Origin: Deltaproteobacteria bacterium
GTDB taxonomy: Bacteria > JAGRBM01 > JAHCIT01
DNA length: 64,000 nucleotides
NCBI GenBank assembly: GCA_026129095.1
Contig: JAHCIT010000003.1
Span: forward strand, 186,001-250,000
Reading direction: 5' to 3'
Shown: positions 1 through 64,000 of the stretch, piece after piece
Position numbering within the stretch: position 1 is the stretch's first letter
Layout: every line of letters starts with the position of its first letter
Made by a program: the position numbers and the translations under genes
Notes under the pieces: generated by a model
Database searches by the model: none
The model's input: only the letters and a program-made list of their open reading frames with translations
What the model was told of the DNA's origin: nothing

Positions 1-253
1 CCGACGGGTACATGTAGTAGACCATCATGATGAGTAGGATGCCGGTCACCCAGGTGAAGGCCGCTCCCCACCGGAAGAAATAGAGGGCACGCGGCAGGAG
101 TTCGGGGTTGACCTTCTTCTTGGTCTCTCCGTCCAGAACCTTTTGCAACGGGCCGTTGACCCAATTAAAGAAATAAAGGTGTCCGATCCACAGCACGCCT
201 GCGACGACGTGGATCCACCGGAAAAATGCTTCTGCCCAGGTATGTGCTCCCAT
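1..253 (-). CDS. PuuD-like (urate oxidase N-terminal family) membrane protein, 3' part cut by window edge
   Basis: The 84 residues visible begin with an ATG at 253 preceded by AGGAG at a good distance. They contain FRWIHVVAGVLWIGHLYFF, a membrane helix with an early His, then a charged loop and a second helix near the window edge. This pattern resembles the membrane domain known as Urate_ox_N/PuuD, which in some proteins is followed by a cytochrome c domain and is linked to urate oxidation. Only the N-terminus is present, so the cytochrome domain cannot be checked. The MFS transporter gene lies upstream on the same strand (stop at 412) and could be cotranscribed. The family call is an inference from a short segment; another heme-binding membrane protein is possible. 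Confidence 0.6.
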   Translation of the reverse strand, partial: MGAHTWAEAFFRWIHVVAGVLWIGHLYFFNWVNGPLQKVLDGETKKKVNPELLPRALYFFRWGAAFTWVTGILLIMMVYYMYPS

Positions 254-288
254 AATCTCCTCTTTCTCTCCTGTAGTTGAAACCTGAA

Positions 289-308
289 CCGGTCCCGCAA
301 GGGACCGG
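289..308. other. perfect GNRA-capped hairpin between MFS gene and PuuD-like gene
   Basis: An 8-bp perfect stem (CCGGTCCC/GGGACCGG) closes a GCAA loop when read on the plus strand. It lies about 35 bases upstream of the PuuD-like start. No T-run follows on either strand, so it is not a classical intrinsic terminator. It may be an mRNA stability or processing element. Confidence 0.45.
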
Positions 309-378
309 GATTAGCTGAATGGATGCTGGAGTTTTTTACCCCTGTTTGCCGCGGGGTGTCAAGAAACAGAATGAATCT

Positions 379-395
379 GCCCCGTTACGCGGGGC
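379..395 (-). terminator. weak hairpin downstream of the MFS gene
   Basis: GCCCCG and CGGGGC pair around a five-base loop 17 bases past the MFS stop codon. There is no T-tract after it, so any termination role is uncertain. Confidence 0.25.
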
Positions 396-411
396 ATGGA
401 AAGATCTGCCG

Positions 412-1803
412 TCAGACCGGCTCGGCCCTTTCGAGCGGAGTTTCAAATGTCCGTCTCGGGTTTCGCGGACGTTTCACCCGGATGAGCAGGATCAGGATCG
501 CACCGATCGAGACGGCATAGGCGGCCAGCATGAGCCAGCCCTGAGGGAGGTAAGAAAGGTACCGGTCGTACATGGCCCCTGTCACCAGGTACATGACGCT
601 GATGATCGCCACGTTGAATGGCGTCGCAAGGCCCGAAACCCGTGGGAAGGAGAGACGCCCGAACTGGTCGGCATGGAGCGCGCTGAACAGGGGCAGGGTT
701 CCCCCGACTCCAAGGCCGTAAAGAAGGACGCCGGAGACCAGCAAGAGATCGACCGGCACCCCCAGGAAGCTGAACGGCACCAGCGTCGCCCAGCGGGTAA
801 CGGTAATCAGGACAAAACCGGCCACCTGCATCGAGACGGCAAAGATGATCGCACGCCGGCGCTCCATCCGGTCGCCGAGCGCGCCGAAGATGGGCTTTCC
901 TATGGCGCAGAGCACGGCCATGCAGGTGTATAGCGTGGCCGCATCACCCTGGGTCCACCGGTAGCCGGTGTCGCGGGTGCTCAGGTCGCTGACGAAGGAC
1001 TGGAGGATCACGGACCAGCAGGCCGAGGCGAGACTCAGCGACAGAACCGACAGGATAAACCGCTTGTCGAATGCGATTTCACGGAACTCCATCAGGCGGT
1101 CAGGTTCGGCATCCGGGTCGGCGGGAGGGGGTGTTTCTTCGGGAACGCCCAGGTCCGAAGGCCGGTCGTAGAACGTCAGCAGCACCAGCGGCAGCACGGT
1201 TATCACCAGAAGGGCGGCATTGATCCGGTAAGCTTCACGCCAGCCGTAATGGTTGAGAAGGTACTGGGTAAAGGGAACGAGCGTCATGCCAGCGCTGGAA
1301 ATCCCGGCAGACGCCCACGAGAACGACTGGGCCTTGTTCGCGGTGAACCACTGGTTCAGGGCCGCATAGTTCGGGATCATTCCCAGGAATGCCGTGCCAA
1401 GGGATGCCAGAACGGAAAAGGCGATGAAGAACTGGAACTCGGTCCGGGCAAACGAGATTCCCACCATCGCCACCGGAAGAATAAACGTGCCGGCAAGAAC
1501 GATCTGGCGGGAACCGTACCGCTCGGTCAGTCTCGCCGCCGCCGGCCCCCAGATGGCCATGAGAATGGTGTACCCGGCATAAGCCGCGGTCAGGGTGGAG
1601 ACGTTCCATCCGAGATCGTGACGGATCGGTTCCCGGAAAATGCCATACGTGTAAAAGATAAACCCGATCGACCACAGCCCGCAGACGAAGGCGACCAGTG
1701 TCATCGTCCAGCCGTAGTAGATACCGGTCCGGACGAGCCAGCGGCTGAAGGGATTGCCTCGAAGCTGGGCACTGGAGCCGGTCTGGGCAGGGGGGGAGTC
1801 CAT
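412..1803 (-). CDS. major facilitator superfamily transporter, monocarboxylate/oxalate-formate type
   Basis: The 463-residue protein has about twelve hydrophobic segments, starting with GWTMTLVAFVCGLWSIGFIF at residues 31-50, and a longer hydrophilic central loop near residues 220-245 (PPADPDAEPDR). This is the usual two-bundle MFS layout. The early segment followed by an FREPIRHDLGW-like loop fits the OFA/monocarboxylate branch, which moves small organic acids across the inner membrane. The substrate cannot be read from the sequence. It is divergent from ptsP, with 130 bases between the starts, and lies upstream of the PuuD-like gene. The start is ATG. A related MFS subfamily is possible, but the superfamily assignment is firm. 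Confidence 0.8.
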   Translation of the reverse strand: MDSPPAQTGSSAQLRGNPFSRWLVRTGIYYGWTMTLVAFVCGLWSIGFIFYTYGIFREPIRHDLGWNVSTLTAAYAGYTILMAIWGPAAARLTERYGSRQIVLAGTFILPVAMVGISFARTEFQFFIAFSVLASLGTAFLGMIPNYAALNQWFTANKAQSFSWASAGISSAGMTLVPFTQYLLNHYGWREAYRINAALLVITVLPLVLLTFYDRPSDLGVPEETPPPADPDAEPDRLMEFREIAFDKRFILSVLSLSLASACWSVILQSFVSDLSTRDTGYRWTQGDAATLYTCMAVLCAIGKPIFGALGDRMERRRAIIFAVSMQVAGFVLITVTRWATLVPFSFLGVPVDLLLVSGVLLYGLGVGGTLPLFSALHADQFGRLSFPRVSGLATPFNVAIISVMYLVTGAMYDRYLSYLPQGWLMLAAYAVSIGAILILLIRVKRPRNPRRTFETPLERAEPV

Positions 1804-1933
1804 CGGACCGTCCGCTTGTTAGGGTATCGGGCGAATGAAATCAAAACCATGCAATCTGGCCATTTTTTCGCCTGTTGCGGCCGGTGGAATACCGGATAAT
1901 CGGCTATAGTGCAGGGCAAGGAGCCCTCCATTC

Positions 1934-4315
1934 TTGATTCATGAGCGTCCACCTGATCCCACGTCCAAGAAGCTGGCGCTGCTGGACAAGATCGCCAACC
2001 TGATTGCCCGCTCCCACGGTGTTCAGGACATCCTGGCAAGCATTGTCGTTTCGGTGGCCGAGACGATGGAGATGGACGTCTGCTCGGTGTACCTGCTCGA
2101 CGAATCGGGACAGTACCTGACGCTGGCCGCGACCAGGGGGCTGGATACCGAATCGGTCGGCAAGGTCCGCCTTTCGACACAGGAAGGTCTTACCGGCCTC
2201 GCCATCGAGAAGATGCAGACGGTGACGGTCCGGAACGCACCGCTGCATCCCCGCTACAAGTATTTCCCCGAGACGCAGGAGGAAAAGTACTCCTCGTTTC
2301 TCGCCACGCCGATCATTCTCCGTGAAAAAGCGATCGGCGTCCTGACGATCCAGACGAAAGAGGTCTATGACTTTACTGTCGATGACACGCGGATCGTCAC
2401 GACTATCGCGAGTCTTCTGGGTACGATTATCCAGAACAGCCGGCTTCTGGATTCGATTGATAACTACAAGGCCGCGGCTGACGGCTCCACGTCACGGTCC
2501 CGCAAGGCTGACCGCGAAGGAAAGAAGCCGGAGTCGCAGGCGGCGGCATCTCTCGAAGGCGCGCTGCTTCGCGGGCTTCCTGCATCACCTGGCGTGGCCA
2601 TGGGGCGTGCAGTTGTCACGACGGCCGAGCAGGACGCCCTGTTCCTGGATGATGTTTATCTGGGTGAGAAGCAGGAACTGGAACGCCTCCGTACATCGAT
2701 CAAGGCTGCCGAGAACGACATCAAGGATGCCGAAGCACGGGTTGCGGAAAAGCTGTCTGACGAGGAAGCCAAGATATTCTCCACGCACCTCATGTTCCTG
2801 GAAGACCCTGGCTTTATCGGAAAGATCGAGCAGCGGATCGCCGAGGGCAAGAGCGCGCCGCTCGCTATCCGCGATGTGGTCGGCTCATATGTGAAAATCC
2901 TGAGCGATGCGAAGGATCCGTACGCGCGCGAGAAGGTCATAGACATAGAAGACGTGGGGCGGCGGCTCATCACGAAAATCGTCAACAAGCCCCGGCTCGA
3001 AGTTCCATTCAATGACCGGTACATCCTGGTCTCCCATCTCATCACGCCATCGGATGCGGTGGAAATGGACCCGCAAAAGGTGGTCGGCATGATCTCCGGT
3101 CAGGGCGGCCCGACTTCCCATGCGGCCATTCTTGCGCGGAGCATGGAGATACCCGCCGTTGTCGGCATCGAGGACCAGTACCGCTCGATCCGTACGGGTG
3201 ACTACGTGATCCTCGACGGCAATACCGGCAATATCCACGTCAATCCGCGGCCGGCGATCTTGAAGGAGTTCCGCCGGGTAAAGCGCGAACTGGACCTGAG
3301 CCGCCGGGAACTGGACGATGCCGGCACGGGCAAGGCCAAGACCACCGATGGAGAACGGATCCAGCTCCTTGGCAATCTCAACCTCGTTGCCGACCTGAAA
3401 CTGATCAAGCACTACGGAGCCGAAGGTGTGGGGCTTTACCGGACCGAGTTCCTTTTTCTCATGCACAAGACCTTCCCGGCAGAGGAGGAACAGTTCCGTT
3501 CATACAGCCGTGTGGCGAAGGAACTGAAAACCCAGGGAGCGGTTATCCGCATCCTCGATGTTGGCGGCGACAAGTTCCTGGAAGGCCTCAATGAACGTCG
3601 CGAGGACAACCCCTATCTGGGCTGGAGGTCCATTCGCGTGCTCCTGGACCTGGTTCATGTGTTCAAGGTCCAGCTCCGTGCGATTTTCCGCGCATCTTCC
3701 TTGGGAAAAGTGTCCATTCTCCTCCCGATGGTCACGACGGTGGAGGAAATCCGGAAGGCCAAGGCCATTATCGAGGAGGTCAAGCAGGAACTCCGGCAGG
3801 AAGGCGTTGCGTTCGACAAGCATGTCCCCGTCGGCGCGATGATTGAGGTTCCGACGGCCGTACTCATCGCCGATGCGCTTGCCGCCGAGGCCGACTTCCT
3901 CAGCATCGGCAGCAACGACCTGACCCAGTACGCGCTGGCCGTGGACCGCAACAACCAGCGGGTAGCGAAGATGTACGACAGCCTTCACCCGTCTGTCCTG
4001 AAGCTGATCAAGTGGACGGTGGAAGCCGGAGGCCGGGCCGGCAAGCCCGTGTCGATCTGCGGGGAAATGGGTGCGGACCTGACGGCCCTGCCGGTCCTGA
4101 TCGGGCTCGGGCTCACCAGCTTTTCCATTGCGCCGCCCCTTATACCTGTGGTTCGTTATCTGGTGAAATCGCTTTCGGCCAAGGATTGCCGTGAACTGGC
4201 GGCGGAGGCGCTGACCTGCTCCACGGCGGCCGAGGTGAGGAAGCTCGTTGGAACGGAAATATCGAGGTTGCCGGCCTACCGGCTGACCCAGATACGAAAT
4301 GCGATGAAGGGATAG
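1934..4315 (+). CDS. ptsP: phosphoenolpyruvate-protein phosphotransferase PtsP (GAF-EI)
   Basis: The 793-residue protein starts at a TTG with AAGGAG ten bases upstream. It has an N-terminal GAF domain (about residues 15-165), a linker, then the full Enzyme I module. The phosphohistidine swivel motif GGPTSHAAILAR is visible with His near 396, and the PEP-binding C-terminal barrel ends with the SICGEMGAD active-site Cys near 709. EI-Ntr starts the nitrogen/regulatory phosphotransferase chain (PtsP to NPr to EIIA-Ntr) in the cytosol and is usually tuned by glutamine or small ligands through GAF. No ptsO or ptsN lies next to it here. The downstream SDR gene begins three bases after its stop, so they are probably cotranscribed. 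Confidence 0.93.
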   Translation: MIHERPPDPTSKKLALLDKIANLIARSHGVQDILASIVVSVAETMEMDVCSVYLLDESGQYLTLAATRGLDTESVGKVRLSTQEGLTGLAIEKMQTVTVRNAPLHPRYKYFPETQEEKYSSFLATPIILREKAIGVLTIQTKEVYDFTVDDTRIVTTIASLLGTIIQNSRLLDSIDNYKAAADGSTSRSRKADREGKKPESQAAASLEGALLRGLPASPGVAMGRAVVTTAEQDALFLDDVYLGEKQELERLRTSIKAAENDIKDAEARVAEKLSDEEAKIFSTHLMFLEDPGFIGKIEQRIAEGKSAPLAIRDVVGSYVKILSDAKDPYAREKVIDIEDVGRRLITKIVNKPRLEVPFNDRYILVSHLITPSDAVEMDPQKVVGMISGQGGPTSHAAILARSMEIPAVVGIEDQYRSIRTGDYVILDGNTGNIHVNPRPAILKEFRRVKRELDLSRRELDDAGTGKAKTTDGERIQLLGNLNLVADLKLIKHYGAEGVGLYRTEFLFLMHKTFPAEEEQFRSYSRVAKELKTQGAVIRILDVGGDKFLEGLNERREDNPYLGWRSIRVLLDLVHVFKVQLRAIFRASSLGKVSILLPMVTTVEEIRKAKAIIEEVKQELRQEGVAFDKHVPVGAMIEVPTAVLIADALAAEADFLSIGSNDLTQYALAVDRNNQRVAKMYDSLHPSVLKLIKWTVEAGGRAGKPVSICGEMGADLTALPVLIGLGLTSFSIAPPLIPVVRYLVKSLSAKDCRELAAEALTCSTAAEVRKLVGTEISRLPAYRLTQIRNAMKG

Positions 4316-4318
4316 GAC

Positions 4319-5089
4319 GTGGATACGGCGGGAAATGCATGGGATCTCACGGGCAGAAAGGCCCTCGTAACGGGTGCCTCGCGTGGGATCGGGGAGGCGG
4401 CGGCCATCCGGCTGGCGAGAGCCGGAGCCGACCTGGTGATTGCTTCACGCAAGCCGGAGCAGCTTGAGACGGTGGCAAAGAAATGCCGCGACCTCGGCCG
4501 CCAGTGCTGGGTGCAGCCGGCCAACGTGTCGTCCGCCGAGGATATCGACCGGCTGGCGAAGGCGGCGGTGGACAGGCTGGGCGGCCTCGATATCCTCGTC
4601 AACAACGCCGGGACCAATCCGGTCATGGGGCCGGTGCTGATGGCCGACGAACGGGGCTGGGACAAGACGATGGGCGTGAACGTCAAGGGGCCATTACTCC
4701 TGTGCAAGGCATTGCATCCAGCACTGGCGAAAAGCGGGCGGGCGTCGGTGGTGAATGTCGCCTCGATTGCGGGCCTGAGGCCAGCCACGATGCTCGGCAT
4801 ATACAGCGTCACCAAGGCCGCCCTCATCATGCTGACCAAGGTACTGGCGACCGAATGGGGCGGCGCCAGCATCCGCGTGAATGCCATCGCCCCCGGCATC
4901 ATCAAGACCGAAATGTCCAGGGCGATCTGGCAGAACGAGGCGCTGCTCAAGCAGGCAATGGCGGGGCAGGCGATCCGGCGGATCGGCCTGCCGGAGGAAA
5001 TCGCCGAAATGGTGCTTTTCCTGGCCTCCGATGCGTCGGCGTTTACAACGGGCACGGTGATGGTGGCTGATGGCGGCGAAACGGCCTGA
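4319..5089 (+). CDS. short-chain dehydrogenase/reductase
   Basis: The 256-residue protein starts at GTG three bases after ptsP. It carries the classical SDR signatures: the cofactor motif TGASRGIG near residues 19-26, the structural NNAG motif, the catalytic Ser in VASIAG and the Tyr-x3-Lys in YSVTK. The C-terminus ends in TGTVMVADGG, typical of this fold. Such enzymes use NAD(P)H to interconvert alcohols and ketones. The substrate is not evident; the overall look is that of glucose/3-ketoacyl reductase-like classical SDRs. Its last 20 bases overlap the start of the diguanylate cyclase gene, suggesting one transcript. Confidence 0.88.
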   Translation: MDTAGNAWDLTGRKALVTGASRGIGEAAAIRLARAGADLVIASRKPEQLETVAKKCRDLGRQCWVQPANVSSAEDIDRLAKAAVDRLGGLDILVNNAGTNPVMGPVLMADERGWDKTMGVNVKGPLLLCKALHPALAKSGRASVVNVASIAGLRPATMLGIYSVTKAALIMLTKVLATEWGGASIRVNAIAPGIIKTEMSRAIWQNEALLKQAMAGQAIRRIGLPEEIAEMVLFLASDASAFTTGTVMVADGGETA

Positions 5090-6020
5090 GCGGGCGGCAC
5101 GGGCCGCGAGGGACGCTGATGTGGCAATCGGGCGCACCATACTGGTGGCCGAGGACACCGCTTCAGAGCGCAATCTGCTCCGCAAGATACTGACAGGCGC
5201 CGGCTACAAGGTAATCACGGCCAGCGACGGATACGAAGCTATCGGAAAGGCCATTCGCCAGAAGGTCGATCTGGCGCTTCTCGACATCGTCATGCCGCGG
5301 CTGAACGGGCTGGAAGCGACGCGCATGATCAAGGCAGAAGTGGGCGACCGCTTTGTCCCGGTTCTCCTGTGCACCCACCGGACCGATCTCCAGATGCTGG
5401 AGGACGGCTATACGAGCGGGGCGGATGATTACATCACGAAACCCATCGAGCCGATGGAACTCCTGACCCGCGTGCGTTCTCTCCTGAGGATCAAGGCGCA
5501 AAATGACCGGATGGCTCAATTGGCCATTACCGATCACCTGACCGGCCTGTTCAATCACCGGTTTTTCCACGAACGTCTGTCGGCCGAGTTCCAGCGGTCC
5601 CGGCGCCACCGGCGGGAACTGAGCCTCATGATGCTGGATTTCGACCACTTCAAGCAGCTCAATGACACCTATGGACATCCCGTCGGGGACCGGGTGCTTT
5701 CACGGGTGGGAGAGTTCCTGAAAGAGACGTTGAGGGAGAGCGACATGGCCTTCCGGTACGGAGGCGAGGAGTTTTCGGTGCTCCTGCCGGAAACTGGCGG
5801 GAAACACGCCTTCCAGCTTGCCGAACGGATTCGCAAGGGGATTTCGGCGATCACATTCCCGGAAAAACCAGGATTGCGGGTGACCGTGAGTATTGGCGTC
5901 GCCACCTATCCAGGGCATGGCGACCTTACCCGCGAGAGGCTCATCAGCGATGCAGATGAGGCCCTTTACGGTGCCAAGCGGGACGGCAGAAACCGGGTCC
6001 GGATGGCCGGGTCCAGGTAG
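5070..6020 (+). CDS. response regulator with GGDEF diguanylate cyclase domain (PleD-like)
   Basis: The 316-residue protein has a receiver domain (about 23-140) with phospho-acceptor Asp72 in LLDIVMP and the conserved KP at the end of the fold. A GGDEF domain (about 150-313) follows, with GGEEF at 231-235. An RESD motif sits exactly five residues before GGEEF, matching the RxxD inhibitory I-site. It should therefore be an active cyclase making c-di-GMP, controlled by phosphorylation and product feedback. The ATG lies inside the 3' end of the SDR gene. No partner kinase is adjacent. The gene is convergent with the deoxyhypusine-synthase-like gene, only two bases apart. Confidence 0.92.
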   Translation: MAAKRPERAARAARDADVAIGRTILVAEDTASERNLLRKILTGAGYKVITASDGYEAIGKAIRQKVDLALLDIVMPRLNGLEATRMIKAEVGDRFVPVLLCTHRTDLQMLEDGYTSGADDYITKPIEPMELLTRVRSLLRIKAQNDRMAQLAITDHLTGLFNHRFFHERLSAEFQRSRRHRRELSLMMLDFDHFKQLNDTYGHPVGDRVLSRVGEFLKETLRESDMAFRYGGEEFSVLLPETGGKHAFQLAERIRKGISAITFPEKPGLRVTVSIGVATYPGHGDLTRERLISDADEALYGAKRDGRNRVRMAGSR

Positions 6021-6022
6021 CT

Positions 6023-6985
6023 TTATTGTCCCAATATATAGGCGAAGATCAGCGGAGCGACGATGGTCGCATCCGAGTTGATCTCGAACTTGGGTGTATC
6101 GACGGCCAGTTTTTCCCAGGTAATCTTCTCGTTTCCTCCGGCGCCGGAATAGCCGCCGTAGCTCGTCGTGGCGTCGGTGATCTGGCAGAAATAGCCCCAC
6201 AGAGGGCAGTCCATTTCGAGATCCTGGCGGATCATCGGCACCACACAGATCGGGAAGTCTCCGGCGATGCCGCCGCCGATCTGGAAGAATCCGATGGAAT
6301 TCTTTTTCGTGGTGGCCAGGTACCAGTCGTGCAGGGCGACCATCTGTTCCGGTCCCGTGCGAATGGCACAGGGCTTGGTGATGCCATCGATCAGTGTCGA
6401 TGAAAAGATGTTGCCGAGCGTGGAGTCCTCCCAACCGGGGGTGAAAATGGGCAGCTTTTTCTGCCAGGCGGCGTAGAGCCAGGAATTCTCCCACGGAACG
6501 TGGTTCTTGTCCTTCCAGACCCCTTCCTCGAAGCCGCGGTAGAAGTATTCATAGGGAAAGAAGCCCTTGCCCGTGGCGGAAGCCTCCTTCCAGTAGCCTT
6601 CCATCACTCCCTGTATGTCACGGATGACAGTTTCCGGAAACGCGCAGTCGGTCACGCGGTTGAAGCCGTCCATGAGGAGCTTTTCCTCATCCTTGGCCGA
6701 CAGGTTGCGCCAGTCCGGCACCTGCCGGTAGTCGTCGTGGGCGACGAGGTTGAACACATCTTCCTCAAGGTTCGCTCCGGTGCAGGTGATAGCATGCACC
6801 TTGTCCTGCCGGATCATCTCCGCGAGCGTGATGCCCAGTTCGGCCGTACTCATGGCACCGCCCAGTGTGATCATCATTTTCCCGCCCTGTTCCAGGTGCC
6901 GGATATAGCCCTGTGCGGCGCGGACGGTTTCGCCGGCATTGAAGTGGCGGTAGTTGCGGTCCATGAAATTCCGGATCGGTCCCAT
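6023..6985 (-). CDS. deoxyhypusine synthase-like protein
   Basis: The 320-residue protein matches the deoxyhypusine synthase family. It has an NAD-binding TLGGAMSTAELG segment, TGANLEED, a GGGIAGDFP loop, and an ITWEKL segment that aligns with the WGK motif holding the catalytic Lys of eukaryotic DHS (Lys292 here). In eukaryotes the enzyme transfers the aminobutyl group of spermidine to eIF5A. Bacteria lack eIF5A, and bacterial homologues are thought to act in polyamine metabolism such as homospermidine or spermidine formation. I chose the ATG at 6985 because the reading frame extended upstream would run into the next gene and lacks family similarity. No polyamine genes are adjacent. Confidence 0.85.
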   Translation of the reverse strand: MGPIRNFMDRNYRHFNAGETVRAAQGYIRHLEQGGKMMITLGGAMSTAELGITLAEMIRQDKVHAITCTGANLEEDVFNLVAHDDYRQVPDWRNLSAKDEEKLLMDGFNRVTDCAFPETVIRDIQGVMEGYWKEASATGKGFFPYEYFYRGFEEGVWKDKNHVPWENSWLYAAWQKKLPIFTPGWEDSTLGNIFSSTLIDGITKPCAIRTGPEQMVALHDWYLATTKKNSIGFFQIGGGIAGDFPICVVPMIRQDLEMDCPLWGYFCQITDATTSYGGYSGAGGNEKITWEKLAVDTPKFEINSDATIVAPLIFAYILGQ

Positions 6986-7070
6986 GTGCTTGATTCCCCG
7001 TTTGAAAAAATCGTCCGGCCTCAGCCGGAGGGAAATCCTGTAGCAGAGGGGAGGGGGAAAGTGAAAGGTT

Positions 7071-7991
7071 TCAGGCGGCCCGGAATTCGGTAAATCCGGT
7101 CCCGGCAAAAGTCCGGCCGGGAGCATCGCGCCAGCGCCCCTCGAAGCCGAAACCCATGAAACCACCCTGTGGCAATACCGGAGCGGGTGGCGTGGAGCGG
7201 CGTGCCTCATAGTCAAAACGGCGCGGCCCCAGCATCATCGTTCCCTTCCAGATAGAAGGTGTTCGCCGCCCGTCGAGAATCTCCCATTCAGACACCCGAA
7301 CTTTCATTCCCCGGCCATACTGGAAAGCGGTTCCGGGGGCGGTGCCGCCGCTCCGCAGCCCCAGATTCCTGCCAAAGAGACTGGTGGCAAGCCCCGCGCA
7401 GGCAGTTCCGTCCTCGAAGGCGAGCACGTCCCACTGCCAACGGCCGGGAGACAGCCGCCCGGGATCGAACGGAACCTCGCCGCCCCATGCATGCTCGACG
7501 ATGCCAAGACCGGTATGGCGCGAGCCGTTTTTTTCGAACTCCAGGGACCCGAACACTCCCCAGTACGAGAGCACGGGCTGCATATGGATCCACCACAGCA
7601 CGTCACGGCTCCGGGTTCTTGCAACAAATCCCGGTTCCCGCGAGGTCAGCGTCAGCGAGGGCCAGGTGCCCTGCCAGTCGAGTCCGGTTTCGGTCCGCAG
7701 CCCCCATCCATCCCGGCTCCGGTCGAAGGTTTCCCTCGGCAGCTTGCGGCGGACTTCCTCGACACCGTTTTCATGGCCGAACAGGATCAACTCCTCGCCA
7801 ATGGTGCCGTCCATCGCCTCCAGTGCGGAAACGCAGTGGCGCCCCGGCGTCCGGCCGCCGGAAAAAAGCTGCACCTTGGTCCACTTGAGGCTGGAACCGG
7901 CCGGAAAAATCCCGATGAGGAAAAATGCTTCCCAGGCTGCCGGCGGCGAGCAGCGTCGCAGAACCGCAGGCTTTAGGGATGCTGCATCCAC
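7071..7991 (-). CDS. hypothetical protein, possible lipocalin-like (AttH/CrtC-type) fold
   Basis: The 306-residue protein starts at GTG. It is rich in Trp, Gly and beta-prone segments, with no convincing signal peptide or membrane helix. A GLGIVEHAWGG segment in the middle recalls the conserved His/Trp/Gly block of AttH/carotenoid-hydratase-like double-lipocalin proteins, and the C-terminus (FMGFGFEGRW) ends in a further beta-rich stretch. That resemblance is weak, so the function is unknown. It lies upstream of the deoxyhypusine-synthase-like gene on the same strand with an 85-base gap, so cotranscription is possible. Confidence 0.6.
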   Translation of the reverse strand: MDAASLKPAVLRRCSPPAAWEAFFLIGIFPAGSSLKWTKVQLFSGGRTPGRHCVSALEAMDGTIGEELILFGHENGVEEVRRKLPRETFDRSRDGWGLRTETGLDWQGTWPSLTLTSREPGFVARTRSRDVLWWIHMQPVLSYWGVFGSLEFEKNGSRHTGLGIVEHAWGGEVPFDPGRLSPGRWQWDVLAFEDGTACAGLATSLFGRNLGLRSGGTAPGTAFQYGRGMKVRVSEWEILDGRRTPSIWKGTMMLGPRRFDYEARRSTPPAPVLPQGGFMGFGFEGRWRDAPGRTFAGTGFTEFRAA

Positions 7992-8055
7992 CCGCTCATT
8001 GTATCCGGTGGCACCGGAATCGTAATGGGGAAAAGCTGCGGGCCCTGAAGCCGGT

Positions 8056-8592
8056 TCAGAACAGGTATTTCACCTGAAGCACATGCCAGCGGTAGATGAA
8101 GTGGTCCCGGACGCCGAACGGAATAGTGAACTCCATGCTGGAAGAGAGGGCTATATTCGCATGAATGTAGTAGTTCGCCCCGCCGGTCATCTGGATCTGT
8201 ATACCGGCATCGGCACCACGCCGCCCATCCGGGTCAGCGATGATAATTCCGCCGCCCACGCCTACCCACGGCTTGAGGTTTTTCACCACCGCGTCGTTCC
8301 CGGTCAGGTCGAGCGTGTACCGGCCTTCGGCGCTGATGGTATAAATCTCGGCCCCGTCCGGAATCGAAATACTGAACTTGGGCGCGACGCTGAGATTCTT
8401 GGTGGCGTAATACTCGGCTTCCAGTCCCATGTTGAACCCGGTCGGGCTCAGGATGAATCCCGGGCCGATGCCGATCTGGAACCGCTTGTCACGCTTTTCT
8501 CCCAAGGCGCTGGCAGATTGTGGAAGCGCCAGGAGAGCGGCGAACAGCAGTACCAGAGATGTCACAAAGCAGCGGTTTGCATGGAGCTTCAT
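8056..8592 (-). CDS. outer-membrane beta-barrel protein
   Basis: The 178-residue product has a clear signal peptide (basic start, hydrophobic LVLLFAALLALP, cleavage around SASA-LG near residue 30). The mature part has alternating strands and ends in an aromatic YLF, as expected of small eight-stranded outer-membrane barrels. Gly-rich turns (GVGGGI, GANYY) fit the OmpW/OmpA-like porin superfamily. The start is supported by GGGAGGT about five bases upstream. A function cannot be assigned; such proteins are often structural or transport small hydrophobic molecules. It stands alone, with untranslated gaps of 60-130 bases on both sides. Confidence 0.78.
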   Translation of the reverse strand: MKLHANRCFVTSLVLLFAALLALPQSASALGEKRDKRFQIGIGPGFILSPTGFNMGLEAEYYATKNLSVAPKFSISIPDGAEIYTISAEGRYTLDLTGNDAVVKNLKPWVGVGGGIIIADPDGRRGADAGIQIQMTGGANYYIHANIALSSSMEFTIPFGVRDHFIYRWHVLQVKYLF

Positions 8593-8719
8593 AAAGACCT
8601 CCCGATATGCGGGTGTATCGAAACAATACTAGGCGGGTTATTTTGGGCAGGAAAGTATGCCAGCGGCAATAATTCAATTAACTGGGCAGGGGATTCCGGA
8701 TGAATCCGGTAATACCCGG

Positions 8720-9154
8720 TCACTCGGTAGCGGCGTCATCACCGGACGGGACATCGGCGGCCGCTTCGAGTTCATCCAGTTCCTGTTCGGACAGGACCAT
8801 ATCCAGCTTTTCGAGCATCGATTCCCGGGTCATCGGCTTCACGACGTAGGCATCGCACCCGGCCTGGAAACAGCGCTTGAGACTCTTGTCCTCGGCATCG
8901 CCAGTTACGATGATGACAGCCGTGCGTTCGAGCCCCGGCAGGGTCTTGATCGTCTTGCAGACAGCATCGCCATTCAGGCCGGGCAGGTTGAGATCCAGGA
9001 ACACCACGTTGGGCTTTTCCGTTTTGACCAGTTTCAGGGCATCGAGCCCGTTGAGTGCCTCGGAGATTTCAAGGTCGCGGCCATCGAGGAAGGCGCGTTC
9101 CTGGTCGATAATCCCCTGAACATCGTCAACGAGTAGGATTTTGGCTTTCGGCAT
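8720..9154 (-). CDS. single-domain response regulator (CheY-like receiver)
   Basis: The protein is 144 residues when started at the ATG at 9154, which has GGAGAG just upstream; the longer frame has no such site. It contains a full receiver fold: acidic pair in LLVDD, phospho-acceptor Asp in FLDLNLPG, Thr in VTGDA and Lys in VVKPM. A short acidic tail (residues about 125-144) follows and there is no output domain. It likely passes a phosphoryl signal by protein contact. No kinase gene is next to it, so its partner is unknown. It is divergent from the tRNA-Ala gene. Confidence 0.87.
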   Translation of the reverse strand: MPKAKILLVDDVQGIIDQERAFLDGRDLEISEALNGLDALKLVKTEKPNVVFLDLNLPGLNGDAVCKTIKTLPGLERTAVIIVTGDAEDKSLKRCFQAGCDAYVVKPMTRESMLEKLDMVLSEQELDELEAAADVPSGDDAATE

Positions 9155-9365
9155 CGACTCTCCAGGGATCGGCTTCAGCAGGCGCACGGTCTGCCATCTG
9201 TATTATCCGGAAATCCAATCCGCCGGTGCCTGTGCTTATAGCCAGTCTGGCGCGGAGAGGCTACAGGGAAATACCCAGTCTAAACCGGGACTTGACTTGG
9301 CGGGCCGCTCCTGACCACATATGGTCCCGCTGGTGGCCGCTTTGATGGCTGCCGGACCCGTACAA

Positions 9366-9441
9366 GGGGCTGTAGCTCAGTTGGGAGAGCGCCTCGTTCG
9401 CAATGAGGAGGTCGTCGGTTCGATCCCGATCAGCTCCACCA
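9366..9441 (+). tRNA. tRNA-Ala (anticodon CGC)
   Basis: A full cloverleaf can be folded by hand. The acceptor stem GGGGCTG/CAGCTCC contains the G3:U70 wobble that marks alanine tRNAs. The D stem is GCTC/GAGC, the anticodon stem CCTCG/TGAGG holds the loop TTCGCAA, and the T arm has TTCGATC. The anticodon is CGC, reading GCG. The 3' CCA is encoded. A possible TTGACT -35 element lies at 9292, but the matching -10 is poor. The GST gene starts 37 bases downstream and may be cotranscribed. Confidence 0.96.
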
Positions 9442-9478
9442 TCCATCCCTGCCAGAATGACAAAGAGGTCTTTGCGCC

Positions 9479-10195
9479 ATGGAAGCCGTCACGCTTTACC
9501 AGTTCGAACTGTGCCCGTTCTGCCACAAGGTGAAGGCCGGCCTTGAGCTGAAGGGCGTCCCCTACCGGAAGGTGGAGGTGAACCCACTCAACAAGAAGGA
9601 ACTTCCGCCGCTGCCGCAGGGGTCGCCGAAGAAAGTGCCCGTCGTCACCCTGAACGGAAAACTGGTGGAGGATTCCACGGCGATTCTGAAAGCTCTGGAC
9701 GAGCAGGTGAAGGGACCGGTCACTTTCCTGCCGGCCGATCCGGAAGCCCGGGCCAAATCGGAGATGATCGAACAGTGGGTCGATGACGACCTGACGTATG
9801 CGCTTCCCACCGTGATCTATGGAACCCGCGAGGAGGCATTCAAGGCGGCGCAGGTGACGGCCCGCACCTCCAACTTCGGGTTCTTCCAGAACCTCATGGT
9901 TCGGGCCGGCGGCTCGCTCATCATGTACCAGGTGTCCAAGCGGATTCTGAAGAAGCGGAACCAGACCGATGGCCACGCCTGGGTGCGCAAGGAACTGGAC
10001 CGTTTTGAGGGCTGGCTGGGTGACCAGCCGTTCGCCTGCGGCAGCGAGCCCACGCTCGCCGACGTGGCGGTCCACGGCGCGCTCAAGTGCATCGAGGAGT
10101 TCCCCGCCTTTGGCGAGGCGATGTCACGCCCGAAACTGAAGGCGTGGTTCGACCGGGTGCAGAAGCTCCGCGACCAGAACCGGGCGAAGGCTTAG
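9479..10195 (+). CDS. glutathione S-transferase family protein with CPFC thioredoxin motif
   Basis: The 238-residue protein begins with a glutaredoxin-like N-terminal domain. A redox CPFC motif occupies residues 12-15, followed by the cis-Pro segment KVPVVTL and the glutathione-contact EDSTAI. A helical C-terminal domain (about 90-235) ends with the GST hallmark [12 protein letters not shown]. The CPFC motif and the long C-terminal insertion are reminiscent of the prostaglandin-E-synthase-2-like branch found in bacteria and eukaryotes. It probably acts in the cytosol in thiol chemistry or detoxification. The substrate is unknown. The gene follows tRNA-Ala closely. Confidence 0.85.
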
Positions 10196-10310
10196 TTTTT
10201 TCACTTTCCTTCACGGCTTTTCATCCCCGCTTAAGCGTTCTTTTCCCTTCCCTTGGTAGGATCGGTTTTGCCAGACGAGAGGGCCAGGCCGTCATCCAGA
10301 CCAAGGGGGA

Positions 10311-10697
10311 ATGGACGCCGTGAAAGCGCTCAAGTTTCTGATTGCCCACGAAAACCCTGTATTCCGCCGGATCCTGAAGCGTTATCTCGAATACCGCGGG
10401 TTCACGGCCATTCTGGCGGGAAGCGCCGTGGAGGCAGAGACGATCTCCCGGCTTGAACAGCCGGATATCGTTGTTGCGCCGGAAAAAATGGCAATCCATG
10501 GAAAGCTCAGGCTCGATGGACTGGTCCCGCCGGGGGCGGGCAGTCCGCTGACCATACTGCTGTCCGAAGCCGGACCGGAAACTGCCGACACGCCGGCCGC
10601 CGGAAGGGTCCTGCGGCTCAGCCGCCCGGAATTCATGGAACTGCTGCGGATCGGCCCGGCCCTCTTCGCGATCCTGGCAGGAATTGTCCAGCAGTAG
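10311..10697 (+). CDS. degenerate receiver-like protein without phospho-acceptor Asp
   Basis: The 128-residue protein has the alpha/beta rhythm of a CheY fold: KFLIAHENPVFRRILKRYLEYRGF matches beta-1 and alpha-1, and DIVVAPEKM takes the place of the usual phosphorylation strand. The position normally held by the phospho-acceptor Asp is Ala or Pro, the acidic pair is His-Glu, and the terminal KP motif is missing. It is therefore best described as a pseudo-receiver that may bind a partner without phosphorylation. The ATG at 10311 follows AAGGGGGA at a good distance. It converges with the UbiB-like gene three bases away. Confidence 0.6.
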   Translation: MDAVKALKFLIAHENPVFRRILKRYLEYRGFTAILAGSAVEAETISRLEQPDIVVAPEKMAIHGKLRLDGLVPPGAGSPLTILLSEAGPETADTPAAGRVLRLSRPEFMELLRIGPALFAILAGIVQQ

Positions 10698-10700
10698 GGA

Positions 10701-12185
10701 TCAGGCCGCCTGGTCACGGGCCAGGACGCGCCGGGCAGGCATCTTCCGGGCCGACATGAACTTTTCGTCGAGCCTGATGCCGAACCGGGCCACCGAGGGC
10801 GGCCGGTTTTCTTCCTCAAGGATATAGCGGAGATAGCACTCGTGGAAATTGCCTGAAGCGCCGAGCTTCTGGAAGATGGCGTTCAGGCCGAACGTAATCC
10901 GGTTGAAGAAGATAAGTTCCGGCGGCAGGTTCATCTGCCGGAGCTTCACCGGGTCCATGATGTCGCGTGCGCGGGAGACCCATTCGGCAGTGAAGGTGAA
11001 CACCTCGTTCTTGATAAACGGGGCGGCGTGATAGCTGAAAAACTCCCACATCCAGTCCTTGTCATAATTCCGGCCGGGCAGGACGATTTTTATTTTCTGG
11101 ATGTAGTCGTGGAACGTCGCATGGTCACCTTCGACAAGGGCCCGGTTGAGCCGGAGCAGGTCCGTGATGAAAGCGGGTTCGAAATACTTGATGCAGCCGA
11201 AATCGAGGAAGGTGATCCCGCCGTCCTCATGGAACAGGTAGTTGCCGGGGTGCGGATCGCCGTTGAAGACGAAAAACCGGTTCATGGAATCGAATACAAA
11301 ATCGTTCAGCACGTAGATGGCCGTCTCGCGTTCCCTGCTGTTCGACTGCTTGAGGAAATCGTAGAAACTGAGCCCCCGCTTGAACTCCTGGCAGAGGACC
11401 TTCTTGGCCGAGAATTCCGGGTAAACCCGCGGGATATGAATCAGGGGGTGCCCGTTCCAGAGTTCATGAAAAACCTGCTGGTTGCGAAGTTCCTGCCGGT
11501 AGTCCAGTTCATCCAGCAGCCGCTCCTTCAGTTCGGCCACGACGGCGTTGGCGTCGATATTCTTGTTGACGCTGCTGATCATGAACGCGAGCCCCTGCGA
11601 TGCCTTCAGGTCGTTCTCGATCGCCGTGTCGACTCCCGGGTACTGCACCTTTACCGCCACGTGCGAACCGTCGTGGAGCTGGGCCTTGTGGACCTGTCCG
11701 ATGGATGCCGCGGCGAGCGGCTCCTCGTCGAAATGCCTGAAAAACTTTCCGATGTCGCCCTTCAGCTCCGATTCGATCACGCCGCGGACCAGGCTGAATG
11801 CCATCGGCGGGGAATCCTTCTGGAGACTCTGCAGCATCTCGCGGGCCTGCGGCGGAAGGTCGTCGTTGGTGAACGAGACAATCTGGCCGAGCTTCATGAA
11901 CACGCCCTTCATGCTGCCCATGACCTTGACGGCTTCTTCCGCCGACTGGATGTGATACTGCTCCTCAAGACGCTTTTTCTGTTCATGGCTGGCAATCATC
12001 TGGCGGAACCGGAGCCAGAGCTTGCGGAAGACGGAGCGGGTGACCAGCGACCCCACCAGCGTCGAACGGGTCGCCATCGAGGTGGAAATGCCGGCCTCGT
12101 TCCGGTGCATGGCCACCCGGCCAAGCCAGAACAGGATACCAGCGGCGGTAATCAAGGCGGCAGCGATAAGAAGATATGCGCCCAT
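10701..12185 (-). CDS. ABC1/UbiB-family atypical kinase-like protein
   Basis: The 494-residue protein has an N-terminal membrane helix (residues 3-21) and then the ABC1/ADCK/UbiB fold. MKLGQ gives the KxGQ signature, VAVKVQYPG the nucleotide-binding Lys strand, NGDPHPGNYLF the catalytic-loop equivalent and FLDFGC the metal-binding DFG. UbiB proteins support ubiquinone biosynthesis or lipid homeostasis as ATPases at the membrane. Here the membrane helix is at the N-terminus, whereas E. coli UbiB carries its helices at the C-terminus. No ubi genes are nearby. It lies downstream of the His-tailed barrel on the other side of a 67-base gap. Confidence 0.85.
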   Translation of the reverse strand: MGAYLLIAAALITAAGILFWLGRVAMHRNEAGISTSMATRSTLVGSLVTRSVFRKLWLRFRQMIASHEQKKRLEEQYHIQSAEEAVKVMGSMKGVFMKLGQIVSFTNDDLPPQAREMLQSLQKDSPPMAFSLVRGVIESELKGDIGKFFRHFDEEPLAAASIGQVHKAQLHDGSHVAVKVQYPGVDTAIENDLKASQGLAFMISSVNKNIDANAVVAELKERLLDELDYRQELRNQQVFHELWNGHPLIHIPRVYPEFSAKKVLCQEFKRGLSFYDFLKQSNSRERETAIYVLNDFVFDSMNRFFVFNGDPHPGNYLFHEDGGITFLDFGCIKYFEPAFITDLLRLNRALVEGDHATFHDYIQKIKIVLPGRNYDKDWMWEFFSYHAAPFIKNEVFTFTAEWVSRARDIMDPVKLRQMNLPPELIFFNRITFGLNAIFQKLGASGNFHECYLRYILEEENRPPSVARFGIRLDEKFMSARKMPARRVLARDQAA

Positions 12186-12252
12186 TCCGGGCCTCCCGGC
12201 CTGCGATTGTTGCCGATTTTCCCTTAAAGGGAAGGGGGCGTACCGCTACCGG

Positions 12253-13536
12253 TCAGTCATGGTGTCCGTGACGGCCGTGATGCCCTTCATGGGTTCTGCC
12301 ATGCTGGCCGATGGTGAACTGAAGCTGCCCGAACAGTTCATGCACCCCGCCAGCCAGGGCCAGCTTGTCGTAATTGTACTGCATGCGAAGCCGGACGAAC
12401 TCGGAGAAGTGGTACGACACCGACGAGCCGATACGCCACTGTTCCAGTCCGGTGTGGAACCCGGTCAGTTCCGGGTTGGCGATCAGGGGCGGATTGGGTC
12501 CGCGAAGGGTTGACGGAAGTCCCACGTAGTCGAAACGGGCAGCCAGCTGCCAGTGTTCATCCGGGCAAACCTCGACAGCCGTGTAGATTCCCCCTTCAGC
12601 AAGACGTCCACCGGGCAGTTCCGCTTCCCGGTGGATGTATTCAGCCTGGAATGCCGCATACCGGTGGTGATCCCGGTCGTGCCACCGGAGCTGGATATCA
12701 CCTCCCCACAGATAGGTGCGGTTCCGGCTCCAGAATGCCGGTCCGGCAGAATCGTTCGGTCCCTGGGCAAACGATCCGCCGAGCCGCAGGTACAGGGATT
12801 CGGAGATATCCCAGTCCTGCCTGAGATGCAGGTTCGTGAGGAAGTGCCGCAGGCTTTCCGTGCTTTCGGCCGGAACGCCGAAACTCACGTCGTTGTCGGC
12901 CGTCTGGATAGAACCCGTCAGTTCCACATGCCAGGGCAGGGGAAGTTCCCAGGACAGTTCCGCGCCAAGCCCCCGGAGCTGTTCTCCGCCGAAGAACCTG
13001 CGGTTGACGAGCGGCATGTCCACAAATGGCGAGGCTTCAAGAAAGTGCACGGTATTGAACTGCCCGAAAGCGGTATAAAACTGCCCGGCACGGGCACTGA
13101 ATCCGCCCGGAATCTCGCGTGCAGTCAGAAAGCCTTCCTCGATTTCAACACCGTCACGGTCAAAGGCAAGGAACAGGTCGGCACGGAAGTGGTGATCCAG
13201 CTCTGCCTGGAAGGCGATTTCGAGGGCCTGGAGCTGCATGCCGAACCCCCTGGTCAGGGAGAACGGTTCATGTTCATCGAGGCGCGGCGTCGGCGCGTCT
13301 GAGTAGTAGTGGAAGTTCTGTACCCAGTTGGCGGAGATATCGACAACGGAATCTCCGGCGCGAAGCTGTGGCCGTTTCAGGGTTTCCCGCCAGCCGGGTT
13401 TATCTTGCGGCTGTTCCTGTTCGGTGGGCTGCTCCGAACCGGGCGTGGCCGGCGGAGTATCACCGGCTATGGCTTGAGCGGGGGAACCCGCCAGAAGGGA
13501 AACCACAAGGGTTGCCTGTACAAATCTTTTCAGCAT
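12253..13536 (-). CDS. outer-membrane porin-like barrel with histidine-rich C-terminal tail
   Basis: The 427-residue protein has a signal peptide ending near AIAG (residue 25), a Pro/Gln/Glu-rich linker (30-48), and a long beta-strand-rich region with features of phosphate-selective-porin-like or TonB-linked metal barrels. Segments such as FQAELDHHFRADLFLAFDRDG are typical. The barrel ends in FGQLQFTIG and is followed by an unusual tail with seven His in its last 16 residues. This suggests binding of Zn, Ni, Cu or Co ions at the cell surface or periplasm. A sigma70-like promoter lies just upstream. Whether it transports metal is an inference; the cargo is unknown. Confidence 0.72.
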   Translation of the reverse strand: MLKRFVQATLVVSLLAGSPAQAIAGDTPPATPGSEQPTEQEQPQDKPGWRETLKRPQLRAGDSVVDISANWVQNFHYYSDAPTPRLDEHEPFSLTRGFGMQLQALEIAFQAELDHHFRADLFLAFDRDGVEIEEGFLTAREIPGGFSARAGQFYTAFGQFNTVHFLEASPFVDMPLVNRRFFGGEQLRGLGAELSWELPLPWHVELTGSIQTADNDVSFGVPAESTESLRHFLTNLHLRQDWDISESLYLRLGGSFAQGPNDSAGPAFWSRNRTYLWGGDIQLRWHDRDHHRYAAFQAEYIHREAELPGGRLAEGGIYTAVEVCPDEHWQLAARFDYVGLPSTLRGPNPPLIANPELTGFHTGLEQWRIGSSVSYHFSEFVRLRMQYNYDKLALAGGVHELFGQLQFTIGQHGRTHEGHHGRHGHHD

Positions 13537-13588
13537 GGCAGACTGTCGGAATCCTTATTGCAAAACTATGCGTTTAATCGCCAGCAAA

Positions 13589-13617
13589 CCAATACTGGCA
13601 GGCCGGGGGACTGTCAA
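13589..13617 (-). promoter_or_regulatory. sigma70-type promoter for the His-tailed barrel gene
   Basis: Read on the minus strand, TTGACA is followed after exactly 17 bases by TATTGG. The predicted start of transcription lies about 45 bases before the ATG at 13536. The -35 hexamer sits in the loop of a CCGGGG/CCCCGG inverted repeat, which might help occlude it. Confidence 0.5.
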
Positions 13618-13651
13618 CCCCGGATTGTTCTGGTAGTGCTGGATTGAAAGC

Positions 13652-14974
13652 TCAGGAGCCTTCGGAGTTGTCGCTGTCTCGCTTGGCCATCACTGGGTTG
13701 GCAGTATCTTCGATGGTCAGGCCAAAAATCTGCTGGACGACACTGGCGGCGAGTCCGTCGGTGAAGCCTGCCTCTTCCTTCTTCAGCACAGTAATCGGCT
13801 CGTGTAGGAACTTCTTGAGAAGGGATTGCGTCAGGTAGTCGATCTTTTCGGCCAGTTCCGGCGGCAGATTGGGCTGACGGCCCATGACCCGTTCGATTTC
13901 GGCCCGCCTGATCGCATCATACTTGTTCTGGAGCTGGCGGATTGTCGGCACGACGCGAAGGCTCTTGAGATAAAGCGGAAATTTTTCCACCTCTTCGGCG
14001 ACAATCTGTTCGGCCTTCTGGGCTTCCAGATGCCTGTTCTGGAGGTTGCGGGCGACAACCCGGTCCAGATCGTCAATGTCGTAGACGTAGCATCCCTCCA
14101 CGCGGCTCACATCGGCGTCGATGTTCCGGGGGAGGGCGATGTCGATAAGAAAGACCGGCCGGTATCGCCGGGCCCTGGCCACTTCCTCCATGAGTGCATG
14201 GTCAATGAGGATATCCGGTGAGGCCGCCGAGGCAATCACCACGTCGGCAGTAACCAGGTGCTGGCGGATATCGGTCAGTTCGGCCGCCTGACCCCGGAAC
14301 TCCTCGGCCAGCTTGACCGCATTGGAGAGCGAGCGGTTGGCCACGGTGATATTCCTGAGTCCGGTGGACAGGAGATGCCGGGCGGTTAGCTCGGCCATTT
14401 CACCCGCGCCGATCAGCAGGGCTGTGCGCTCGCTGAGGTCGTTGAAGATTTCCCGTGCCAGTTCAACCGCGGCGTAGCCGATAGATACGGCATTCTCGGC
14501 AATGGCCGTTTCTGTCCGGACCCGTTTCCCGACACTGAAGGCCCGGTGAAAAAGCTTGTTCAGCACGGGGCCCGTTGCCTCGCCATCGGCGGCATTCTGA
14601 TAGGCGTCCTTCATCTGGCGGAGGATCTGTGGTTCTCCCACCACCATCGAATCGAGTGAACTGGACACCCGGAAAATGTGCCGGACCGCATCCAGTGACC
14701 GGTACGCATAGCTGTGATGCCGAAGCATGGTTGCCGGAAGCTCCCGCTGCCGGGAAATTGCCTCATAGACCTCTTCGGCACCGGCATCGGAATTGGCCGC
14801 CACCCCGACGAACTCCGTCCGGTTGCAGGTGGACAGGATGACCGCTTCCCGGAAACTGCCCTTGTGGATCAGTTCCAGGGCGGTTGCCCGGGCCTGCTCC
14901 GGCGTGAAGGCGAGCTGTTCCCGGATCTCGATATCCGCCGTGCGGTGGTTGACGCCTACCAGCAGGATATCCAT
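13652..14974 (-). CDS. hemA: glutamyl-tRNA reductase
   Basis: The 440-residue enzyme reduces glutamyl-tRNA to glutamate-1-semialdehyde with NADPH, the first committed step of C5-pathway tetrapyrrole synthesis. GVNH at 7-10 and STCNRTE with catalytic Cys50 are visible. So are a long SSLDSMVVGEPQILRQMKDAY segment, an NADPH-binding LIGAGEMAELTARHL and a helical C-terminal dimerisation domain. Its length is normal for the family. The HemX/CcsA-like gene ends one base before the start, so the two are cotranscribed, a common pairing that links heme supply with cytochrome assembly. It would feed the heme-rich oxidase encoded around 30-34 kb. Confidence 0.95.
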   Translation of the reverse strand: MDILLVGVNHRTADIEIREQLAFTPEQARATALELIHKGSFREAVILSTCNRTEFVGVAANSDAGAEEVYEAISRQRELPATMLRHHSYAYRSLDAVRHIFRVSSSLDSMVVGEPQILRQMKDAYQNAADGEATGPVLNKLFHRAFSVGKRVRTETAIAENAVSIGYAAVELAREIFNDLSERTALLIGAGEMAELTARHLLSTGLRNITVANRSLSNAVKLAEEFRGQAAELTDIRQHLVTADVVIASAASPDILIDHALMEEVARARRYRPVFLIDIALPRNIDADVSRVEGCYVYDIDDLDRVVARNLQNRHLEAQKAEQIVAEEVEKFPLYLKSLRVVPTIRQLQNKYDAIRRAEIERVMGRQPNLPPELAEKIDYLTQSLLKKFLHEPITVLKKEEAGFTDGLAASVVQQIFGLTIEDTANPVMAKRDSDNSEGS

Positions 14975-14975
14975 G

Positions 14976-15854
14976 TCAGTCGGGCGCTCCCGGTTGTTTG
15001 GGTTCTTGGGACGGGGAGGTGCCGTGGAACAGCATGTCTCCCGAAACCCCGCGCACGAGTTTTGCGCTCATGAACCCCGAAAAGGCGACCGCGAAGCAGA
15101 CGATGGATCCCAAGGCCGCCCGGCGCGCGCCGATGCTGCCGGTGCTCCGCGCCACCAGAAGTCCGGTATACAGCAGCCAGCACAGGACGAATACAACAGT
15201 GAACGGATCGGAGAATGTTTCGATCCGGCGGATCACGAACACCTTGATGATCCCCAACGCCAGGCCGCCGGAAAACAGGACATACCCCCAGTTGATTCCC
15301 AGCCGGTTGATCCGGTCCAGCGTGTCCAGCGGGGGAATGATGTGGCTGGGCGCGGAGTGCCGGTTACGGAGCCTCCTGTCCTGGAATGCATACAGTCCCG
15401 ATGCGATGGCCGCGATGCTGAACAGTCCCGCGCCGATGGCCGCGGCCGCCACATGGACCGTCGTCCAGACGACCAGCACCGTGGCCCGTTCGGCGACCTC
15501 GATCTGGCGTTCCTGGGTGATGAGTCCCAGCGTAAGGTGCAGGGCCGCGAGGGGAACGGCGATGGCACCGATCGTTCGCGTATGGAACCGGTTGTAAAAA
15601 ATAAGATACAGGCCGACTGTCGAAAGGGAAAGAAAGACGAACAGGTCGGCACTGGTCGAGAAGAGCCGTGCGTCGCGCATCAGGTGAACGAGCAGGAGCG
15701 CGATTGTCAGTGTCGCGCAGGCGCCGACCGTGCTCCACCGGGCGGTTTGTTCCCAGAATGGACGCCTCTTCTTTGCTGTCAGCAGGAGCCAAACGTGAGC
15801 CACGCCGGAGACGAACAGGAGGTGCAGGGCGATGATCAGGAGGATTTTATACAC
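14976..15854 (-). CDS. CcsA/HemX-like cytochrome c assembly membrane protein
   Basis: The 292-residue protein has about eight hydrophobic helices starting at residue 3 and belongs to the cytochrome c assembly (CcmC/CcsA/HemX) family by layout. It ends one base before hemA, the classic hemX-hemA arrangement. HemX proteins influence glutamyl-tRNA reductase level, while CcsA members handle heme for cytochrome c maturation. The Trp-rich heme-handling signature of true CcsA is not obvious here, so HemX is favoured. It lies in the inner membrane. Its start is an ATG at 15854, with 144 bases to the divergent GntR gene. Confidence 0.78.
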   Translation of the reverse strand: MYKILLIIALHLLFVSGVAHVWLLLTAKKRRPFWEQTARWSTVGACATLTIALLLVHLMRDARLFSTSADLFVFLSLSTVGLYLIFYNRFHTRTIGAIAVPLAALHLTLGLITQERQIEVAERATVLVVWTTVHVAAAAIGAGLFSIAAIASGLYAFQDRRLRNRHSAPSHIIPPLDTLDRINRLGINWGYVLFSGGLALGIIKVFVIRRIETFSDPFTVVFVLCWLLYTGLLVARSTGSIGARRAALGSIVCFAVAFSGFMSAKLVRGVSGDMLFHGTSPSQEPKQPGAPD

Positions 15855-15958
15855 GGCGTCAGCTTTACCAAGTATCCATTAGCCGTTCACTGAATCAACT
15901 GGCATTTGTCATCCTGTGCATTTCATTAAGTGGTGAGGGTTGCCCTTTCACGAAGAAG

Positions 15959-15975
15959 TTGCATACAATGTACAA
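15959..15975. promoter_or_regulatory. possible GntR/FCD operator
   Basis: TTGCATACAATGTACAA lies about 24 bases upstream of the chosen start of the GntR gene. TTG and CAA repeat at both ends, giving an imperfect palindrome like the sites of FadR/FCD-type regulators. Autoregulation is a guess. Confidence 0.35.
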
Positions 15976-15998
15976 AGGGGCTGCTCTGGAGTCGTAAA

Positions 15999-16721
15999 TT
16001 GGCGAAACCACTTCTGAAATTTGACAGCCATCTGACGCTCCGTGAGCGTATTGTCGAGACTGTCCGCGATGCGATCATCCGGGGCAACCTGAAACCTGGT
16101 GAACGGGTAGCTGAGAGCGAAGTAGCCCGGTCCCTTGGTATCAGTCGGACCCCGATCCGGGAGGCGTTTCGCCAGCTGGAAAGCGAGGGTTTCCTGACCG
16201 TAGTGCCCCGCAAGGGGGCCGTGGTCAGTTCCTTCAGCGAAAAGGATATCGAGGAGTTCTACGATCTGAAGGCGCTGCTGGAGGGCGAGGCCGCCCGGCT
16301 GGCCCAGCCCCGCATGGGGGCCCGCGAGATCGGCCGCCTCAAGGAACTGAACGAAACCATGCGGGCGGCTGCCGTCCGGGGAGACGCCCGTGCGGTATTC
16401 CGGGCCCATAACGACTTTCACCTGACCTTCGTGGACCTGTGCGGAAACGACAAGCTGCGCGACCTCATTCACCAGCTTATGTCCCAGTTTGCGCGTTTCC
16501 GTTATCTGCTGTCGGTCAAGGGGGAGATCGCCGACTCCCTGCGCCAGCATGAGGAGATTATTGCCGCTTTCGAGGCAGGAGATGCGCTCAAGGTGTCTGG
16601 TCTGGTGCGGGAAAATGCCCGGACCGGCGCTCAGAACATCCGCGATAAGATCCTTCGTGCCCCGGCGGCAGACGCCCCGGAAACCCCGGAACGCCGGGCT
16701 GCCACGGCGTCAACTCCTTGA
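15999..16721 (+). CDS. GntR-family transcriptional regulator, FCD type
   Basis: The protein is 240 residues from the TTG at 15999, which has GGAG eight bases upstream; an upstream GTG at 15930 is possible but would put the operator-like site in coding sequence. It has an N-terminal winged helix (LRERIVETVRDAIIRGNLKPG and SEVARSLGISRTPIREAF) and a C-terminal FCD domain of helices with metal-ligand-like Asp/His positions (HNDFHLTF, RQHEEI). FCD regulators usually sense organic acids or sugars and repress nearby genes. It is divergent from hemX and may control either side. The ligand is unknown. Confidence 0.87.
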   Translation: MAKPLLKFDSHLTLRERIVETVRDAIIRGNLKPGERVAESEVARSLGISRTPIREAFRQLESEGFLTVVPRKGAVVSSFSEKDIEEFYDLKALLEGEAARLAQPRMGAREIGRLKELNETMRAAAVRGDARAVFRAHNDFHLTFVDLCGNDKLRDLIHQLMSQFARFRYLLSVKGEIADSLRQHEEIIAAFEAGDALKVSGLVRENARTGAQNIRDKILRAPAADAPETPERRAATASTP

Positions 16722-16758
16722 AAACCGGCTGTTTTTCGGCCATTGATGTGGCCCGCGT

Positions 16759-17364
16759 ATGTCGACGACTATCTTGGATTCGAGAGTTCTGGTACTGAAC
16801 CGGCTGTTCCAGCCGATCAATGTCATTACGCTGCGCCGTGCGATCGTGATGTTCTACCAGGGGCTCGCGCGCGCCGTGACGCCGGAATACGAGACGTTCG
16901 ATTTTGATTCATGGACTGCTCTCTCGGTGGCCGTGCATGAGGAACAGATCGGCCTCGTCAACGGCGGTATCCGGGTTCCGCGCGTGATCCTGGTCCGCCA
17001 GTGCGACTGGGTTCCCCGGCGTCATGTGAAGTTCAACCGGGCGTCTATCTTCGCCCGTGACCGGAACCGCTGCCAGTACTGCGGGAAGAACTTTCCGCGT
17101 TCCGAACTGAATCTGGACCATGTGGTTCCCCGCTCTCAGGGAGGCCGGACGACGTGGGAAAACATCGTCTGCTCCTGCATCCAGTGCAACCGCGTGAAGG
17201 GTGGCAATACCCCCGACCAGGCTGGCATGAGGCTGGTCCGGGAGCCGTTCAAGCCCGCCTGGTCGCCCATCGCCAACCTGCCGGTTTCGGTCGGAATACA
17301 CCGGGACTGGACTCCATTTCTTGTCTCCACGGCCTACTGGAACGTGGAACTCCAGCAGGACTGA
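16759..17364 (+). CDS. HNH endonuclease domain protein
   Basis: The 201-residue protein has an HNH/McrA-like nuclease core near residues 95-150. It shows the zinc pair CQYCGK, the [10 protein letters not shown] metal-binding loop with central Asp-His, the Asn of WENIVCSC, and the second zinc pair CIQC. An N-terminal region ([19 protein letters not shown]) is shared by a widespread chromosomal family found next to housekeeping genes. It is not part of an intron, intein or restriction system here. Its target is unknown, perhaps DNA repair or phage defence. The ATG at 16759 follows the GntR gene by 37 bases. Confidence 0.85.
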
Positions 17365-17394
17365 TACCGGGCGGCCGGTACATGAGGCGGAGCA

Positions 17395-18369
17395 TTGCAG
17401 TCAGCATCACAAAAGGTTCCGCACACCTTTGCCATTGCCGGCGGCAAGGGAGGTATCGGCAAGAGTTTTACTTCCGTCCACCTGTCGATTGCACTCGCCC
17501 GGCGGGGCTACCGCACGCTTCTGGTTGACTGCGACCTGGGCGGATCGAACCTCCATACCTGCCTCGGCATCCAGCCCCCGGCAGTCTCCTTTCTGGATCT
17601 CCTTGATGCCGAAACCCCCGCCCAGGCGGCCGGTGTCGTCGTCCTGACGAACGAACCCAACTTGCGGTTCGTCAGCGGGGCCAACGACCCCCTGCATGTC
17701 CCCCTGATCAAACCGGCCCAGCGGAAGCGGGCCATCGAGCAGCTCAGATCCTTGGCTGGGGACGTTCTGGTGCTGGACATTGGGGCTGGAACGAGCGGGG
17801 ACCGGGTCGATTTCTTCCTGCACGCCGATACGGGGATTGCCCTGACCACGCCGGAGCCGACGGCCATCGAAAATGCCTACCGGTTCCTGAAAGCCGTGTT
17901 TTATCGCAAACTTGCACAAACTCCCCTGAATGAAAAAGCAAAGCAGTATCTCTCGGATCTCCTCTACCGGACAGGGGCGGGCAAGCTCCCCACGCCCGTG
18001 CAGATGGTAGCGGGGTTGCGGGAACTGGACCCGGCCGGGGCGTCGGCGCTCATGGCCGCTCTGGACCGGCTGGACCTTGGACTAATCATTAATCAGTTAA
18101 GGATTGACGCAGACCGGTCCCTGGGAACAGCGATGGCAACCGCCAGCCGCCGGTATTTCGGTTTAACGGTTCACAACTTTGGTGAAATCCGGTATGATGA
18201 CCTTGTTTGGCAGAGTCTCCGGAAACGGATGCCGCTCTACAGCTTCCGGCCCGATGCAGCGGCCGTTGCGGATATAGAGCGCGTCGCGGACCGGCTTGCA
18301 GGGCGATTGACAGTTACGTCAATGGTGGACCAGGTGGAACGTGAGCAACGGGCTTCCCAACCTGTATGA
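17395..18369 (+). CDS. MinD/FlhG-like P-loop ATPase
   Basis: The 324-residue protein starts at TTG with GAGGCGGA ahead. It shows the deviant Walker A motif AGGKGGIGKS near residues 15-24, a switch region LLVDCDLGGSN and a Walker B-like VLVLDIGAG. The C-terminal half includes YRFLKAVFYRKL and a DLGLIINQLR strand, a layout close to FlhG/FleN-type ATPases. Such ATPases localise flagella, pili or other polar structures. There is no visible amphipathic membrane-targeting helix at the end. It overlaps the J-like/HTH gene by 29 bases, a pairing that suggests the two proteins act together. Confidence 0.85.
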   Translation: MQSASQKVPHTFAIAGGKGGIGKSFTSVHLSIALARRGYRTLLVDCDLGGSNLHTCLGIQPPAVSFLDLLDAETPAQAAGVVVLTNEPNLRFVSGANDPLHVPLIKPAQRKRAIEQLRSLAGDVLVLDIGAGTSGDRVDFFLHADTGIALTTPEPTAIENAYRFLKAVFYRKLAQTPLNEKAKQYLSDLLYRTGAGKLPTPVQMVAGLRELDPAGASALMAALDRLDLGLIINQLRIDADRSLGTAMATASRRYFGLTVHNFGEIRYDDLVWQSLRKRMPLYSFRPDAAAVADIERVADRLAGRLTVTSMVDQVEREQRASQPV

Positions 18370-19210
18370 ATTGCTTGAGCTGACCCCCGTCGCGGGGCGC
18401 AGCGAGATCATCGACGCCCTCCGCCGCCTGCGGTACCTGTATTCCCCCGAATCCGAAGCGACCTACACGCTTTTTTCCGACGACGAACGGCAGCGCACGC
18501 TGATGGAACTGGATCAGGCCGAGTTTCACCTGCTCGACACGGAACGGCGCACTCGGTACGACCGCGAGGTCCTGGGTATCGGCGGCACCCGTCACGAGCT
18601 TCCTGTGCCAGCCCATCTCCAGGCGGCTCCGGCCGCGCTGGAGACATCCCGCCAGCCGATCGGTTTCCGGCCGCCCGCGGCTGAAGCGGCTGCCACGCCT
18701 TTGCCGCGTCCGGCTGTACCTGTGCAGACTGTGGCCAGCATTTCGTCGCTGCCGCCCCCGCCGCGGCCACAGCCGGTGGTTGCGGCTCCAGCACCGGCTG
18801 CGCCTGCAAACCAGCCTGATCCGGTGGCCCGTCCGGTCGCCATGCGTCCGGCTCCGGTAAAGCCGGCTTCCGTCATTCCGCACAACACCGCTCCGGTCCC
18901 GGCAAATGCCCCCGCCAAGAACCGTCCCGATCCGGCAAGCTTTTTCAACGAAGCCAACGACTATACCGGCAAGAACCTGCGCCGGTACCGGGAGGCGACC
19001 GGCTTCAGCATCCGCGAACTGGCTGCCATTACCCGGATATCGCCCCAGCACCTGGAGAACATCGAGGGCGACGAGTTCGGGATGCTCCCGGCGCCGGTTT
19101 ATTTGAAAGGATTTTTGAAGAGCTACTGCCGTGTAGTGGGCCTGAACCCGCAGCCGGTGATTGACGGTTACCTGAACCACGTTCGGATATTTATGGAGTT
19201 ACATAGGTAA
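18341..19210 (+). CDS. J-like N-terminal domain fused to a RodZ-like HTH domain
   Basis: The 289-residue protein starts at GTG inside the MinD-like gene. Residues 6-80 form a DnaJ-like helical module (NLYELLEL and RRTRYDREV at its edges), but the HPD tripeptide is replaced by YSPES, so Hsp70 stimulation is unlikely. Residues 85-200 are a Pro/Ala-rich linker. Residues about 208-275 form a RodZ/HTH_25-like helix-turn-helix (LRRYREATGFSIRELA, YLKGFLKSYCRVVG). There is no membrane segment after the HTH, unlike RodZ. The overlap with the ATPase gene suggests it is an adaptor or regulator for that ATPase. The function is not known. Confidence 0.8.
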   Translation: MSNGLPNLYELLELTPVAGRSEIIDALRRLRYLYSPESEATYTLFSDDERQRTLMELDQAEFHLLDTERRTRYDREVLGIGGTRHELPVPAHLQAAPAALETSRQPIGFRPPAAEAAATPLPRPAVPVQTVASISSLPPPPRPQPVVAAPAPAAPANQPDPVARPVAMRPAPVKPASVIPHNTAPVPANAPAKNRPDPASFFNEANDYTGKNLRRYREATGFSIRELAAITRISPQHLENIEGDEFGMLPAPVYLKGFLKSYCRVVGLNPQPVIDGYLNHVRIFMELHR

Positions 19211-19255
19211 AAGTGCATCTGCTTCGCTAGATAGATCTTCGCCGCAACCAGATCA

Positions 19256-19285
19256 TTGACCTTTCCCGAACTTTCGTAATACTAT
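19256..19285 (+). promoter_or_regulatory. sigma70-like promoter upstream of the 86-residue gene
   Basis: TTGACC is followed after 18 bases by TACTAT, about 50 bases upstream of the GTG at 19334. It could drive the small gene, rluD and pgeF. Confidence 0.45.
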
Positions 19286-19333
19286 CACCACGTTAGAAAC
19301 TTCCGTCCCCGGAAAGTTCAGGTACCTAAAACC

Positions 19334-19594
19334 GTGGCCCTCATAACGGATCCCCAGGCAGCGCGTCGACTGGCACGAGCGATCGTCTCGGACGTCGAGC
19401 TGTACAACGGCGAAAAGATCAAGACGGCCATCGAGCAGGACAACCTGTTCGATGCCCTCAAGGATGAAATAGAGGAGGGCCGGGCGCTGTTCCACGAGCG
19501 AGTGGACCAGTCGCAGCGCGGCAACCTGTTTGATCTGGCGATTGTGGACGTGCTCCTCAAGCACAGTGCCAAATACAAGTCGAAAATCTGGTGA
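19334..19594 (+). CDS. small conserved-looking hypothetical protein
   Basis: The 86-residue soluble protein starts at GTG. It is mostly helical, with a striking N-terminal block ARRLARAIVSDVELYNGEK and a charged middle. The block RLARxIVSDxxLYN is one I associate with a small family seen in deltaproteobacterial genomes, but I cannot name a function. It lies just before rluD, within the promoter-led group at 19.3-21.5 kb. No signal peptide or membrane segment is present. Confidence 0.65.
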   Translation: MALITDPQAARRLARAIVSDVELYNGEKIKTAIEQDNLFDALKDEIEEGRALFHERVDQSQRGNLFDLAIVDVLLKHSAKYKSKIW

Positions 19595-19702
19595 TTGGCG
19601 GACCTGATGTTCGCAATGGCAAACCCAGCGGCGATGGACGCCGCGACGGCGGTTATCCCGTTCCGCCGCTTCCTGTGCCCTGATCCGGGCGGGGCTGTTG
19701 CC

Positions 19703-20665
19703 ATGTCGTCATCCAGTTATGTCCGGCATTTTGAGGTTCCCGGCGGTTCTGACGGCCTCAGGCTCGACCGCTTCCTGGCGGATTGCGGTGCGGCTGGTTC
19801 CCGCGAGCGCGTCCGCAGTCTCATCAAGAACGGTTCGGTGACGGTGAACGGCGGACTTGTCTACAAGCCCTCTCACCTGCTCCAGCCGGGGGACGTGACG
19901 TCCATCCAGATCATCGAAGACACTCCCGCCGGTTCCGCGCTGAAACCCGTCGAGGCACCGCTCGATATCAGGTTCGAGGATTCCGAACTGCTCGTCGTGA
20001 ACAAACCGCGGGGGCTTGCCGTGCATCCCGGCGCAGGCACAAAATCTCCGACCCTGGTCCAGATGGTGCTTGCCCATACGGAGCTGTCGCCGGTCGGTGC
20101 GCCCTCGCGCCCGGGTGTGGTTCACCGCATCGACAAGGACACTTCCGGCCTGCTGGTGTTCGCAAAAACCGAACGGGCGCATCATTTTTTCGCATCCCGG
20201 TTTGCCGAACATGCTATTGACCGTATTTACGACGGCGTCGTCTGGGGAGCCGTCGGGCAGGCGAGGGGGACAATCGAAAGCTCTCTGGGACGGCACCCTG
20301 CACACCGGACGCGGTTTGCGTCGGTCAGGCAGGGGGGGCGCCGGGCTGTTACCCACTGGAAGCGGGTGGCTGTCCGGGGGCCGGTGAGCCATCTGCGGTT
20401 CAAGCTGGAAACCGGCCGCACGCACCAGATACGGGTTCATGCGGCCGAATTGGGACATCCGCTCGTTGGAGACCCGGTATATGGCTGGAAACGGCTTCCG
20501 GAAGGGCTTTCCGGACAGTTCCAGCGGGCTGTCCAGGCACTCCGGGGCCAGGCTCTCCACGCCGGTGTGCTAGGATTTACCCACCCCGTGACGGGCGAGG
20601 GACTGAGGTTCGAGACGCCGATGCCGGAAGACATGTTGGAGGTTCTGCAAAGTGCCGGAATCTGA
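19703..20665 (+). CDS. rluD: 23S rRNA pseudouridine synthase, RluD/RluA family
   Basis: The 320-residue protein starts at the ATG at 19703; an upstream in-frame TTG at 19595 adds 36 residues that do not look like the family. It has an N-terminal S4 domain (RLDRFLADCGAAGSRERVRSLI, VNG) and the RluA-type catalytic domain. HRIDKDTSGLLV holds catalytic Asp144, and LETGRTHQIRVH the RNA-binding motif. These enzymes isomerise uridines in helix 69 of 23S rRNA. S4 plus HRIDKDTSG fits RluD best, though RluC-type specificity cannot be excluded. It overlaps pgeF by 14 bases, an arrangement also seen in other proteobacteria. Confidence 0.9.
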   Translation: MSSSSYVRHFEVPGGSDGLRLDRFLADCGAAGSRERVRSLIKNGSVTVNGGLVYKPSHLLQPGDVTSIQIIEDTPAGSALKPVEAPLDIRFEDSELLVVNKPRGLAVHPGAGTKSPTLVQMVLAHTELSPVGAPSRPGVVHRIDKDTSGLLVFAKTERAHHFFASRFAEHAIDRIYDGVVWGAVGQARGTIESSLGRHPAHRTRFASVRQGGRRAVTHWKRVAVRGPVSHLRFKLETGRTHQIRVHAAELGHPLVGDPVYGWKRLPEGLSGQFQRAVQALRGQALHAGVLGFTHPVTGEGLRFETPMPEDMLEVLQSAGI

Positions 20666-21476
20666 TCTCACGCGGATCGGTTCATACCGGGTGATCACGG
20701 CTCCCGTTATGGGCCAGGTCAAGGGGCTTGTTCATGGCTTCGGAACCAGGAAACAGGCCGGGACGAAAAGCCGGTCCGTGGCGAACTTTGCCGCTCCGTT
20801 CACGGCGAGCGGCGCCTTCGACACCAAGTCCGCCGTCGCCGATCTGGGCAAGGAACTCGGGTTCGCGGCGAAGAACATCCTTTTCCCAAAACAGGTTCAC
20901 GGGAACCGGGTACTGGTGTTCGATTCGGCGCCACCGGACCCGGAAGAGGTCCGGCAGACAGAGGCCGACGCGATCATCACCAACGTGCCGGGACTGCTCA
21001 TCGGTGTGATGACTGCCGACTGCCTGCCGATACTCATCCATGACCCGAACCGGAAAGTCGTCGCGGCCATTCATGCCGGCTGGCGGGGCACCCTGAATCA
21101 GGTGGCCCGCCGTACGCTTGAGATACTGGTCAAGGATTTCCGCTGCGAGCCGGGCGATCTGGCGGTTGCCCTGGGACCGTCCATCTCCGGGCAGTCGTTC
21201 GAGGTGGACGAGTCGCTGCTGAACCAGTTCCGGCAGACGTTTGAATACTGGAGCCGCTACGCCCGGCCGCAACGGCAGGCCAAGTGGCTGATCGATTTCC
21301 GCATGATTAACGCCCATATGCTTGCGCTGATGGGGCTGGAAGAACGGAACTTCTGGATTTCCACCCACTGTACCTACCTGGAAAAGGACCTGTTCCACAG
21401 CTACCGGCGGGACGGAGAGCAGGCGGGGCGGATGTTCAATTTTATCGGTTTGAAGGCCCAGAAAGGGCGCTCTTGA
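20652..21476 (+). CDS. pgeF: purine nucleoside phosphorylase PgeF / YfiH family (multicopper-type laccase fold)
   Basis: The 274-residue protein begins at GTG inside rluD. It contains VHGFGTRK near the start, KQVHGNRV, TADCLPIL and the family block HAGWRGT, with zinc- or copper-ligating His and Cys residues. The C-terminus STHCTYLEKDLFHSYRRDG provides another conserved pair. Members were once called polyphenol oxidases; some act as purine nucleoside phosphorylases or proofread peptidoglycan precursors. They are cytosolic. The rluD-pgeF pairing is a recurrent genomic neighbourhood. The precise substrate cannot be read from the sequence. Confidence 0.88.
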   Translation: MPESDLTRIGSYRVITAPVMGQVKGLVHGFGTRKQAGTKSRSVANFAAPFTASGAFDTKSAVADLGKELGFAAKNILFPKQVHGNRVLVFDSAPPDPEEVRQTEADAIITNVPGLLIGVMTADCLPILIHDPNRKVVAAIHAGWRGTLNQVARRTLEILVKDFRCEPGDLAVALGPSISGQSFEVDESLLNQFRQTFEYWSRYARPQRQAKWLIDFRMINAHMLALMGLEERNFWISTHCTYLEKDLFHSYRRDGEQAGRMFNFIGLKAQKGRS

Positions 21477-21501
21477 CACGGGGCGCCGTAATTTGTAGAT
21501 A
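21473..21501 (+). promoter_or_regulatory. promoter for the rho transcript
   Basis: A consensus TTGACA overlaps the last codons of pgeF and is followed after exactly 17 bases by TAGATA. The expected transcript start near 21508 leaves a leader of about 300 nt before rho. Confidence 0.6.
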
Positions 21502-21808
21502 TTAGCCCAATAGAGGGCGGACCCCATCCGGGACTTCATGGGGTGTTTGCCGCCACGGCCCATTAACCAATTCCATCACAATCCGGACTTTATCACGAGT
21601 AAGCGTCCGGCCCCGCCTCTCAATTAAATACCAAACCAACTCCACAGCCATATCCATCGACCAAGATCAACCAGAACACCAAGCACAACCATTTACCGCC
21701 GGACCCGGTCCGGAGTGCGGACAGGAAGCTGGAAAGCCAGCCTGCCCAGCGCCAGCCGGACGGCACGGACTCACCACCAAAAATGACGACTGAAGGACAG
21801 AGAAGGAA
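21502..21808 (+). promoter_or_regulatory. long rho leader with hairpin and C-rich, G-poor segment
   Basis: No gene is seen in this 307-base stretch. Near its start a two-part hairpin forms at 21516-21554 (GGCGG/CCGCC and ACCCCAT/ATGGGGT). From 21617 to 21695 the RNA-like strand is unusually C-rich and G-poor (28 C and 5 G in 79 bases by my count), as expected of a Rho utilisation site. Rho is known to limit its own transcription by attenuation in its leader in E. coli. The element here is inferred from composition and position. Confidence 0.5.
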
Positions 21809-23257
21809 ATGAACGACGATCGCAGGCCATCCAGGGGAAACCAGCGCGGAGGACACAGCCGGGGACGCAGGCCATCGGGGGATATGCCCGATAACCTTGG
21901 CAACAAGGGGGGCGAAGGAGTCCTGAGCTCACGCCGGCGGGATGCCCCGATTGCTCCACCGGCACCGGATGATCCGGAGATTGCCAGCCCCGAGGAGCGC
22001 AAGAATGTCCTCGATCTGCGCGAGATCAAGTCCAAGAAGCCGCTCGAACTGAACGAGGTTGCCAAGAAACTCGGGGTCGAGGGGTATGCCGGCCTCCGCA
22101 AGCAGGAACTGATCTTCCAGATCCTGCAGAAGCAGGTCGAGCAGGACGGGGTGATCTATTCGGAGGGCGTGCTGGAATGCCTGCCCGACGGCTTCGGGTT
22201 CCTCCGGTCGCCTGATTACAACTACCTGCCGGGGCCCGACGACAACTACGTCTCGCCGTCCCAGATACGCAAGTTCAACCTGCGGACTGGCGACACGATC
22301 ACCGGGCAGATCCGGCCTCCCAAGGATAACGAGCGGTATTTCGCGCTCCTCAAGATCGAAACCGTCAATTTCGATCCGCCCGACAAGGCCTTCGACAAGG
22401 TCCTGTTCGACAACCTGACGCCGCTCTATGCGACGCAGCAGCTCAAGATGGAAACCGGCCCGACCGACATGTCGGGGCGGCTCCTCGACCTCCTGGTTCC
22501 GGTCGGGAAGGGCCAGCGCGGCCTGATCGTCGCGCCGCCCCGGACCGGCAAGACAATGCTGCTCCAGGCCATCGCCAATGCCATTACCAAGAACCACCCG
22601 GAGTGTGTCCTGATCGTGCTGCTGATTGACGAGCGGCCCGAGGAAGTGACCGACATGCAGCGTTCGGTGGCCGGCGAGGTCGTCAGTTCGACCTTCGACG
22701 AACCCGCCCAGCGGCACGTCCAGGTGGCCGAAATGGTCATCGAGAAGGCCAAGCGGCTGGTGGAGCACGGCCGGGACGTGGTGATCCTGCTCGACTCGAT
22801 CACCCGGCTGGCGCGGGCCTACAACACCGTGGTTCCGCCGTCAGGGAAGATCCTCTCCGGCGGTGTCGATTCCAACGCGCTTCACAAGCCCAAACGGTTC
22901 TTCGGAGCGGCCCGGAACATCGAGGAAGGCGGCTCGCTGACCATTATCGCAACGGCGCTGATCGATACCGGCTCCCGGATGGATGAAGTGATCTTCGAGG
23001 AGTTCAAGGGAACGGGCAACATGGAAGTGGTACTCGACCGCAAGCTGGCCGAAAAGCGCATCTTCCCGGCCATCGACCTGAACAAGTCGGGAACCCGGAA
23101 GGAGGAACTGATCCTCCGGCCGGACCTCATCCAGAAGATCTGGATGCTTCGCAAGGTGCTCGCGCCGCTCAATCCGGTCGACGCCATGGAGTTCCTCGTC
23201 GAAAAGCTGGATGGGACCAAGGATAACGACCATTTCATCCAGTCGATGAACCGGTAA
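21809..23257 (+). CDS. rho: transcription termination factor Rho
   Basis: The 482-residue hexameric helicase ends transcription of C-rich, unstructured RNAs. It has a 60-residue basic, Gly/Arg-rich N-terminal extension absent from the E. coli protein. The Rho N-terminal domain ([22 protein letters not shown]) and cold-shock-like RNA-binding domain ([20 protein letters not shown]) follow. Then come the ATPase core with Walker A PPRTGKT (Lys248), Walker [16 protein letters not shown] and the Q/R-loop segments. The ATG follows AAGGAA. The N-terminal extension may add RNA contacts or promote condensation, as described for some other Rho proteins with inserts. It is led by the long leader described separately. 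Confidence 0.96.
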
Positions 23258-23275
23258 TATTATTTGACATAATAT
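23257..23275. repeat. AT-only inverted repeat just after rho
   Basis: ATATTAT and ATAATAT pair around five bases, starting at the last base of the rho stop codon in an otherwise GC-rich region. No T-run follows, so it is a poor terminator; it may be a protein-binding site or a weak mRNA end. The gap up to the convergent glycosyltransferase gene is only 58 bases. Confidence 0.4.
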
Positions 23276-23315
23276 AAATAGGTCGTAATTTATATGCCAG
23301 CTAGAATGCAGGCCC

Positions 23316-24662
23316 TTACGGCCGTTTTGAGCTGATTTCGTCCAGTATCCCGGCAAACCGCCGGGTCAGATCAACCCGCGAAAACCGGGCGTGAATATCC
23401 ATCACCACCGAGGCCGGCTGGCGGGTTCCTCCCGTCCGGAAGGCGGCATGGAGTTCGTCCAGCGCCTCATCCACCGCCCGGTCCACGTCCGCGTTCCCCG
23501 GCTCGCCGATAACGAACTTGGTCATCCCGAGTTCGCGCAGAAGATCCGTCGTTGCTCCGTCCCGGCCTACGTAAAATACAGGCCGTCCGGCCGCCAGGTA
23601 TTCAAACAGCTTCCCCGGATAGACGGACCGGGAAACATCCCGGCTCATCATGGGGAGCAGCAAGGCCGCCGATGTCCGCATCTTGCGCACAGTCTCCGCA
23701 TGCGGGAGGTAGCCAAGATCGCGGAACATCGCTTCGACCCCGGCTGCCTTTGCGGCCGCCGCCAGTGCCGGTCCTTCGCTCCCGGCGTATTCAATCCGGA
23801 CCTTCTCGTCCGGGTGGCGCTTATGGAAGCGGTCGAGGGCGGGAAACAGCCGTTCCAGCCGCTGTCCGCCCAGCGTCGTGCCTCCATAAAACAGCACGAA
23901 ATCCTTCTCCACTTCGACGGTGCCCGTGAATCCCTCCGGATCGAAACCATTGGTGACCGTATGGGTCTTGCGGGCATCCACTTTTCGACGCGAAACGTAG
24001 TCCTGCTGCGTCTGCGGATTGGTAAAGACAAGGGCATCCGCCCGGTCCAGGACTCCACGTTCCAGGCGTTCCTCGATCCTGTATTGCCAGCCATTCCCAT
24101 GCGGATTGCACGGCATCAGCGTCCAGCCGTCCCTGAAATCGGCCAGCCAGGGCAGCCCGGTTTCCAGTGCGAGCCGCCGGGCGATGAGGTGCGCCGTCCA
24201 GGGCGGACCGCTGGAAACGATCGCGTTGAACCGGCTGCGGGCGAGCATCCCCCGGCCCCGCTTCACGGCGAACGGATACCATCCGATGAATTCGTCCGGC
24301 GTCTGCCAGAGCGCCCTGACGCGCGATACGATCCGGTCCCGGAGGGTCTGCGGAGCGGCCCCGTAGCCATCTGAAGGCAGCGTGGCCACGGTTCCCGGCA
24401 GTCTCCTGCGCCCGAACAGTTTTTCCTTGATTCCGGCGGCCGTGATGTACCGGGTCCGTTCGACCGTCACATCCGGCGGGATCCGCGACAGTCCGCTGTC
24501 ATCGGCACTGGTCCACCGGCCTCCGTCCACGGTCAGAACGGCGGGTTTCCATCCGAAGCGCGGCAACAGACGCGTCGTCTGGAGCACCCTCTGGACGCCG
24601 CCACCGCCCAGCGGCGGGTAGAAATAGGAAATGAAAAGGAGGTTTTTCGCTGCTGCGCTCAA
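23316..24662 (-). CDS. glycosyltransferase, GT4-like family
   Basis: The protein is 448 residues from a TTG at 24662 that overlaps the stop of the upstream gene (TTGA). It starts NLLFISYFYPPLGGGGVQR, the Gly-rich loop of GT-B glycosyltransferases. It has a second Rossmann half with FVLFYGGTTLGGQRLERL and a donor-binding end VYPGKLFEYLAAGRPVFYVG, close to the EX7E region of GT4 enzymes. Such enzymes transfer a nucleotide-activated sugar to a glycan or lipid, at the cytosolic side of the inner membrane. The longer frame upstream of 24662 would overlap the small membrane gene out of frame. The substrate is unknown. Confidence 0.82.
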   Translation of the reverse strand: MSAAAKNLLFISYFYPPLGGGGVQRVLQTTRLLPRFGWKPAVLTVDGGRWTSADDSGLSRIPPDVTVERTRYITAAGIKEKLFGRRRLPGTVATLPSDGYGAAPQTLRDRIVSRVRALWQTPDEFIGWYPFAVKRGRGMLARSRFNAIVSSGPPWTAHLIARRLALETGLPWLADFRDGWTLMPCNPHGNGWQYRIEERLERGVLDRADALVFTNPQTQQDYVSRRKVDARKTHTVTNGFDPEGFTGTVEVEKDFVLFYGGTTLGGQRLERLFPALDRFHKRHPDEKVRIEYAGSEGPALAAAAKAAGVEAMFRDLGYLPHAETVRKMRTSAALLLPMMSRDVSRSVYPGKLFEYLAAGRPVFYVGRDGATTDLLRELGMTKFVIGEPGNADVDRAVDEALDELHAAFRTGGTRQPASVVMDIHARFSRVDLTRRFAGILDEISSKRP

Positions 24663-25057
24663 CTTTTCTTGGTGTTCGCGGCAATCTCTTTCAGATGCTT
24701 GATCGTCAGCATCCAGGCTTCCAGGAACTCGACGGCGATCCCGCCGAGCCACACGTTCACAAACGCCGTCACGGCCCCCAGTAGCACCATGCCAACCCGG
24801 AACTCAATCCCGACGCCCTTGGCGGCAATGACAGCCAGCACTATTCCACCGGCGAATGTGATGATTCCCACCAGCGCGACGAGGACAATGCCGATCTCCC
24901 AGATGTAGTTCAGCATGGGCAGTTCGATTTCTTCGTCGCCATCCTGCTTGTGGAAGCCACGCTCCCCGATCCGCTTCAGGATCTGGATTGCCTCCTTGTA
25001 GACATCGAACGGAACGACAAAGAAGTTCATCAGCAAACGGAAGAATCCGACAATCAT
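24659..25057 (-). CDS. small integral membrane protein of unknown function
   Basis: The 132-residue protein is read from the ATG at 25057, with GGAGGGG about seven bases upstream. It has an amphipathic N-terminus (FFRLLMNFFVVPFDVYKEAI), a charged acidic loop (QDGDEEIELP) and two or three hydrophobic helices (IGIVLVALVGIITFAGGIVLAVIAA and a second near the C-terminus). Its stop overlaps the glycosyltransferase start, so the two are translationally linked. It may anchor or partner the transferase, but no family was recognised. Confidence 0.65.
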   Translation of the reverse strand: MIVGFFRLLMNFFVVPFDVYKEAIQILKRIGERGFHKQDGDEEIELPMLNYIWEIGIVLVALVGIITFAGGIVLAVIAAKGVGIEFRVGMVLLGAVTAFVNVWLGGIAVEFLEAWMLTIKHLKEIAANTKKS

Positions 25058-25175
25058 GGGCTGGCCCCTCCAGGCGGCGTATGACCCTAGGGTAACAGAT
25101 ACCGACAGGGGCACAAACAGGAGATTCGTCATAAAGCGGAAAAGAAGGTGCGCCCCTGCCCGCCGGGGCTACTGG

Positions 25176-26789
25176 CTAGGGGTAGAGGATCGTCGGCCGG
25201 CCAAATGCCTCGTCGTTCCGGTCCGGGTAGTCGAGCGTGGAATGCAGGCCGCGGGACTCCTTGCGGGCCCGTGCGCTCTGGATGATCAGCATGGCCACCC
25301 GGGACAGGTTGCGGAGTTCCAGCAGGTCGGGCGTCACCTTGAAGTCCCAGTAGAAGCCGTTGATCTCCCCGATCAGGTTGTCGGCCCGTCGGCGCGCGCG
25401 TTCCAGACGCCGGTTCGTCCGGACAATACCCACATAGTCCCACATGAACCGCCGGACTTCGTTCCAGTTATGCGTCACGACGACCAGTTCGTCCGGTTCC
25501 GTGGCCCGGCCTGGATCCCAGGGTGGAATCGTTCGCTCCGGAAGCTGAAAGTCCGAACCCGGCCCGTAGGTTAAGGCCGCATGCTCGGATGCCCAGTGTG
25601 CGAAAACCGCGCATTCCAGCAGTGAATTGCTGGCCAGCCGGTTGGCTCCGTGCAGTCCCGTGTAGGCGGCCTCGCCGATTGCATAGAGCCCCGCCACGTC
25701 AGTTTCGCCGGTCATGCCGGTCATGATTCCGCCGCAGGTGTAATGCGCGGCCGGAACGACCGGTACAGGGGCCACGGCCATGTCGATGCCATAGAGCAGG
25801 CACCGCTCGTAGATGTTGGGAAATCGTTCCTTGAGCCACTCCGCGGACTTGTGGGTGATGTCGAGATAAACGCAGTCATCGCCCGTGCGTTTCATCTCCC
25901 GGTCAATCGCCTGGCTCACCACGTCGCGGGGCGCGAGATCTTTCATGGGATGATAACGCTCCATGAACGGCGTCCCGTCCGCAAGCCGCAGGATGGCGCC
26001 CTCGCCGCGCAACGCCTCGCTCACGAGGAAGCTCTTGGCCTTGGGGTGATACAGGCAGGTCGGGTGGAACTGCATGAACTCCATGTTCGCCACGCGGCAC
26101 CCGGCGCGCCAGGCCATGGCGATGCCGTCACCGGTGGCCGTGTCAGGGTTCGACGTATAGACATACACCTTCCCCGCGCCGCCGGTTCCAATCGCCGTCG
26201 TGCGGGAAAGGAACGTATCTACCTCTCCCGTGGCATCGTTCAGGACATAGGAGCCGTAGCAGATGCTCCGGCTTCCCGATCGCCGCCCCTGACGGCGGTC
26301 CAGCCGCTGGCTGGTGATGAGATCGACACCAAAATGGTTCTCGAAAATCCGGATGTTGGGATTTTCCTTCAGCCGGGCCATGAGGGCCATCTGGATGGCA
26401 TGGCCGGTCATGTCGGTCGCGTGGAGCACCCGGCGGCGGGAGTGCCCGCCCTCCCGGCCGAGGTCGAACTCGTCGCGGTCGCTGCGGCTGAACTGGACGC
26501 CCCAATCGATCAGTTCCTGCACCCGTGCCGGCCCGGCACACACTACCCTCTCCACGACTTTCGGATCGGAAAGCCCTGCCCCGGCAGCCAGCGTGTCGGC
26601 AATGTGGCTCTCGAAGGAGTCGGTTTCCGACCACACACTGGCGATGCCCCCCTGGGCCCAGTCGGTTGCGGCCTGGTCCAGGGTGCGTTTGGTAACGAGG
26701 TGAACGGTCCCGGTGCGTGCCGCCTTGAGGGCGAACACCATGCCTGCCAGTCCGCTCCCCAGCACCAGATAGTCGGAACGGTATTCCAA
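25176..26789 (-). CDS. nadB: L-aspartate oxidase
   Basis: The protein is 537 residues from a TTG at 26789 with AGGAG upstream. It oxidises aspartate to iminoaspartate, the first step of de novo NAD synthesis. It has the FAD-binding VLGSGLAGM near residues 9-17, the long GGIASVW segment, HSRRRVLHATDMTGHAI and an HFTC-like PAAHYTCGGI block around the active site. ARRRADNLIGEINGFYWDF lies near the C-terminal helical domain. Fumarate reductase paralogues would differ at the C-terminus. No nadA or nadC is adjacent. It follows the iron alcohol dehydrogenase gene by 49 bases. Confidence 0.92.
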   Translation of the reverse strand: MEYRSDYLVLGSGLAGMVFALKAARTGTVHLVTKRTLDQAATDWAQGGIASVWSETDSFESHIADTLAAGAGLSDPKVVERVVCAGPARVQELIDWGVQFSRSDRDEFDLGREGGHSRRRVLHATDMTGHAIQMALMARLKENPNIRIFENHFGVDLITSQRLDRRQGRRSGSRSICYGSYVLNDATGEVDTFLSRTTAIGTGGAGKVYVYTSNPDTATGDGIAMAWRAGCRVANMEFMQFHPTCLYHPKAKSFLVSEALRGEGAILRLADGTPFMERYHPMKDLAPRDVVSQAIDREMKRTGDDCVYLDITHKSAEWLKERFPNIYERCLLYGIDMAVAPVPVVPAAHYTCGGIMTGMTGETDVAGLYAIGEAAYTGLHGANRLASNSLLECAVFAHWASEHAALTYGPGSDFQLPERTIPPWDPGRATEPDELVVVTHNWNEVRRFMWDYVGIVRTNRRLERARRRADNLIGEINGFYWDFKVTPDLLELRNLSRVAMLIIQSARARKESRGLHSTLDYPDRNDEAFGRPTILYP

Positions 26790-26838
26790 GCTGGGACTCC
26801 TGGGCCGGTGGCGGGGTGTCGTCTCCCGGCGGGAAGCG

Positions 26839-28014
26839 TTATGCCGCGTCCGCCCCCGCCTCGGCAAAGAGCTGTTCCATGACAGCCGGCGAACAGGGCC
26901 GGGGATTGGATACGTGGCAGACGTCCATCATGGCCTGCGAGGCGAGCCGCTTCAGGTCGGTGGCCCTGGCTCCCTTCCCTTCGCGGATAAGGCCCGGCAG
27001 CCCGGTTGCGATCCGGAGCCTTTCGACGAGATCGACACTTTCCTTCGCCAGTTCCGCGTCGGACTTCTTCCGGTCGGCGCCGAGCGCGATGGCGATCTGG
27101 GCGTATTTCGCGGGTGCGGATTCAAGGTTGTATTTCATCACCGGCACCAGCATGAGCGCATTGGCGAAGCCGTGGGCGAAGCCGAACTCGGTCGAGAGCT
27201 GGTGGGCAAGCGCGTGGACCGCGCCGAGGTTGTTCTGCGAGAATGCGATGCCAGCGATCATCGAGGCATACATCATGTCGTGCCGGGCGCGGGCGTTTGT
27301 GGGCTCCTTGACGGCCGTGACGAGACTCTTGCCGATCAGCTGGATGGCTTCGAGCGCCAGCGCACCCCCGAACGGCGAATCCATCTTCGATACGTAGGCC
27401 TCGATCGCATGGGTCAGCGCGTCCATGCCGGTGGAGGCCGTCTGGAAGGGCGGCAGTCCGTGGGTGAGCTTGGGGTCATCGAGTGCCAGTGTTGGCACCA
27501 CGAACGGGCTCACGATGGTCTTTTTTACATGCGTCTTGTCGTCGGTGATGATGGCGCCGACCGAAACTTCCGAGCCGGTACCTGATGTCGTGGCCAGGCA
27601 GATGAGCGGCGGCTGGTCGGCCGTGATCTTGGCGAGTCCGCCCTTCCCCAGTTCATAGTCCATGATGTCGCCGGGGTGCTTGGCCATGATTCGCACGCTC
27701 TTGGCCACGTCCATGACCGATCCGCCGCCAACAGCCACGACGCCATCGCATCCGGCCGACTTGTAGATCTGTTCGGCGGCACGGACCTGGTCGGCCGTCG
27801 GGTTGGGCAGCACGCCCAGGAACTTCTCCACCTTGAGGCCCACTTTTTCCAGCGACTCGCAGATAGGGCCCAGCACGCCCACGCTCTCGACGCCCTTGTC
27901 GGAAACAACAAGGACGCGGGTGATCCCCATCTTCTTTGCTTCGGAGCCGACCGTCGTCGAAACGCCGTCACCAATGATGATCCTGGAGGGAAGTGTGTGA
28001 TTAAAACGAGCCAT
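26839..28014 (-). CDS. iron-containing alcohol dehydrogenase
   Basis: The 391-residue protein starts at the ATG at 28014; a longer frame up to 28155 would overlap the divergent lipoprotein gene. It has the Fe-ADH N-terminal NAD-binding fold with VVAVGGGSVMDVAKSVRI, the conserved PTTSGTGSE-like TTSGTGSEVSVGAII, and metal-ligand helices (MDALTHAIEAYVS, AVHALAHQLSTEFGFAHG with several His). These enzymes reduce aldehydes or oxidise primary alcohols. The substrate cannot be told. It is probably transcribed ahead of nadB, with no obvious functional link. Confidence 0.9.
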   Translation of the reverse strand: MARFNHTLPSRIIIGDGVSTTVGSEAKKMGITRVLVVSDKGVESVGVLGPICESLEKVGLKVEKFLGVLPNPTADQVRAAEQIYKSAGCDGVVAVGGGSVMDVAKSVRIMAKHPGDIMDYELGKGGLAKITADQPPLICLATTSGTGSEVSVGAIITDDKTHVKKTIVSPFVVPTLALDDPKLTHGLPPFQTASTGMDALTHAIEAYVSKMDSPFGGALALEAIQLIGKSLVTAVKEPTNARARHDMMYASMIAGIAFSQNNLGAVHALAHQLSTEFGFAHGFANALMLVPVMKYNLESAPAKYAQIAIALGADRKKSDAELAKESVDLVERLRIATGLPGLIREGKGARATDLKRLASQAMMDVCHVSNPRPCSPAVMEQLFAEAGADAA

Positions 28015-28153
28015 GTCCCGGTTACCTGTCCCTTGGAAGCCGTCAGTCGCCGGTTTAGTAGCACGTCCGTACGATTTGTCGATGGGGCGGTCAATTTCGC
28101 GGCGGCTCACACCGTCTCGCCACACCCGCCGGTTTCCGGCTAGGATTCCGCCC

Positions 28154-28708
28154 ATGAAAACGCCTCACCCGCTCTCAGCCCTGGTCCTTCTGCCACTGGT
28201 TCTGGTGGCTGCTTTCGTCGCCGGTTGCCACAAGCCCGGTCCGGAAAAATTCCTGACCATCGCCGTATCGGCCGATATTCGCGCCGACTTCGAGCCACTC
28301 CTGAAAACTCCCCATGCCCTTGGTGGATATGGGGCTGTCGTGGTCTCCGGTCCCGCCGCGTCGATACCTCGCCGTATCCGTGATGAGGGGTTCTCGCCCG
28401 ACATGGTCCTGACCTCGGACGCGTCGGGACTTCTCCAGGTCGCAGGTACCCAGCTGGTCGAAAAGGCGGTTCCGGTAGCCCGTCGTGGCGACACGACGAT
28501 TGCCCTGGCCTTCCTCCGCAGGTCGTCCAGGCGCGAGGGATACGCCCGGGTGATGGATTTTCTTCGCGGTGCCGAGGCGGCCGCCCGGATGCAGATGGCC
28601 GGTTACGAACCAGTTGGCCCTGCCGGTGAAACGGTCGTGAGTGACGACGGCCGGGAAATACGGAAGCCCCCGCCCGGCACACAGATCGGCCGCGGGTCCG
28701 GTTATTGA
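28154..28708 (+). CDS. lipoprotein resembling a shortened ModA-type substrate-binding protein
   Basis: The 184-residue protein begins with a lipoprotein signal (LVAAFVAGC, Cys at residue 25 in my count). The rest shows a beta-alpha pattern: LTIAVSADIRADFEPLL at the start, and FLRGAEAAARMQMAGYEPVG near the end recalls the C-terminal strand/helix of ModA (periplasmic molybdate-binding). It is about 60-70 residues shorter than a normal ModA, so ligand binding is doubtful. The 3' end converges on the solo cNMP gene with a 7-base overlap. No molybdate ABC genes lie nearby. Confidence 0.55.
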   Translation: MKTPHPLSALVLLPLVLVAAFVAGCHKPGPEKFLTIAVSADIRADFEPLLKTPHALGGYGAVVVSGPAASIPRRIRDEGFSPDMVLTSDASGLLQVAGTQLVEKAVPVARRGDTTIALAFLRRSSRREGYARVMDFLRGAEAAARMQMAGYEPVGPAGETVVSDDGREIRKPPPGTQIGRGSGY

Positions 28709-29136
28709 ACGGGGCCCTGGACCGCGTTCACCATGGCTGACACAAGCGGATGCCAGATGTCCGGGTTTTCCTTGAGCGTGATCCGGTCCAGAAACAGTCC
28801 CGATATCCGTTCGGCGGCGCGGCCATTCAGCGGGTACGGACTGTCCATCGCCAGAAGGCTCGCCCCGATGACGACGGGCCGGTTCAGCGGTTCCCGTGCG
28901 CTGACAGTCCAGGCGGAAACCGGCTTTCCGAGCGGATCGCCGCCGTCGGTCAGGAACAGTTCGATAGTCCCTCCCGTGAACAGGAAAATCCCGTATGGCT
29001 GATGCCCCTCATAAAAAAGAAACTGCCCCGCCCCGTAATTCACGGGCGTCGCCACCGGCGCAATCCGCTCAACCTCCTGCCCGGTTCCGTAGCGGATCAG
29101 AAGCTCCACGGGTGAATGCTGGGTGCCAAGTCTCAT
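28702..29136 (-). CDS. solo cyclic-nucleotide-binding-fold protein
   Basis: The protein is 144 residues from the ATG at 29136. It contains a cNMP-like jelly roll (YGAGQFLFYEGHQPYGIFLFTGGTIELFL) like the sensory domain of Crp/Fnr proteins, but has no HTH after it. A perfect FNR-type palindrome lies 38-51 bases upstream, so it may belong to the same redox regulon. It might act as an antagonist or partner of a larger Crp/Fnr protein. It follows the FNR-like gene on the same strand but has its own site. Ligand and partner are unknown. Confidence 0.6.
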   Translation of the reverse strand: MRLGTQHSPVELLIRYGTGQEVERIAPVATPVNYGAGQFLFYEGHQPYGIFLFTGGTIELFLTDGGDPLGKPVSAWTVSAREPLNRPVVIGASLLAMDSPYPLNGRAAERISGLFLDRITLKENPDIWHPLVSAMVNAVQGPVQ

Positions 29137-29173
29137 CGCAGGCCCAGTTAACCACAGGAACAGGAAACTGACG

Positions 29174-29187
29174 TTGATCTGGATCAA
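29174..29187. promoter_or_regulatory. perfect FNR-type palindrome TTGAT-N4-ATCAA
   Basis: TTGATCTGGATCAA matches the E. coli FNR consensus exactly. Its centre at 29180.5 is 44-45 bases from the start codon of the solo cNMP gene. With the usual -41.5 placement the RNA would start only about three bases before the ATG. Confidence 0.65.
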
Positions 29188-29198
29188 TCCGGAGAAAA

Positions 29199-29948
29199 TT
29201 ATCCGGCGGCGGAACTGGTCAGGTCAGACAGGCGTTTCATGTCGGAAATGCCGATCATGCGGCCCTGGCTTGTCACCAGTCCTTCATCCTTGAGCTCGGC
29301 GAGCATCCGGATCAGCGTCTCCACGCTGGTCCCGATCATTTCGGCCATCTCCTGCCGGGTCAGCGGCACATCCAGCCAGAGAATCCCCTCGGACTGGGCA
29401 TCGGTGATGCCAAACCGCATTCCGAGATGACGGAACAGCCTCAATGTCCGGTCACGGACATTCATCGTCGATATAGAGAGAACCGTATCTTCCATCTGCT
29501 GGGTATCGCCCAGCGTTTTGGACAGCAGCCGGCTCACCAGTTCGCGCCGGTCCGAGAACATGGACAGGAAGCTTTCCTTCGGAATGAAGCAGACGACGGC
29601 ATTTTCGAGGGCCTCGGCGGTTTCCGCATGTGCCCCTCCGCGGATGACCGCGCTGAATCCCAGCAGATCCCCCGGGCCGACGATCCGGATAATCTGCCGC
29701 TGCCCGCCCGGTCCCAGCCGGTAGCATTTCACCCGGCCTTCCTTGATGCAGAACACGCCGGTCGGGCGGTTGCCCTCATAGTAGAGAGACTGGGTGCGCC
29801 GGTAGACGTTATGAATCTTCCGTTCCGACAGCCGCTCCAGATCGGGACGCTGGAGATCCTGGAACGGACTCTGCCCCACGGTGCCGCACAGTGCACAGTC
29901 TAGTTTTTCGCTGAGTATCCGGTTCTTGCTGGTTCGGACTGCCGCCAT
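29199..29948 (-). CDS. FNR-like Crp-family transcriptional regulator
   Basis: The protein is 249 residues from the ATG at 29948, the same length as E. coli FNR. Residues C18, C21 and C120 fall at the positions of FNR cluster ligands C20, C23 and C122, but the residue matching C29 is Ser27. Other Cys are at 67 and 75. The core is a cNMP jelly roll with GPGDLLGFSAVI. The HTH (LTRQEMAEMIGTSVETLIRML) keeps Glu and Arg of the recognition helix but has Ile where FNR has Ser. It could sense oxygen through an altered Fe-S cluster. It is divergent from the oxidase operon, with palindromes nearby. Confidence 0.85.
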   Translation of the reverse strand: MAAVRTSKNRILSEKLDCALCGTVGQSPFQDLQRPDLERLSERKIHNVYRRTQSLYYEGNRPTGVFCIKEGRVKCYRLGPGGQRQIIRIVGPGDLLGFSAVIRGGAHAETAEALENAVVCFIPKESFLSMFSDRRELVSRLLSKTLGDTQQMEDTVLSISTMNVRDRTLRLFRHLGMRFGITDAQSEGILWLDVPLTRQEMAEMIGTSVETLIRMLAELKDEGLVTSQGRMIGISDMKRLSDLTSSAAG

Positions 29949-29997
29949 CGGTCTGCCTTGCTCGGCCAATAGTGACCGAAAATTAGCTGCGATGTAC

Positions 29998-30038
29998 TGA
30001 CGCAGGTCATAAAACCCTGCCTGAACTTCTCCTAATGA
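29998..30038 (+). promoter_or_regulatory. Crp/Fnr-type operator and -10 for the oxidase operon
   Basis: TGACGCAGGTCA at 29998-30009 is a perfect palindrome of the FNR-like spacing. A TAATGA -10 lies at 30033-30038, which would place the palindrome centre at about -41.5 from a start near 30045, the class II activator position. It lies between the FNR-like gene and the cytochrome genes. Confidence 0.55.
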
Positions 30039-30091
30039 TGAGGCCACTGGCTGACTGCGCGAGGGCTGCGCGGAATGTGCTGGCCTCTATT

Positions 30092-30340
30092 ATGACGCTG
30101 CTCTGGAAAATACTGTCGGTGGCTCTCTTTCTGGGGCTCATTCTTGGCGGAGTGATCATCAAGCGCCAGTACGGTCACCCGGAGCTGGTTCCGGCATTCC
30201 ATATCCCGGCAGCCGTTGTACTGGTCTGGGTGGTTTCTCTCAACCGTAACGAGCGCAAGGAGGCCCGGTACCGGGCTGAACTGGAAGCCCTGAGGCTGAG
30301 AGGCCGTCCCGGGGCTGCTCTACAGCGTACGGCCGACTGA
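30092..30340 (+). CDS. small membrane protein leading the oxidase operon
   Basis: The protein is 82 residues from the ATG at 30092; the longer start at 30035 would lie upstream of the predicted transcript start. It has one or two membrane helices (LWKILSVALFLGLILGGVII and IPAAVVLVWVVSL) and a basic, Arg/Glu-rich tail. It belongs to the oxidase cluster by position and may be an accessory subunit or assembly factor. No family was recognised. Confidence 0.6.
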   Translation: MTLLWKILSVALFLGLILGGVIIKRQYGHPELVPAFHIPAAVVLVWVVSLNRNERKEARYRAELEALRLRGRPGAALQRTAD

Positions 30341-30399
30341 CCCCGGACCGATGGCCGGGGATGCACCGATTGCAAGGGCGAAGGAAACGAGGACGCTAC

Positions 30400-31242
30400 G
30401 TGAGCACTGACAGCATGATCCCGCGAAAGTCGGCATTTCTGGTTGCGGGACTAATGGGCGCGCTGATCGCCCTCGCCGCAGGCGGCCGGTTTGCCGTTCA
30501 CGCCCAGGGCGGAGCCACCTCGGAGCGCATGTCGGCTCTGGAACAGGCCGAACTTCTCAAGCAGGGCCGGGAACTGTACGTGCAGAACTGTGCCGGCTGC
30601 CACGGCCTCAAGGGGGACGGGCATGGACCGGCTGCCCGCTGGCTGAACCCCAAGCCCCGGGACTTCCGCGACGGGGTCTACAAGTTCCGCTCCACACCCG
30701 CCGGAGCGTTGCCCACCGATGGCGACCTGATGCGGACACTGACCGCCGGTGTGATCGGAACGAGCATGCCTTCGTGGCACCTGGTCCCCGACCGGCACCG
30801 CTATGCGCTGGTCCAGTACATCAAGACCTTCTCGGCCTCGTTCGAAGACGTTTCGATGAGCGAGCCGCCAATCCACCTCTCCCCGCCGCCAGAAGACCTG
30901 ATGAGCCCGCAGCGGGTCTACGAGGGCCGGCTGGTCTATGAAAAAATGGCCTGTAACCAGTGTCACGGAGATACCGGCCTGGGCGACGGCCCTTCGGCCA
31001 ATGCGCTCGATGACCAGTGGGGCTTCAGGCTGAAACCGGCAAACTTCGTCCACGGCAAGCTCCGCGGCGGCGACACCCCGGTAGATATCTACCGGACCTT
31101 CACGACGGGCCTGAACGGCACGCCGATGCCGGCCTACCGCGACGACCTGACCGAGGACGAGCGGTGGTCGCTGGTCGCCTATATCCGGGCGCTCAGGGAC
31201 GGAGCCGACCCGCATCCCCCTGCCCCCGAAGCGGCAGAATGA
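30400..31242 (+). CDS. diheme cytochrome c, membrane-anchored
   Basis: The protein is 280 residues from a GTG at 30400, with GAGGA six bases upstream. It has an N-terminal uncleaved anchor or signal (residues about 11-35) and two class I cytochrome c modules. CAGCH binds heme at 64-68 and CNQCH at 185-189, with Met-bearing GTSMPSWH and GTPMPAYR as sixth ligands. It precedes ccoN and likely passes electrons to CcoO, a job done in canonical cbb3 oxidases by the diheme CcoP. It is therefore a candidate CcoP replacement. Confidence 0.88.
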   Translation: MSTDSMIPRKSAFLVAGLMGALIALAAGGRFAVHAQGGATSERMSALEQAELLKQGRELYVQNCAGCHGLKGDGHGPAARWLNPKPRDFRDGVYKFRSTPAGALPTDGDLMRTLTAGVIGTSMPSWHLVPDRHRYALVQYIKTFSASFEDVSMSEPPIHLSPPPEDLMSPQRVYEGRLVYEKMACNQCHGDTGLGDGPSANALDDQWGFRLKPANFVHGKLRGGDTPVDIYRTFTTGLNGTPMPAYRDDLTEDERWSLVAYIRALRDGADPHPPAPEAAE

Positions 31243-31275
31243 TCCTGAAGTTCCTGCTCAAGGAGTATGCCAGAC

Positions 31276-32763
31276 ATGAGTGAAACGACCGGTGCAAAAC
31301 CCGCCAACCGATACTATGCCAGCGAGGAAACGCTCGTTGACTACGCGATGGTCAAGGCGCATCTGGCGGTATCGGTCATCTTCCTTCTGGTGGCGATCCT
31401 GGCCGGGTTCCTCTACTCGCTCCAGTTCACCAACTCCTATCCCTTCAAGGGGATTTCCTGGCTCTCGCCCGGCCGGGTCCGGATGCTCCACACCAACGCC
31501 ATCGCGTACGCCTGGCTCGTGATGGCGTTCTTCGGCCTGCTTCACTATATGCTCCCGAAGCTGACAGGACAGCGGGTTCTGAGCCCGGTCATCAGCCGCT
31601 TTGTCCTGTGGGCATGGGTAGCGATCGTGGCCGGCACCGTCGTCGGCATCCTCGGCGGAACCGCCCAGGCACTGGAATGGGGCGAGACGCCCGCCTGGCT
31701 CGATCCGATCATCGTCGTGGTCTACCTCATCATGGCCGCGAACTTCATCGCCCCGGTCATCAAGTCCAGGCAGAAGCACCTGTATGTAAGTACGTGGTAT
31801 ATCGTCGCGGCCCTGGTCTGGACTGGCCTCAACTACGTCATGGGCAACTTCATGGTGGAGTACGTGGCGCCGGGAACCGGTGGTGCCGCGCTCACCAGCA
31901 TGTTCATCCACAATCTTGTCGGCCTGTTTGTGACGCCGATCGGCATCGCTTCCATGTACTATCTGCTACCGCTGGTCCTGAATAAGCCGATCTACTCGCA
32001 CTCCCTGTCGCTGATCGGCTTCTGGGGCCTTGCGTTCTTCTATCCGCTGAACTCGACACACCATTACATCTTCAGCCCGATTCCCATGTGGGCGCAGTAT
32101 GCCGGCATCGTCGCCTCCGTTGGCGTTCACGTGGTCGTCTATACCGTGGTCTACAACTTCTGGATGACCATGCGTGGTGAAAACGCCCAGCTCGGACGTA
32201 ATATTCCGTACGGATGGATCATGGCCGGGACGTTCTTCTATCTGGTCACCTGCATCCAGTGCGCGTTCCATGTGACCCTCACCTTCCAGGAGATCATCCA
32301 CTTCACCGACTGGGTGGTCGCCCACGCCCACATGGTGCTGTTCGGAACCTTCACGTTCTGGTCGATCGCCTGGGTTTACTACCTGATCCCGAAGGTCTGG
32401 CACCGGCGGCTTTACAGCCGCACGCTGGCCCAGTGGCATTTCTGGCTTAGCTTTCTTGGTCTGCTCCTCATGTTCGTCTCGCTGACGGCGGCAGGACTCG
32501 TCCAGGGATACATGTGGAAGAGCATGGCGCCGTTCATCGATAGCGTGCGCGCATCGGTCCCGTTCTGGCTCACACGCACCCTGACGGGCACGGCCATCGT
32601 CATCGCCCAGCTTCTCTTCCTCTACAACCTGTACCGTACCTTCAAGGGGCCGGAAGTCCTCACCGACGAGGTGCATATCCCGCTCGATTGCAGTGAACCA
32701 GCCAACTGGCAGCCGGTCATCACCGGACCGGCCGCGGCCGCACGGCCGGTCCCGGCGGTCTGA
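31276..32763 (+). CDS. ccoN: cbb3-type cytochrome c oxidase subunit I-like (CcoN)
   Basis: The protein is 495 residues from the ATG at 31276, which is ten bases after AAGGAG; the ATG at 31267 is too close to it. About 12 membrane helices carry the heme-copper oxidase ligands. His72 lies in RMLHTNA, His212 in FIHNLVG and the His262-His263 pair in STHHY. Tyr256 falls six residues before the His pair, as in the active-site Tyr of CcoN, and His350/His352 lie in VVAHAHM. The last motif is closer to NOR-like HGH than to the typical CcoN HVH block, so it is a divergent member. It is expected to reduce O2; Tyr256 argues against a NO reductase. Confidence 0.85.
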   Translation: MSETTGAKPANRYYASEETLVDYAMVKAHLAVSVIFLLVAILAGFLYSLQFTNSYPFKGISWLSPGRVRMLHTNAIAYAWLVMAFFGLLHYMLPKLTGQRVLSPVISRFVLWAWVAIVAGTVVGILGGTAQALEWGETPAWLDPIIVVVYLIMAANFIAPVIKSRQKHLYVSTWYIVAALVWTGLNYVMGNFMVEYVAPGTGGAALTSMFIHNLVGLFVTPIGIASMYYLLPLVLNKPIYSHSLSLIGFWGLAFFYPLNSTHHYIFSPIPMWAQYAGIVASVGVHVVVYTVVYNFWMTMRGENAQLGRNIPYGWIMAGTFFYLVTCIQCAFHVTLTFQEIIHFTDWVVAHAHMVLFGTFTFWSIAWVYYLIPKVWHRRLYSRTLAQWHFWLSFLGLLLMFVSLTAAGLVQGYMWKSMAPFIDSVRASVPFWLTRTLTGTAIVIAQLLFLYNLYRTFKGPEVLTDEVHIPLDCSEPANWQPVITGPAAAARPVPAV

Positions 32764-32791
32764 GAGGCGAAGGAATTACCAAGGAGTCTCC

Positions 32792-33550
32792 ATGGAAAGA
32801 TTCAACTTCATATTCCTGGTGGGCGGCATCAGCATGTTCGCGTTCGGCTTCCTGACGACGGGGCTTGCGCCCTGGCTGATGGTTTCCCGCAGCACGCCGA
32901 GCACCGTTGGCGAATTCACTTCGGTGCCTTACGAGTTCGAGGATTACTTCAAGGATCCCGCCGAATACGAAAAGGCCGTCTACCGCGGGCGGGATATCTA
33001 TGTCCGCGAGGCATGCTGGCACTGCCACAGCCAGTACATCCGGCCGGTCGCCAATGAGGCACTGTTCTATGGTGCGGTGTCCACGGCGGGGGAATACGAG
33101 AACAAACTGCAGCTGCCCCAGCTCTTCGGAACCCGCCGCGTGGGGCCTGACCTTATACGGATCAGCGGCAAATACAGCAACGACTGGCACTTCGCCCACT
33201 TCTTCCGGCCGAGGGATGTGGTCCCGGACAGCGTGATGCCGGAATACCGCTGGTTCTTCGAGAAGACTGATCGGTTCTGGGTATTCCGTGCGGATGGGAG
33301 CTCCATGTGCCGGACCGCCGAGTGCACCTACTCGGCCGATGAAGCAAAGGACGCGATAGAATTCTTCCAGTCCGATGACGCCCAGCGTGCCCAGGACGAA
33401 GGCCGGGCTGATCCGAAGCACCAGTACCGGACCGAGCCCGCCTGGAAACCCAACAATGACGGAATCGCCATCGTTGCCTATATCCAGTGGCTGGGTTCCT
33501 GGCTTCCGAACGGCGGGCGTCCGGATCCGCTGGCGACGACGGTCCGCTAG
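32792..33550 (+). CDS. ccoO: monoheme cytochrome c subunit of cbb3 oxidase (CcoO)
   Basis: The 252-residue protein starts at the ATG at 32792 with AAGGAG upstream. It has one N-terminal membrane helix (FNFIFLVGGISMFAFGFLTTG), a cytochrome c site CWHCH at 75-79 and a candidate Met ligand in DSVMPEYRW. The text GTRRVGPDLIRISGKYSNDWHFAHF is the classic CcoO block that follows the heme site. It anchors the heme that feeds electrons to CcoN. It is slightly longer than average because of a polar C-terminal segment. ccoN ends 28 bases upstream. Confidence 0.9.
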   Translation: MERFNFIFLVGGISMFAFGFLTTGLAPWLMVSRSTPSTVGEFTSVPYEFEDYFKDPAEYEKAVYRGRDIYVREACWHCHSQYIRPVANEALFYGAVSTAGEYENKLQLPQLFGTRRVGPDLIRISGKYSNDWHFAHFFRPRDVVPDSVMPEYRWFFEKTDRFWVFRADGSSMCRTAECTYSADEAKDAIEFFQSDDAQRAQDEGRADPKHQYRTEPAWKPNNDGIAIVAYIQWLGSWLPNGGRPDPLATTVR

Positions 33551-33577
33551 AACCGGCGCCAAGGGAGCAGACCGACG

Positions 33578-33847
33578 ATGAACGACTCCACGCAAAAAGC
33601 AGCTTCCGGCACCGGCTTCCGTGTCGTGCTGGCGCTGCTGCAACTGAGCGTCGCCGCGATCATCCTGGTGGTGGGATACCTCGTTTTTGCGCCGAACCTC
33701 GCCTCCTACATGGTCGCTGCCGGACTTGTTTATGTTTTCGCCACGGGAGTATGGCTCGCCGTCGTTTCATGGGCCTACTTCAAAGGCCAGTTCGAGGCCG
33801 TGGAAAACTCCAAGATGGTGCTCTTTGACCGGGAGGAACTCGAATGA
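33578..33847 (+). CDS. small two-helix membrane protein in the oxidase operon
   Basis: The 89-residue protein has two hydrophobic helices (VVLALLQLSVAAIILVVGYLVF, then a second near residues 43-66) and an acidic end (LFDREELE). It follows ccoO by 27 bases, and its stop overlaps the next start by four bases (ATGA). It is probably an accessory subunit or assembly factor of the oxidase. No known family was recognised. Confidence 0.65.
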   Translation: MNDSTQKAASGTGFRVVLALLQLSVAAIILVVGYLVFAPNLASYMVAAGLVYVFATGVWLAVVSWAYFKGQFEAVENSKMVLFDREELE

Positions 33848-34059
33848 TTCCCCTTTCCAATACGCTCCGGGAACTGGCCGTCACGGGCTGCTTTTTCTGC
33901 GGTGTCGATTCGACTCCCATCCTCATATTTTTCCTGACGCTGGTGGGCTCCGGGCTCGCCGGCGCGGCCCTGCTGCTGCTGTGGTCGGTCAGCAATGGGG
34001 ATTTCCGCCATTCCGAGGCTCCCAAATACGATCTGTTCATCCAGGAAAGGAAGCAGTAG
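33844..34059 (+). CDS. CcoS-like small oxidase assembly protein
   Basis: The 71-residue protein overlaps the previous gene by an ATGA. It has a membrane helix (ILIFFLTLVGSGLAGAALLLLW) followed by a short tail VSNGDFRHSEAPKYDLF. This resembles the end of CcoS, in which a Trp-containing helix is followed by RSGQxDDxEGPA and a hydrophobic end. CcoS is needed for cofactor insertion into cbb3 oxidases. Two Cys near the N-terminus (CFFC) are unusual. The match is by pattern only. Confidence 0.6.
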   Translation: MIPLSNTLRELAVTGCFFCGVDSTPILIFFLTLVGSGLAGAALLLLWSVSNGDFRHSEAPKYDLFIQERKQ

Positions 34060-34061
34060 CC

Positions 34062-34268
34062 ATGGGCGACAACGCACCACTGCCCGACGATGCACGCGAA
34101 CCGGGGCCGGCCGATCCCGGCGAGGGCCAGATCAGCTACGAATACTCCCGCAAGGGCCGGATGCCGCTCGTCCTGGTGTTCGCCTGGGCGGTCTTCTTTT
34201 CCTTCATGCTGTACTACCTCGGCACCTGGATGGTCCCGACCCTGATCGAGGAGATGGGCGTCAGGTAA
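34062..34268 (+). CDS. small single-helix membrane protein ending the oxidase operon
   Basis: The 68-residue protein starts at an ATG two bases after the CcoS-like stop and is preceded by GGAAAGG. Its first 28 residues are acidic and Pro-rich; a membrane helix (LVLVFAWAVFFSFMLYYLG) follows. It recalls the N-terminal anchor of CcoP/FixP, without heme sites. It may hold the cytochrome or be a stand-in for CcoQ. Confidence 0.6.
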   Translation: MGDNAPLPDDAREPGPADPGEGQISYEYSRKGRMPLVLVFAWAVFFSFMLYYLGTWMVPTLIEEMGVR

Positions 34269-34333
34269 GTAACGTAAATAACGATTGAACTCCCGGCGAT
34301 GGCAGCCCATCCTTGGCCATACACGGCTGCCAG

Positions 34334-36676
34334 ATGCTTCAGCGACTTCCATTCCTGAAATCCCCCGCCTGGATCATCGCGGGATTCGTAACGCTGGTAT
34401 TCATTCCGGCCCTGTTCGCCGGACAGACGCTCTGGCACTGGGACGTCACGCTCAACTTCTTCCCGAACCAGATTCACCACATCCGCCGCCTGCAGCAGGG
34501 GGACTTCCCGCTTTGGACATCCGGCATCTTCGGCGGCTTTCCGTTTGCCGCCGACCCGGTCCAGTCGGTTTTCCATCCCCTGAAGCTCCTGTTTTTTCTC
34601 CCGGCAAACCCGGCCTGGCTCGTCAACGCTTTTGTCGCCCTGCTGTTCGTGCTGTTCGGCACAGGAATGTTCGCCCTCGGCCGGAGCTTGAAGTTCTCGC
34701 CCCCCGCCGCCGTTTTTGCCGGACTGGTGGCCGCGGGTTCCGGGGCGCTGGCCAGCCACACGAGCCTCCAGAACTACCTGCTCGCTATCGCCTCCGTGCC
34801 TTGGGCACTGGCGGCGTTCATCCGTTCCTCTGAAGCAGCGGTACCGGCAGGCAAAGCACGCTGGCTCGCCCTGTCGGCTGTGCTGCACAGCCTTTCCCTC
34901 CTTGCGGGAGAGCCTCAGACCTTCGTCCTCTCCACGGTGCTGATGATCCTGCTGGCAGTTTTTTCGGCCGGGACGGCTGACGATCTGCCCGCTGCACGCC
35001 TCCGGACCGCGCTGGCCTCCGGCGCCGTTGCCTTCGCTGCATTCACCCTGGCCGCGATCCAGTGGATGCCTACCCTCCATTTGCTGAAAGAGGTTGTCCG
35101 TAACGACGGTATTTCATGGGAGCGGGCCCACCAGTGCAGTTCCCACCCTGCACGCTTTGTCGAAATGCTATTTCCCCTTTTTTTTGGATCGGCCACGAAT
35201 CTGGGAACCCTGTGGCCGCAGTCCCTTTTCTGCGATCCGGTGGCGAACCGCTCGTTCTATATCTGGAGCTACTTCCTCGGTTTCATTCCCCTCTTTTTCG
35301 CCGCCCTTTCCCTGAAAGGGATCCGGCGCCGCCGCTCCGCCTGGCCGTTTCTCCTGCTGACGTTGCTCGGCATCATGTTCGCCCTTGGCCCCCTCATCGG
35401 CCTGTTCGGCCTGTTCTGGAAATATGTGCCGCTCTGGAACCAGTTCCGTCTTCCTGAAAGATTCATTCCATGGGCCATCGTGGGCATCTCCATGCTGGCC
35501 GGGTACGGCTTTGATGACGCTCTCGGCCATGACCGGCGATCTCGCACGGGGCTGGTCCTGATGCTGTCGGCCATTGCTCTAGTGGCGCTTTCCTGGTTTA
35601 CGCCATTGTGGGAACAGTTCGGCAGCCTGTTCAGACCAGTCGATGCGGACGTGATGGGCTCGGTCATCTCGGGTTCACTTGCCGAGGGGCGGCTTTACCT
35701 GCTGGTGGCTGCCGCCGCCGGGGCCCTTATGTGGAAGCTCAGGCGCACGGGGTATTATCTCCCGTGGCTGGTGACTACCGCCGCGGCGCTACCGCTCAGC
35801 ATCAATTCGCTGGATGTCATGCGGTTTATCCCCGGCGAGGAAACCGTTTATTCCGAACCGGCGGCTGTGGCCGCCCTTCGGGCCGGAGAAAACCGTACAG
35901 ACCCGCTCCGCATCTGGCCGCTGCCGGTGTTCCACGGGTTCCGGTTCCCGCCCGGATCGCCGGACTACTGGCGGCATACGATCCACTGGCATCTGCTCGA
36001 CATGGACACCGTGCTCGTGACGGATTTCAGTTCCATCCGGGGATATAACGCATTCATTCCGGAGCGGCATGCGCGTGCGACCCGGGATTTGCCGAATGCA
36101 AACCACATCAGGCTCTTTGCCGTTGACGCCATCATCGCGGCGCCGGGCAGTCAGCCGGATACTGATGACATGGGAAACGGACCGCTCTTTCTGGGCAGTT
36201 TCCGGGCGATAACGGTGAGCGATCCCGTGCCGCGGGTGATCTGCCCCCGCAACTGGCGAAGTGCCGATACCGCCGGCATCGACCGGATGGTTCGCTCACC
36301 GGATTTCGACCCCCGTGAGACGTTGTTCGTTGAAGCAGATGATTTTCCGTCTGGTAGCCGGCCGGCGGCAAAAATCCGTCAGTGCGAAATCCGTTCGTAT
36401 GACCATGACCGTGTGCATATTATGGTAGATCAGGAGGCCGGTGGTCCGGTCGTCCTGATGGACGCCTGGTTTCGCGGGTGGACCGCTTCGGTAAACGGGA
36501 CTCCCGCGGATATCTTCCCGGCGTGGGGAGTTCACCGGGCGGTCATGCTGCCAACGGGCCGGTCTGTCGTTGAATTCCGTTACTGGCCGCCGGGACTGAC
36601 GCCCGGTCTGTGGACGAGCGGATTGATGCTTTTGATGCTGCTCGGCTATGCGGTTTGGCGGCCCGGTCGGCTATAG
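34334..36676 (+). CDS. YfhO-like polytopic membrane protein
   Basis: The protein is 780 residues when started at the ATG at 34334. It has about 12 hydrophobic helices in the first 520 residues and a C-terminal soluble, beta-rich domain. It contains the YfhO-type ending MDAWFRGWTASVNGTPADIF and VVEFRYWPPG, plus the early loop WHWDVTLNFFPN with acidic residues like those of GT-C glycosyltransferases. YfhO proteins have been linked to lipoteichoic-acid or glycan glycosylation in Gram-positives. Here it probably handles lipid-linked sugars. It precedes glycogen phosphorylase by 28 bases, perhaps by chance. Confidence 0.78.
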   Translation: MLQRLPFLKSPAWIIAGFVTLVFIPALFAGQTLWHWDVTLNFFPNQIHHIRRLQQGDFPLWTSGIFGGFPFAADPVQSVFHPLKLLFFLPANPAWLVNAFVALLFVLFGTGMFALGRSLKFSPPAAVFAGLVAAGSGALASHTSLQNYLLAIASVPWALAAFIRSSEAAVPAGKARWLALSAVLHSLSLLAGEPQTFVLSTVLMILLAVFSAGTADDLPAARLRTALASGAVAFAAFTLAAIQWMPTLHLLKEVVRNDGISWERAHQCSSHPARFVEMLFPLFFGSATNLGTLWPQSLFCDPVANRSFYIWSYFLGFIPLFFAALSLKGIRRRRSAWPFLLLTLLGIMFALGPLIGLFGLFWKYVPLWNQFRLPERFIPWAIVGISMLAGYGFDDALGHDRRSRTGLVLMLSAIALVALSWFTPLWEQFGSLFRPVDADVMGSVISGSLAEGRLYLLVAAAAGALMWKLRRTGYYLPWLVTTAAALPLSINSLDVMRFIPGEETVYSEPAAVAALRAGENRTDPLRIWPLPVFHGFRFPPGSPDYWRHTIHWHLLDMDTVLVTDFSSIRGYNAFIPERHARATRDLPNANHIRLFAVDAIIAAPGSQPDTDDMGNGPLFLGSFRAITVSDPVPRVICPRNWRSADTAGIDRMVRSPDFDPRETLFVEADDFPSGSRPAAKIRQCEIRSYDHDRVHIMVDQEAGGPVVLMDAWFRGWTASVNGTPADIFPAWGVHRAVMLPTGRSVVEFRYWPPGLTPGLWTSGLMLLMLLGYAVWRPGRL

Positions 36677-36704
36677 TGAAACAGCATCAAGGAGGATCCC
36701 TTTC

Positions 36705-38819
36705 GTGCTCGACCTTCGGACCCGGCTCACCCGGCTTTCCTATAATCTGCTGTGGAGCTGGAACGAGGACATCGACGAGGTATTCCGGGCCATTGACCTG
36801 CACCTGTGGCGGCGCAGCAACCACAATCCGGTTGCATTCCTGCTCGATGTGGATCCGGCCGTACTGGCTTCCTTCGAAAACGACGCACACATCCTTGCCC
36901 ACGTCGCCCACGCCGAACGGCTGCTGACCCAGTATCTGGAGACGGAAAACCACTGGACCTCGTGGAATGCCCCCGGACTGTATTCGGCGCCGGTCGCCTA
37001 TTTCAGCCCCGAGTTCTGCATTCACGAATCGATACCGATCTATTCGGGCGGCCTGGGAGTCCTTGCTGGCGATCACCTGAAAAGCTGTTCGGACCTTGGT
37101 GTCCCGGTTTACGGTGTCAGCCTGCTCTACCGGGAAGGCTACTTTACGCAGCATCTGGACGGTGCCGGAAACCAGACCGAGGTATACCACGACCTCGACG
37201 TGAACCGCGTGGCCATTCGCAAGCTGGAACACAACGGCCAGCCGCTTTCGGTCGAGATCCCGATGAACAGCAGCGTTCTCAACGCCGACCTGTGGATGGC
37301 CGATGTGGGCCGGGCGAAACTCGTCTTGCTGGACGTTCGCGGCTTCCAGGGTGGCGGTGGTTCGCCGCCGCTGGCAATGCGTCTCTATGGCGGCGACCGC
37401 GGAAACCGGATCGCGCAGGAAGTGGTGCTCGGCATCGGCGGCTACCGGGCCCTGCGGAAGCTGGGCATCCGGCCGGGTGTCATTCATCTGAACGAAGGCC
37501 ACTCTGCCTTTGCCATTCTCGAAGCCATCACCGAGCGCATGGAGGAAACCGGCCAGCGCTTTGAGCAGGCGGCCTCCGAAATCACCGAAAAGGTTGCGTT
37601 CACCACGCACACACCGGTCGAGGCTGGCCACGACCGGTTTTCCCCCGATATGGTGTTGCACTATCTGGCGGGCCTTCAGCAGCGGCTCGGTATCAGCGAC
37701 CGGGAACTGTTGGGACTTGGCCGCACCGATCCGTTTAACAACCACGAAGAGTTCTGCATGACCGTGCTGGCACTCAAGCTGTCGGGCCGGGCAAATGCCG
37801 TCAGCTCCCTCCACGGACAGGTGTCCCGCCGCATGTGGCGTGTTTTGTGGCCGGAACGGCGCACCCCCGACGTGCCCATCGGCCATATTACCAACGGCGT
37901 CCATATCTCCACCTGGCTCGCCAAGGAGATGGACCGGATATTCCGGGACTATCTGGGGACGGACTGGCAACAGCACCAGTGCGATGCCCGCCGGTGGCGG
38001 CTCATGGACAATATCGACGACGTGGAGCTGTGGCAGACCAAGGTGGCGCTGAAACGGCGGCTGTTCGACTTCGTGGAGCGGCGGGCCCGTCGCCGGTACG
38101 AGCGCATGGGAGTTCCCGGATCGCTCCGGAAGCTGAACCCGGAAGCCCTTACCATCGGTTTTGCCCGCCGCTTCGCCCTGTACAAGCGGGCGATGCTGAT
38201 GTTCAGCGACATGGCCCGGGTCCGCAGGCTGCTGCTCGATCCTGCCCGTCCGGTGCAGATCATCTTCGCCGGAAAGGCCCATCCCCAGGACATGCCCGCC
38301 AAGCAGATTATCCATCAGCTTGTCGAGCTGAGCCGCGACCCTGAGCTGAGAGACCACATCCTGCTGGTTGAGGATTACGACATGAACGTCTCCCGGCACC
38401 TGCTGGAAGGCTGTGATCTCTGGATGAACGCTCCGAGGCGGCCCCTGGAAGCCTGTGGAACGAGCGGCCAGAAGGCGGTATTCAACGCGACGCTCAACTG
38501 CTCGACACTGGATGGCTGGTGGGCGGAGGCGTACGACACGCGGAACGGTTTTGCATTCGGTGAGGGGCTCACCCACACGAGCCCGGACGTTCAGGACCGC
38601 CGGGACGCCGCGGACATGCTGAACGTGCTGGAAAGCCGCATCGTCCCCCTGTTCTATGAGCGCGACGCCCAGAATATCCCCGTGAAATGGCTCGCCATGA
38701 TCAAGGAGGCGATGAAAACCCTCGCCTGGCGGTACAATGCCGACCGGATGGTGATCGACTACGTCAACGAAATGTACCTGCCGGCATCCAAGACCCTGAC
38801 GCGGGAGTTCAAGAAATAG
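36705..38819 (+). CDS. alpha-glucan (glycogen/maltodextrin) phosphorylase
   Basis: The protein is 704 residues from a GTG at 36705 with AAGGAGG upstream. An N-terminal region like DUF3417 (LTRLSYNLLWSWNEDIDEVF) marks the short bacterial/archaeal GlgP branch. The PLP-binding Lys590 is in GTSGQKAV, followed by LNCSTLDGWW, and HTPVEAGHDRF lies in the middle. The enzyme removes terminal glucose from alpha-1,4-glucans with phosphate to give glucose-1-phosphate in the cytosol. This branch is about 100 residues shorter than E. coli GlgP. Confidence 0.92.
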   Translation: MLDLRTRLTRLSYNLLWSWNEDIDEVFRAIDLHLWRRSNHNPVAFLLDVDPAVLASFENDAHILAHVAHAERLLTQYLETENHWTSWNAPGLYSAPVAYFSPEFCIHESIPIYSGGLGVLAGDHLKSCSDLGVPVYGVSLLYREGYFTQHLDGAGNQTEVYHDLDVNRVAIRKLEHNGQPLSVEIPMNSSVLNADLWMADVGRAKLVLLDVRGFQGGGGSPPLAMRLYGGDRGNRIAQEVVLGIGGYRALRKLGIRPGVIHLNEGHSAFAILEAITERMEETGQRFEQAASEITEKVAFTTHTPVEAGHDRFSPDMVLHYLAGLQQRLGISDRELLGLGRTDPFNNHEEFCMTVLALKLSGRANAVSSLHGQVSRRMWRVLWPERRTPDVPIGHITNGVHISTWLAKEMDRIFRDYLGTDWQQHQCDARRWRLMDNIDDVELWQTKVALKRRLFDFVERRARRRYERMGVPGSLRKLNPEALTIGFARRFALYKRAMLMFSDMARVRRLLLDPARPVQIIFAGKAHPQDMPAKQIIHQLVELSRDPELRDHILLVEDYDMNVSRHLLEGCDLWMNAPRRPLEACGTSGQKAVFNATLNCSTLDGWWAEAYDTRNGFAFGEGLTHTSPDVQDRRDAADMLNVLESRIVPLFYERDAQNIPVKWLAMIKEAMKTLAWRYNADRMVIDYVNEMYLPASKTLTREFKK

Positions 38820-38865
38820 TTTCCCGGTCTGGAGCATACCGGCCGGAGCCGCCACTGGAGCCGGC

Positions 38866-39711
38866 TTGCCCCGCATGATGGACCTCAACCTGATCCCTGC
38901 CGACTATGCGGCCCTGCTGGCGACCGGGATGATCGCCGGGTACATCGGCGGTCTGCTCGGACTTGGCGGCGGCGTCATCATGGTCCCGGTCCTGTTTGAA
39001 CTCCTGCCCCATGTTATCGGCCCGCACCCGCAAACGGCACAAGTCGCCGTGGCGACATCGCTCGGATGCGTGTTTTTCACGTCGGTTTCATCCGCCCACG
39101 CGCACCATGGCAAACGGAATATCGACTGGCGGCTCGCCGCCCTGGCTGCGCCGATGAGCGCCGCAGGCGCATTCATCGTCACGAGGTTTGCACTGAGGAT
39201 CGGCGAGGATTCGCTCAAGATCGCGTTTGGCATATTCCTCGCCGCCATGGCCGTGCGGCTGTGGCTGTTCGACTCGGCAAGAACCGCCTCGGACGACAAG
39301 CCGGTCAGGGGCGTCACGCAGTTTGGCAAGGGGGCTGTAATTGGCATTCTGATCGGTTTGGTGGGCGGCCTGTTTGGGATCGGTGGCGGATCGCTGGCCG
39401 TCCCCGCATTCGTCCTGCTCATGCACAAGCCGGTTCACCGGGCCGTGGGGACTTCCAGCGTCGTAGGCGCAGCCTCCGGGCTGGTTGGCACGGCTGGCTA
39501 CCTGACCGCCGTGCCATCGCAACCGGTTCCGGGCGGCATCGGCATCGTGATCCCCGGCCTTGTGATCCTGCTGGCCGTGGCGTCCATTTTCTTCGCCCAG
39601 CTCGGAGCGCGCCACGCCACCCGGATGGAACCGGCGAAACTCCGCAGGACGTTTGCCTTCGCCCTGTGCCTGATGGGATTTTTCGTGGTTTACCGGACGG
39701 TCACCGGATGA
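38866..39711 (+). CDS. TauE/SafE-family sulfite exporter-like permease
   Basis: The 281-residue protein starts at TTG after GGAG, though ATG at 38875 would also do. It has eight or so hydrophobic helices. The two repeats of the family are each marked by a Gly-rich stretch: IGGLLGLGGGVIMVPVL at about 25-41 and LVGGLFGIGGGSLAVPAF near 163-180. TauE/SafE permeases export sulfoacetate, sulfite or related anions across the inner membrane; the substrate here is unknown. It lies 46 bases downstream of the phosphorylase gene. Confidence 0.88.
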   Translation: MPRMMDLNLIPADYAALLATGMIAGYIGGLLGLGGGVIMVPVLFELLPHVIGPHPQTAQVAVATSLGCVFFTSVSSAHAHHGKRNIDWRLAALAAPMSAAGAFIVTRFALRIGEDSLKIAFGIFLAAMAVRLWLFDSARTASDDKPVRGVTQFGKGAVIGILIGLVGGLFGIGGGSLAVPAFVLLMHKPVHRAVGTSSVVGAASGLVGTAGYLTAVPSQPVPGGIGIVIPGLVILLAVASIFFAQLGARHATRMEPAKLRRTFAFALCLMGFFVVYRTVTG

Positions 39712-39729
39712 GACGGGGAGTTACCGCAG

Positions 39730-40002
39730 TCAGCCTTTCGCCGGTATCCTTGTTGTAATCGCCAGTGCGTGAATCTTGCCGTCGCCCAGCAGGTCTTTCA
39801 GGGCCTCGTTGACGAGCCGGTGCTGCTCCACAAGTCCGAGTCCCCGGAACCGCTCGCTCTCGATCCGCACGGCGAAATGTCCCCCGCCCGACTGGCGTGC
39901 CCCGGCATGACCGGCATGGGCGGCGGAGTCGTCGTCGATTTCAAGCACCGTCGGCTGGAACTTTTCGGCCAGTATCCGGCGGATGGTATCTGCGGTATTC
40001 AC
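39730..40002 (-). CDS. bolA: BolA-family protein
   Basis: The 90-residue protein has the BolA fold signature FRGLGLVEQHRLVNEALKDLL, with the conserved His that can coordinate Fe-S clusters with monothiol glutaredoxins, and an SGGGHFAVRIES strand. BolA proteins regulate iron metabolism or cell shape. It overlaps truA by four bases (ATGA), so it is translated from the same message. No glutaredoxin is adjacent. Confidence 0.9.
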   Translation of the reverse strand: MNTADTIRRILAEKFQPTVLEIDDDSAAHAGHAGARQSGGGHFAVRIESERFRGLGLVEQHRLVNEALKDLLGDGKIHALAITTRIPAKG

Positions 40003-40799
40003 GGTTCTTCCTCCGTCACCGGAAACTGGCCGGTGGAGCCGGTAAACCAGTCAGGGGCGTAGCCTACTTGCTTGAGATAAAGGCCCCAGGCCGGCGCTGT
40101 CAGCCCCGCGAGCCGCCGGTCACGGGCCTTGAGCGTTTCAGCGATCCAGCCGGGCGGCCGCTTGCCCCGCCCCACGTCTACTAGACTTCCCGTGATCGTG
40201 CGGACCATCTGCTTGAGGAAACCGGACCCCTCGACTTCGATGTGCAGCTCCGGTGCCGTCAAACCCGCGTGTTCGATGATGTCAATCCGGGTCAGGGTCT
40301 TGGTCCGGTTCGGCTCGGCATCAGCGGCGCAAAAACTCGTGTAGTCGTGCGTCCCGATAAACGCCTTTGCGGCTTCCCGCATGGCTCCCACGTCCGGCTC
40401 TTTCGGAAGCTTCCACGCCCGGTGATGTTCCAGAGCCGATCCAACACCCCTCAGCAGCAGGCGGTAGAGATAAATCTTGCTCTCCGCGCACCGGATCGGG
40501 TGGAACCCCTCCCTCGCTTCCCGCGCCTCGACAACGCGAATATCCGCCGGAAGAAGCACGTTAAGGCCTTCACGGAAGGCAGTGAGTGGCGCACCTTGTG
40601 CGGTGCCGAACGTGGCCACCTGCCCCAGTGCGTGCACACCGGCATCGGTCCGCCCTGCCCCGGTCAGACTGGCCGGCGCGCCCGTACGCTGCTCCAGGGC
40701 CCGGCACAGCGTCTCCTGGATGGACGGGCCGTTCTGCTGGCTCTGCCAGCCCACATAGGCCGTGCCGTCATACTCGATCACAAGGGCGATGGTTCGCAT
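39999..40799 (-). CDS. truA: tRNA pseudouridine(38-40) synthase TruA
   Basis: The 266-residue enzyme isomerises uridines 38-40 in the anticodon arm. The catalytic motif GRTDAGVHA has Asp52, with EYDGTAYVGWQ at the N-terminus and FLKQMVRTITGSLVDVGRGK near the C-terminus. The length is typical. It is placed between bolA and a small membrane-protein gene, whose stop overlaps the start by one base (TGATG). Confidence 0.95.
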   Translation of the reverse strand: MRTIALVIEYDGTAYVGWQSQQNGPSIQETLCRALEQRTGAPASLTGAGRTDAGVHALGQVATFGTAQGAPLTAFREGLNVLLPADIRVVEAREAREGFHPIRCAESKIYLYRLLLRGVGSALEHHRAWKLPKEPDVGAMREAAKAFIGTHDYTSFCAADAEPNRTKTLTRIDIIEHAGLTAPELHIEVEGSGFLKQMVRTITGSLVDVGRGKRPPGWIAETLKARDRRLAGLTAPAWGLYLKQVGYAPDWFTGSTGQFPVTEEEP

Positions 40800-41320
40800 C
40801 AGGGTTTCACGATGGCGAGGAACAGGAGCACCGGGATGAATACCGCCACCAGTGGAGACGCCACCCGGAAGAATTGCCAGTGGAACCTCACCAGGGATTC
40901 ATAGCGATCCGGATTCCCCGCCAGCCGCGTCTTTTCCTTGTTGCCGCCCATGTGGGACAGCCAGATGTCGAGAATCTCCATTGGAATGAAGATCAGCACG
41001 ACAATGGCCAGCTTCCACAGGAGCCACCGCCGGTCCAGCCCCCATCCGGCGGCAAAGAACATCATCAAACCTGTCACGATGGCCACACCGAAGGCGATAT
41101 GCTCAATGGAAGCGCCCCGGTCGAACTGCTCCAGCGTCCAGTCCTTGCGGCGCCTCAGTTCGGCGTCCGACCGGTTGCGCCGCCAGTCCAGATGGGCCTG
41201 GCGGACAAACCAGTAGAAGGCGACCGACGTGCTCCAGGCCCAGAGCGTCACGGCGCACACATGCACGAACTTGATGTACAGGTAGTACGGCGCCACATGT
41301 TCCTGCATGAACGTCTGCAT
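40799..41320 (-). CDS. small membrane protein of unknown function (DUF2269-like appearance)
   Basis: The 173-residue protein has four hydrophobic helices, the first with YIKFVHVCAVTLWAWS. This is similar in style to the His-bearing first helix of the PuuD-like protein at the window start, suggesting a possible heme-binding membrane fold. Charged stretches (DWRRNRSDAELRRRKD, SHMGGNKEKTRLAG) alternate with helices. It shares a transcript with truA and bolA. Function unknown. Confidence 0.65.
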   Translation of the reverse strand: MQTFMQEHVAPYYLYIKFVHVCAVTLWAWSTSVAFYWFVRQAHLDWRRNRSDAELRRRKDWTLEQFDRGASIEHIAFGVAIVTGLMMFFAAGWGLDRRWLLWKLAIVVLIFIPMEILDIWLSHMGGNKEKTRLAGNPDRYESLVRFHWQFFRVASPLVAVFIPVLLFLAIVKP

Positions 41321-41386
41321 CGGAAGGAAGCTCCCCGGCGCGGATCATTCCCCCGCGGGCGGCAAAAATCCAGCAAGGCCCCGGTC

Positions 41387-42175
41387 TTACCGGAACAGGA
41401 AGGAAATCCCGCCGTCCACCACCCAGCCGGTGAAGCGGATTCCCTCGCCCCGGATCGTCGTACCGGTAACGGGATCGGTAATACGGCCGCCGCCTGGGGC
41501 GGATGCGTTCCGCCAGCGGCCGCGGGCGAAGATAGAGGTGTCGTGCAAGCCGGTCCGCCGCGCCGTGGTGGCGGCATACCGGTCAAACCGGTTCAGCGAG
41601 AGATTGAGCTGCACTTCCGCATGCCAGCCGTATTTCATCCCCTTGGTCGTCCCCGCAAGCGAGGGTTGCGAAGGCAGATCGACCTTGTTGATATAGATAT
41701 CGAAGTCCGGCCCCACGCCGAAGGAGGGCCAGAGCCACTGCCTCTCCGAATAACGGGCATGGTAGGAAACGGTCAGGTCCAGCGGAATGCCGTGAATGCG
41801 GTCCTTGAGGTCCGGCAGCACCGAGACATTCTTGCGCTCCGAGTAGCTGTATCCGGCTCCGAGCGAGAACTGGAGACTGCCCATGTCCTTGTGCCCTTGC
41901 CCGAAGGTCTGCGCAACAAGCCGCGGCGCCAGGATACCGAACCGGACCACCGCGCCGGGATTCACGTTCCCGTATGAGGACTCGAAGATCCGCTGGTAAG
42001 GGAAAAAGTGGGAATACCCCAGCTCCAGCGAATAGAGGTACCGCCTGCCGCGGCCGATCCTGTCCAGGTCGGGATTCCCGGATTGTGCAAGCGCAGGGGA
42101 ACCGGCTGCCAGTACGCCGAAGAGAGCCGACAGCCCTGCCAGCATCACCCGGTACCGGAAAAACCGGTGGCTCAC
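41387..42175 (-). CDS. outer-membrane beta-barrel protein
   Basis: The protein is 262 residues from a GTG at 42175 that overlaps the stop of the upstream propeller gene (GTGA). It has a signal peptide (MLAGLSALFGVLAAGSPALA) ending near residue 30. The mature part is rich in aromatic beta strands (SLELGYSHFFPYQ, GAGYSYSERKNVSV) and ends in GISFLFR, not quite the usual terminal Phe. A much longer frame exists but its first 145 residues are shadow sequence of the upstream gene. Likely an outer-membrane protein; its link to the propeller protein suggests a surface complex. Confidence 0.72.
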   Translation of the reverse strand: MSHRFFRYRVMLAGLSALFGVLAAGSPALAQSGNPDLDRIGRGRRYLYSLELGYSHFFPYQRIFESSYGNVNPGAVVRFGILAPRLVAQTFGQGHKDMGSLQFSLGAGYSYSERKNVSVLPDLKDRIHGIPLDLTVSYHARYSERQWLWPSFGVGPDFDIYINKVDLPSQPSLAGTTKGMKYGWHAEVQLNLSLNRFDRYAATTARRTGLHDTSIFARGRWRNASAPGGGRITDPVTGTTIRGEGIRFTGWVVDGGISFLFR

Positions 42176-44166
42176 GGGCGCATTCCCTTCCGCCGTCTGG
42201 TGGCCCGCATCACTCCGATAACCAGAAAGACCGCCATCGGCAGTGCAAGCCGGGCTCCCGAACGGCCGGTCTGGCAGCCGAACCCGCCGTCCTCCCCAAA
42301 CAGGGCCAGCGCGCCGATGGGAAGCGGGGAGCTGTAGCTCTGGCCCGAGAAGCTGGCGCTGCGGTTGCCCGCACGGTCGCGCACGGCGACGGCAGCGAGC
42401 CAGGTCTCGTCTATCCCGAAGCCGGTCCCCGTGATGCCAATGGTTGTCGAGGTCGCCGGGGCGGGCACTGCGGCGTAACGCACCACCGAGGGATCGGAAG
42501 TGGACTGGATGCGGACGATGTAGGTGCCGGGGCCTGAAATTACCTGTCCGGGGCCTGAACGGAGTCCGGCGCAGACAGTGGCATCTGCGCTCGGGCAGGT
42601 GTCGCTGGCGCTGCTCCACTGGACGGCGACGAATGTCCCGGTGGACTGGGCGACGGGGGCGGACATGTTCGCCGGCCGCTCCAGGTCCAGCCGCAGTATC
42701 CGCATGAGCTGGATGACGCTGTCGCCGCCCGTGGAGGCGGCCTCGAACCGGGCCTCGACCACCTGCGATTCGGTCAGGAGTTCCAGGTCGGATGCGGAAA
42801 TCTGGATGTTCCCGCCGGAGGCCGAGACGGCATTGAGTGTGAGCACGTTGCCCGACGGATAGAGCGTCACTTCCAGCGATACCGGGTCCAGGCTGGAGCC
42901 TGCCGCCGTGGTGAAGGGCAGGGACACGGGGGATAGCGGCCGGTCGCCGTCCACGCCGTCCGGATCGAACAGCGGGTCGGTACCGATCGTGTTGTTGTGG
43001 GTGGCGAACGCCAGTTCCGCAAAGCCGGGAAGGAACTGCGGCGCCGAGCTAACGGCAAACACCCGCCCGCCGTTGGAGGGCAGCACCAGCAGGCTTTCGT
43101 CGAACGCCATCCGCCGCCGGCCCGTGAACATCGGTGTCTCGGAGGGGATGTCCAGCAGGACGTTGTTGACCGCCGGTGGTCCGGGTACCGGACAGGCGCC
43201 GGCCTCCACTGCGTTCACGTTCGTGTAGACCACCGTGTAGACGGCCCCGGTCTCGATCAGGAACGCAAGGTGGTGGTCGGGCGTACTGTCCGTGTCCGTG
43301 AACGCCAGCATCGAGAGCGCACCGGCCCCGACATGCTGGTTGTTCGTGCAGAGCGTGTCGTCCGTTGTGTTGATGACGATGTATCCGGCATTGGTGTTCC
43401 CGCCGTTCGTATAGGCGACATAAAGATAGGTGCCCCCGATTCCCGTGATCTCGTAGGGAATGAACCCGCTCAAGGGGACGCCGCTCAGGCTGGTGAGAAC
43501 ACCGGGAGTGGCGGGGAAACCGCTCAGGACATCTATCGTGCCGTCACCGCACGAGACATACACCTTGCCGTTCGCCGCAACACCGATGCCGTGGGGATCG
43601 GATCCGTTGCAAACCGTGATGTCGGAACCGACCTTGACCGGCGTGGCGACGCTGTTGTCGATCACCGAGACCGACTTGGCGGTGCCGCGATTTCCGGCCA
43701 GCACCCGGTCAATACCGGCGTGATAGGCCAGCGGGCCGGGGTTGTCGCCGGCGGGGACTCCGATGGAGACGAGGCGGGTGATCTCCGGGGCGTCGCCGGT
43801 AACACCGGAAATATCCAGCGCCTCCACCCGGTCGAGGCCCGAACAGGAAACATAGAGGCGGCTTCCGGCGCGAATGAGATCAACCGGCACGCAGGCGGCG
43901 AGCAGGTTGAACGTGGAGCGCACCTCCAGCCGCCACCGGTCAATGATGCTGAGTTGGCTGGCGGCCGAATCGATCACGAACACAAACCGGCCGCTGGCAT
44001 CGAAAACCGATCCCCTGGCGGCCGAACCGGTGGTACCGACCGGAATGGTGGCGCGGATATCCTCTGGAACAGCCCCGGCGAGCCCCGGAAGTCCCAGCAC
44101 AACGGCCAGAACGGCGGCAATCAGCCCGGATGACCGGCGTCCAGAAAATGAAGTGAGTTCCTTCAT
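42172..44166 (-). CDS. exported beta-propeller-like protein with C-terminal Cys/TM/basic anchor
   Basis: The 664-residue protein has a signal peptide (residues 11-32), about 350 residues of seven-blade YVTN-type repeats (FVIDSAASQLSIID, KSVSVIDNSVATPVKVG, GKVYVSCGDGTIDVL), and a C-terminal part with a Fn3/Ig-like texture. The end is GCQTGR, a hydrophobic helix (LALPMAVFLVIGVM) and basic RRRKG, a layout of the MYXO-CTERM-like sorting tags found in myxobacteria and relatives. It is probably cell-surface attached. It is translationally coupled to the barrel gene downstream. Confidence 0.75.
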   Translation of the reverse strand: MKELTSFSGRRSSGLIAAVLAVVLGLPGLAGAVPEDIRATIPVGTTGSAARGSVFDASGRFVFVIDSAASQLSIIDRWRLEVRSTFNLLAACVPVDLIRAGSRLYVSCSGLDRVEALDISGVTGDAPEITRLVSIGVPAGDNPGPLAYHAGIDRVLAGNRGTAKSVSVIDNSVATPVKVGSDITVCNGSDPHGIGVAANGKVYVSCGDGTIDVLSGFPATPGVLTSLSGVPLSGFIPYEITGIGGTYLYVAYTNGGNTNAGYIVINTTDDTLCTNNQHVGAGALSMLAFTDTDSTPDHHLAFLIETGAVYTVVYTNVNAVEAGACPVPGPPAVNNVLLDIPSETPMFTGRRRMAFDESLLVLPSNGGRVFAVSSAPQFLPGFAELAFATHNNTIGTDPLFDPDGVDGDRPLSPVSLPFTTAAGSSLDPVSLEVTLYPSGNVLTLNAVSASGGNIQISASDLELLTESQVVEARFEAASTGGDSVIQLMRILRLDLERPANMSAPVAQSTGTFVAVQWSSASDTCPSADATVCAGLRSGPGQVISGPGTYIVRIQSTSDPSVVRYAAVPAPATSTTIGITGTGFGIDETWLAAVAVRDRAGNRSASFSGQSYSSPLPIGALALFGEDGGFGCQTGRSGARLALPMAVFLVIGVMRATRRRKGMRP

Positions 44167-44197
44167 TCGAGTGAGGAATTTAACCGATGCACTACAG

Positions 44198-44228
44198 AAA
44201 AAACACTGAAAAAGCCTTAATTTTCAGT
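44198..44228 (-). terminator. intrinsic terminator for the Asd-like gene
   Basis: On the minus strand an 8-bp AT-rich hairpin (ACTGAAAA/TTTTCAGT) spans the stop codon and is followed by one G and six T residues. The stem is weak in GC but the T-run is clear. Confidence 0.5.
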
Positions 44229-45224
44229 AGTTTCCAGACCCAGCAACTGTTCCAGCAAGCGGATTCCATTGTCGGCCACCACCCGCACGTTGTCGGCGGC
44301 CACCCAGAACTGGATTCCGGTCCCGGTCGCCCGGATGCGTCCCACCCCGAACTCCTCGCGGCCGACGAACTCGCTGGCCAGCGGCGGAAGCAGCCTGTCA
44401 CCGCCCTCATCGCAGATCTCGACACGCCCGGCTGCCTCCAGAAGATCGCCCAGTTCTGCCGGATCGAGCCGGGGTGTGGTTTCCAGTTCCACGGCATAGG
44501 TGTTCCCGTAGAAAACCGGCACGAAGGAGCTCATCACCGACACCCTCGCCCGCTCGACGCCGATCAGCTCTGCCAGTTCATCGGCCGCCCGTTTCTCCGG
44601 GTCCGCTGCGCCCGGCATCTGCGCGCCCGGCACCACGTTGAAGGCCAGCCGGCCCCGGTACCGCGCATTGGCTTCAGGGGTTTCCATCGCCAGAAGCTGG
44701 CGTGTTTCTCCGGAGAGCGCCTCGATGCCCTCGCGGCCCGCTTCGCTCAGGGAAAGCGAAGCGGCCACGCGGAGCCGCTCGATCCGGAACCCGGCCTGCT
44801 GCAACGGCGCAATGACCAGGGCAAGTATCGCCGCAGTTGCCGAGGGAACCTGCACCGGAGCGCCAGCCGGAACCCGGCCGCCGAGCTGGCTCACCCGTAC
44901 GGTTCCCGGCCGGGGCGGAGTTGAAAAATCCAGCACGGCCAGTCCCGACTCCGCTGCCTGCGCGCCCCACTCTTCAGTCACGCTGGCAGGGCCGGCGAAG
45001 ACGATGATATCGAGTGATTCCAGCGTTTCGTCCGACAGTGTTTCCATCGGGAGGATGGAACTCCCGAACCCCATGTCGCTGCCCAGCCGGTCGTCCGATT
45101 CAAACAGCCGGAGCCGGGCCACCGGAAATTCGCGCGTGACGAGCGTCCGGAGCAGTTCCTCGGCCAGAACACCTGCCGCGCCGGCGATGCCGATCCGGAA
45201 CGGGCCTCTGGAAGTGGCGGCCAT
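44217..45224 (-). CDS. aspartate-semialdehyde dehydrogenase-like protein lacking the catalytic Cys
   Basis: The 335-residue protein has the ASADH fold: IGIAGAAGVLAEELLRTLVTREFP in front, FAGPASVTEEWGAQAAESG, and SVMSSFVPVFYGNTYAVELE near the C-terminus. The segment that holds the active-site Cys in true ASADH (typically NCST) reads PSATAA here, so the Cys is absent. It resembles Usg-1-type paralogues, with no known reaction. It lies seven bases after leuB, so cotranscription is likely. It should not be counted as the cell's Asd. Confidence 0.85.
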   Translation of the reverse strand: MAATSRGPFRIGIAGAAGVLAEELLRTLVTREFPVARLRLFESDDRLGSDMGFGSSILPMETLSDETLESLDIIVFAGPASVTEEWGAQAAESGLAVLDFSTPPRPGTVRVSQLGGRVPAGAPVQVPSATAAILALVIAPLQQAGFRIERLRVAASLSLSEAGREGIEALSGETRQLLAMETPEANARYRGRLAFNVVPGAQMPGAADPEKRAADELAELIGVERARVSVMSSFVPVFYGNTYAVELETTPRLDPAELGDLLEAAGRVEICDEGGDRLLPPLASEFVGREEFGVGRIRATGTGIQFWVAADNVRVVADNGIRLLEQLLGLETTEN

Positions 45225-45231
45225 TTCTGCG

Positions 45232-46329
45232 TCAGGCCTTCAGGTGGTCGAGCAGTGCACGTGTCATCTCGCGGGTGGATGCGGCCGCCTGCCCCTTCAC
45301 AGCGATATCCGGCGTGCGGACCCCGGCGGCCAGCGTGTCGCGGACCGACTTTTCGATGGCGCGGGCGGCCTTCTGCTGCCCAAGCGAATAGTCGAGCATC
45401 ATCGCCACCGACAGCACGGTCGCAATGGGATTGGCCTTCCCTTGCCCGGCGATATCCGGCGCCGAACCATGGACCGGCTCGTACAGGCCGTAGCGGATGC
45501 CGCTGTTGCCGGAGGCCTGGCCCAGCGATGCGCTCGGCAGCAGCCCGATGGAGCCGGTCAGCATGGCGGCCTCGTCGGAAAGGATGTCGCCAAAGAGGTT
45601 TTCCGTCACCAGCACGTCGAACTGGCGGGGATTGCGGATCAGCTGCATCGCCGCATTGTCCACGTACATGTGCTCCAGCGCGACGTCGGGAAACTCCTTG
45701 TGCAGCTCGATGGCGATGTTGCGCCACAACTCGGACACTTCCAGCACGTTCGCCTTGTCCACGCTCGTCACCTTCTTGCGGCGCAGGCGGGCGAGTTCGA
45801 AGGCCAGTTTCACGATCCGGCGGATTTCGCTCTCGCTGTAGGCCATCGTGTTGACGCCATAACGCTCGCCCTGCTCGTTCTTCGTGACGCCCTTCGGTCT
45901 GGCGAAGTAGACCCCGCCGGTCAGTTCCCGGAGAACGAGGACATCAACTCCTTCGACGATCTCCCGCTTCAGCGACGACGCATCGGCCAGCTCCGGAAAA
46001 ACCGTCGCCGGGCGGAGGTTGGCGAACAGGCCGAGCTCGGCCCGGAGCCTGAGCAGTGCCCGTTCCGGCCGGACCTCGTACTTGAGCCCCTCCCATTTCG
46101 GGCCGCCCACCGCGCCCAACAGCGCGAGGTCGGCCTTGGCGATGCCAGCCATCGCCTCATCAGTCAGCGGAATGCCATGCTTGTCGATGGAACAGCCGCC
46201 CACAAGGTAAGTCGTGCGTTCGGTCCTGAAGCCGAACAGCGACTCGGCCCTGTCGAGGATTTCGAGTGCTGCGCCGACCACCTCGGGTCCGATACCATCG
46301 CCGGGAAGCACTGCCAGTTTGATTGTCAT
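45232..46329 (-). CDS. leuB: 3-isopropylmalate dehydrogenase
   Basis: The protein is 365 residues from the ATG at 46329; a longer frame to 46389 lacks similarity. It oxidises and decarboxylates 3-isopropylmalate in leucine synthesis using NAD. Motifs include LAVLPGDGIGPEVVG at the N-terminus, LLRLRAELGLFANLRPA, the catalytic Lys-Tyr region around GERYGVNTMAYSE, DKANVLEVSELWR and the NAD-binding EPVHGSAPDIAGQGKANPIAT-like segment. The length is typical. leuC and leuD are not in the window. Confidence 0.95.
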   Translation of the reverse strand: MTIKLAVLPGDGIGPEVVGAALEILDRAESLFGFRTERTTYLVGGCSIDKHGIPLTDEAMAGIAKADLALLGAVGGPKWEGLKYEVRPERALLRLRAELGLFANLRPATVFPELADASSLKREIVEGVDVLVLRELTGGVYFARPKGVTKNEQGERYGVNTMAYSESEIRRIVKLAFELARLRRKKVTSVDKANVLEVSELWRNIAIELHKEFPDVALEHMYVDNAAMQLIRNPRQFDVLVTENLFGDILSDEAAMLTGSIGLLPSASLGQASGNSGIRYGLYEPVHGSAPDIAGQGKANPIATVLSVAMMLDYSLGQQKAARAIEKSVRDTLAAGVRTPDIAVKGQAAASTREMTRALLDHLKA

Positions 46330-46449
46330 GGGCGGAAATTGTCCCTTCGCATGAAGTCGGCTCCCGCCGGCCGGTCCGGCCGGGGCCAAGGGCGGCGACT
46401 CTAGCCCAGATGCCGTCAGTGTAAAGGGATCGCGGCGGGGGGATTTCCC

Positions 46450-47952
46450 CTAGTTGGATCCGCCGGGCCGCCCCGTCACCTTCAGCGGGTTGTCATCCAC
46501 ATTCAGGAGTTCCTGCACCTGCTCCGGCTCGAAATCGTAGGCCGTGTAGATGGAAAACCCGACGTAGTATTTGCCCTTGGGGAAGTTCTTCACATCGATC
46601 GTGTAGCCGATCACATGCTGCCCTGGCTCATGCTCCGGTTTGTCCTCCAGTTCCCCGTCGTCGAGAAAATGGAAATCCATCTTCGCGCCGTGCCTGACCA
46701 TCTCCGGATCGTAAATCATGCGCGACATGAGTGCCGCCCGGCTGGGCAGGTAGCCGGCGATCCAGTCCTGGTTCGGCTTCACCCGGTCGATCTCGGCGGG
46801 GCTCATCTTGCCGTCGATCACCAGATCCTTGTTGTCCTTGGTGAATACCCTGGCCCCGTAGGTATTTTTACGGAAGTCGAGCCCGGCGGTGAACCGGCTG
46901 CCTTCACAAACGAAATACTTCGGATTGAACGGCACATACAGGTCGGATGACGCCGCCAGCCCGTTCTCGTAGAACTTGAAATACATGACGATCTTGGGCG
47001 CGAACGGCAGGCGCACACCGGCGATCACGATCCAGAAGATATTGCGACGGAGCAGCCGAACCGGCCCATCCTTGTAACCGATGGTGAAAGCCCTCGCGTT
47101 GTTCTCGTCGAAATTGAGCGAGGCGCAGAACAGGCCAATCGGCCTGATGCGGATCCGCATCTTGAACCGGTCGAGCACGTTCGGAATGACCGGGCTTCCG
47201 GGCGGCTTGCCGACGATGCTCTCCACCAGCATCGGGTTCTCGTCGTTGAAGTCGATCTCGGAAAGGCGCGTCACGATGAAATCCCGCTCCGGGTGATAGG
47301 TGATGTAGTCATCCTTGCTGAGTGGCGGCGGACTGGATGCGAAGAAGAACAGGTAGGCCCAGGCCCTGCCACCGTCCAGGGGATCGGTGATTTCCAGTTC
47401 CACGCCATCAGGTGATGGCCAGGTGTCCCAGGACGCCTGATCCCCGGCATCGCGGCCCATGAAGACGACCTCGTCGTTATAGTCGAGCTTTTCGAGATCC
47501 TCCTCGAAGTAGGCGTTCCGTCTCCGGTCGTCGAGTTCGGCCTGCGTCAGCTTTCCCTCTTCGACCTGGCGTTCCAGCTTCTTCCGCTCGCCCTCGAACT
47601 TCTTGATTCGCCGGGCCCGTTTTTTCTCCTCCGGAACATCCTCGAAGCCGGTTTCGTCCCGGATTTCCTGGGGTATCGTGCTGGTGGCGATAAAATAGTC
47701 GCCGTCACCGTCCACCTTGTCGATCTGGAACGGGATCGCGGCCCAGGCGCCATCACGGCGGACCTGGAGACGCAGGCTGGATATCTTCCTGCCCCAGAGC
47801 GGCTTGACCGGATCGCCCGATACCACCACCGGGTCGATCTCCCGGCGGAGGGACTTGGCCGCCGGAGCCTCCTGCGCCTGCGCCGGAGCAGGCCACAAGG
47901 CGGCCGTTGCCGCGCACAGAATCGCCGCCATTCCGTATGGAAAAATCCGCAT
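46450..47952 (-). CDS. exported hypothetical protein, 500 residues
   Basis: The protein is 500 residues from the ATG at 47952, with GAGGGG upstream; the longer frame upstream is low-complexity shadow of the neighbouring Gly-rich gene. A signal peptide (IFPYGMAAILCAATAALWPAP) is followed by a beta-rich domain with WGRKISSLRLQVRRDG and FQIDKVDGDGDYF. A charged insert of basic and acidic helices (about 115-160) comes next, then DYNDEVVFMGRDAGD and further strands to the end. This pattern is seen in unannotated periplasmic proteins of deltaproteobacteria. Function unknown; the insert may mediate binding. Confidence 0.65.
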   Translation of the reverse strand: MRIFPYGMAAILCAATAALWPAPAQAQEAPAAKSLRREIDPVVVSGDPVKPLWGRKISSLRLQVRRDGAWAAIPFQIDKVDGDGDYFIATSTIPQEIRDETGFEDVPEEKKRARRIKKFEGERKKLERQVEEGKLTQAELDDRRRNAYFEEDLEKLDYNDEVVFMGRDAGDQASWDTWPSPDGVELEITDPLDGGRAWAYLFFFASSPPPLSKDDYITYHPERDFIVTRLSEIDFNDENPMLVESIVGKPPGSPVIPNVLDRFKMRIRIRPIGLFCASLNFDENNARAFTIGYKDGPVRLLRRNIFWIVIAGVRLPFAPKIVMYFKFYENGLAASSDLYVPFNPKYFVCEGSRFTAGLDFRKNTYGARVFTKDNKDLVIDGKMSPAEIDRVKPNQDWIAGYLPSRAALMSRMIYDPEMVRHGAKMDFHFLDDGELEDKPEHEPGQHVIGYTIDVKNFPKGKYYVGFSIYTAYDFEPEQVQELLNVDDNPLKVTGRPGGSN

Positions 47953-48076
47953 GAGTTTGCCTACCCCTCGAAACCAGAAAGCCTGAATAACCGGAAGCGC
48001 AACTGTAGCCGAGCCCTTTGCCGTGGCAAATGCTGCCGGTTGAGGCCGGTTCATCCAGTTGCAAACATGCAAACAG

Positions 48077-48112
48077 AAAGACCCGGAACCCCTTTCGGTG
48101 TTCCGGGTCTTT
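48077..48112 (-). terminator. strong hairpin terminator after the RRM gene
   Basis: A perfect 13-bp stem (AAAGACCCGGAAC/GTTCCGGGTCTTT) with a ten-base loop lies 21 bases past the RRM stop. On the minus strand it ends in CTTTCTGTTTG. It also shields the exported-protein gene from read-through. Confidence 0.85.
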
Positions 48113-48133
48113 ACTGGTTCGAAGGAACGGAGC

Positions 48134-48526
48134 TTAGTAGCCGCCGCGCCCGCCGCGATCACCACGGTCACGGCCGCCGTAGCCGCCGCGCCCGCCGCGG
48201 TCACCACCACGGTCACCGCCGTAGCCGCCGCGCCCGCCGCGGTCACCACCGCGGAAGCCGCCGCCTCCACCGCCACCCGGAGCCCGCTCGCGGGCCTCGT
48301 TGATGGTAAGGTTGCGGCCGTTCAGGGCCTTGCCGTTCAGACCGTCCACGGTCTCACGGATGTTGTCGCCATCGGCGACCTCGACGAAGCCGAAGCCCCG
48401 CGAGCGGCCGGTTTCGCGGTCCGTCACGAGCTTGACGCCCGTGACTTCGCAGCCAGCCTCCTCGAAAAAGCGCTGTACATCTTCTGACGTTGCGTTGTAG
48501 GGAAGATTCCCGACGAAGACTCTCAT
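48134..48526 (-). CDS. RNA-binding protein with RRM and RGG tail
   Basis: The 130-residue protein has one RRM (residues 1-80) with RNP2 VFVGNLP and RNP1 RGFGFVEV. A Gly/Arg/Asp/Tyr tail (about 88-130) follows, made of repeats such as GGDRGGRGGYGG. The fold is that of bacterial glycine-rich RNA-binding proteins, some of which are cold-induced. The tail could drive phase separation or RNA binding. The ATG at 48526 is preceded by GGAG. A strong terminator follows the gene. Its targets are unknown. Confidence 0.88.
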   Translation of the reverse strand: MRVFVGNLPYNATSEDVQRFFEEAGCEVTGVKLVTDRETGRSRGFGFVEVADGDNIRETVDGLNGKALNGRNLTINEARERAPGGGGGGGFRGGDRGGRGGYGGDRGGDRGGRGGYGGRDRGDRGGRGGY

Positions 48527-48935
48527 GTAACTTGGAACTCCAACAGTGGCAGGCCCGACATCCCCCTCCGGTCCCGGCTGCCCGCCGGAAACCTGGGCCG
48601 GAAGATCGCACGTACCGGGCTGGACACTTCGGAACGGTAAATGCGAACTTGCTTCTTTTGGAGGGTCTTCGGGAACCGGGGTCACTTGTACTCTGGAGCT
48701 CGGGATCTCGAACAAGAGAGTCATCAGTTATCGCAGATTCGTCAGGCCCTGCCCAGCCTGAACGGGAGGGTAGACGTTCACCTGGTAAAGGGCGATGGGG
48801 CCTGAAAATAATTATGAAGGCCGTTCGTTTCGTCCCTTTTTGCCCTGCTTGCCCGTCTTCCAGGGAAGGCCCATCTTCACTCTCCGGTGGCTCAATAGGG
48901 CCATACCAGTATGAATACAGGGGATTTTAATCTGC
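48527..48935. other. intergenic region upstream of the RRM gene
   Basis: This stretch has no believable gene; the frames through it lack motifs and have poor starts. It should hold the RRM promoter and 5' leader on the minus strand, but I could not find a good -35/-10 pair. No known RNA (SRP, tmRNA, RNase P, riboswitch) was recognised. Confidence 0.5.
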
Positions 48936-49068
48936 CACCACGCCTCACCACGCCTCACCACGCCTCACCACGCCTCACCACGCCTCACCACGCCTCACCA
49001 CGCCTCACCACGCCTCACCACGCCTCACCACGCCTCACCACGCCTCACCACGCCTCACCACGCCTCAC
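48936..49068. repeat. 10-bp tandem repeat, 13 copies of CGCCTCACCA
   Basis: The unit CGCCTCACCA is repeated 12 times without change from 48941, followed by one copy changed near its end (49061-49070), with a partial copy before it. A period of 10 bases is close to a DNA helical turn. It lies between the divergent RRM and TetR genes, about 30 bases before the TetR promoter. The copy number may vary between strains. Confidence 0.97.
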
Positions 49069-49099
49069 GAACGACTAGTAGAACGCCATTATTTTTATG

Positions 49100-49128
49100 T
49101 TGACAGGGTGCATCAAATCACAATAAAA
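49100..49128 (+). promoter_or_regulatory. promoter-like element for the TetR gene
   Basis: TTGACA lies at 49100-49105 and an AT-rich AATAAAA 16-18 bases downstream could serve as the -10. The start codon is about 25 bases later, with a usable GGGAGG. Confidence 0.45.
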
Positions 49129-49155
49129 CAGTTGTGTTCTTGTAGGGAGGCCCAT

Positions 49156-49896
49156 ATGCAAACCCGACCGACCAGCACCAGAAGCCCCGCCGACGCCGCC
49201 GCGCAAACAAGTACTTCCGCAAGTAACTATACCCCTCCACCCGGCAGGATTCCGGGCAATCTCAGGCCAAATGTCGAGCGTGCCCTCCCCCGCGGACGTT
49301 ACCGGCGGGATCTCTCCCCACAGGACCGCTCCGAGCGCCAGCGTCTTCAGCTGCTCACCGCCGCTGCCCAGGTTTTTGCCGCCAAGGGGTTTGCCGACAC
49401 CGCCGTGGAGGATGTGGTGAAGGCGGCCGGCATGAGCCGGGCCACCTTCTATATACATTTTCAGGACAAGGACGAACTGCTTGGCGAGCTGTACGACACG
49501 GGAGCTTCCGCCACGATCCGCTCAATCCGGCAGGCGGCCGCCGCCGTTCCCAAAAACGAGCCGCTCAAGCGCCTCGAAAAGGCATTCGATACCTATCTCT
49601 TCATGCTCACAAACGGGGGCGATGTGGCCCGCGTGATCGTCAACGAGGTCGCCGCCGGGGGGCCGAAGATGCTGGAGCGCCGGGATCGTGTGCATCAGGA
49701 GTTCATCAAGATGTTCCGCGAACTCGCGGCAAAGGTATATCCCGGCCACACGCCGAGCGACATGACCCTGCTCGCCGTCGTTAGCGGCGTCGAAGGCCTA
49801 GTGTTCAACTACCTGTGGCGCGGCGAGGCCCGGAGGCTCGATTCCGAAGGCCGGGCGGTTATCTTCCGGTTCATGCTGAACGCCCTGAGACCCTGA
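49156..49896 (+). CDS. TetR-family transcriptional regulator
   Basis: The protein is 246 residues from the ATG at 49156, with GGGAGG upstream. Its first 60 residues are polar and likely disordered. The TetR HTH follows (LLTAAAQVFAAKGFADTAVEDVVKAAGMSRATFYIHFQDKDEL) with the conserved Tyr/Phe/His of the recognition helix end. The C-terminal ligand domain is all-helical. The 10-bp repeats lie upstream and could be part of its control region. It may regulate the Tam-like gene that follows 12 bases later. The ligand is unknown. Confidence 0.88.
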   Translation: MQTRPTSTRSPADAAAQTSTSASNYTPPPGRIPGNLRPNVERALPRGRYRRDLSPQDRSERQRLQLLTAAAQVFAAKGFADTAVEDVVKAAGMSRATFYIHFQDKDELLGELYDTGASATIRSIRQAAAAVPKNEPLKRLEKAFDTYLFMLTNGGDVARVIVNEVAAGGPKMLERRDRVHQEFIKMFRELAAKVYPGHTPSDMTLLAVVSGVEGLVFNYLWRGEARRLDSEGRAVIFRFMLNALRP

Positions 49897-49908
49897 CCGG
49901 CAGTTGCG

Positions 49909-50694
49909 GTGCCAGACAAACCTGACGCCTGGAACCCCGACCAGTACGAACGGTTCCGGACCGAGCGGCTCCAGCCGGCATTCGATCTCATGTCGCTGGT
50001 GGCACCCGTCCCGGGTGGCCGGGCCATTGACCTGGGCTGCGGCACCGGAGAGATCACTCGGCTGCTCCACGAGGCGGTTCAGGCTGGCGAGACAACCGGC
50101 ATCGACAGTTCGCAGGCCATGCTGGAGAAGTGCCGCCATCATGAGGCGCCGGGACTCCGGTTTGTTAAAGGCGACATTGCCTCATTTCCCGGAGAGGTCG
50201 AGTATGACCTGATCTTCTCGAATGCCGCCCTGCACTGGCTTCCGGATCACCGCACCCTCTTTGGCCGGTTCTTCAGGGCACTGAAGCCCGGCGGCTCCTT
50301 CGCCGCCCAGATACCGGCGAACCACCTTCACCCGTCGCATCTTGCGGCAACGGAACTGGCGATGAGTGAACCGTACCGGACCGCTCTACAGGGCTGGAAC
50401 CTCAAATACGGTGTCGAACTGCCAGAAACCTACGCGGCTATCCTGCACGAACTGGGTTTCGCAAATCCCCTTGTCATGCTGAAGGTCTATGTGCACCTTC
50501 TGGAAACCCGCGAGGCGGTGGCCGAATGGTACCGCGGATCGCTGCTGACCGCCTACGAGACACGGCTCGACACGGATCTGTTTATCCGGTTCATGAACGA
50601 CTACCGGACCCGCCTGAAAGACAAACTTCCTGACACACGCCCTTACCTCTTTACCTTCAGCCGGATTCTCCTGCGGGGAACCCGGCCAGGCTGA
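49909..50694 (+). CDS. trans-aconitate 2-methyltransferase-like SAM methyltransferase
   Basis: The protein is 261 residues from a GTG. It has the class I methyltransferase core: AIDLGCGTGEITRLL, TGIDSSQAMLEK, FVKGDIASF and the family's FSNAALHWLPDH. The C-terminal part (LPETYAAILHELGF, YRTRLKDKLPDTRPYLFTFSRILL) fits Tam-type enzymes, which methylate trans-aconitate to reduce its inhibition of aconitase. The true substrate may differ. It follows the TetR gene by 12 bases and is likely cotranscribed with it. Confidence 0.82.
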   Translation: MPDKPDAWNPDQYERFRTERLQPAFDLMSLVAPVPGGRAIDLGCGTGEITRLLHEAVQAGETTGIDSSQAMLEKCRHHEAPGLRFVKGDIASFPGEVEYDLIFSNAALHWLPDHRTLFGRFFRALKPGGSFAAQIPANHLHPSHLAATELAMSEPYRTALQGWNLKYGVELPETYAAILHELGFANPLVMLKVYVHLLETREAVAEWYRGSLLTAYETRLDTDLFIRFMNDYRTRLKDKLPDTRPYLFTFSRILLRGTRPG

Positions 50695-50703
50695 TACCGG
50701 AGA

Positions 50704-50758
50704 TTGTCAACCGGGACCGGATAACCGGTTGACAAGTTTCGGGCCTCTTTCGTAAGCT
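50704..50758 (+). promoter_or_regulatory. BirA-type operator and promoter of the biotin operon
   Basis: TTGTCAACC-N14-GGTTGACAA (50704-50735) is a perfect inverted repeat that extends to 11 bp on each arm, and it matches the known BirA operator (TTGTNAACC-N14-16-GGTTNACAA) in sequence and spacing. The right arm contains TTGACA as a -35, with TAAGCT 18 bases downstream as -10. Biotin-loaded BirA would thus block the -35. Confidence 0.82.
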
Positions 50759-50820
50759 CGCCCTCACCCGGAAGCGCAACGCCGCCGGGATGTCCGCCAA
50801 AGCAAGGGGAAAACCGCCAC

Positions 50821-51924
50821 ATGCCATCCGCACTCGCCCTCGGTTTCAAGGACCGGGACTTCCGCTCGAATCCGCTCACCCGCGAAGAAGCCATCGAAGC
50901 CATCGGCTTCGAAAGACCGGAAGACCTGGACCTGCTCTATGCCGCATCCAGCCGGGTCCGGGCCGAGATGTTCGGCAAGGACGTTTCCGTTTGTACCATC
51001 GTCAATGCCAAGTCGGGCAACTGCGCCGAGGACTGTGGCTTCTGCGCCCAGAGTGCCTACTACCAGAAGGACACTGGCGTCACGACCTACCCGCTCATGT
51101 CGGCAGACGACATCGTGAATGTGGCATGGGAACGGAAGGCAATCGGCGGACGGGAGTTTTCCATCGTCACCGCCGGAACCGGTATGTACCGGCCGGAGGA
51201 AGTGGACACGCTCGTCGATGCCGTTCGCCGCGTGAACGACGAGGTGGGCATGGAGAGCTGTGCCTCGCTCGGCCTGATGAAGCGGGAAGACCTGTTGCGC
51301 CTCAAGGAGGCCGGCATGGTCCACTTCCATCACAACCTGGAAACGGCCCGGAGCCACTTTCCGAACATCGTCACGACCCACAGCTTCGACGACGAGGTGA
51401 ACTCGGTGCGGATGGCCAAGGAACTGGGATTTGAAGTCTGCTGCGGCGGCATCTTCGGCATGGGTGAAAACCGCGAACAGCGCGTCGAACTGATGGAGAC
51501 GCTGCGTGACCTCGACGTCGATTCGATCCCCATCAACTTCCTGAACCCCATCAAGGGGACCAGGCTCGGCCACCTGAAGCCGATGGAGGCCGAGGAGGCG
51601 CTCAAGGTGATTGCTGTCATGCGTCTCATGATGCCCGGCACGCCCAGCTTCGTATGCGGCGGCCGCGAAGTGACTCTGGGCAACCGGCAGGACGAGATAT
51701 TCAGGGCAGGCGCTTCCGGGCTCATGATGGGGAACTACCTCACTACTTCTAACCGCAACTATCTCCACGACCGGGAGATGGTCGCCGCGCAAGGACTTCG
51801 CATCAAGGATGACGGCTGCCATGTGAAGACCAAGCAGCCCATGGAAGTGAAAACACCGGCGACGGAAGTCAGGCAGGCAGTCCCGAGCCAGAAGCTTTAC
51901 CAGATCGATCGGCCCGCGAACTGA
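50821..51924 (+). CDS. bioB: biotin synthase
   Basis: The 367-residue radical-SAM enzyme inserts sulfur into dethiobiotin, the last step of biotin synthesis. The [4Fe-4S] ligands are C68, C72 and C75 in GNCAEDCGFC, and SAM binding follows. YHHNLE-like HFHHNLETARSHFP and the NFLNPIKGTRL segments fit BioB. It is the first gene after the BirA-type operator. It has about 20 more residues than E. coli BioB, largely at the C-terminus. Confidence 0.96.
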   Translation: MPSALALGFKDRDFRSNPLTREEAIEAIGFERPEDLDLLYAASSRVRAEMFGKDVSVCTIVNAKSGNCAEDCGFCAQSAYYQKDTGVTTYPLMSADDIVNVAWERKAIGGREFSIVTAGTGMYRPEEVDTLVDAVRRVNDEVGMESCASLGLMKREDLLRLKEAGMVHFHHNLETARSHFPNIVTTHSFDDEVNSVRMAKELGFEVCCGGIFGMGENREQRVELMETLRDLDVDSIPINFLNPIKGTRLGHLKPMEAEEALKVIAVMRLMMPGTPSFVCGGREVTLGNRQDEIFRAGASGLMMGNYLTTSNRNYLHDREMVAAQGLRIKDDGCHVKTKQPMEVKTPATEVRQAVPSQKLYQIDRPAN

Positions 51925-51950
51925 AGGCACAGCCTGAAAACATCCCGCCA

Positions 51951-53168
51951 ATGACACCACCCCGGCCCACGCAGATACCGGCTGAAAAGACCGGCTCGTT
52001 CGAGGACTACCTCGAAACAGAACTGGATCGCGTCCGTGCCGAAAACCGCTGGCGGTTTTTCCGCCCGGTGACGGGATCTCAGGGACCCACTGTCCAGGCT
52101 GCCGGCCGCGAACTGCTGATGCTGGCATCGAATAACTACCTGGGGCTCGCCGGCGATCCACGGATTTCGGAGGCGATCGGCGAAGCCCTGCGCACCGATG
52201 GCACGGGTTCCGGCGCCTCGCGCCACATCAGCGGCTCAATGGACCGGCATCAGGAGCTGGAAGAACGGCTTGCCGCCTTCAAGGGGACCGAAGCCGCCGT
52301 TCTCTACAACACCGGCTACATGGCGAATGTGGGCATCATCTCCTCGCTGCTGGGCCCCGGTGATGCCGTCTTTTCCGACGAGCTCAACCATGCATCCATC
52401 ATCGACGGCTGCCGGCTCTCCGGCGCGGAGAAGGAGATTTACCGCCACTCCGACATGAATGACCTGGAACGGCGGCTGAAAAAAACCGCCGCACGGCACA
52501 AGCTGATCGTGACCGACGCCGTCTTTTCGATGGATGGCGATGTGGCGAAACTGCGGGAAATCGCCGATCTCTCCCGGCGCTACGGCGCGTGGACGATGGT
52601 TGACGAGGCCCATGCGACCGGTGTTTTCGGCCGCTCCGGCCGGGGCCTGGTGGATCATCTGGGGCTGACGGGCAAAATCGACATCGTGATGGGGACACTG
52701 GGCAAGTCTCTGGGCGGATTCGGCGCCTTCGCCGCCGGAAGCCGCAGGCTCATCGATTTCCTCATCAACAAGTCACGGATGCTGATCTTCACGACAGCCC
52801 TGCCGCCAGCGGTCTGCGCGGGGGTGATCCGGGCGCTCGACATCCTCGAATCCGAGCCGGACCGGATCGCCCGGCTTCACCGGCTTTCGGCCCGCTACCG
52901 GGACCGGCTCGTGTCGGCGGGGCTGGACATCTGCGGTTCGGTAACTCCGATCGTGCCGGTCAGGATCGGCCCCGAGGACCGGACGCTCGCCATCGCCCAG
53001 GATCTCTGGAACGAGGGTTTCTTTTCCATCGCCATACGTCCGCCGACCGTCCCGCCCGGAACCTGCCGGATCCGCACGACCGTGATGGCGACCCATACGG
53101 AAGCCGATCTGGACCGCGCCGCCGCTGCGATTGCCACGGCCTGCCAGCGGCATGGAGTGATCCACTGA
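51951..53168 (+). CDS. bioF: 8-amino-7-oxononanoate synthase
   Basis: The 405-residue PLP enzyme joins a pimeloyl thioester and alanine. It has NNYLGLAGDP near residue 62, SGSMDRHQELEERLA, DEAHATGVFG with the PLP-ring Asp, and the Schiff-base Lys252 in GTLGKSLGGFGAF. It follows bioB by 26 bases. Related alpha-oxoamine synthases look alike, but its place between bioB and bioA secures the call. Confidence 0.95.
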   Translation: MTPPRPTQIPAEKTGSFEDYLETELDRVRAENRWRFFRPVTGSQGPTVQAAGRELLMLASNNYLGLAGDPRISEAIGEALRTDGTGSGASRHISGSMDRHQELEERLAAFKGTEAAVLYNTGYMANVGIISSLLGPGDAVFSDELNHASIIDGCRLSGAEKEIYRHSDMNDLERRLKKTAARHKLIVTDAVFSMDGDVAKLREIADLSRRYGAWTMVDEAHATGVFGRSGRGLVDHLGLTGKIDIVMGTLGKSLGGFGAFAAGSRRLIDFLINKSRMLIFTTALPPAVCAGVIRALDILESEPDRIARLHRLSARYRDRLVSAGLDICGSVTPIVPVRIGPEDRTLAIAQDLWNEGFFSIAIRPPTVPPGTCRIRTTVMATHTEADLDRAAAAIATACQRHGVIH

Positions 53169-53171
53169 CCC

Positions 53172-54593
53172 ATGCCGGTGAGGAAACCGAAACGCCCCGC
53201 CCGGCGGCGTACCTCCCGGTCACGGGGATCACGGGCCCGCAGCCTCGCCGCCGCCGATCTCAGGAACATATGGCATCCCTTCACCCAGATGCAGGAATGG
53301 GAACTGGAAGAACCCCTGATCATCGAAAAGGGAAAAGGATCCTGGCTCTATGACGTCCGGGGAAACCGGTATCTGGATGGCGTTTCGTCACTCTGGTGCA
53401 CCGTTCATGGCCACAACCATCCAGTCCTGAACCGTGCCCTCAACCGGCAGGCGGCCCGGGTTTCCCACTCGACGATGCTGGGGCTGTCGAACGTCCCGGC
53501 GGTGGAACTGGCTGAAAAGCTGGCCGCTCTGGCACCCGATGGCCTCAGCCGGGTCTTCTACTCTGATTCAGGCTCGACGGCCGTCGAAATCGCCCTCAAG
53601 ATGGCTTTCCAGTATTCCCGCCTCACGCGGGGTGCCGGTACCCGCCGGACGAAGTTCCTCACCCTTACCAATGCCTATCACGGTGACACGATCGGATCGG
53701 TTTCGGCTGGCGGGATCGACCTCTTCCACGAAATATTCCGGCCACTCCTGTTTGAAACCCGGCGTATCCGGGGACCGTACAGGTTCCGGAATCCCTGGCC
53801 CGGAGAGGATCACGACCGCGCCGCCCTGCGCGAGCTGGAACAGGGCGTTGAAAAATACAGGGACGAACTGTGCGCGGTCGTGATCGAACCCCTGGTCCAG
53901 GGAGCCGCCGGCATGCTCCTCCAGCCCAAGGGCTACGTGAAACTGGTCCGCGAACTGTGCGACCGGCACGGGCTCCTTCTCATTCTGGATGAAGTGGCGA
54001 CCGGATTCGGCCGTACCGGAACCATGTTCGCCTGCGAGCAGGAGAACGTCAGTCCCGATTTCCTGTGCCTCGCCAAGGGACTGACCGGCGGATACCTCCC
54101 GGTCGCCGCAACACTTACCACCGAAAAGGTCTACGATGCCTTCAAGGGACGGTTCGAGGAGTTCAAGAGCTTCTTTCACGGCCACACCTATACAGGCAAT
54201 CCGCTCGGCTGCGCGGTGGCCTGCGCCTCCATTGATTTGTTCCGGACGGAAAAGACGCTGGAAAGACTCCAGCCCAAGATCGCCCAGCTCCGTAGACGTT
54301 TGGAATCCATCACATCCCATTCCCACGTGGGCGACATCCGTCAGTGCGGGTTCATGGCCGGTATCGAACTCATCCCGGACCGGAATCGTCCACAATTGGA
54401 GTACCCACCGGAGCTCCGGACCGGACATCGGGTCACCAGATTCGCCCGTAGCTGTGGCGTCATTACCCGGCCGCTCGGCAATACGCTGATTTTCATGCCG
54501 CCACTGTCGATCACGCCGAAAGAACTGGATAGACTCTGCGACGTTGTGTTCGATGGACTTGAGCACGTTACCGGAGAGATTGCCAGGCAGTGA
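53172..54593 (+). CDS. bioA: adenosylmethionine-8-amino-7-oxononanoate aminotransferase
   Basis: The 473-residue PLP aminotransferase makes 7,8-diaminononanoate with SAM as amino donor. The first 23 residues are very Arg-rich and probably not part of the fold. HPFTQMQEWELEEP and GVSSLWCTVHGHNHP are family marks, VFYSDSGSTAVEIALKM is the cofactor loop and Lys302 in LAKGLTGGYLP forms the Schiff base. It starts three bases after bioF, and its end overlaps bioD by four bases. Confidence 0.95.
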   Translation: MPVRKPKRPARRRTSRSRGSRARSLAAADLRNIWHPFTQMQEWELEEPLIIEKGKGSWLYDVRGNRYLDGVSSLWCTVHGHNHPVLNRALNRQAARVSHSTMLGLSNVPAVELAEKLAALAPDGLSRVFYSDSGSTAVEIALKMAFQYSRLTRGAGTRRTKFLTLTNAYHGDTIGSVSAGGIDLFHEIFRPLLFETRRIRGPYRFRNPWPGEDHDRAALRELEQGVEKYRDELCAVVIEPLVQGAAGMLLQPKGYVKLVRELCDRHGLLLILDEVATGFGRTGTMFACEQENVSPDFLCLAKGLTGGYLPVAATLTTEKVYDAFKGRFEEFKSFFHGHTYTGNPLGCAVACASIDLFRTEKTLERLQPKIAQLRRRLESITSHSHVGDIRQCGFMAGIELIPDRNRPQLEYPPELRTGHRVTRFARSCGVITRPLGNTLIFMPPLSITPKELDRLCDVVFDGLEHVTGEIARQ

Positions 54594-55321
54594 GCGTGCA
54601 AACCTACTTCGTCACCGGGACTGATACAGGCGTTGGCAAGACATTCGTCACCTGCGGACTCATCTGGTACCTGCGGGATCAGGGCCTCAGTGTCGGCGCC
54701 CTGAAGCCGGTGGAAACGGGCTGCCAGGAACACCGGGGAGCACTGCTGGCCAACGACGCCTCGCTGCTGTCCGATGCCATCAAGTACAGCGGGCCGATCG
54801 ACGACATCTGTCCCTACCGGTTCCGGCTTCCACTCTCTCCTGAGGCTGCGGCCGGATCAGAGGGAGTCAGGATCGATCTTAACCGCATACTTGATGCCCG
54901 GGCCCGCATGGGCGAGGGGAAAAAGGTAGTGATGGTGGAAGGGGCCGGCGGCCTGCTGGTCCCCCTCACCGACAAGCTGAATACGGCCGATCTTATCAGC
55001 CGGCTCAAGGCAAAAGTAATTCTGGTCGTGGCTTCAAAGATCGGCTGTATCAACCACACGCTGCTGACTCTGGAAGCCCTGGATCGCCGGGGGATCAAGA
55101 CGGCGGGCATCATACTCAACCGGGTCAGTGCGGCCGATCCGGCCGCTGATCCGTCTCTGGAAACGAATCTGGAAGATGTCCGCCGCCGGACCAAGATTCC
55201 GGTACTGGGCGAAATTCCGCACCTCAGTGGTGATCTTGGTGCCTACCGCCGCCAGCACTATCTGGAAACTGTCCGCAAGGCACTGGACGAAAGCGCCCTC
55301 AAGCGTATATTCGGACTCTGA
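54590..55321 (+). CDS. bioD: dethiobiotin synthetase
   Basis: The 243-residue ATPase closes the ureido ring of dethiobiotin from diaminononanoate and CO2. The P-loop GTDTGVGKT lies at 10-18, with EGAGGLLVPL around the Mg/ATP site and KPVETGCQ typical of BioD. It starts at GTG overlapping the bioA stop. The set bioB-F-A-D is thus complete in the window, while bioC/bioH for pimeloyl synthesis are not here. Confidence 0.95.
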   Translation: MSVQTYFVTGTDTGVGKTFVTCGLIWYLRDQGLSVGALKPVETGCQEHRGALLANDASLLSDAIKYSGPIDDICPYRFRLPLSPEAAAGSEGVRIDLNRILDARARMGEGKKVVMVEGAGGLLVPLTDKLNTADLISRLKAKVILVVASKIGCINHTLLTLEALDRRGIKTAGIILNRVSAADPAADPSLETNLEDVRRRTKIPVLGEIPHLSGDLGAYRRQHYLETVRKALDESALKRIFGL

Positions 55322-55330
55322 GGTTCCGAA

Positions 55331-56794
55331 GTGCCTTCAGCGGTTCTTCACAACTCCCTGTTCCAGCCACGCCTCATCGAGGAAATGGACCGGCAGGCTT
55401 CCCCGGCCCGGACCGTATATCCCGAAGGCGCGACTGACTGCCTGAGAATGCTCGGCTTTTCCGATCTGGAAACGGTGACAGACGCCGCATCCGCGAGCTC
55501 CCTTCGTTTCCAGGCGATCATCCGGTCCGGTGGCGACATTGTTGCCCTGGCAGCCGAAGCAGCCCCTGATGCCGATGAAGCACGGGTCAGGCAGATGGCG
55601 CTTGGCCGCGGGTTCCACCGGGAGCTGCCGTGGCTTCTCATCTTCTTCAAGAGCCGGCTGGAACTGTACTCGCTGGCCGCTCCGGATCCTGAACTCAACT
55701 ACCTTATGGTGGACCGCCGCCATCTCGCCAGAGTGTCCGGTTTTCTGGGCGGGCATTGTGCTGAAAATGGAGGGCCCTGGGAGCGCGCCCTCCTGCCTGC
55801 GGCAAAATCGTCTGATCCGGCCACCCTTGACCACATCACTGGTGATGCTCCCCTGGAGCGGACACTGATTGCCGGGGAGTTCCTGGCGAGCGAAGTACGC
55901 TCCCTTTATTCCCGGACCCGGAAACTGGCGCTGAAATACGGACATCCCCTGCTGTTCGTGGTCGAGCGGCGCGAATTCCCTGACCGGTTCGAGGAAGCCG
56001 CCCTGCCCAGCAGCCCCATCCGGCCGCGCAGTCTGGCAGGCGAGATCCGGTTCCTCACCGGCGAACCGGGGCTTCATGCATTTGTGACGGAGCTGTCCCG
56101 TGATCCCGGCCTGCCCCGTCCGCGAGCGTTGCCAAATCCGCAGATCAGTTTCCTTGAGATCCACTTTGCCGAGCAGCTTCAGCTTCTCGGCAACGACCTC
56201 ACGCTGCTTTCGATCGGGCCCACGGCGACCAACCGGGGAGCCAGGAACCGGCTGGAACTCGGCCTGAGCCGGTTCCGCGACGTTGCAAACCTATGGCTTT
56301 CCGTCCGGCTTGGTGCCCGGATCCGGCCCGGCGCCATTGCCAACCTGATCGACACGCTCGACGGCGAAACCGAAGACTTCCTCGCACGTGTGAGAGAAGT
56401 GCAGGTCCACATCGACCGGCTGCTGAAAAAATACCCGGTGGCACATATCGAACTGGAAGTGCCGGAGCTATATATCGAACGCGGGCGCCGGAGAGATGAT
56501 CCGGGCTTTCATCTGATTGCGGCCATGCCGCCCTCACGCAAACCGGCACGGCAGGCCCTCGTACGGCTGGCCGGCACACCCGGCAGCCCAGCCCAGCCCA
56601 CTGACGACGACCTAATGCTCGCCCTGCTCGACCGGCATGAGCCCATGCTTTCGGCGCATGGGCGGCTGATGGTCCGCGCCGCACAGCCGTCAGATGGGAC
56701 GATCCGCAAGATCGAAGAGTTGCTGAACCTCAAACTGTACGAGGCGCCAGTGGCGGGCTGGTCTGAATTCAGGCGGCCGCCGGTCAGCCGATAA
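55331..56794 (+). CDS. hypothetical protein downstream of bioD
   Basis: The 487-residue soluble protein starts at GTG nine bases after bioD, so it is in the biotin transcript unless a hidden terminator intervenes. It shows a mix of helices and strands, no signal peptide, no membrane segment and no recognised motif. A stretch near residues 340-385 (LIDTLDGETEDFLARVREVQVHIDRLLKK) is helical; the start (LRMLGFSDLETVTDAASASSL) is mixed. It could be a large acyltransferase-like or regulatory protein, but nothing supports that. Its end overlaps the convergent gph gene by 11 bases. Confidence 0.6.
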   Translation: MPSAVLHNSLFQPRLIEEMDRQASPARTVYPEGATDCLRMLGFSDLETVTDAASASSLRFQAIIRSGGDIVALAAEAAPDADEARVRQMALGRGFHRELPWLLIFFKSRLELYSLAAPDPELNYLMVDRRHLARVSGFLGGHCAENGGPWERALLPAAKSSDPATLDHITGDAPLERTLIAGEFLASEVRSLYSRTRKLALKYGHPLLFVVERREFPDRFEEAALPSSPIRPRSLAGEIRFLTGEPGLHAFVTELSRDPGLPRPRALPNPQISFLEIHFAEQLQLLGNDLTLLSIGPTATNRGARNRLELGLSRFRDVANLWLSVRLGARIRPGAIANLIDTLDGETEDFLARVREVQVHIDRLLKKYPVAHIELEVPELYIERGRRRDDPGFHLIAAMPPSRKPARQALVRLAGTPGSPAQPTDDDLMLALLDRHEPMLSAHGRLMVRAAQPSDGTIRKIEELLNLKLYEAPVAGWSEFRRPPVSR

Positions 56795-57452
56795 GCTGCA
56801 CCAGGTCGACTGGCCGCTCGATGATGTAGTTGGCCCCGGATTTTTCCAGCTCTTCCCGTCCCCGGAAACCCCAGGCCGCTCCGACACTGACAACCCCTGC
56901 CGCCTGGGCCGTCTTCACGTCCGTGCTGCTGTCGCCCACCATGAACGTCGCCATGGGGGCGATGTTGCGTGGAGCGAGGATTTTCCGGAGCATTTCCGGA
57001 TCAGGCTTGGGCTTTGCGACCGTATCGCCACATTCGATCTGGATGAACTCGCCTTCCACCCTGAGCGCCTTCAGTATCTTGTCCGTAAACCGCTTGGGCT
57101 TGTTCGTCGCCACCGCCTTGGGGATACCCGCACAGGCATGGAGAAGCGTGTCCATTCCGGAATAAAGCCGCGTATGGCGGGTGCAGCTTTCTTCGTAATA
57201 CCCAAGAAATACCCTGACCGCCTCGTCGAGATCGATCGTAACTCCGGCGGGGAGCGCCCGCTCCACGAGCTTCCGGGCGCCGTCGCCCACATACCGGGCG
57301 ATCTCGGGAACCGGCTTCGGGGGAAATCCGAATACCGAAAGAGTGTGGTTGGCGGCATCGGCGAGATCGACACTGGAATCAACCAGCGTCCCGTCCAGGT
57401 CGAAAACAATCAGGTGACAACGGGGCAAGTTTCCCTCCTGGGGCCGGGCCAC
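56784..57452 (-). CDS. gph: HAD-family phosphatase, phosphoglycolate phosphatase-like
   Basis: The 222-residue protein has the HAD motifs: DLDGTLVDS (nucleophile Asp) near residue 18, TNKPKR for motif II, and MVGDSSTDVKTAQAAG for motif IV. The helical cap domain (about 30-95) fits the Gph/pyrophosphatase group, which dephosphorylates 2-phosphoglycolate from DNA repair or metabolism. Exact specificity cannot be read. It lies between the biotin operon and a methyltransferase gene with the opposite direction. Confidence 0.88.
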   Translation of the reverse strand: MARPQEGNLPRCHLIVFDLDGTLVDSSVDLADAANHTLSVFGFPPKPVPEIARYVGDGARKLVERALPAGVTIDLDEAVRVFLGYYEESCTRHTRLYSGMDTLLHACAGIPKAVATNKPKRFTDKILKALRVEGEFIQIECGDTVAKPKPDPEMLRKILAPRNIAPMATFMVGDSSTDVKTAQAAGVVSVGAAWGFRGREELEKSGANYIIERPVDLVQLIG

Positions 57453-57478
57453 CTACAAACCGTGCAGGAGGCGATCCG

Positions 57479-58084
57479 ATGGCGGGCAAGGAATACCGGG
57501 ACCACCCCGACCGAATCAAATGGGATTCGAAATACGGATCGAACCCTGATCTGTTCGGCCGCGGGCCGTCGGACTGGCTGCTCCACTGCTATCCAACGAT
57601 CGAAAGGCTCATTAGCCTTCCAGCCACTGCCCTCGACATCGGCGCCGGACCGGGCCGGAACTCACTGGCCCTCGCCCGCCGCGGTTTCGACGTCACAGCG
57701 CTGGACATCTCCGGTGTCGCACTGGAGCGTCTCGGGAAGCTCGCAGAGGCAGAGCGGCTGGACATCACGACCGTGAGAACGAGTGCCTACGACTGGGACT
57801 GGGCGCCGGCTGTGTTCAGCCTTGTCATCGATTTCTTTTATCTGGAGCGGCCCCTCATTCCGAAGATCGCCGGGACCGTGGTTCCCGGCGGGCTCATCTG
57901 CTTTGAGACCTACACAACCGGCCAGCTTGATGCACCCGTTAGCCCCAAATGTCCGCGGGAGTTCCTGCTGGAACCGGGAGAACTCCCCACACTTTTCGAT
58001 GGCTTCGAAACCCTGGAAAGCCGTGAGGGGCCGCTACCGGACGGTCGCGTCACCGCCGCCTGGCTGGGCCGGAGAGTCCGATAA
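57479..58084 (+). CDS. TehB-like SAM-dependent methyltransferase
   Basis: The 201-residue protein has the class I fold with ALDIGAGPGRNSLALARRGFDVTALDISG in the first third and a DFFYLERPLIPKI segment. Such short methyltransferases include TehB, which detoxifies tellurite, and many of unknown substrate. It starts 26 bases from the divergent gph gene and its end overlaps the convergent flavoprotein gene by 35 bases. Confidence 0.8.
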   Translation: MAGKEYRDHPDRIKWDSKYGSNPDLFGRGPSDWLLHCYPTIERLISLPATALDIGAGPGRNSLALARRGFDVTALDISGVALERLGKLAEAERLDITTVRTSAYDWDWAPAVFSLVIDFFYLERPLIPKIAGTVVPGGLICFETYTTGQLDAPVSPKCPREFLLEPGELPTLFDGFETLESREGPLPDGRVTAAWLGRRVR

Positions 58085-59270
58085 TCCGCCGCCCGACTGC
58101 CTTGATGGCCTTTTTCGCTGTTTCAGCGGCCGTCAGGTTTTCATAGTCGTTGCGCCCAGCCACCCAGGCGAACACCTTTTCCAGTATCCGGGGTTCATAA
58201 AAACCCGCGGCAAGTCCAACCGGGTGCAGCGGCGAATACAGCATGTCGGCAAAAAACCGGTTGCGCTTCAGTTCGATTCCAAGCCCGGAGCTGTTCACTG
58301 CCCGTTCATATCCCCGCAGGGTCACGTCCCCGTCCTGTCCCAGCTTCCGGCAAATATGCTCCGCCGCCAGTTGTCCCCACCAGATCGCCTGGCGGATCCC
58401 TTCGGCCACCAGCGGATCAGAACCGGCGGCATCACCCACCAGCAGAACTCCGGGCGCCGAATACCGGGAGTGTCCGGCGGCAAACTCCCGGAAAGACCAG
58501 TGGTGGACCTGTTTTGGCGACACGTCATATCCATACCGGCTGGCCGTCCGAATGCAGTAGTCCCGAAGCGGGACCGGAGAACGCCCATGCCGCGAATACA
58601 CGCCGATCTTGGCCACAGGGTTTCCGGCAGTGTCACGTTCGGGGAACAGCCACGAGTAGCCGTTCACGCCGTCATGGATGGCCGTAAAATCGAACCGAAG
58701 GGTGTCTGGCGGAGCGGCTTTCAGTGGGGCTTCCACCTGCACAAGCTGGGAAAGCCCCCGTGATACCGGCTCAACAAACGTCCGCCGCACGATACTCCCC
58801 ACACCGTCTGCCCCAACGATCACTTTCGCCTGGATTGTGGCACCGGACGTGGTTTCGATACTGAACCCTCCCGGCTTCCCGGATATGGCCCTGACGGGCG
58901 AGTGCTCCCTGATGTCGATGCCATGCCCGCGGGCCGAACGGACAAGCCAGTGGTCCAGGGCGGACCGTTCGAACACGAACACCATCTCCGGCTCGCTGAG
59001 CGTGATCTGCCGTTGCCGGAATCGTATATCGACATGCCCGGCCCGGACGGCCTCGACCGGTGCCTTGTGCAGGTCAAGCCCGAGCGCATTGAAGAGAGGG
59101 ACCGCACGGCCCAAAACACCGCCGCCGCATAGCTTGGGCCGGGGGTGAACCGACTTTTCAAGAACAACGACGGAAAGCTGTGGCGCGAGCCGCTTGAGCG
59201 AGATCGCCGTGGACATGCCGGCAGGACCGCTTCCCACCACGGCGACATCCACGCCCTGGGCGGTGGTCAC
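58050..59270 (-). CDS. geranylgeranyl reductase-family FAD oxidoreductase
   Basis: The 406-residue flavoprotein has the dinucleotide-binding VGSGPAGMSTAISLKRLAP at 12-30 and RPKLCGGGVLGRAV, a block typical of GGR-type reductases. It also has VGADGVGSIVRRTF and LVGDAAGSDPLVAEGIRQA near the second FAD contact. The family reduces isoprenoid double bonds or handles quinones and lipids. Its start overlaps cheB by four bases, so it is expressed with the chemotaxis genes; a functional link is not evident. Confidence 0.85.
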   Translation of the reverse strand: MTTAQGVDVAVVGSGPAGMSTAISLKRLAPQLSVVVLEKSVHPRPKLCGGGVLGRAVPLFNALGLDLHKAPVEAVRAGHVDIRFRQRQITLSEPEMVFVFERSALDHWLVRSARGHGIDIREHSPVRAISGKPGGFSIETTSGATIQAKVIVGADGVGSIVRRTFVEPVSRGLSQLVQVEAPLKAAPPDTLRFDFTAIHDGVNGYSWLFPERDTAGNPVAKIGVYSRHGRSPVPLRDYCIRTASRYGYDVSPKQVHHWSFREFAAGHSRYSAPGVLLVGDAAGSDPLVAEGIRQAIWWGQLAAEHICRKLGQDGDVTLRGYERAVNSSGLGIELKRNRFFADMLYSPLHPVGLAAGFYEPRILEKVFAWVAGRNDYENLTAAETAKKAIKAVGRRIIGLSGPARRR

Positions 59271-60436
59271 CCGCTGCTCCGGATCCGCTGCCGGGCATGC
59301 AAAACCAGCAGTTCCGGAATGGACTGGATCGGGAGTATTTCATCCACGACGCCAGCCTCGATAGCCGACTTGGGCATCCCGTAGACGACGCACGTTTCCC
59401 GGTTTTGTGCGACGTTGTAACCGCCGGCTTCCCGGATCCGTTTCATCCCCCATGTTCCATCGCTTCCCATGCCGGTCAGCACGACGCCGATGGCTGCCGG
59501 ACCGAACACTTCGGCCACTGTGGAAAAAAGCACATCCGCCGATGGCTTGAGGAGCGATTCCGCCGGATTTTCGGTCAGACGGATGCAGAACTGGTTCGGC
59601 CGGTCCTGCAAGGGGGCCACAATCGTATGAATACCTCCGGGAGCGACATAGGCGACACCCGGCCTCAGCGGCATGCCGTCTTCCGCTTCACGGACCATGA
59701 GCGGGACCGTCCGGTCCAGATCCGCCGCAAATGACCGGGTGAACTTGGCCGGCATGTGCTGGACAATGACCACCGGAAGTTCAAAATCTTCTGGCAGTCC
59801 GCCCAGGAGATGCTGAAGCGCCTGAACACCGCCCGTCGAAGACCCGACCGCGACGATTTTTACCGGCGGAAATTCTGCCGGTACCGGCCGGATTCCACTC
59901 GCTGGCAGCACCGGCGGCCGCGATGATGCGGGGACCGGTCCCGAAACCGAGATCGTCCCCGGTGTGGCCGGTTTGTACCGCCGGGGCTCGACGGTACGTT
60001 CCAGCAGGGGTCGGGGCTGTGCTCGTGCGGCGATCTTGACCTTCCTGATCAACGCTTCCGAAATGGTGTGGATATCTACGGATACGACCCCAGACGGCTT
60101 TTCGATGAAATCGACGGCCCCAAGCCGAAGGGCCTCAACCGTCACTGCCGCGCCCTGCGACGTATAGGCGCTCACCATCAGGACCGGTACCGGATGGACG
60201 CGCATGATCTGTTCCAGCGTCTCGATGCCGGACATGCCCTCCATTTCGATATCGAGAGTAACGACGTCCGGCTCCAGGTTCCTGACCAGCTCAACCGCCT
60301 CGTAACCGTCGCGGGCCGTGGCGATTACCTGTATTCCTGGATCCCGTGAGATCAGGTTGGATATGGCCCGGCGCATGAAATTGGAATCATCGACGATGAT
60401 GACCTTGATCGGCTCATTCGATGGCGCTGACCCCAT
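59267..60436 (-). CDS. cheB: chemotaxis response regulator protein-glutamate methylesterase
   Basis: The 389-residue protein joins a receiver (phospho-acceptor Asp62 in VVTLDIEMEGM) to a methylesterase domain. It has VAVGSSTGGVQAL (catalytic Ser), QHMPAKFT (His) and LTGMGSDGTWG (Asp) in order. It removes methyl groups from chemoreceptors for adaptation when phosphorylated by CheA. The Pro-rich linker between domains is longer than usual. The Pro-rich unknown gene ends 36 bases upstream. Confidence 0.93.
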   Translation of the reverse strand: MGSAPSNEPIKVIIVDDSNFMRRAISNLISRDPGIQVIATARDGYEAVELVRNLEPDVVTLDIEMEGMSGIETLEQIMRVHPVPVLMVSAYTSQGAAVTVEALRLGAVDFIEKPSGVVSVDIHTISEALIRKVKIAARAQPRPLLERTVEPRRYKPATPGTISVSGPVPASSRPPVLPASGIRPVPAEFPPVKIVAVGSSTGGVQALQHLLGGLPEDFELPVVIVQHMPAKFTRSFAADLDRTVPLMVREAEDGMPLRPGVAYVAPGGIHTIVAPLQDRPNQFCIRLTENPAESLLKPSADVLFSTVAEVFGPAAIGVVLTGMGSDGTWGMKRIREAGGYNVAQNRETCVVYGMPKSAIEAGVVDEILPIQSIPELLVLHARQRIRSSG

Positions 60437-60472
60437 GCCGCATTCGCCCCGGTTACAATATCTGCCGCATCA

Positions 60473-61111
60473 TCAGTAGCCGCACCAGTCGAGCAGGTCA
60501 TCGAGTGAGCCCAGTTCCAGGGCATAGCCCGCACTTTCAACGAGCACCCCTTCCACATCGCCACGAACCAGCAGAAGCGCCTCGTCCGATGGAAGGCGGG
60601 AAAAATCGCTTTGGGACCAGCGGACATACCGGTTGCTCAGATCGGCATGGTCGGCGGCATAGACCCTCCCAAAGTCGTTGCGGTGTCCTTCCATCACCAG
60701 GCAGTGGGCATGGCCTTTCACGGCGAAAATGACGCGAAAATCGAGATCCTCACGGTCGGTTTCGCCAGCGATCTGCTTCTTGACGACCCAGGGAAGCAGC
60801 GAGAGATCAATCTTCCGGACTTCCGGTGCCTTGGCCGACGTCGCGGCCGGTTTCTCCTGAACGGGCTCAATCGGCGCCGGTTTTGCCTTTGAAATGGCCG
60901 GCTCATCGCTAAGCCAGCTTGCCGCGGCCGGCACGGCAATATCAGCCGGGTCCGGTTCCCGCGCATGAGATTTCGGTACAGGCGGCGCCACAGGCTTCCC
61001 GTCCTCCTTCGGCGGAGGAGGTGGCGGTGCCACCATCGGGGCCAGTCCGTGCGGTTCCTTCAGGTCGATTGACTCGGCGCCCTTGCCGAGCGTGCCGCGC
61101 TTTTTAGCCAT
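60473..61111 (-). CDS. proline-rich hypothetical protein in the chemotaxis operon
   Basis: The 212-residue protein has a low-complexity first half (MVAPPPPPPKEDGKPVAPP and a Lys/Pro/Ala-rich linker up to about 95) and a compact C-terminal domain of about 105 residues (DFRVIFAVKGHAHCLVMEGH, WSQSDFSRLPSDEALLLVRG). No family is recognised. It overlaps the ParA-like gene by 52 bases, suggesting a partnership with that ATPase. By analogy with ParC/ParP systems it might tether the chemotaxis array, but it does not resemble ParP by eye. Confidence 0.65.
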   Translation of the reverse strand: MAKKRGTLGKGAESIDLKEPHGLAPMVAPPPPPPKEDGKPVAPPVPKSHAREPDPADIAVPAAASWLSDEPAISKAKPAPIEPVQEKPAATSAKAPEVRKIDLSLLPWVVKKQIAGETDREDLDFRVIFAVKGHAHCLVMEGHRNDFGRVYAADHADLSNRYVRWSQSDFSRLPSDEALLLVRGDVEGVLVESAGYALELGSLDDLLDWCGY

Positions 61112-61857
61112 GTTTCCACCTCCAGGGCGAGCGCCCGGTAGTCCCGGGAACCATTTCCATTAGGGTCATACTCGAATATCGATAGCTCGTGCGATGGAGC
61201 CTCCTTGAGCCGCACAGTCGGACGGATAACCGACTGGAATACCCTGCCCGGGTAAGACTGTTCCAGCCGTTCGCGGACACTGGAGCTCAATCCGGCACGC
61301 CCATCATACTGGGTGAGAACGAAACCGAGGATCTCCAGCCGCGGGTTCACTTCCCGGACTTCCTCGATACGGGCCAAAAGCTGCGTGATGCCGATCAGCG
61401 AGTAGAACCCGATATCCACCGGCACGATCAGCCGGTCGGCCGCCGCCAGCGCATTCTGGGTGAGAAGCCCGGTGCTCGGGGGACAATCAATAACGATATA
61501 GTCATAGTCACCAGAAGCCCGGCCGAGCAGCGTGGAGAGGCGAAACAGAGACGTGTACCCGGGCGGCCATTCGCGCTCGGCTCGTGCGAGCTGGGGCGAA
61601 CCGCACAAAAGGTGGAGATTGCCCTTCTTGTAGAGGCCGTATTCGATGCCAAGATCGGGCCGCTCGAACAGGCTCCAGAGCGTTACCGGAGCTGCTGCAA
61701 CCGGTAGGCCGAATGAATAGCTGGCATTGGCCTGCGGATCGCAGTCGACGAGCAAGACCCGCGAGCCGTTCATAGCCCAGCAGGCGGCCAGACTTGTGGC
61801 GGTGGTTGTCTTGCCGCAACCGCCCTTCTGATTGGCTATAGCCAGCGTGATGCCCAC
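61060..61857 (-). CDS. ParA-like ATPase of the chemotaxis operon
   Basis: The 265-residue protein has a deviant Walker A (NQKGGCGKTT, residues 9-18), LLVDCDPQANASYSFG, and an IVIDCPPS Walker B. The fold is that of ParA/Soj. ParA-like ATPases within chemotaxis operons position cytoplasmic or polar receptor clusters (PpfA, ParC). Chromosome partition use is less likely since no ParB or parS is near. It lies between the MCP and the Pro-rich gene. Confidence 0.9.
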   Translation of the reverse strand: MGITLAIANQKGGCGKTTTATSLAACWAMNGSRVLLVDCDPQANASYSFGLPVAAAPVTLWSLFERPDLGIEYGLYKKGNLHLLCGSPQLARAEREWPPGYTSLFRLSTLLGRASGDYDYIVIDCPPSTGLLTQNALAAADRLIVPVDIGFYSLIGITQLLARIEEVREVNPRLEILGFVLTQYDGRAGLSSSVRERLEQSYPGRVFQSVIRPTVRLKEAPSHELSIFEYDPNGNGSRDYRALALEVETWLKSAARSARAPSQST

Positions 61858-61902
61858 GATATCAAGGCGCTCCGTCGGCCATCAAAGGCGGCAACCGGCC
61901 GC

Positions 61903-63498
61903 CTACAGCCGGAAGTCGCCGACGACCTTTCTCAGGTGTTCAGCCAGATCGAACAGGTTCTGAACCGTATTGGACTGCTCCTCGGCCTGATTGGAGACAT
62001 CCTTCGCCGAGCGGGATATCTGGTCCACAGCATTGGCCACCTCATCGGAAACACTGCTCTGTTGCCGTGCGGCATCTGCCATGGCGTTAATCATTTCTGA
62101 CACGTTCGTATTGGCACCGATGATTTCATGGAGCACCGCTTCCGTGCGCCCGGCCATCTCGGTTCCCTTGGTGACTTCCTTGGTAGCTTCCTGCATCACT
62201 GTCACGGCCCGGTCCGTATCCCGAAGTATCTCCTCGATGATGGCAGTAATCTGTGCCGTCGAATCGGTGGATTTTTCCGCAAGTTTTCGTACTTCGCTGG
62301 CGACCACTTCGAAGCCGCGCCCATGCTCGCCGGCGCGGGCGGCTTCGATGGCGGCATTCAGGGCCAGAAGGTTGGTCTGCGAGGATATTTCCTTGATGAC
62401 ATCGATGATCTGACCGATCTGCTGCGACCGCTCGCCCAGCGCACGGATGCTTTCGGCCGAACTGGTAACAATCTGTTCGACACGGGTGATGCCCTGGCGT
62501 GTTTCCTGAACCGCCTGGCCTCCACGGGAAGCGGAGCTGGAAGCCTTGGCACTGACTTCCTGCGAGCGGCTGGCATTCTCCGAGACAAGCTGGACCGAGG
62601 AGGCCATTTCCTCGATGGCGACGGCCATCTCCTTGGTCTTGAGGAACTGGTTCTCCGATGCCTGGGCCACGGCCCGCATGCCGACCAGGAACTGGTTCGC
62701 GGCCTGCGCCAGTTCATCGGTCTTGCGGTTCAGCCCGGAAAACACGTTCTTCAGGTTGACCGACATCTTGTCGAATGAATCGGTCAGTTCCCGGAGTTCC
62801 TGTATTTCCAGTGCCGAATTGTACTGGACTTTCTGGCGCAGATCACCATTCGATATGTTGTTGGCAGCCTGGGAAAGCTCCCGGATCGGCTGGGCAATCA
62901 GGGCCTGAAGCCCCATGATTACCAGAACAACCAGAACGACTCCTGCGAATGCCATGCCCAGAAACACCTTGTTCATGGCACCGGATACCTGCTCTTCGAC
63001 GATCTCCGCCGGCATGCCAAGCATCACAACACCGGTCGCGCTCTGGAGCACCTGGTCCATGATTGGCGCGGTCACGACGTTGAATACGCCCTGCCCCTGC
63101 ACCGGAATGGTGAACTTCTCCGGTTTTTCGATCCGTTCACCAAGTCTTGCGGTCTGTGCGAAATCATCTGCATGCGTGACAAGCTCGCCACCGCGGTAAA
63201 GCACCTTTCCCTGTATGTCGGCGACCAGCCAGATCTTGACCTCGCTGTGCTCTGCCACGATAGGCGGCAGTATCTGGTCGATCTGCTGGAGATCACCCAG
63301 CGTCAGGAGCCCCAGTTTCAGCAAACCTTCGACATTCAGCTTGGCATTGGTCACGAGAACCTGAATCTTCTCGAAATAACGGTCTTCAAGCGTTTGAGTC
63401 ACCGAATTGCGGACAACGAGAAAGCCCACCAGCGACATGAACATGATGACGATGGGCGGTCCGATCAGTACATATCCGATTCGAAAAGAGCGTTTCAC
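61903..63498 (-). CDS. methyl-accepting chemotaxis protein
   Basis: The 531-residue receptor has an N-terminal helix ([21 protein letters not shown]) and a periplasmic sensor of about 150 residues. A second helix near 178-200, a HAMP region ([22 protein letters not shown]) and the cytoplasmic signalling hairpin follow, with [31 protein letters not shown] at the tip. It reports to CheA through CheW and is adapted by CheB. Its sensor seems a small single PAS/dCache-like module but the ligand is unknown. No methylation site or pentapeptide tail is obvious by eye. Confidence 0.93.
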
Positions 63499-63502
63499 GT
63501 CT

Positions 63503-64000
63503 TCACACCACCCGTTTGAACGATTTCACAAGTTTGCCCTCATCAAGCACCCTGACTTCCCGGTCGGCAAGTTCGAGTTGCAGTTCCCTGCCGGCATAGG
63601 TCTTGCCAACGAAAAAGGAACGATCCTCGGCCGTAATCCTGCCGTTGTCCGTTACCGTGGCTTTCAGGTTCCGGGCCGGACCTGCCGGACGCGGCGCCGG
63701 CGTCCTGGGTGCAACAGCCGGCTTTGCAGGCGAAGTGGCAACTGCAGATGCCCCCGACGGAGATGCAGATGGAGCAGCCTTTGCTGGCACCTCGGCGCTC
63801 GATTCACTCAGAACATCTTTCTCTTGCGGCGAGAATATCCGGTCCAGGTTCAGGATTGTGATCAGGCGACTGGCGATCTCGCAGACGCCTTCAAGAAAAT
63901 CGGCCTCCAGCCCCGCGACAAGCGCCGGAGGCGGCTCAATATGGTCTGCATTGATCTTGATAACCTCGAACACCATATCGACTTCGATGCCAACGAAGAA
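63503..64000 (-). CDS. CheW-like coupling protein with extra C-terminal module, 5' end cut off
   Basis: The 165 residues visible start within a CheW-like domain ([39 protein letters not shown]). A Pro/Ala/Ser linker (about 60 residues) follows, then a C-terminal block of about 56 residues with short strands ([40 protein letters not shown]). The last part looks like the SH3-like barrel seen at the ends of some transposases and might be a protein- or nucleic-acid-binding module. It ends four bases before the MCP start. The true N-terminus lies outside the window. Confidence 0.75.

Follow-up and report, generated by a model that had tools for sequence, protein, structure and literature searches.

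What is the role of a 10-bp unit that is repeated 13 times between two divergently transcribed genes? This question is raised by a locus in the window, i.e., the whole 64,000-nucleotide stretch of a Deltaproteobacteria bacterium contig (JAHCIT010000003.1, positions 186,001 to 250,000) that was analysed here. An exact search places 12 perfect copies of the unit CGCCTCACCA at 48941–49060 and none elsewhere in the window, and dinucleotide shuffles of the window contain 0.18 copies on average and never reach 12. The program TRF delimits the array at 48936–49068 (period 10, 13.3 copies, 100% matches), where a half unit precedes the first full unit and an altered 13th unit, CGCCTCACGA, closes the series. 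According to the reading-frame check, no plausible gene overlaps the array. The preliminary description, which had reported 12 unchanged copies and one altered copy in 10-bp steps, outside any plausible gene and between divergent RRM and TetR genes (starting at 48526 on the minus strand and 49156 on the plus strand, respectively), was accurate in these respects, as well as in placing a TetR promoter about 30 bases away, where a TTGACA hexamer starts 30 bp past the array end. Since the source assembly is a 23-contig draft, the exact number of 13 units could be an assembly value. The features of the locus are the following:

48134–48526, minus strand: RRM/glycine-rich RNA-binding protein, the divergent neighbour (PF00076, E 8.8e-19)
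48936–48940, plus strand: half unit CACCA, start of the array (TRF)
48941–49060, plus strand: 12 identical 10-bp units CGCCTCACCA (TRF, exact search)
49061–49070, plus strand: 13th, altered unit CGCCTCACGA
49100–49105, plus strand: putative -35 hexamer TTGACA of the TetR promoter (promoter matrix, score 12.4)
49124–49129, plus strand: putative -10 hexamer TAAAAC (promoter matrix, 18-bp spacer)
49144–49150, plus strand: ribosome-binding-site-like AGGGAGG (direct reading)
49156–49896, plus strand: TetR-family regulator, the co-directional downstream gene (PF00440, E 5.4e-16)

The promoter matrix predicts that transcription of the TetR gene would start near 49136. On the other side, the RRM protein has a glycine-rich tail (48137–48263) encoded by a tandem repeat of its own, with three 42-bp copies that are 84% alike (TRF). 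When the TetR protein was used as a query for relatives, only distant TetR homologs were retrieved; none was an ortholog preceded by an intergenic region like the present one.

The array is not an isolated feature. A genome search for the unit, which the preliminary description had proposed, finds the two-unit pattern at many further places in the same 3.67 Mb genome, with 62 matches when one mismatch is allowed vs. 2 for a reversed control pattern. A search with a sequence model (R1) resolves 23 places, comprising seven copies of a paralogous repeat of about 400 bp and 16 otherwise unrelated sites, and the array in the window is the longest member of this family. A chance or local-only repeat is therefore rejected. 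A purely local product of neutral slippage, or an assembly artefact, would be in keeping with the perfection of the copies and with a draft assembly in which copy number may be wrong, but the unit recurs at 22 other places under the same orientation rule, which refutes the absence of any relation to other loci and makes this explanation very improbable. The unrelated sites score at least 23.7 bits and the background outside known array loci less than 12 bits, a gap that is exaggerated because most of the sites found had served to train the model; two of the 16 sites (C2:530656 and C1:1077) lay outside the training set. No gradual tail of weak sites extends below the unrelated family members, unlike what is seen for many regulators, a distribution that also fits recent copying. 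Outside this genome, the element was found neither in the only phylum relative nor in 384 more distant genomes, viral contigs contain no exact match to the unit, and a single weak match (81%) inside a plasmid gene was judged to be due to chance. Moreover, a literature search for the unit sequence itself retrieved nothing. As far as visible, the element is thus restricted to this lineage, and, since it is absent from the only phylum relative, cross-species conservation cannot serve as evidence.

Alignment of 14 sites defines the basic element as 30 conserved positions formed by three direct 10-bp repeats, CCACGCTTCACCACGGCTCACCACGCCTCA; in the 40 bp flanking it on either side, no column is conserved. 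Units follow one another in 10-bp steps at every site, and the three units are not interchangeable. Unit 2 is of the CGGCTCACCA type in 13 of the 16 sites, which confers polarity and a fixed length on the element, and the last unit mostly contains CGCCTC. The unit matches its own reverse complement at no more than four of 10 positions and, thus, has no dyad, and the reverse complement of the whole element reads (NSCGTGGTGA)x3. It had been suggested that all copies lie on nearly the same face of the helix. Nevertheless, at 10.5 bp per turn each step drifts by about 17 degrees, amounting to about 206 degrees over 12 steps, so that 13 copies cannot share one face. The three direct units of the basic element (CCACGSYTCACCACGGCTCACCACGCCTCA), in turn, would be arranged on nearly one face.

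Among the three ideas initially advanced for the array (protein sites, bent or stiff DNA, or a length switch), an array of protein sites is the best supported, because the unit occurs in the same orientation upstream of about 14 other unrelated genes, whereas a bent or stiff segment is not supported, as direct reading reveals no A-tracts in the array. The protein proposed as the specific binder, the adjacent TetR regulator, fares poorly. An autoregulatory operator array would suit a position 30 bp upstream of the putative -35 box of the TetR gene, and a second TetR gene (L088) also carries the element. However, TetR-family operators are usually palindromic, while this unit is a direct repeat without dyad, and most genes bearing the element encode no TetR protein. 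Therefore, the non-palindromic unit and its wide distribution leave this binder without support, and autoregulation by TetR is scarcely credible. The explanation favoured here, with modest confidence, is that the array represents the expanded form of a regulatory element, specific to this lineage and placed upstream of promoters, that would be recognized by an oligomeric DNA-binding protein.

The gene context agrees with a promoter-upstream element. All 16 unrelated sites are intergenic according to a simple gene calling based on codon statistics, and the downstream gene is co-directional with the element at 14 of the 15 scorable sites (chance p about 0.0005–0.002), L082 being left out of the scoring because its next gene is far and uncertain. 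The exception is L111, which lies between convergent genes; a parS-like palindrome, TGTTCCACGTGGAACA, directly follows the L111 array (near 3000), between hisF and the convergent gene. The element precedes the start codon by a median of about 160 bp, but by only 23 bp at L089. Downstream genes include those for TetR (window), phasin, thiolase, smc, dus, APS kinase, Hsp33, a second TetR, a GMC oxidoreductase, PilZ, HTH_17, and GroES, with no obvious common function. This lack of a common function, together with the positions of L111 and L089, weighs against the operator explanation. In turn, upstream genes are found on both strands, contrary to what a terminator or 3' element would require. A terminator of the upstream gene was rejected on account of this mixed orientation and of the lack of a hairpin with a T-run around the window array.

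Regarding promoters, the best promoter-like matches in 13 downstream regions score above shuffles (p 0.0025) with an approximate E. coli matrix taken from general knowledge, and six of the 13 predicted -10 boxes fall within 13 bp of each other, about 48–60 bp from the array end (p 0.02 for an interval picked post hoc). At its target genes, the candidate operator would be located ahead of the -35 box, and its binder would most likely act as an activator.

The composition of the array, with 80 C and 14 G among 135 positions (59% C and 10% G), suggests a different possibility, namely that its C-rich, G-poor and unstructured transcript could be a Rho loading site (rut) or another RNA-binding target. 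Array RNA is indeed less structured than shuffles (z +2.6), and in tandem gene pairs the array lies about 15–30 bp after the upstream stop codon on the same strand. However, several sites, including those in the window, at smc, and at L082, are situated between divergent genes. There the upstream gene is on the opposite strand and the best predicted promoters are downstream of the array, so the array would be transcribed with neither gene. Moreover, rut sites need no conserved 30-bp sequence, and no known RNA family in Rfam matched the array. An RNA-level function is consequently considered improbable.

If the element is the operator of an oligomeric, sequence-specific protein bound head-to-tail, the manner of binding could be like that of SARP activators, MraZ, or response regulators of the OmpR family. 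Direct repeats spaced by one helical turn, in a fixed orientation upstream of a promoter, are the kind of site to which such head-to-tail oligomers bind. The site of OmpR consists of two tandem half-sites of 10 bp (PMC7380067), an arrangement shared by the element, whose direct repeats follow each other at 10-bp steps upstream of predicted promoters. The genome encodes four DNA-binding proteins of the OmpR type, which counts for the operator reading, and none of their genes has the element nearby. To our knowledge, the sequence of the element is unlike OmpR-family boxes. Among SARP-type proteins, PimR of Streptomyces natalensis recognizes direct heptamers ahead of the -35 box, of which there are three, the optimum number, and its secondary operator has 10-bp units (PMC5930380). 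The element likewise consists of three short direct repeats upstream of a predicted -35 box. However, the main SARP operators are heptamers with 4-bp spacing in 11-bp steps and serve a gene cluster, whereas the element has a 10-bp step throughout its sites, and no SARP was identified in this genome. Among the operators of these three groups, the MraZ boxes resemble the element most. Those of Mollicutes are (AAAGTGKN3)3 (PMC5282649), i.e., three direct, promoter-proximal 10-bp repeats, and the element agrees with them in having three direct units in 10-bp steps, the reverse complement of which shows GTGG in place of the TGG/GTGK core. Nevertheless, the element is found at many unrelated target genes, and no match to PF02381 above the cut-off was obtained in the window's genome or in the phylum relative, so that MraZ was set aside as the binder despite the fitting architecture. 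RsmH, which is nearly universal in bacteria, was also not found in the window's genome. Because neither protein was found in it, this assembly seems to have an altered division gene cluster or to lack it, unless a draft gap is responsible.

The main competitor of the operator explanation is a repeat dispersed through intergenic DNA that has no regulatory function and propagates by copying and slippage, similar to REP-type elements or to the heptameric GGGAATC repeats of Xanthomonas, its placement reflecting only the tolerance of intergenic DNA. In Xanthomonas, the mean distance of these repeats is 28 nt from the preceding ORF and 160 nt from the following one; they occur about equally in both orientations, avoid divergent regions, and no regulatory role was found for them (PMC4692102). 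The likeness is considerable, as both are genome-specific, short intergenic tandem repeats near the upstream ORF and about 160 nt before the next ORF. Furthermore, the family described here is found in one genome only, the seven paralogous copies are proof that unit-bearing DNA spreads, and L077 and L078 have about 135 bp of left flank in common. This flank contains repeated CTCTCCCCCTCTCCGGTTCCCGGAGAGGGGG and is another dispersed intergenic repeat. However, the orientation of the element to the downstream gene is nearly uniform, several sites lie between divergent genes, its exact 30-bp limits without flank homology are unlike transposed DNA, and inspection of the nearest neighbouring genes revealed no recognisable transposase. 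Besides, the Xanthomonas repeats can form G-quadruplexes, whereas no motif of four GG tracts with 1–7 nt loops occurs at the 16 sites; a G-quadruplex repeat was rejected, since the motif is not kept at the 30-bp sites. REP/RAYT-type repeats have palindromic units in random orientation to genes and a linked RAYT transposase; the 30-bp core is a direct and orientation-biased repeat, although the paralogous copies of about 400 bp carry an inverted partner, GAGGTGAGGCG. Because the Xanthomonas repeats are bidirectional and avoid divergent regions, neither of which applies to the element, a dispersed repeat without function ranks second to the operator and is regarded as possible but rather doubtful.

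The paralogous repeats (L072, L074, L075, L079, L081, L085, and L086) contain two arrays each; three of them reach contig ends, and two are followed by a short RHS-like reading frame. These copies differ by exactly one 10-bp unit and, therefore, changes of length in unit steps occur in this genome, which lends support to the recent expansion that the preliminary description had deduced from the unchanged copies. A single unit type, CGCCTCACCA, makes up both the array in the window (13 units) and that of the phasin gene (six units), as expected if slippage multiplied one unit. Slippage would thereby have raised the copy number to 13 in the window and to six upstream of the phasin gene, and, under the operator explanation, such an expansion would alter how many sites are available and, possibly, the expression of TetR. 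A precedent is provided by the TAAA repeats of Neisseria nadA, promoter tandem repeats of variable copy number (PMC3899988). Both are slippage-prone arrays upstream of a promoter that can change the number or spacing of binding sites, although the unit here is 10 bp long and part of a genome-wide element, and no sign of phase variation was seen. Another motif, GTGGTCCARCCAGTTG (TGGT-N3-ACCA), has only three matches in the genome with up to one mismatch, all adjoining 10-bp arrays, at the phasin gene (L071, C4:165660), L082 (C6:170775), and groES (L112, C1:1192). It resembles FadR-type operators.

What looked like an isolated repeat thus becomes a candidate regulon defined by its sequence, in a phylum of which two genomes were included here. 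It may be conjectured, tentatively, that a new global regulator with three-repeat, 30-bp operators controls stress, storage, and housekeeping genes of this organism, and that operator copy number driven by slippage tunes some of its targets, including TetR and phasin. The exact 30-bp consensus and the list of targets make the candidate binder findable by pull-down, and the versions with three, six, and 13 copies in one genome constitute a natural series for examining how expression might depend on operator copy number.
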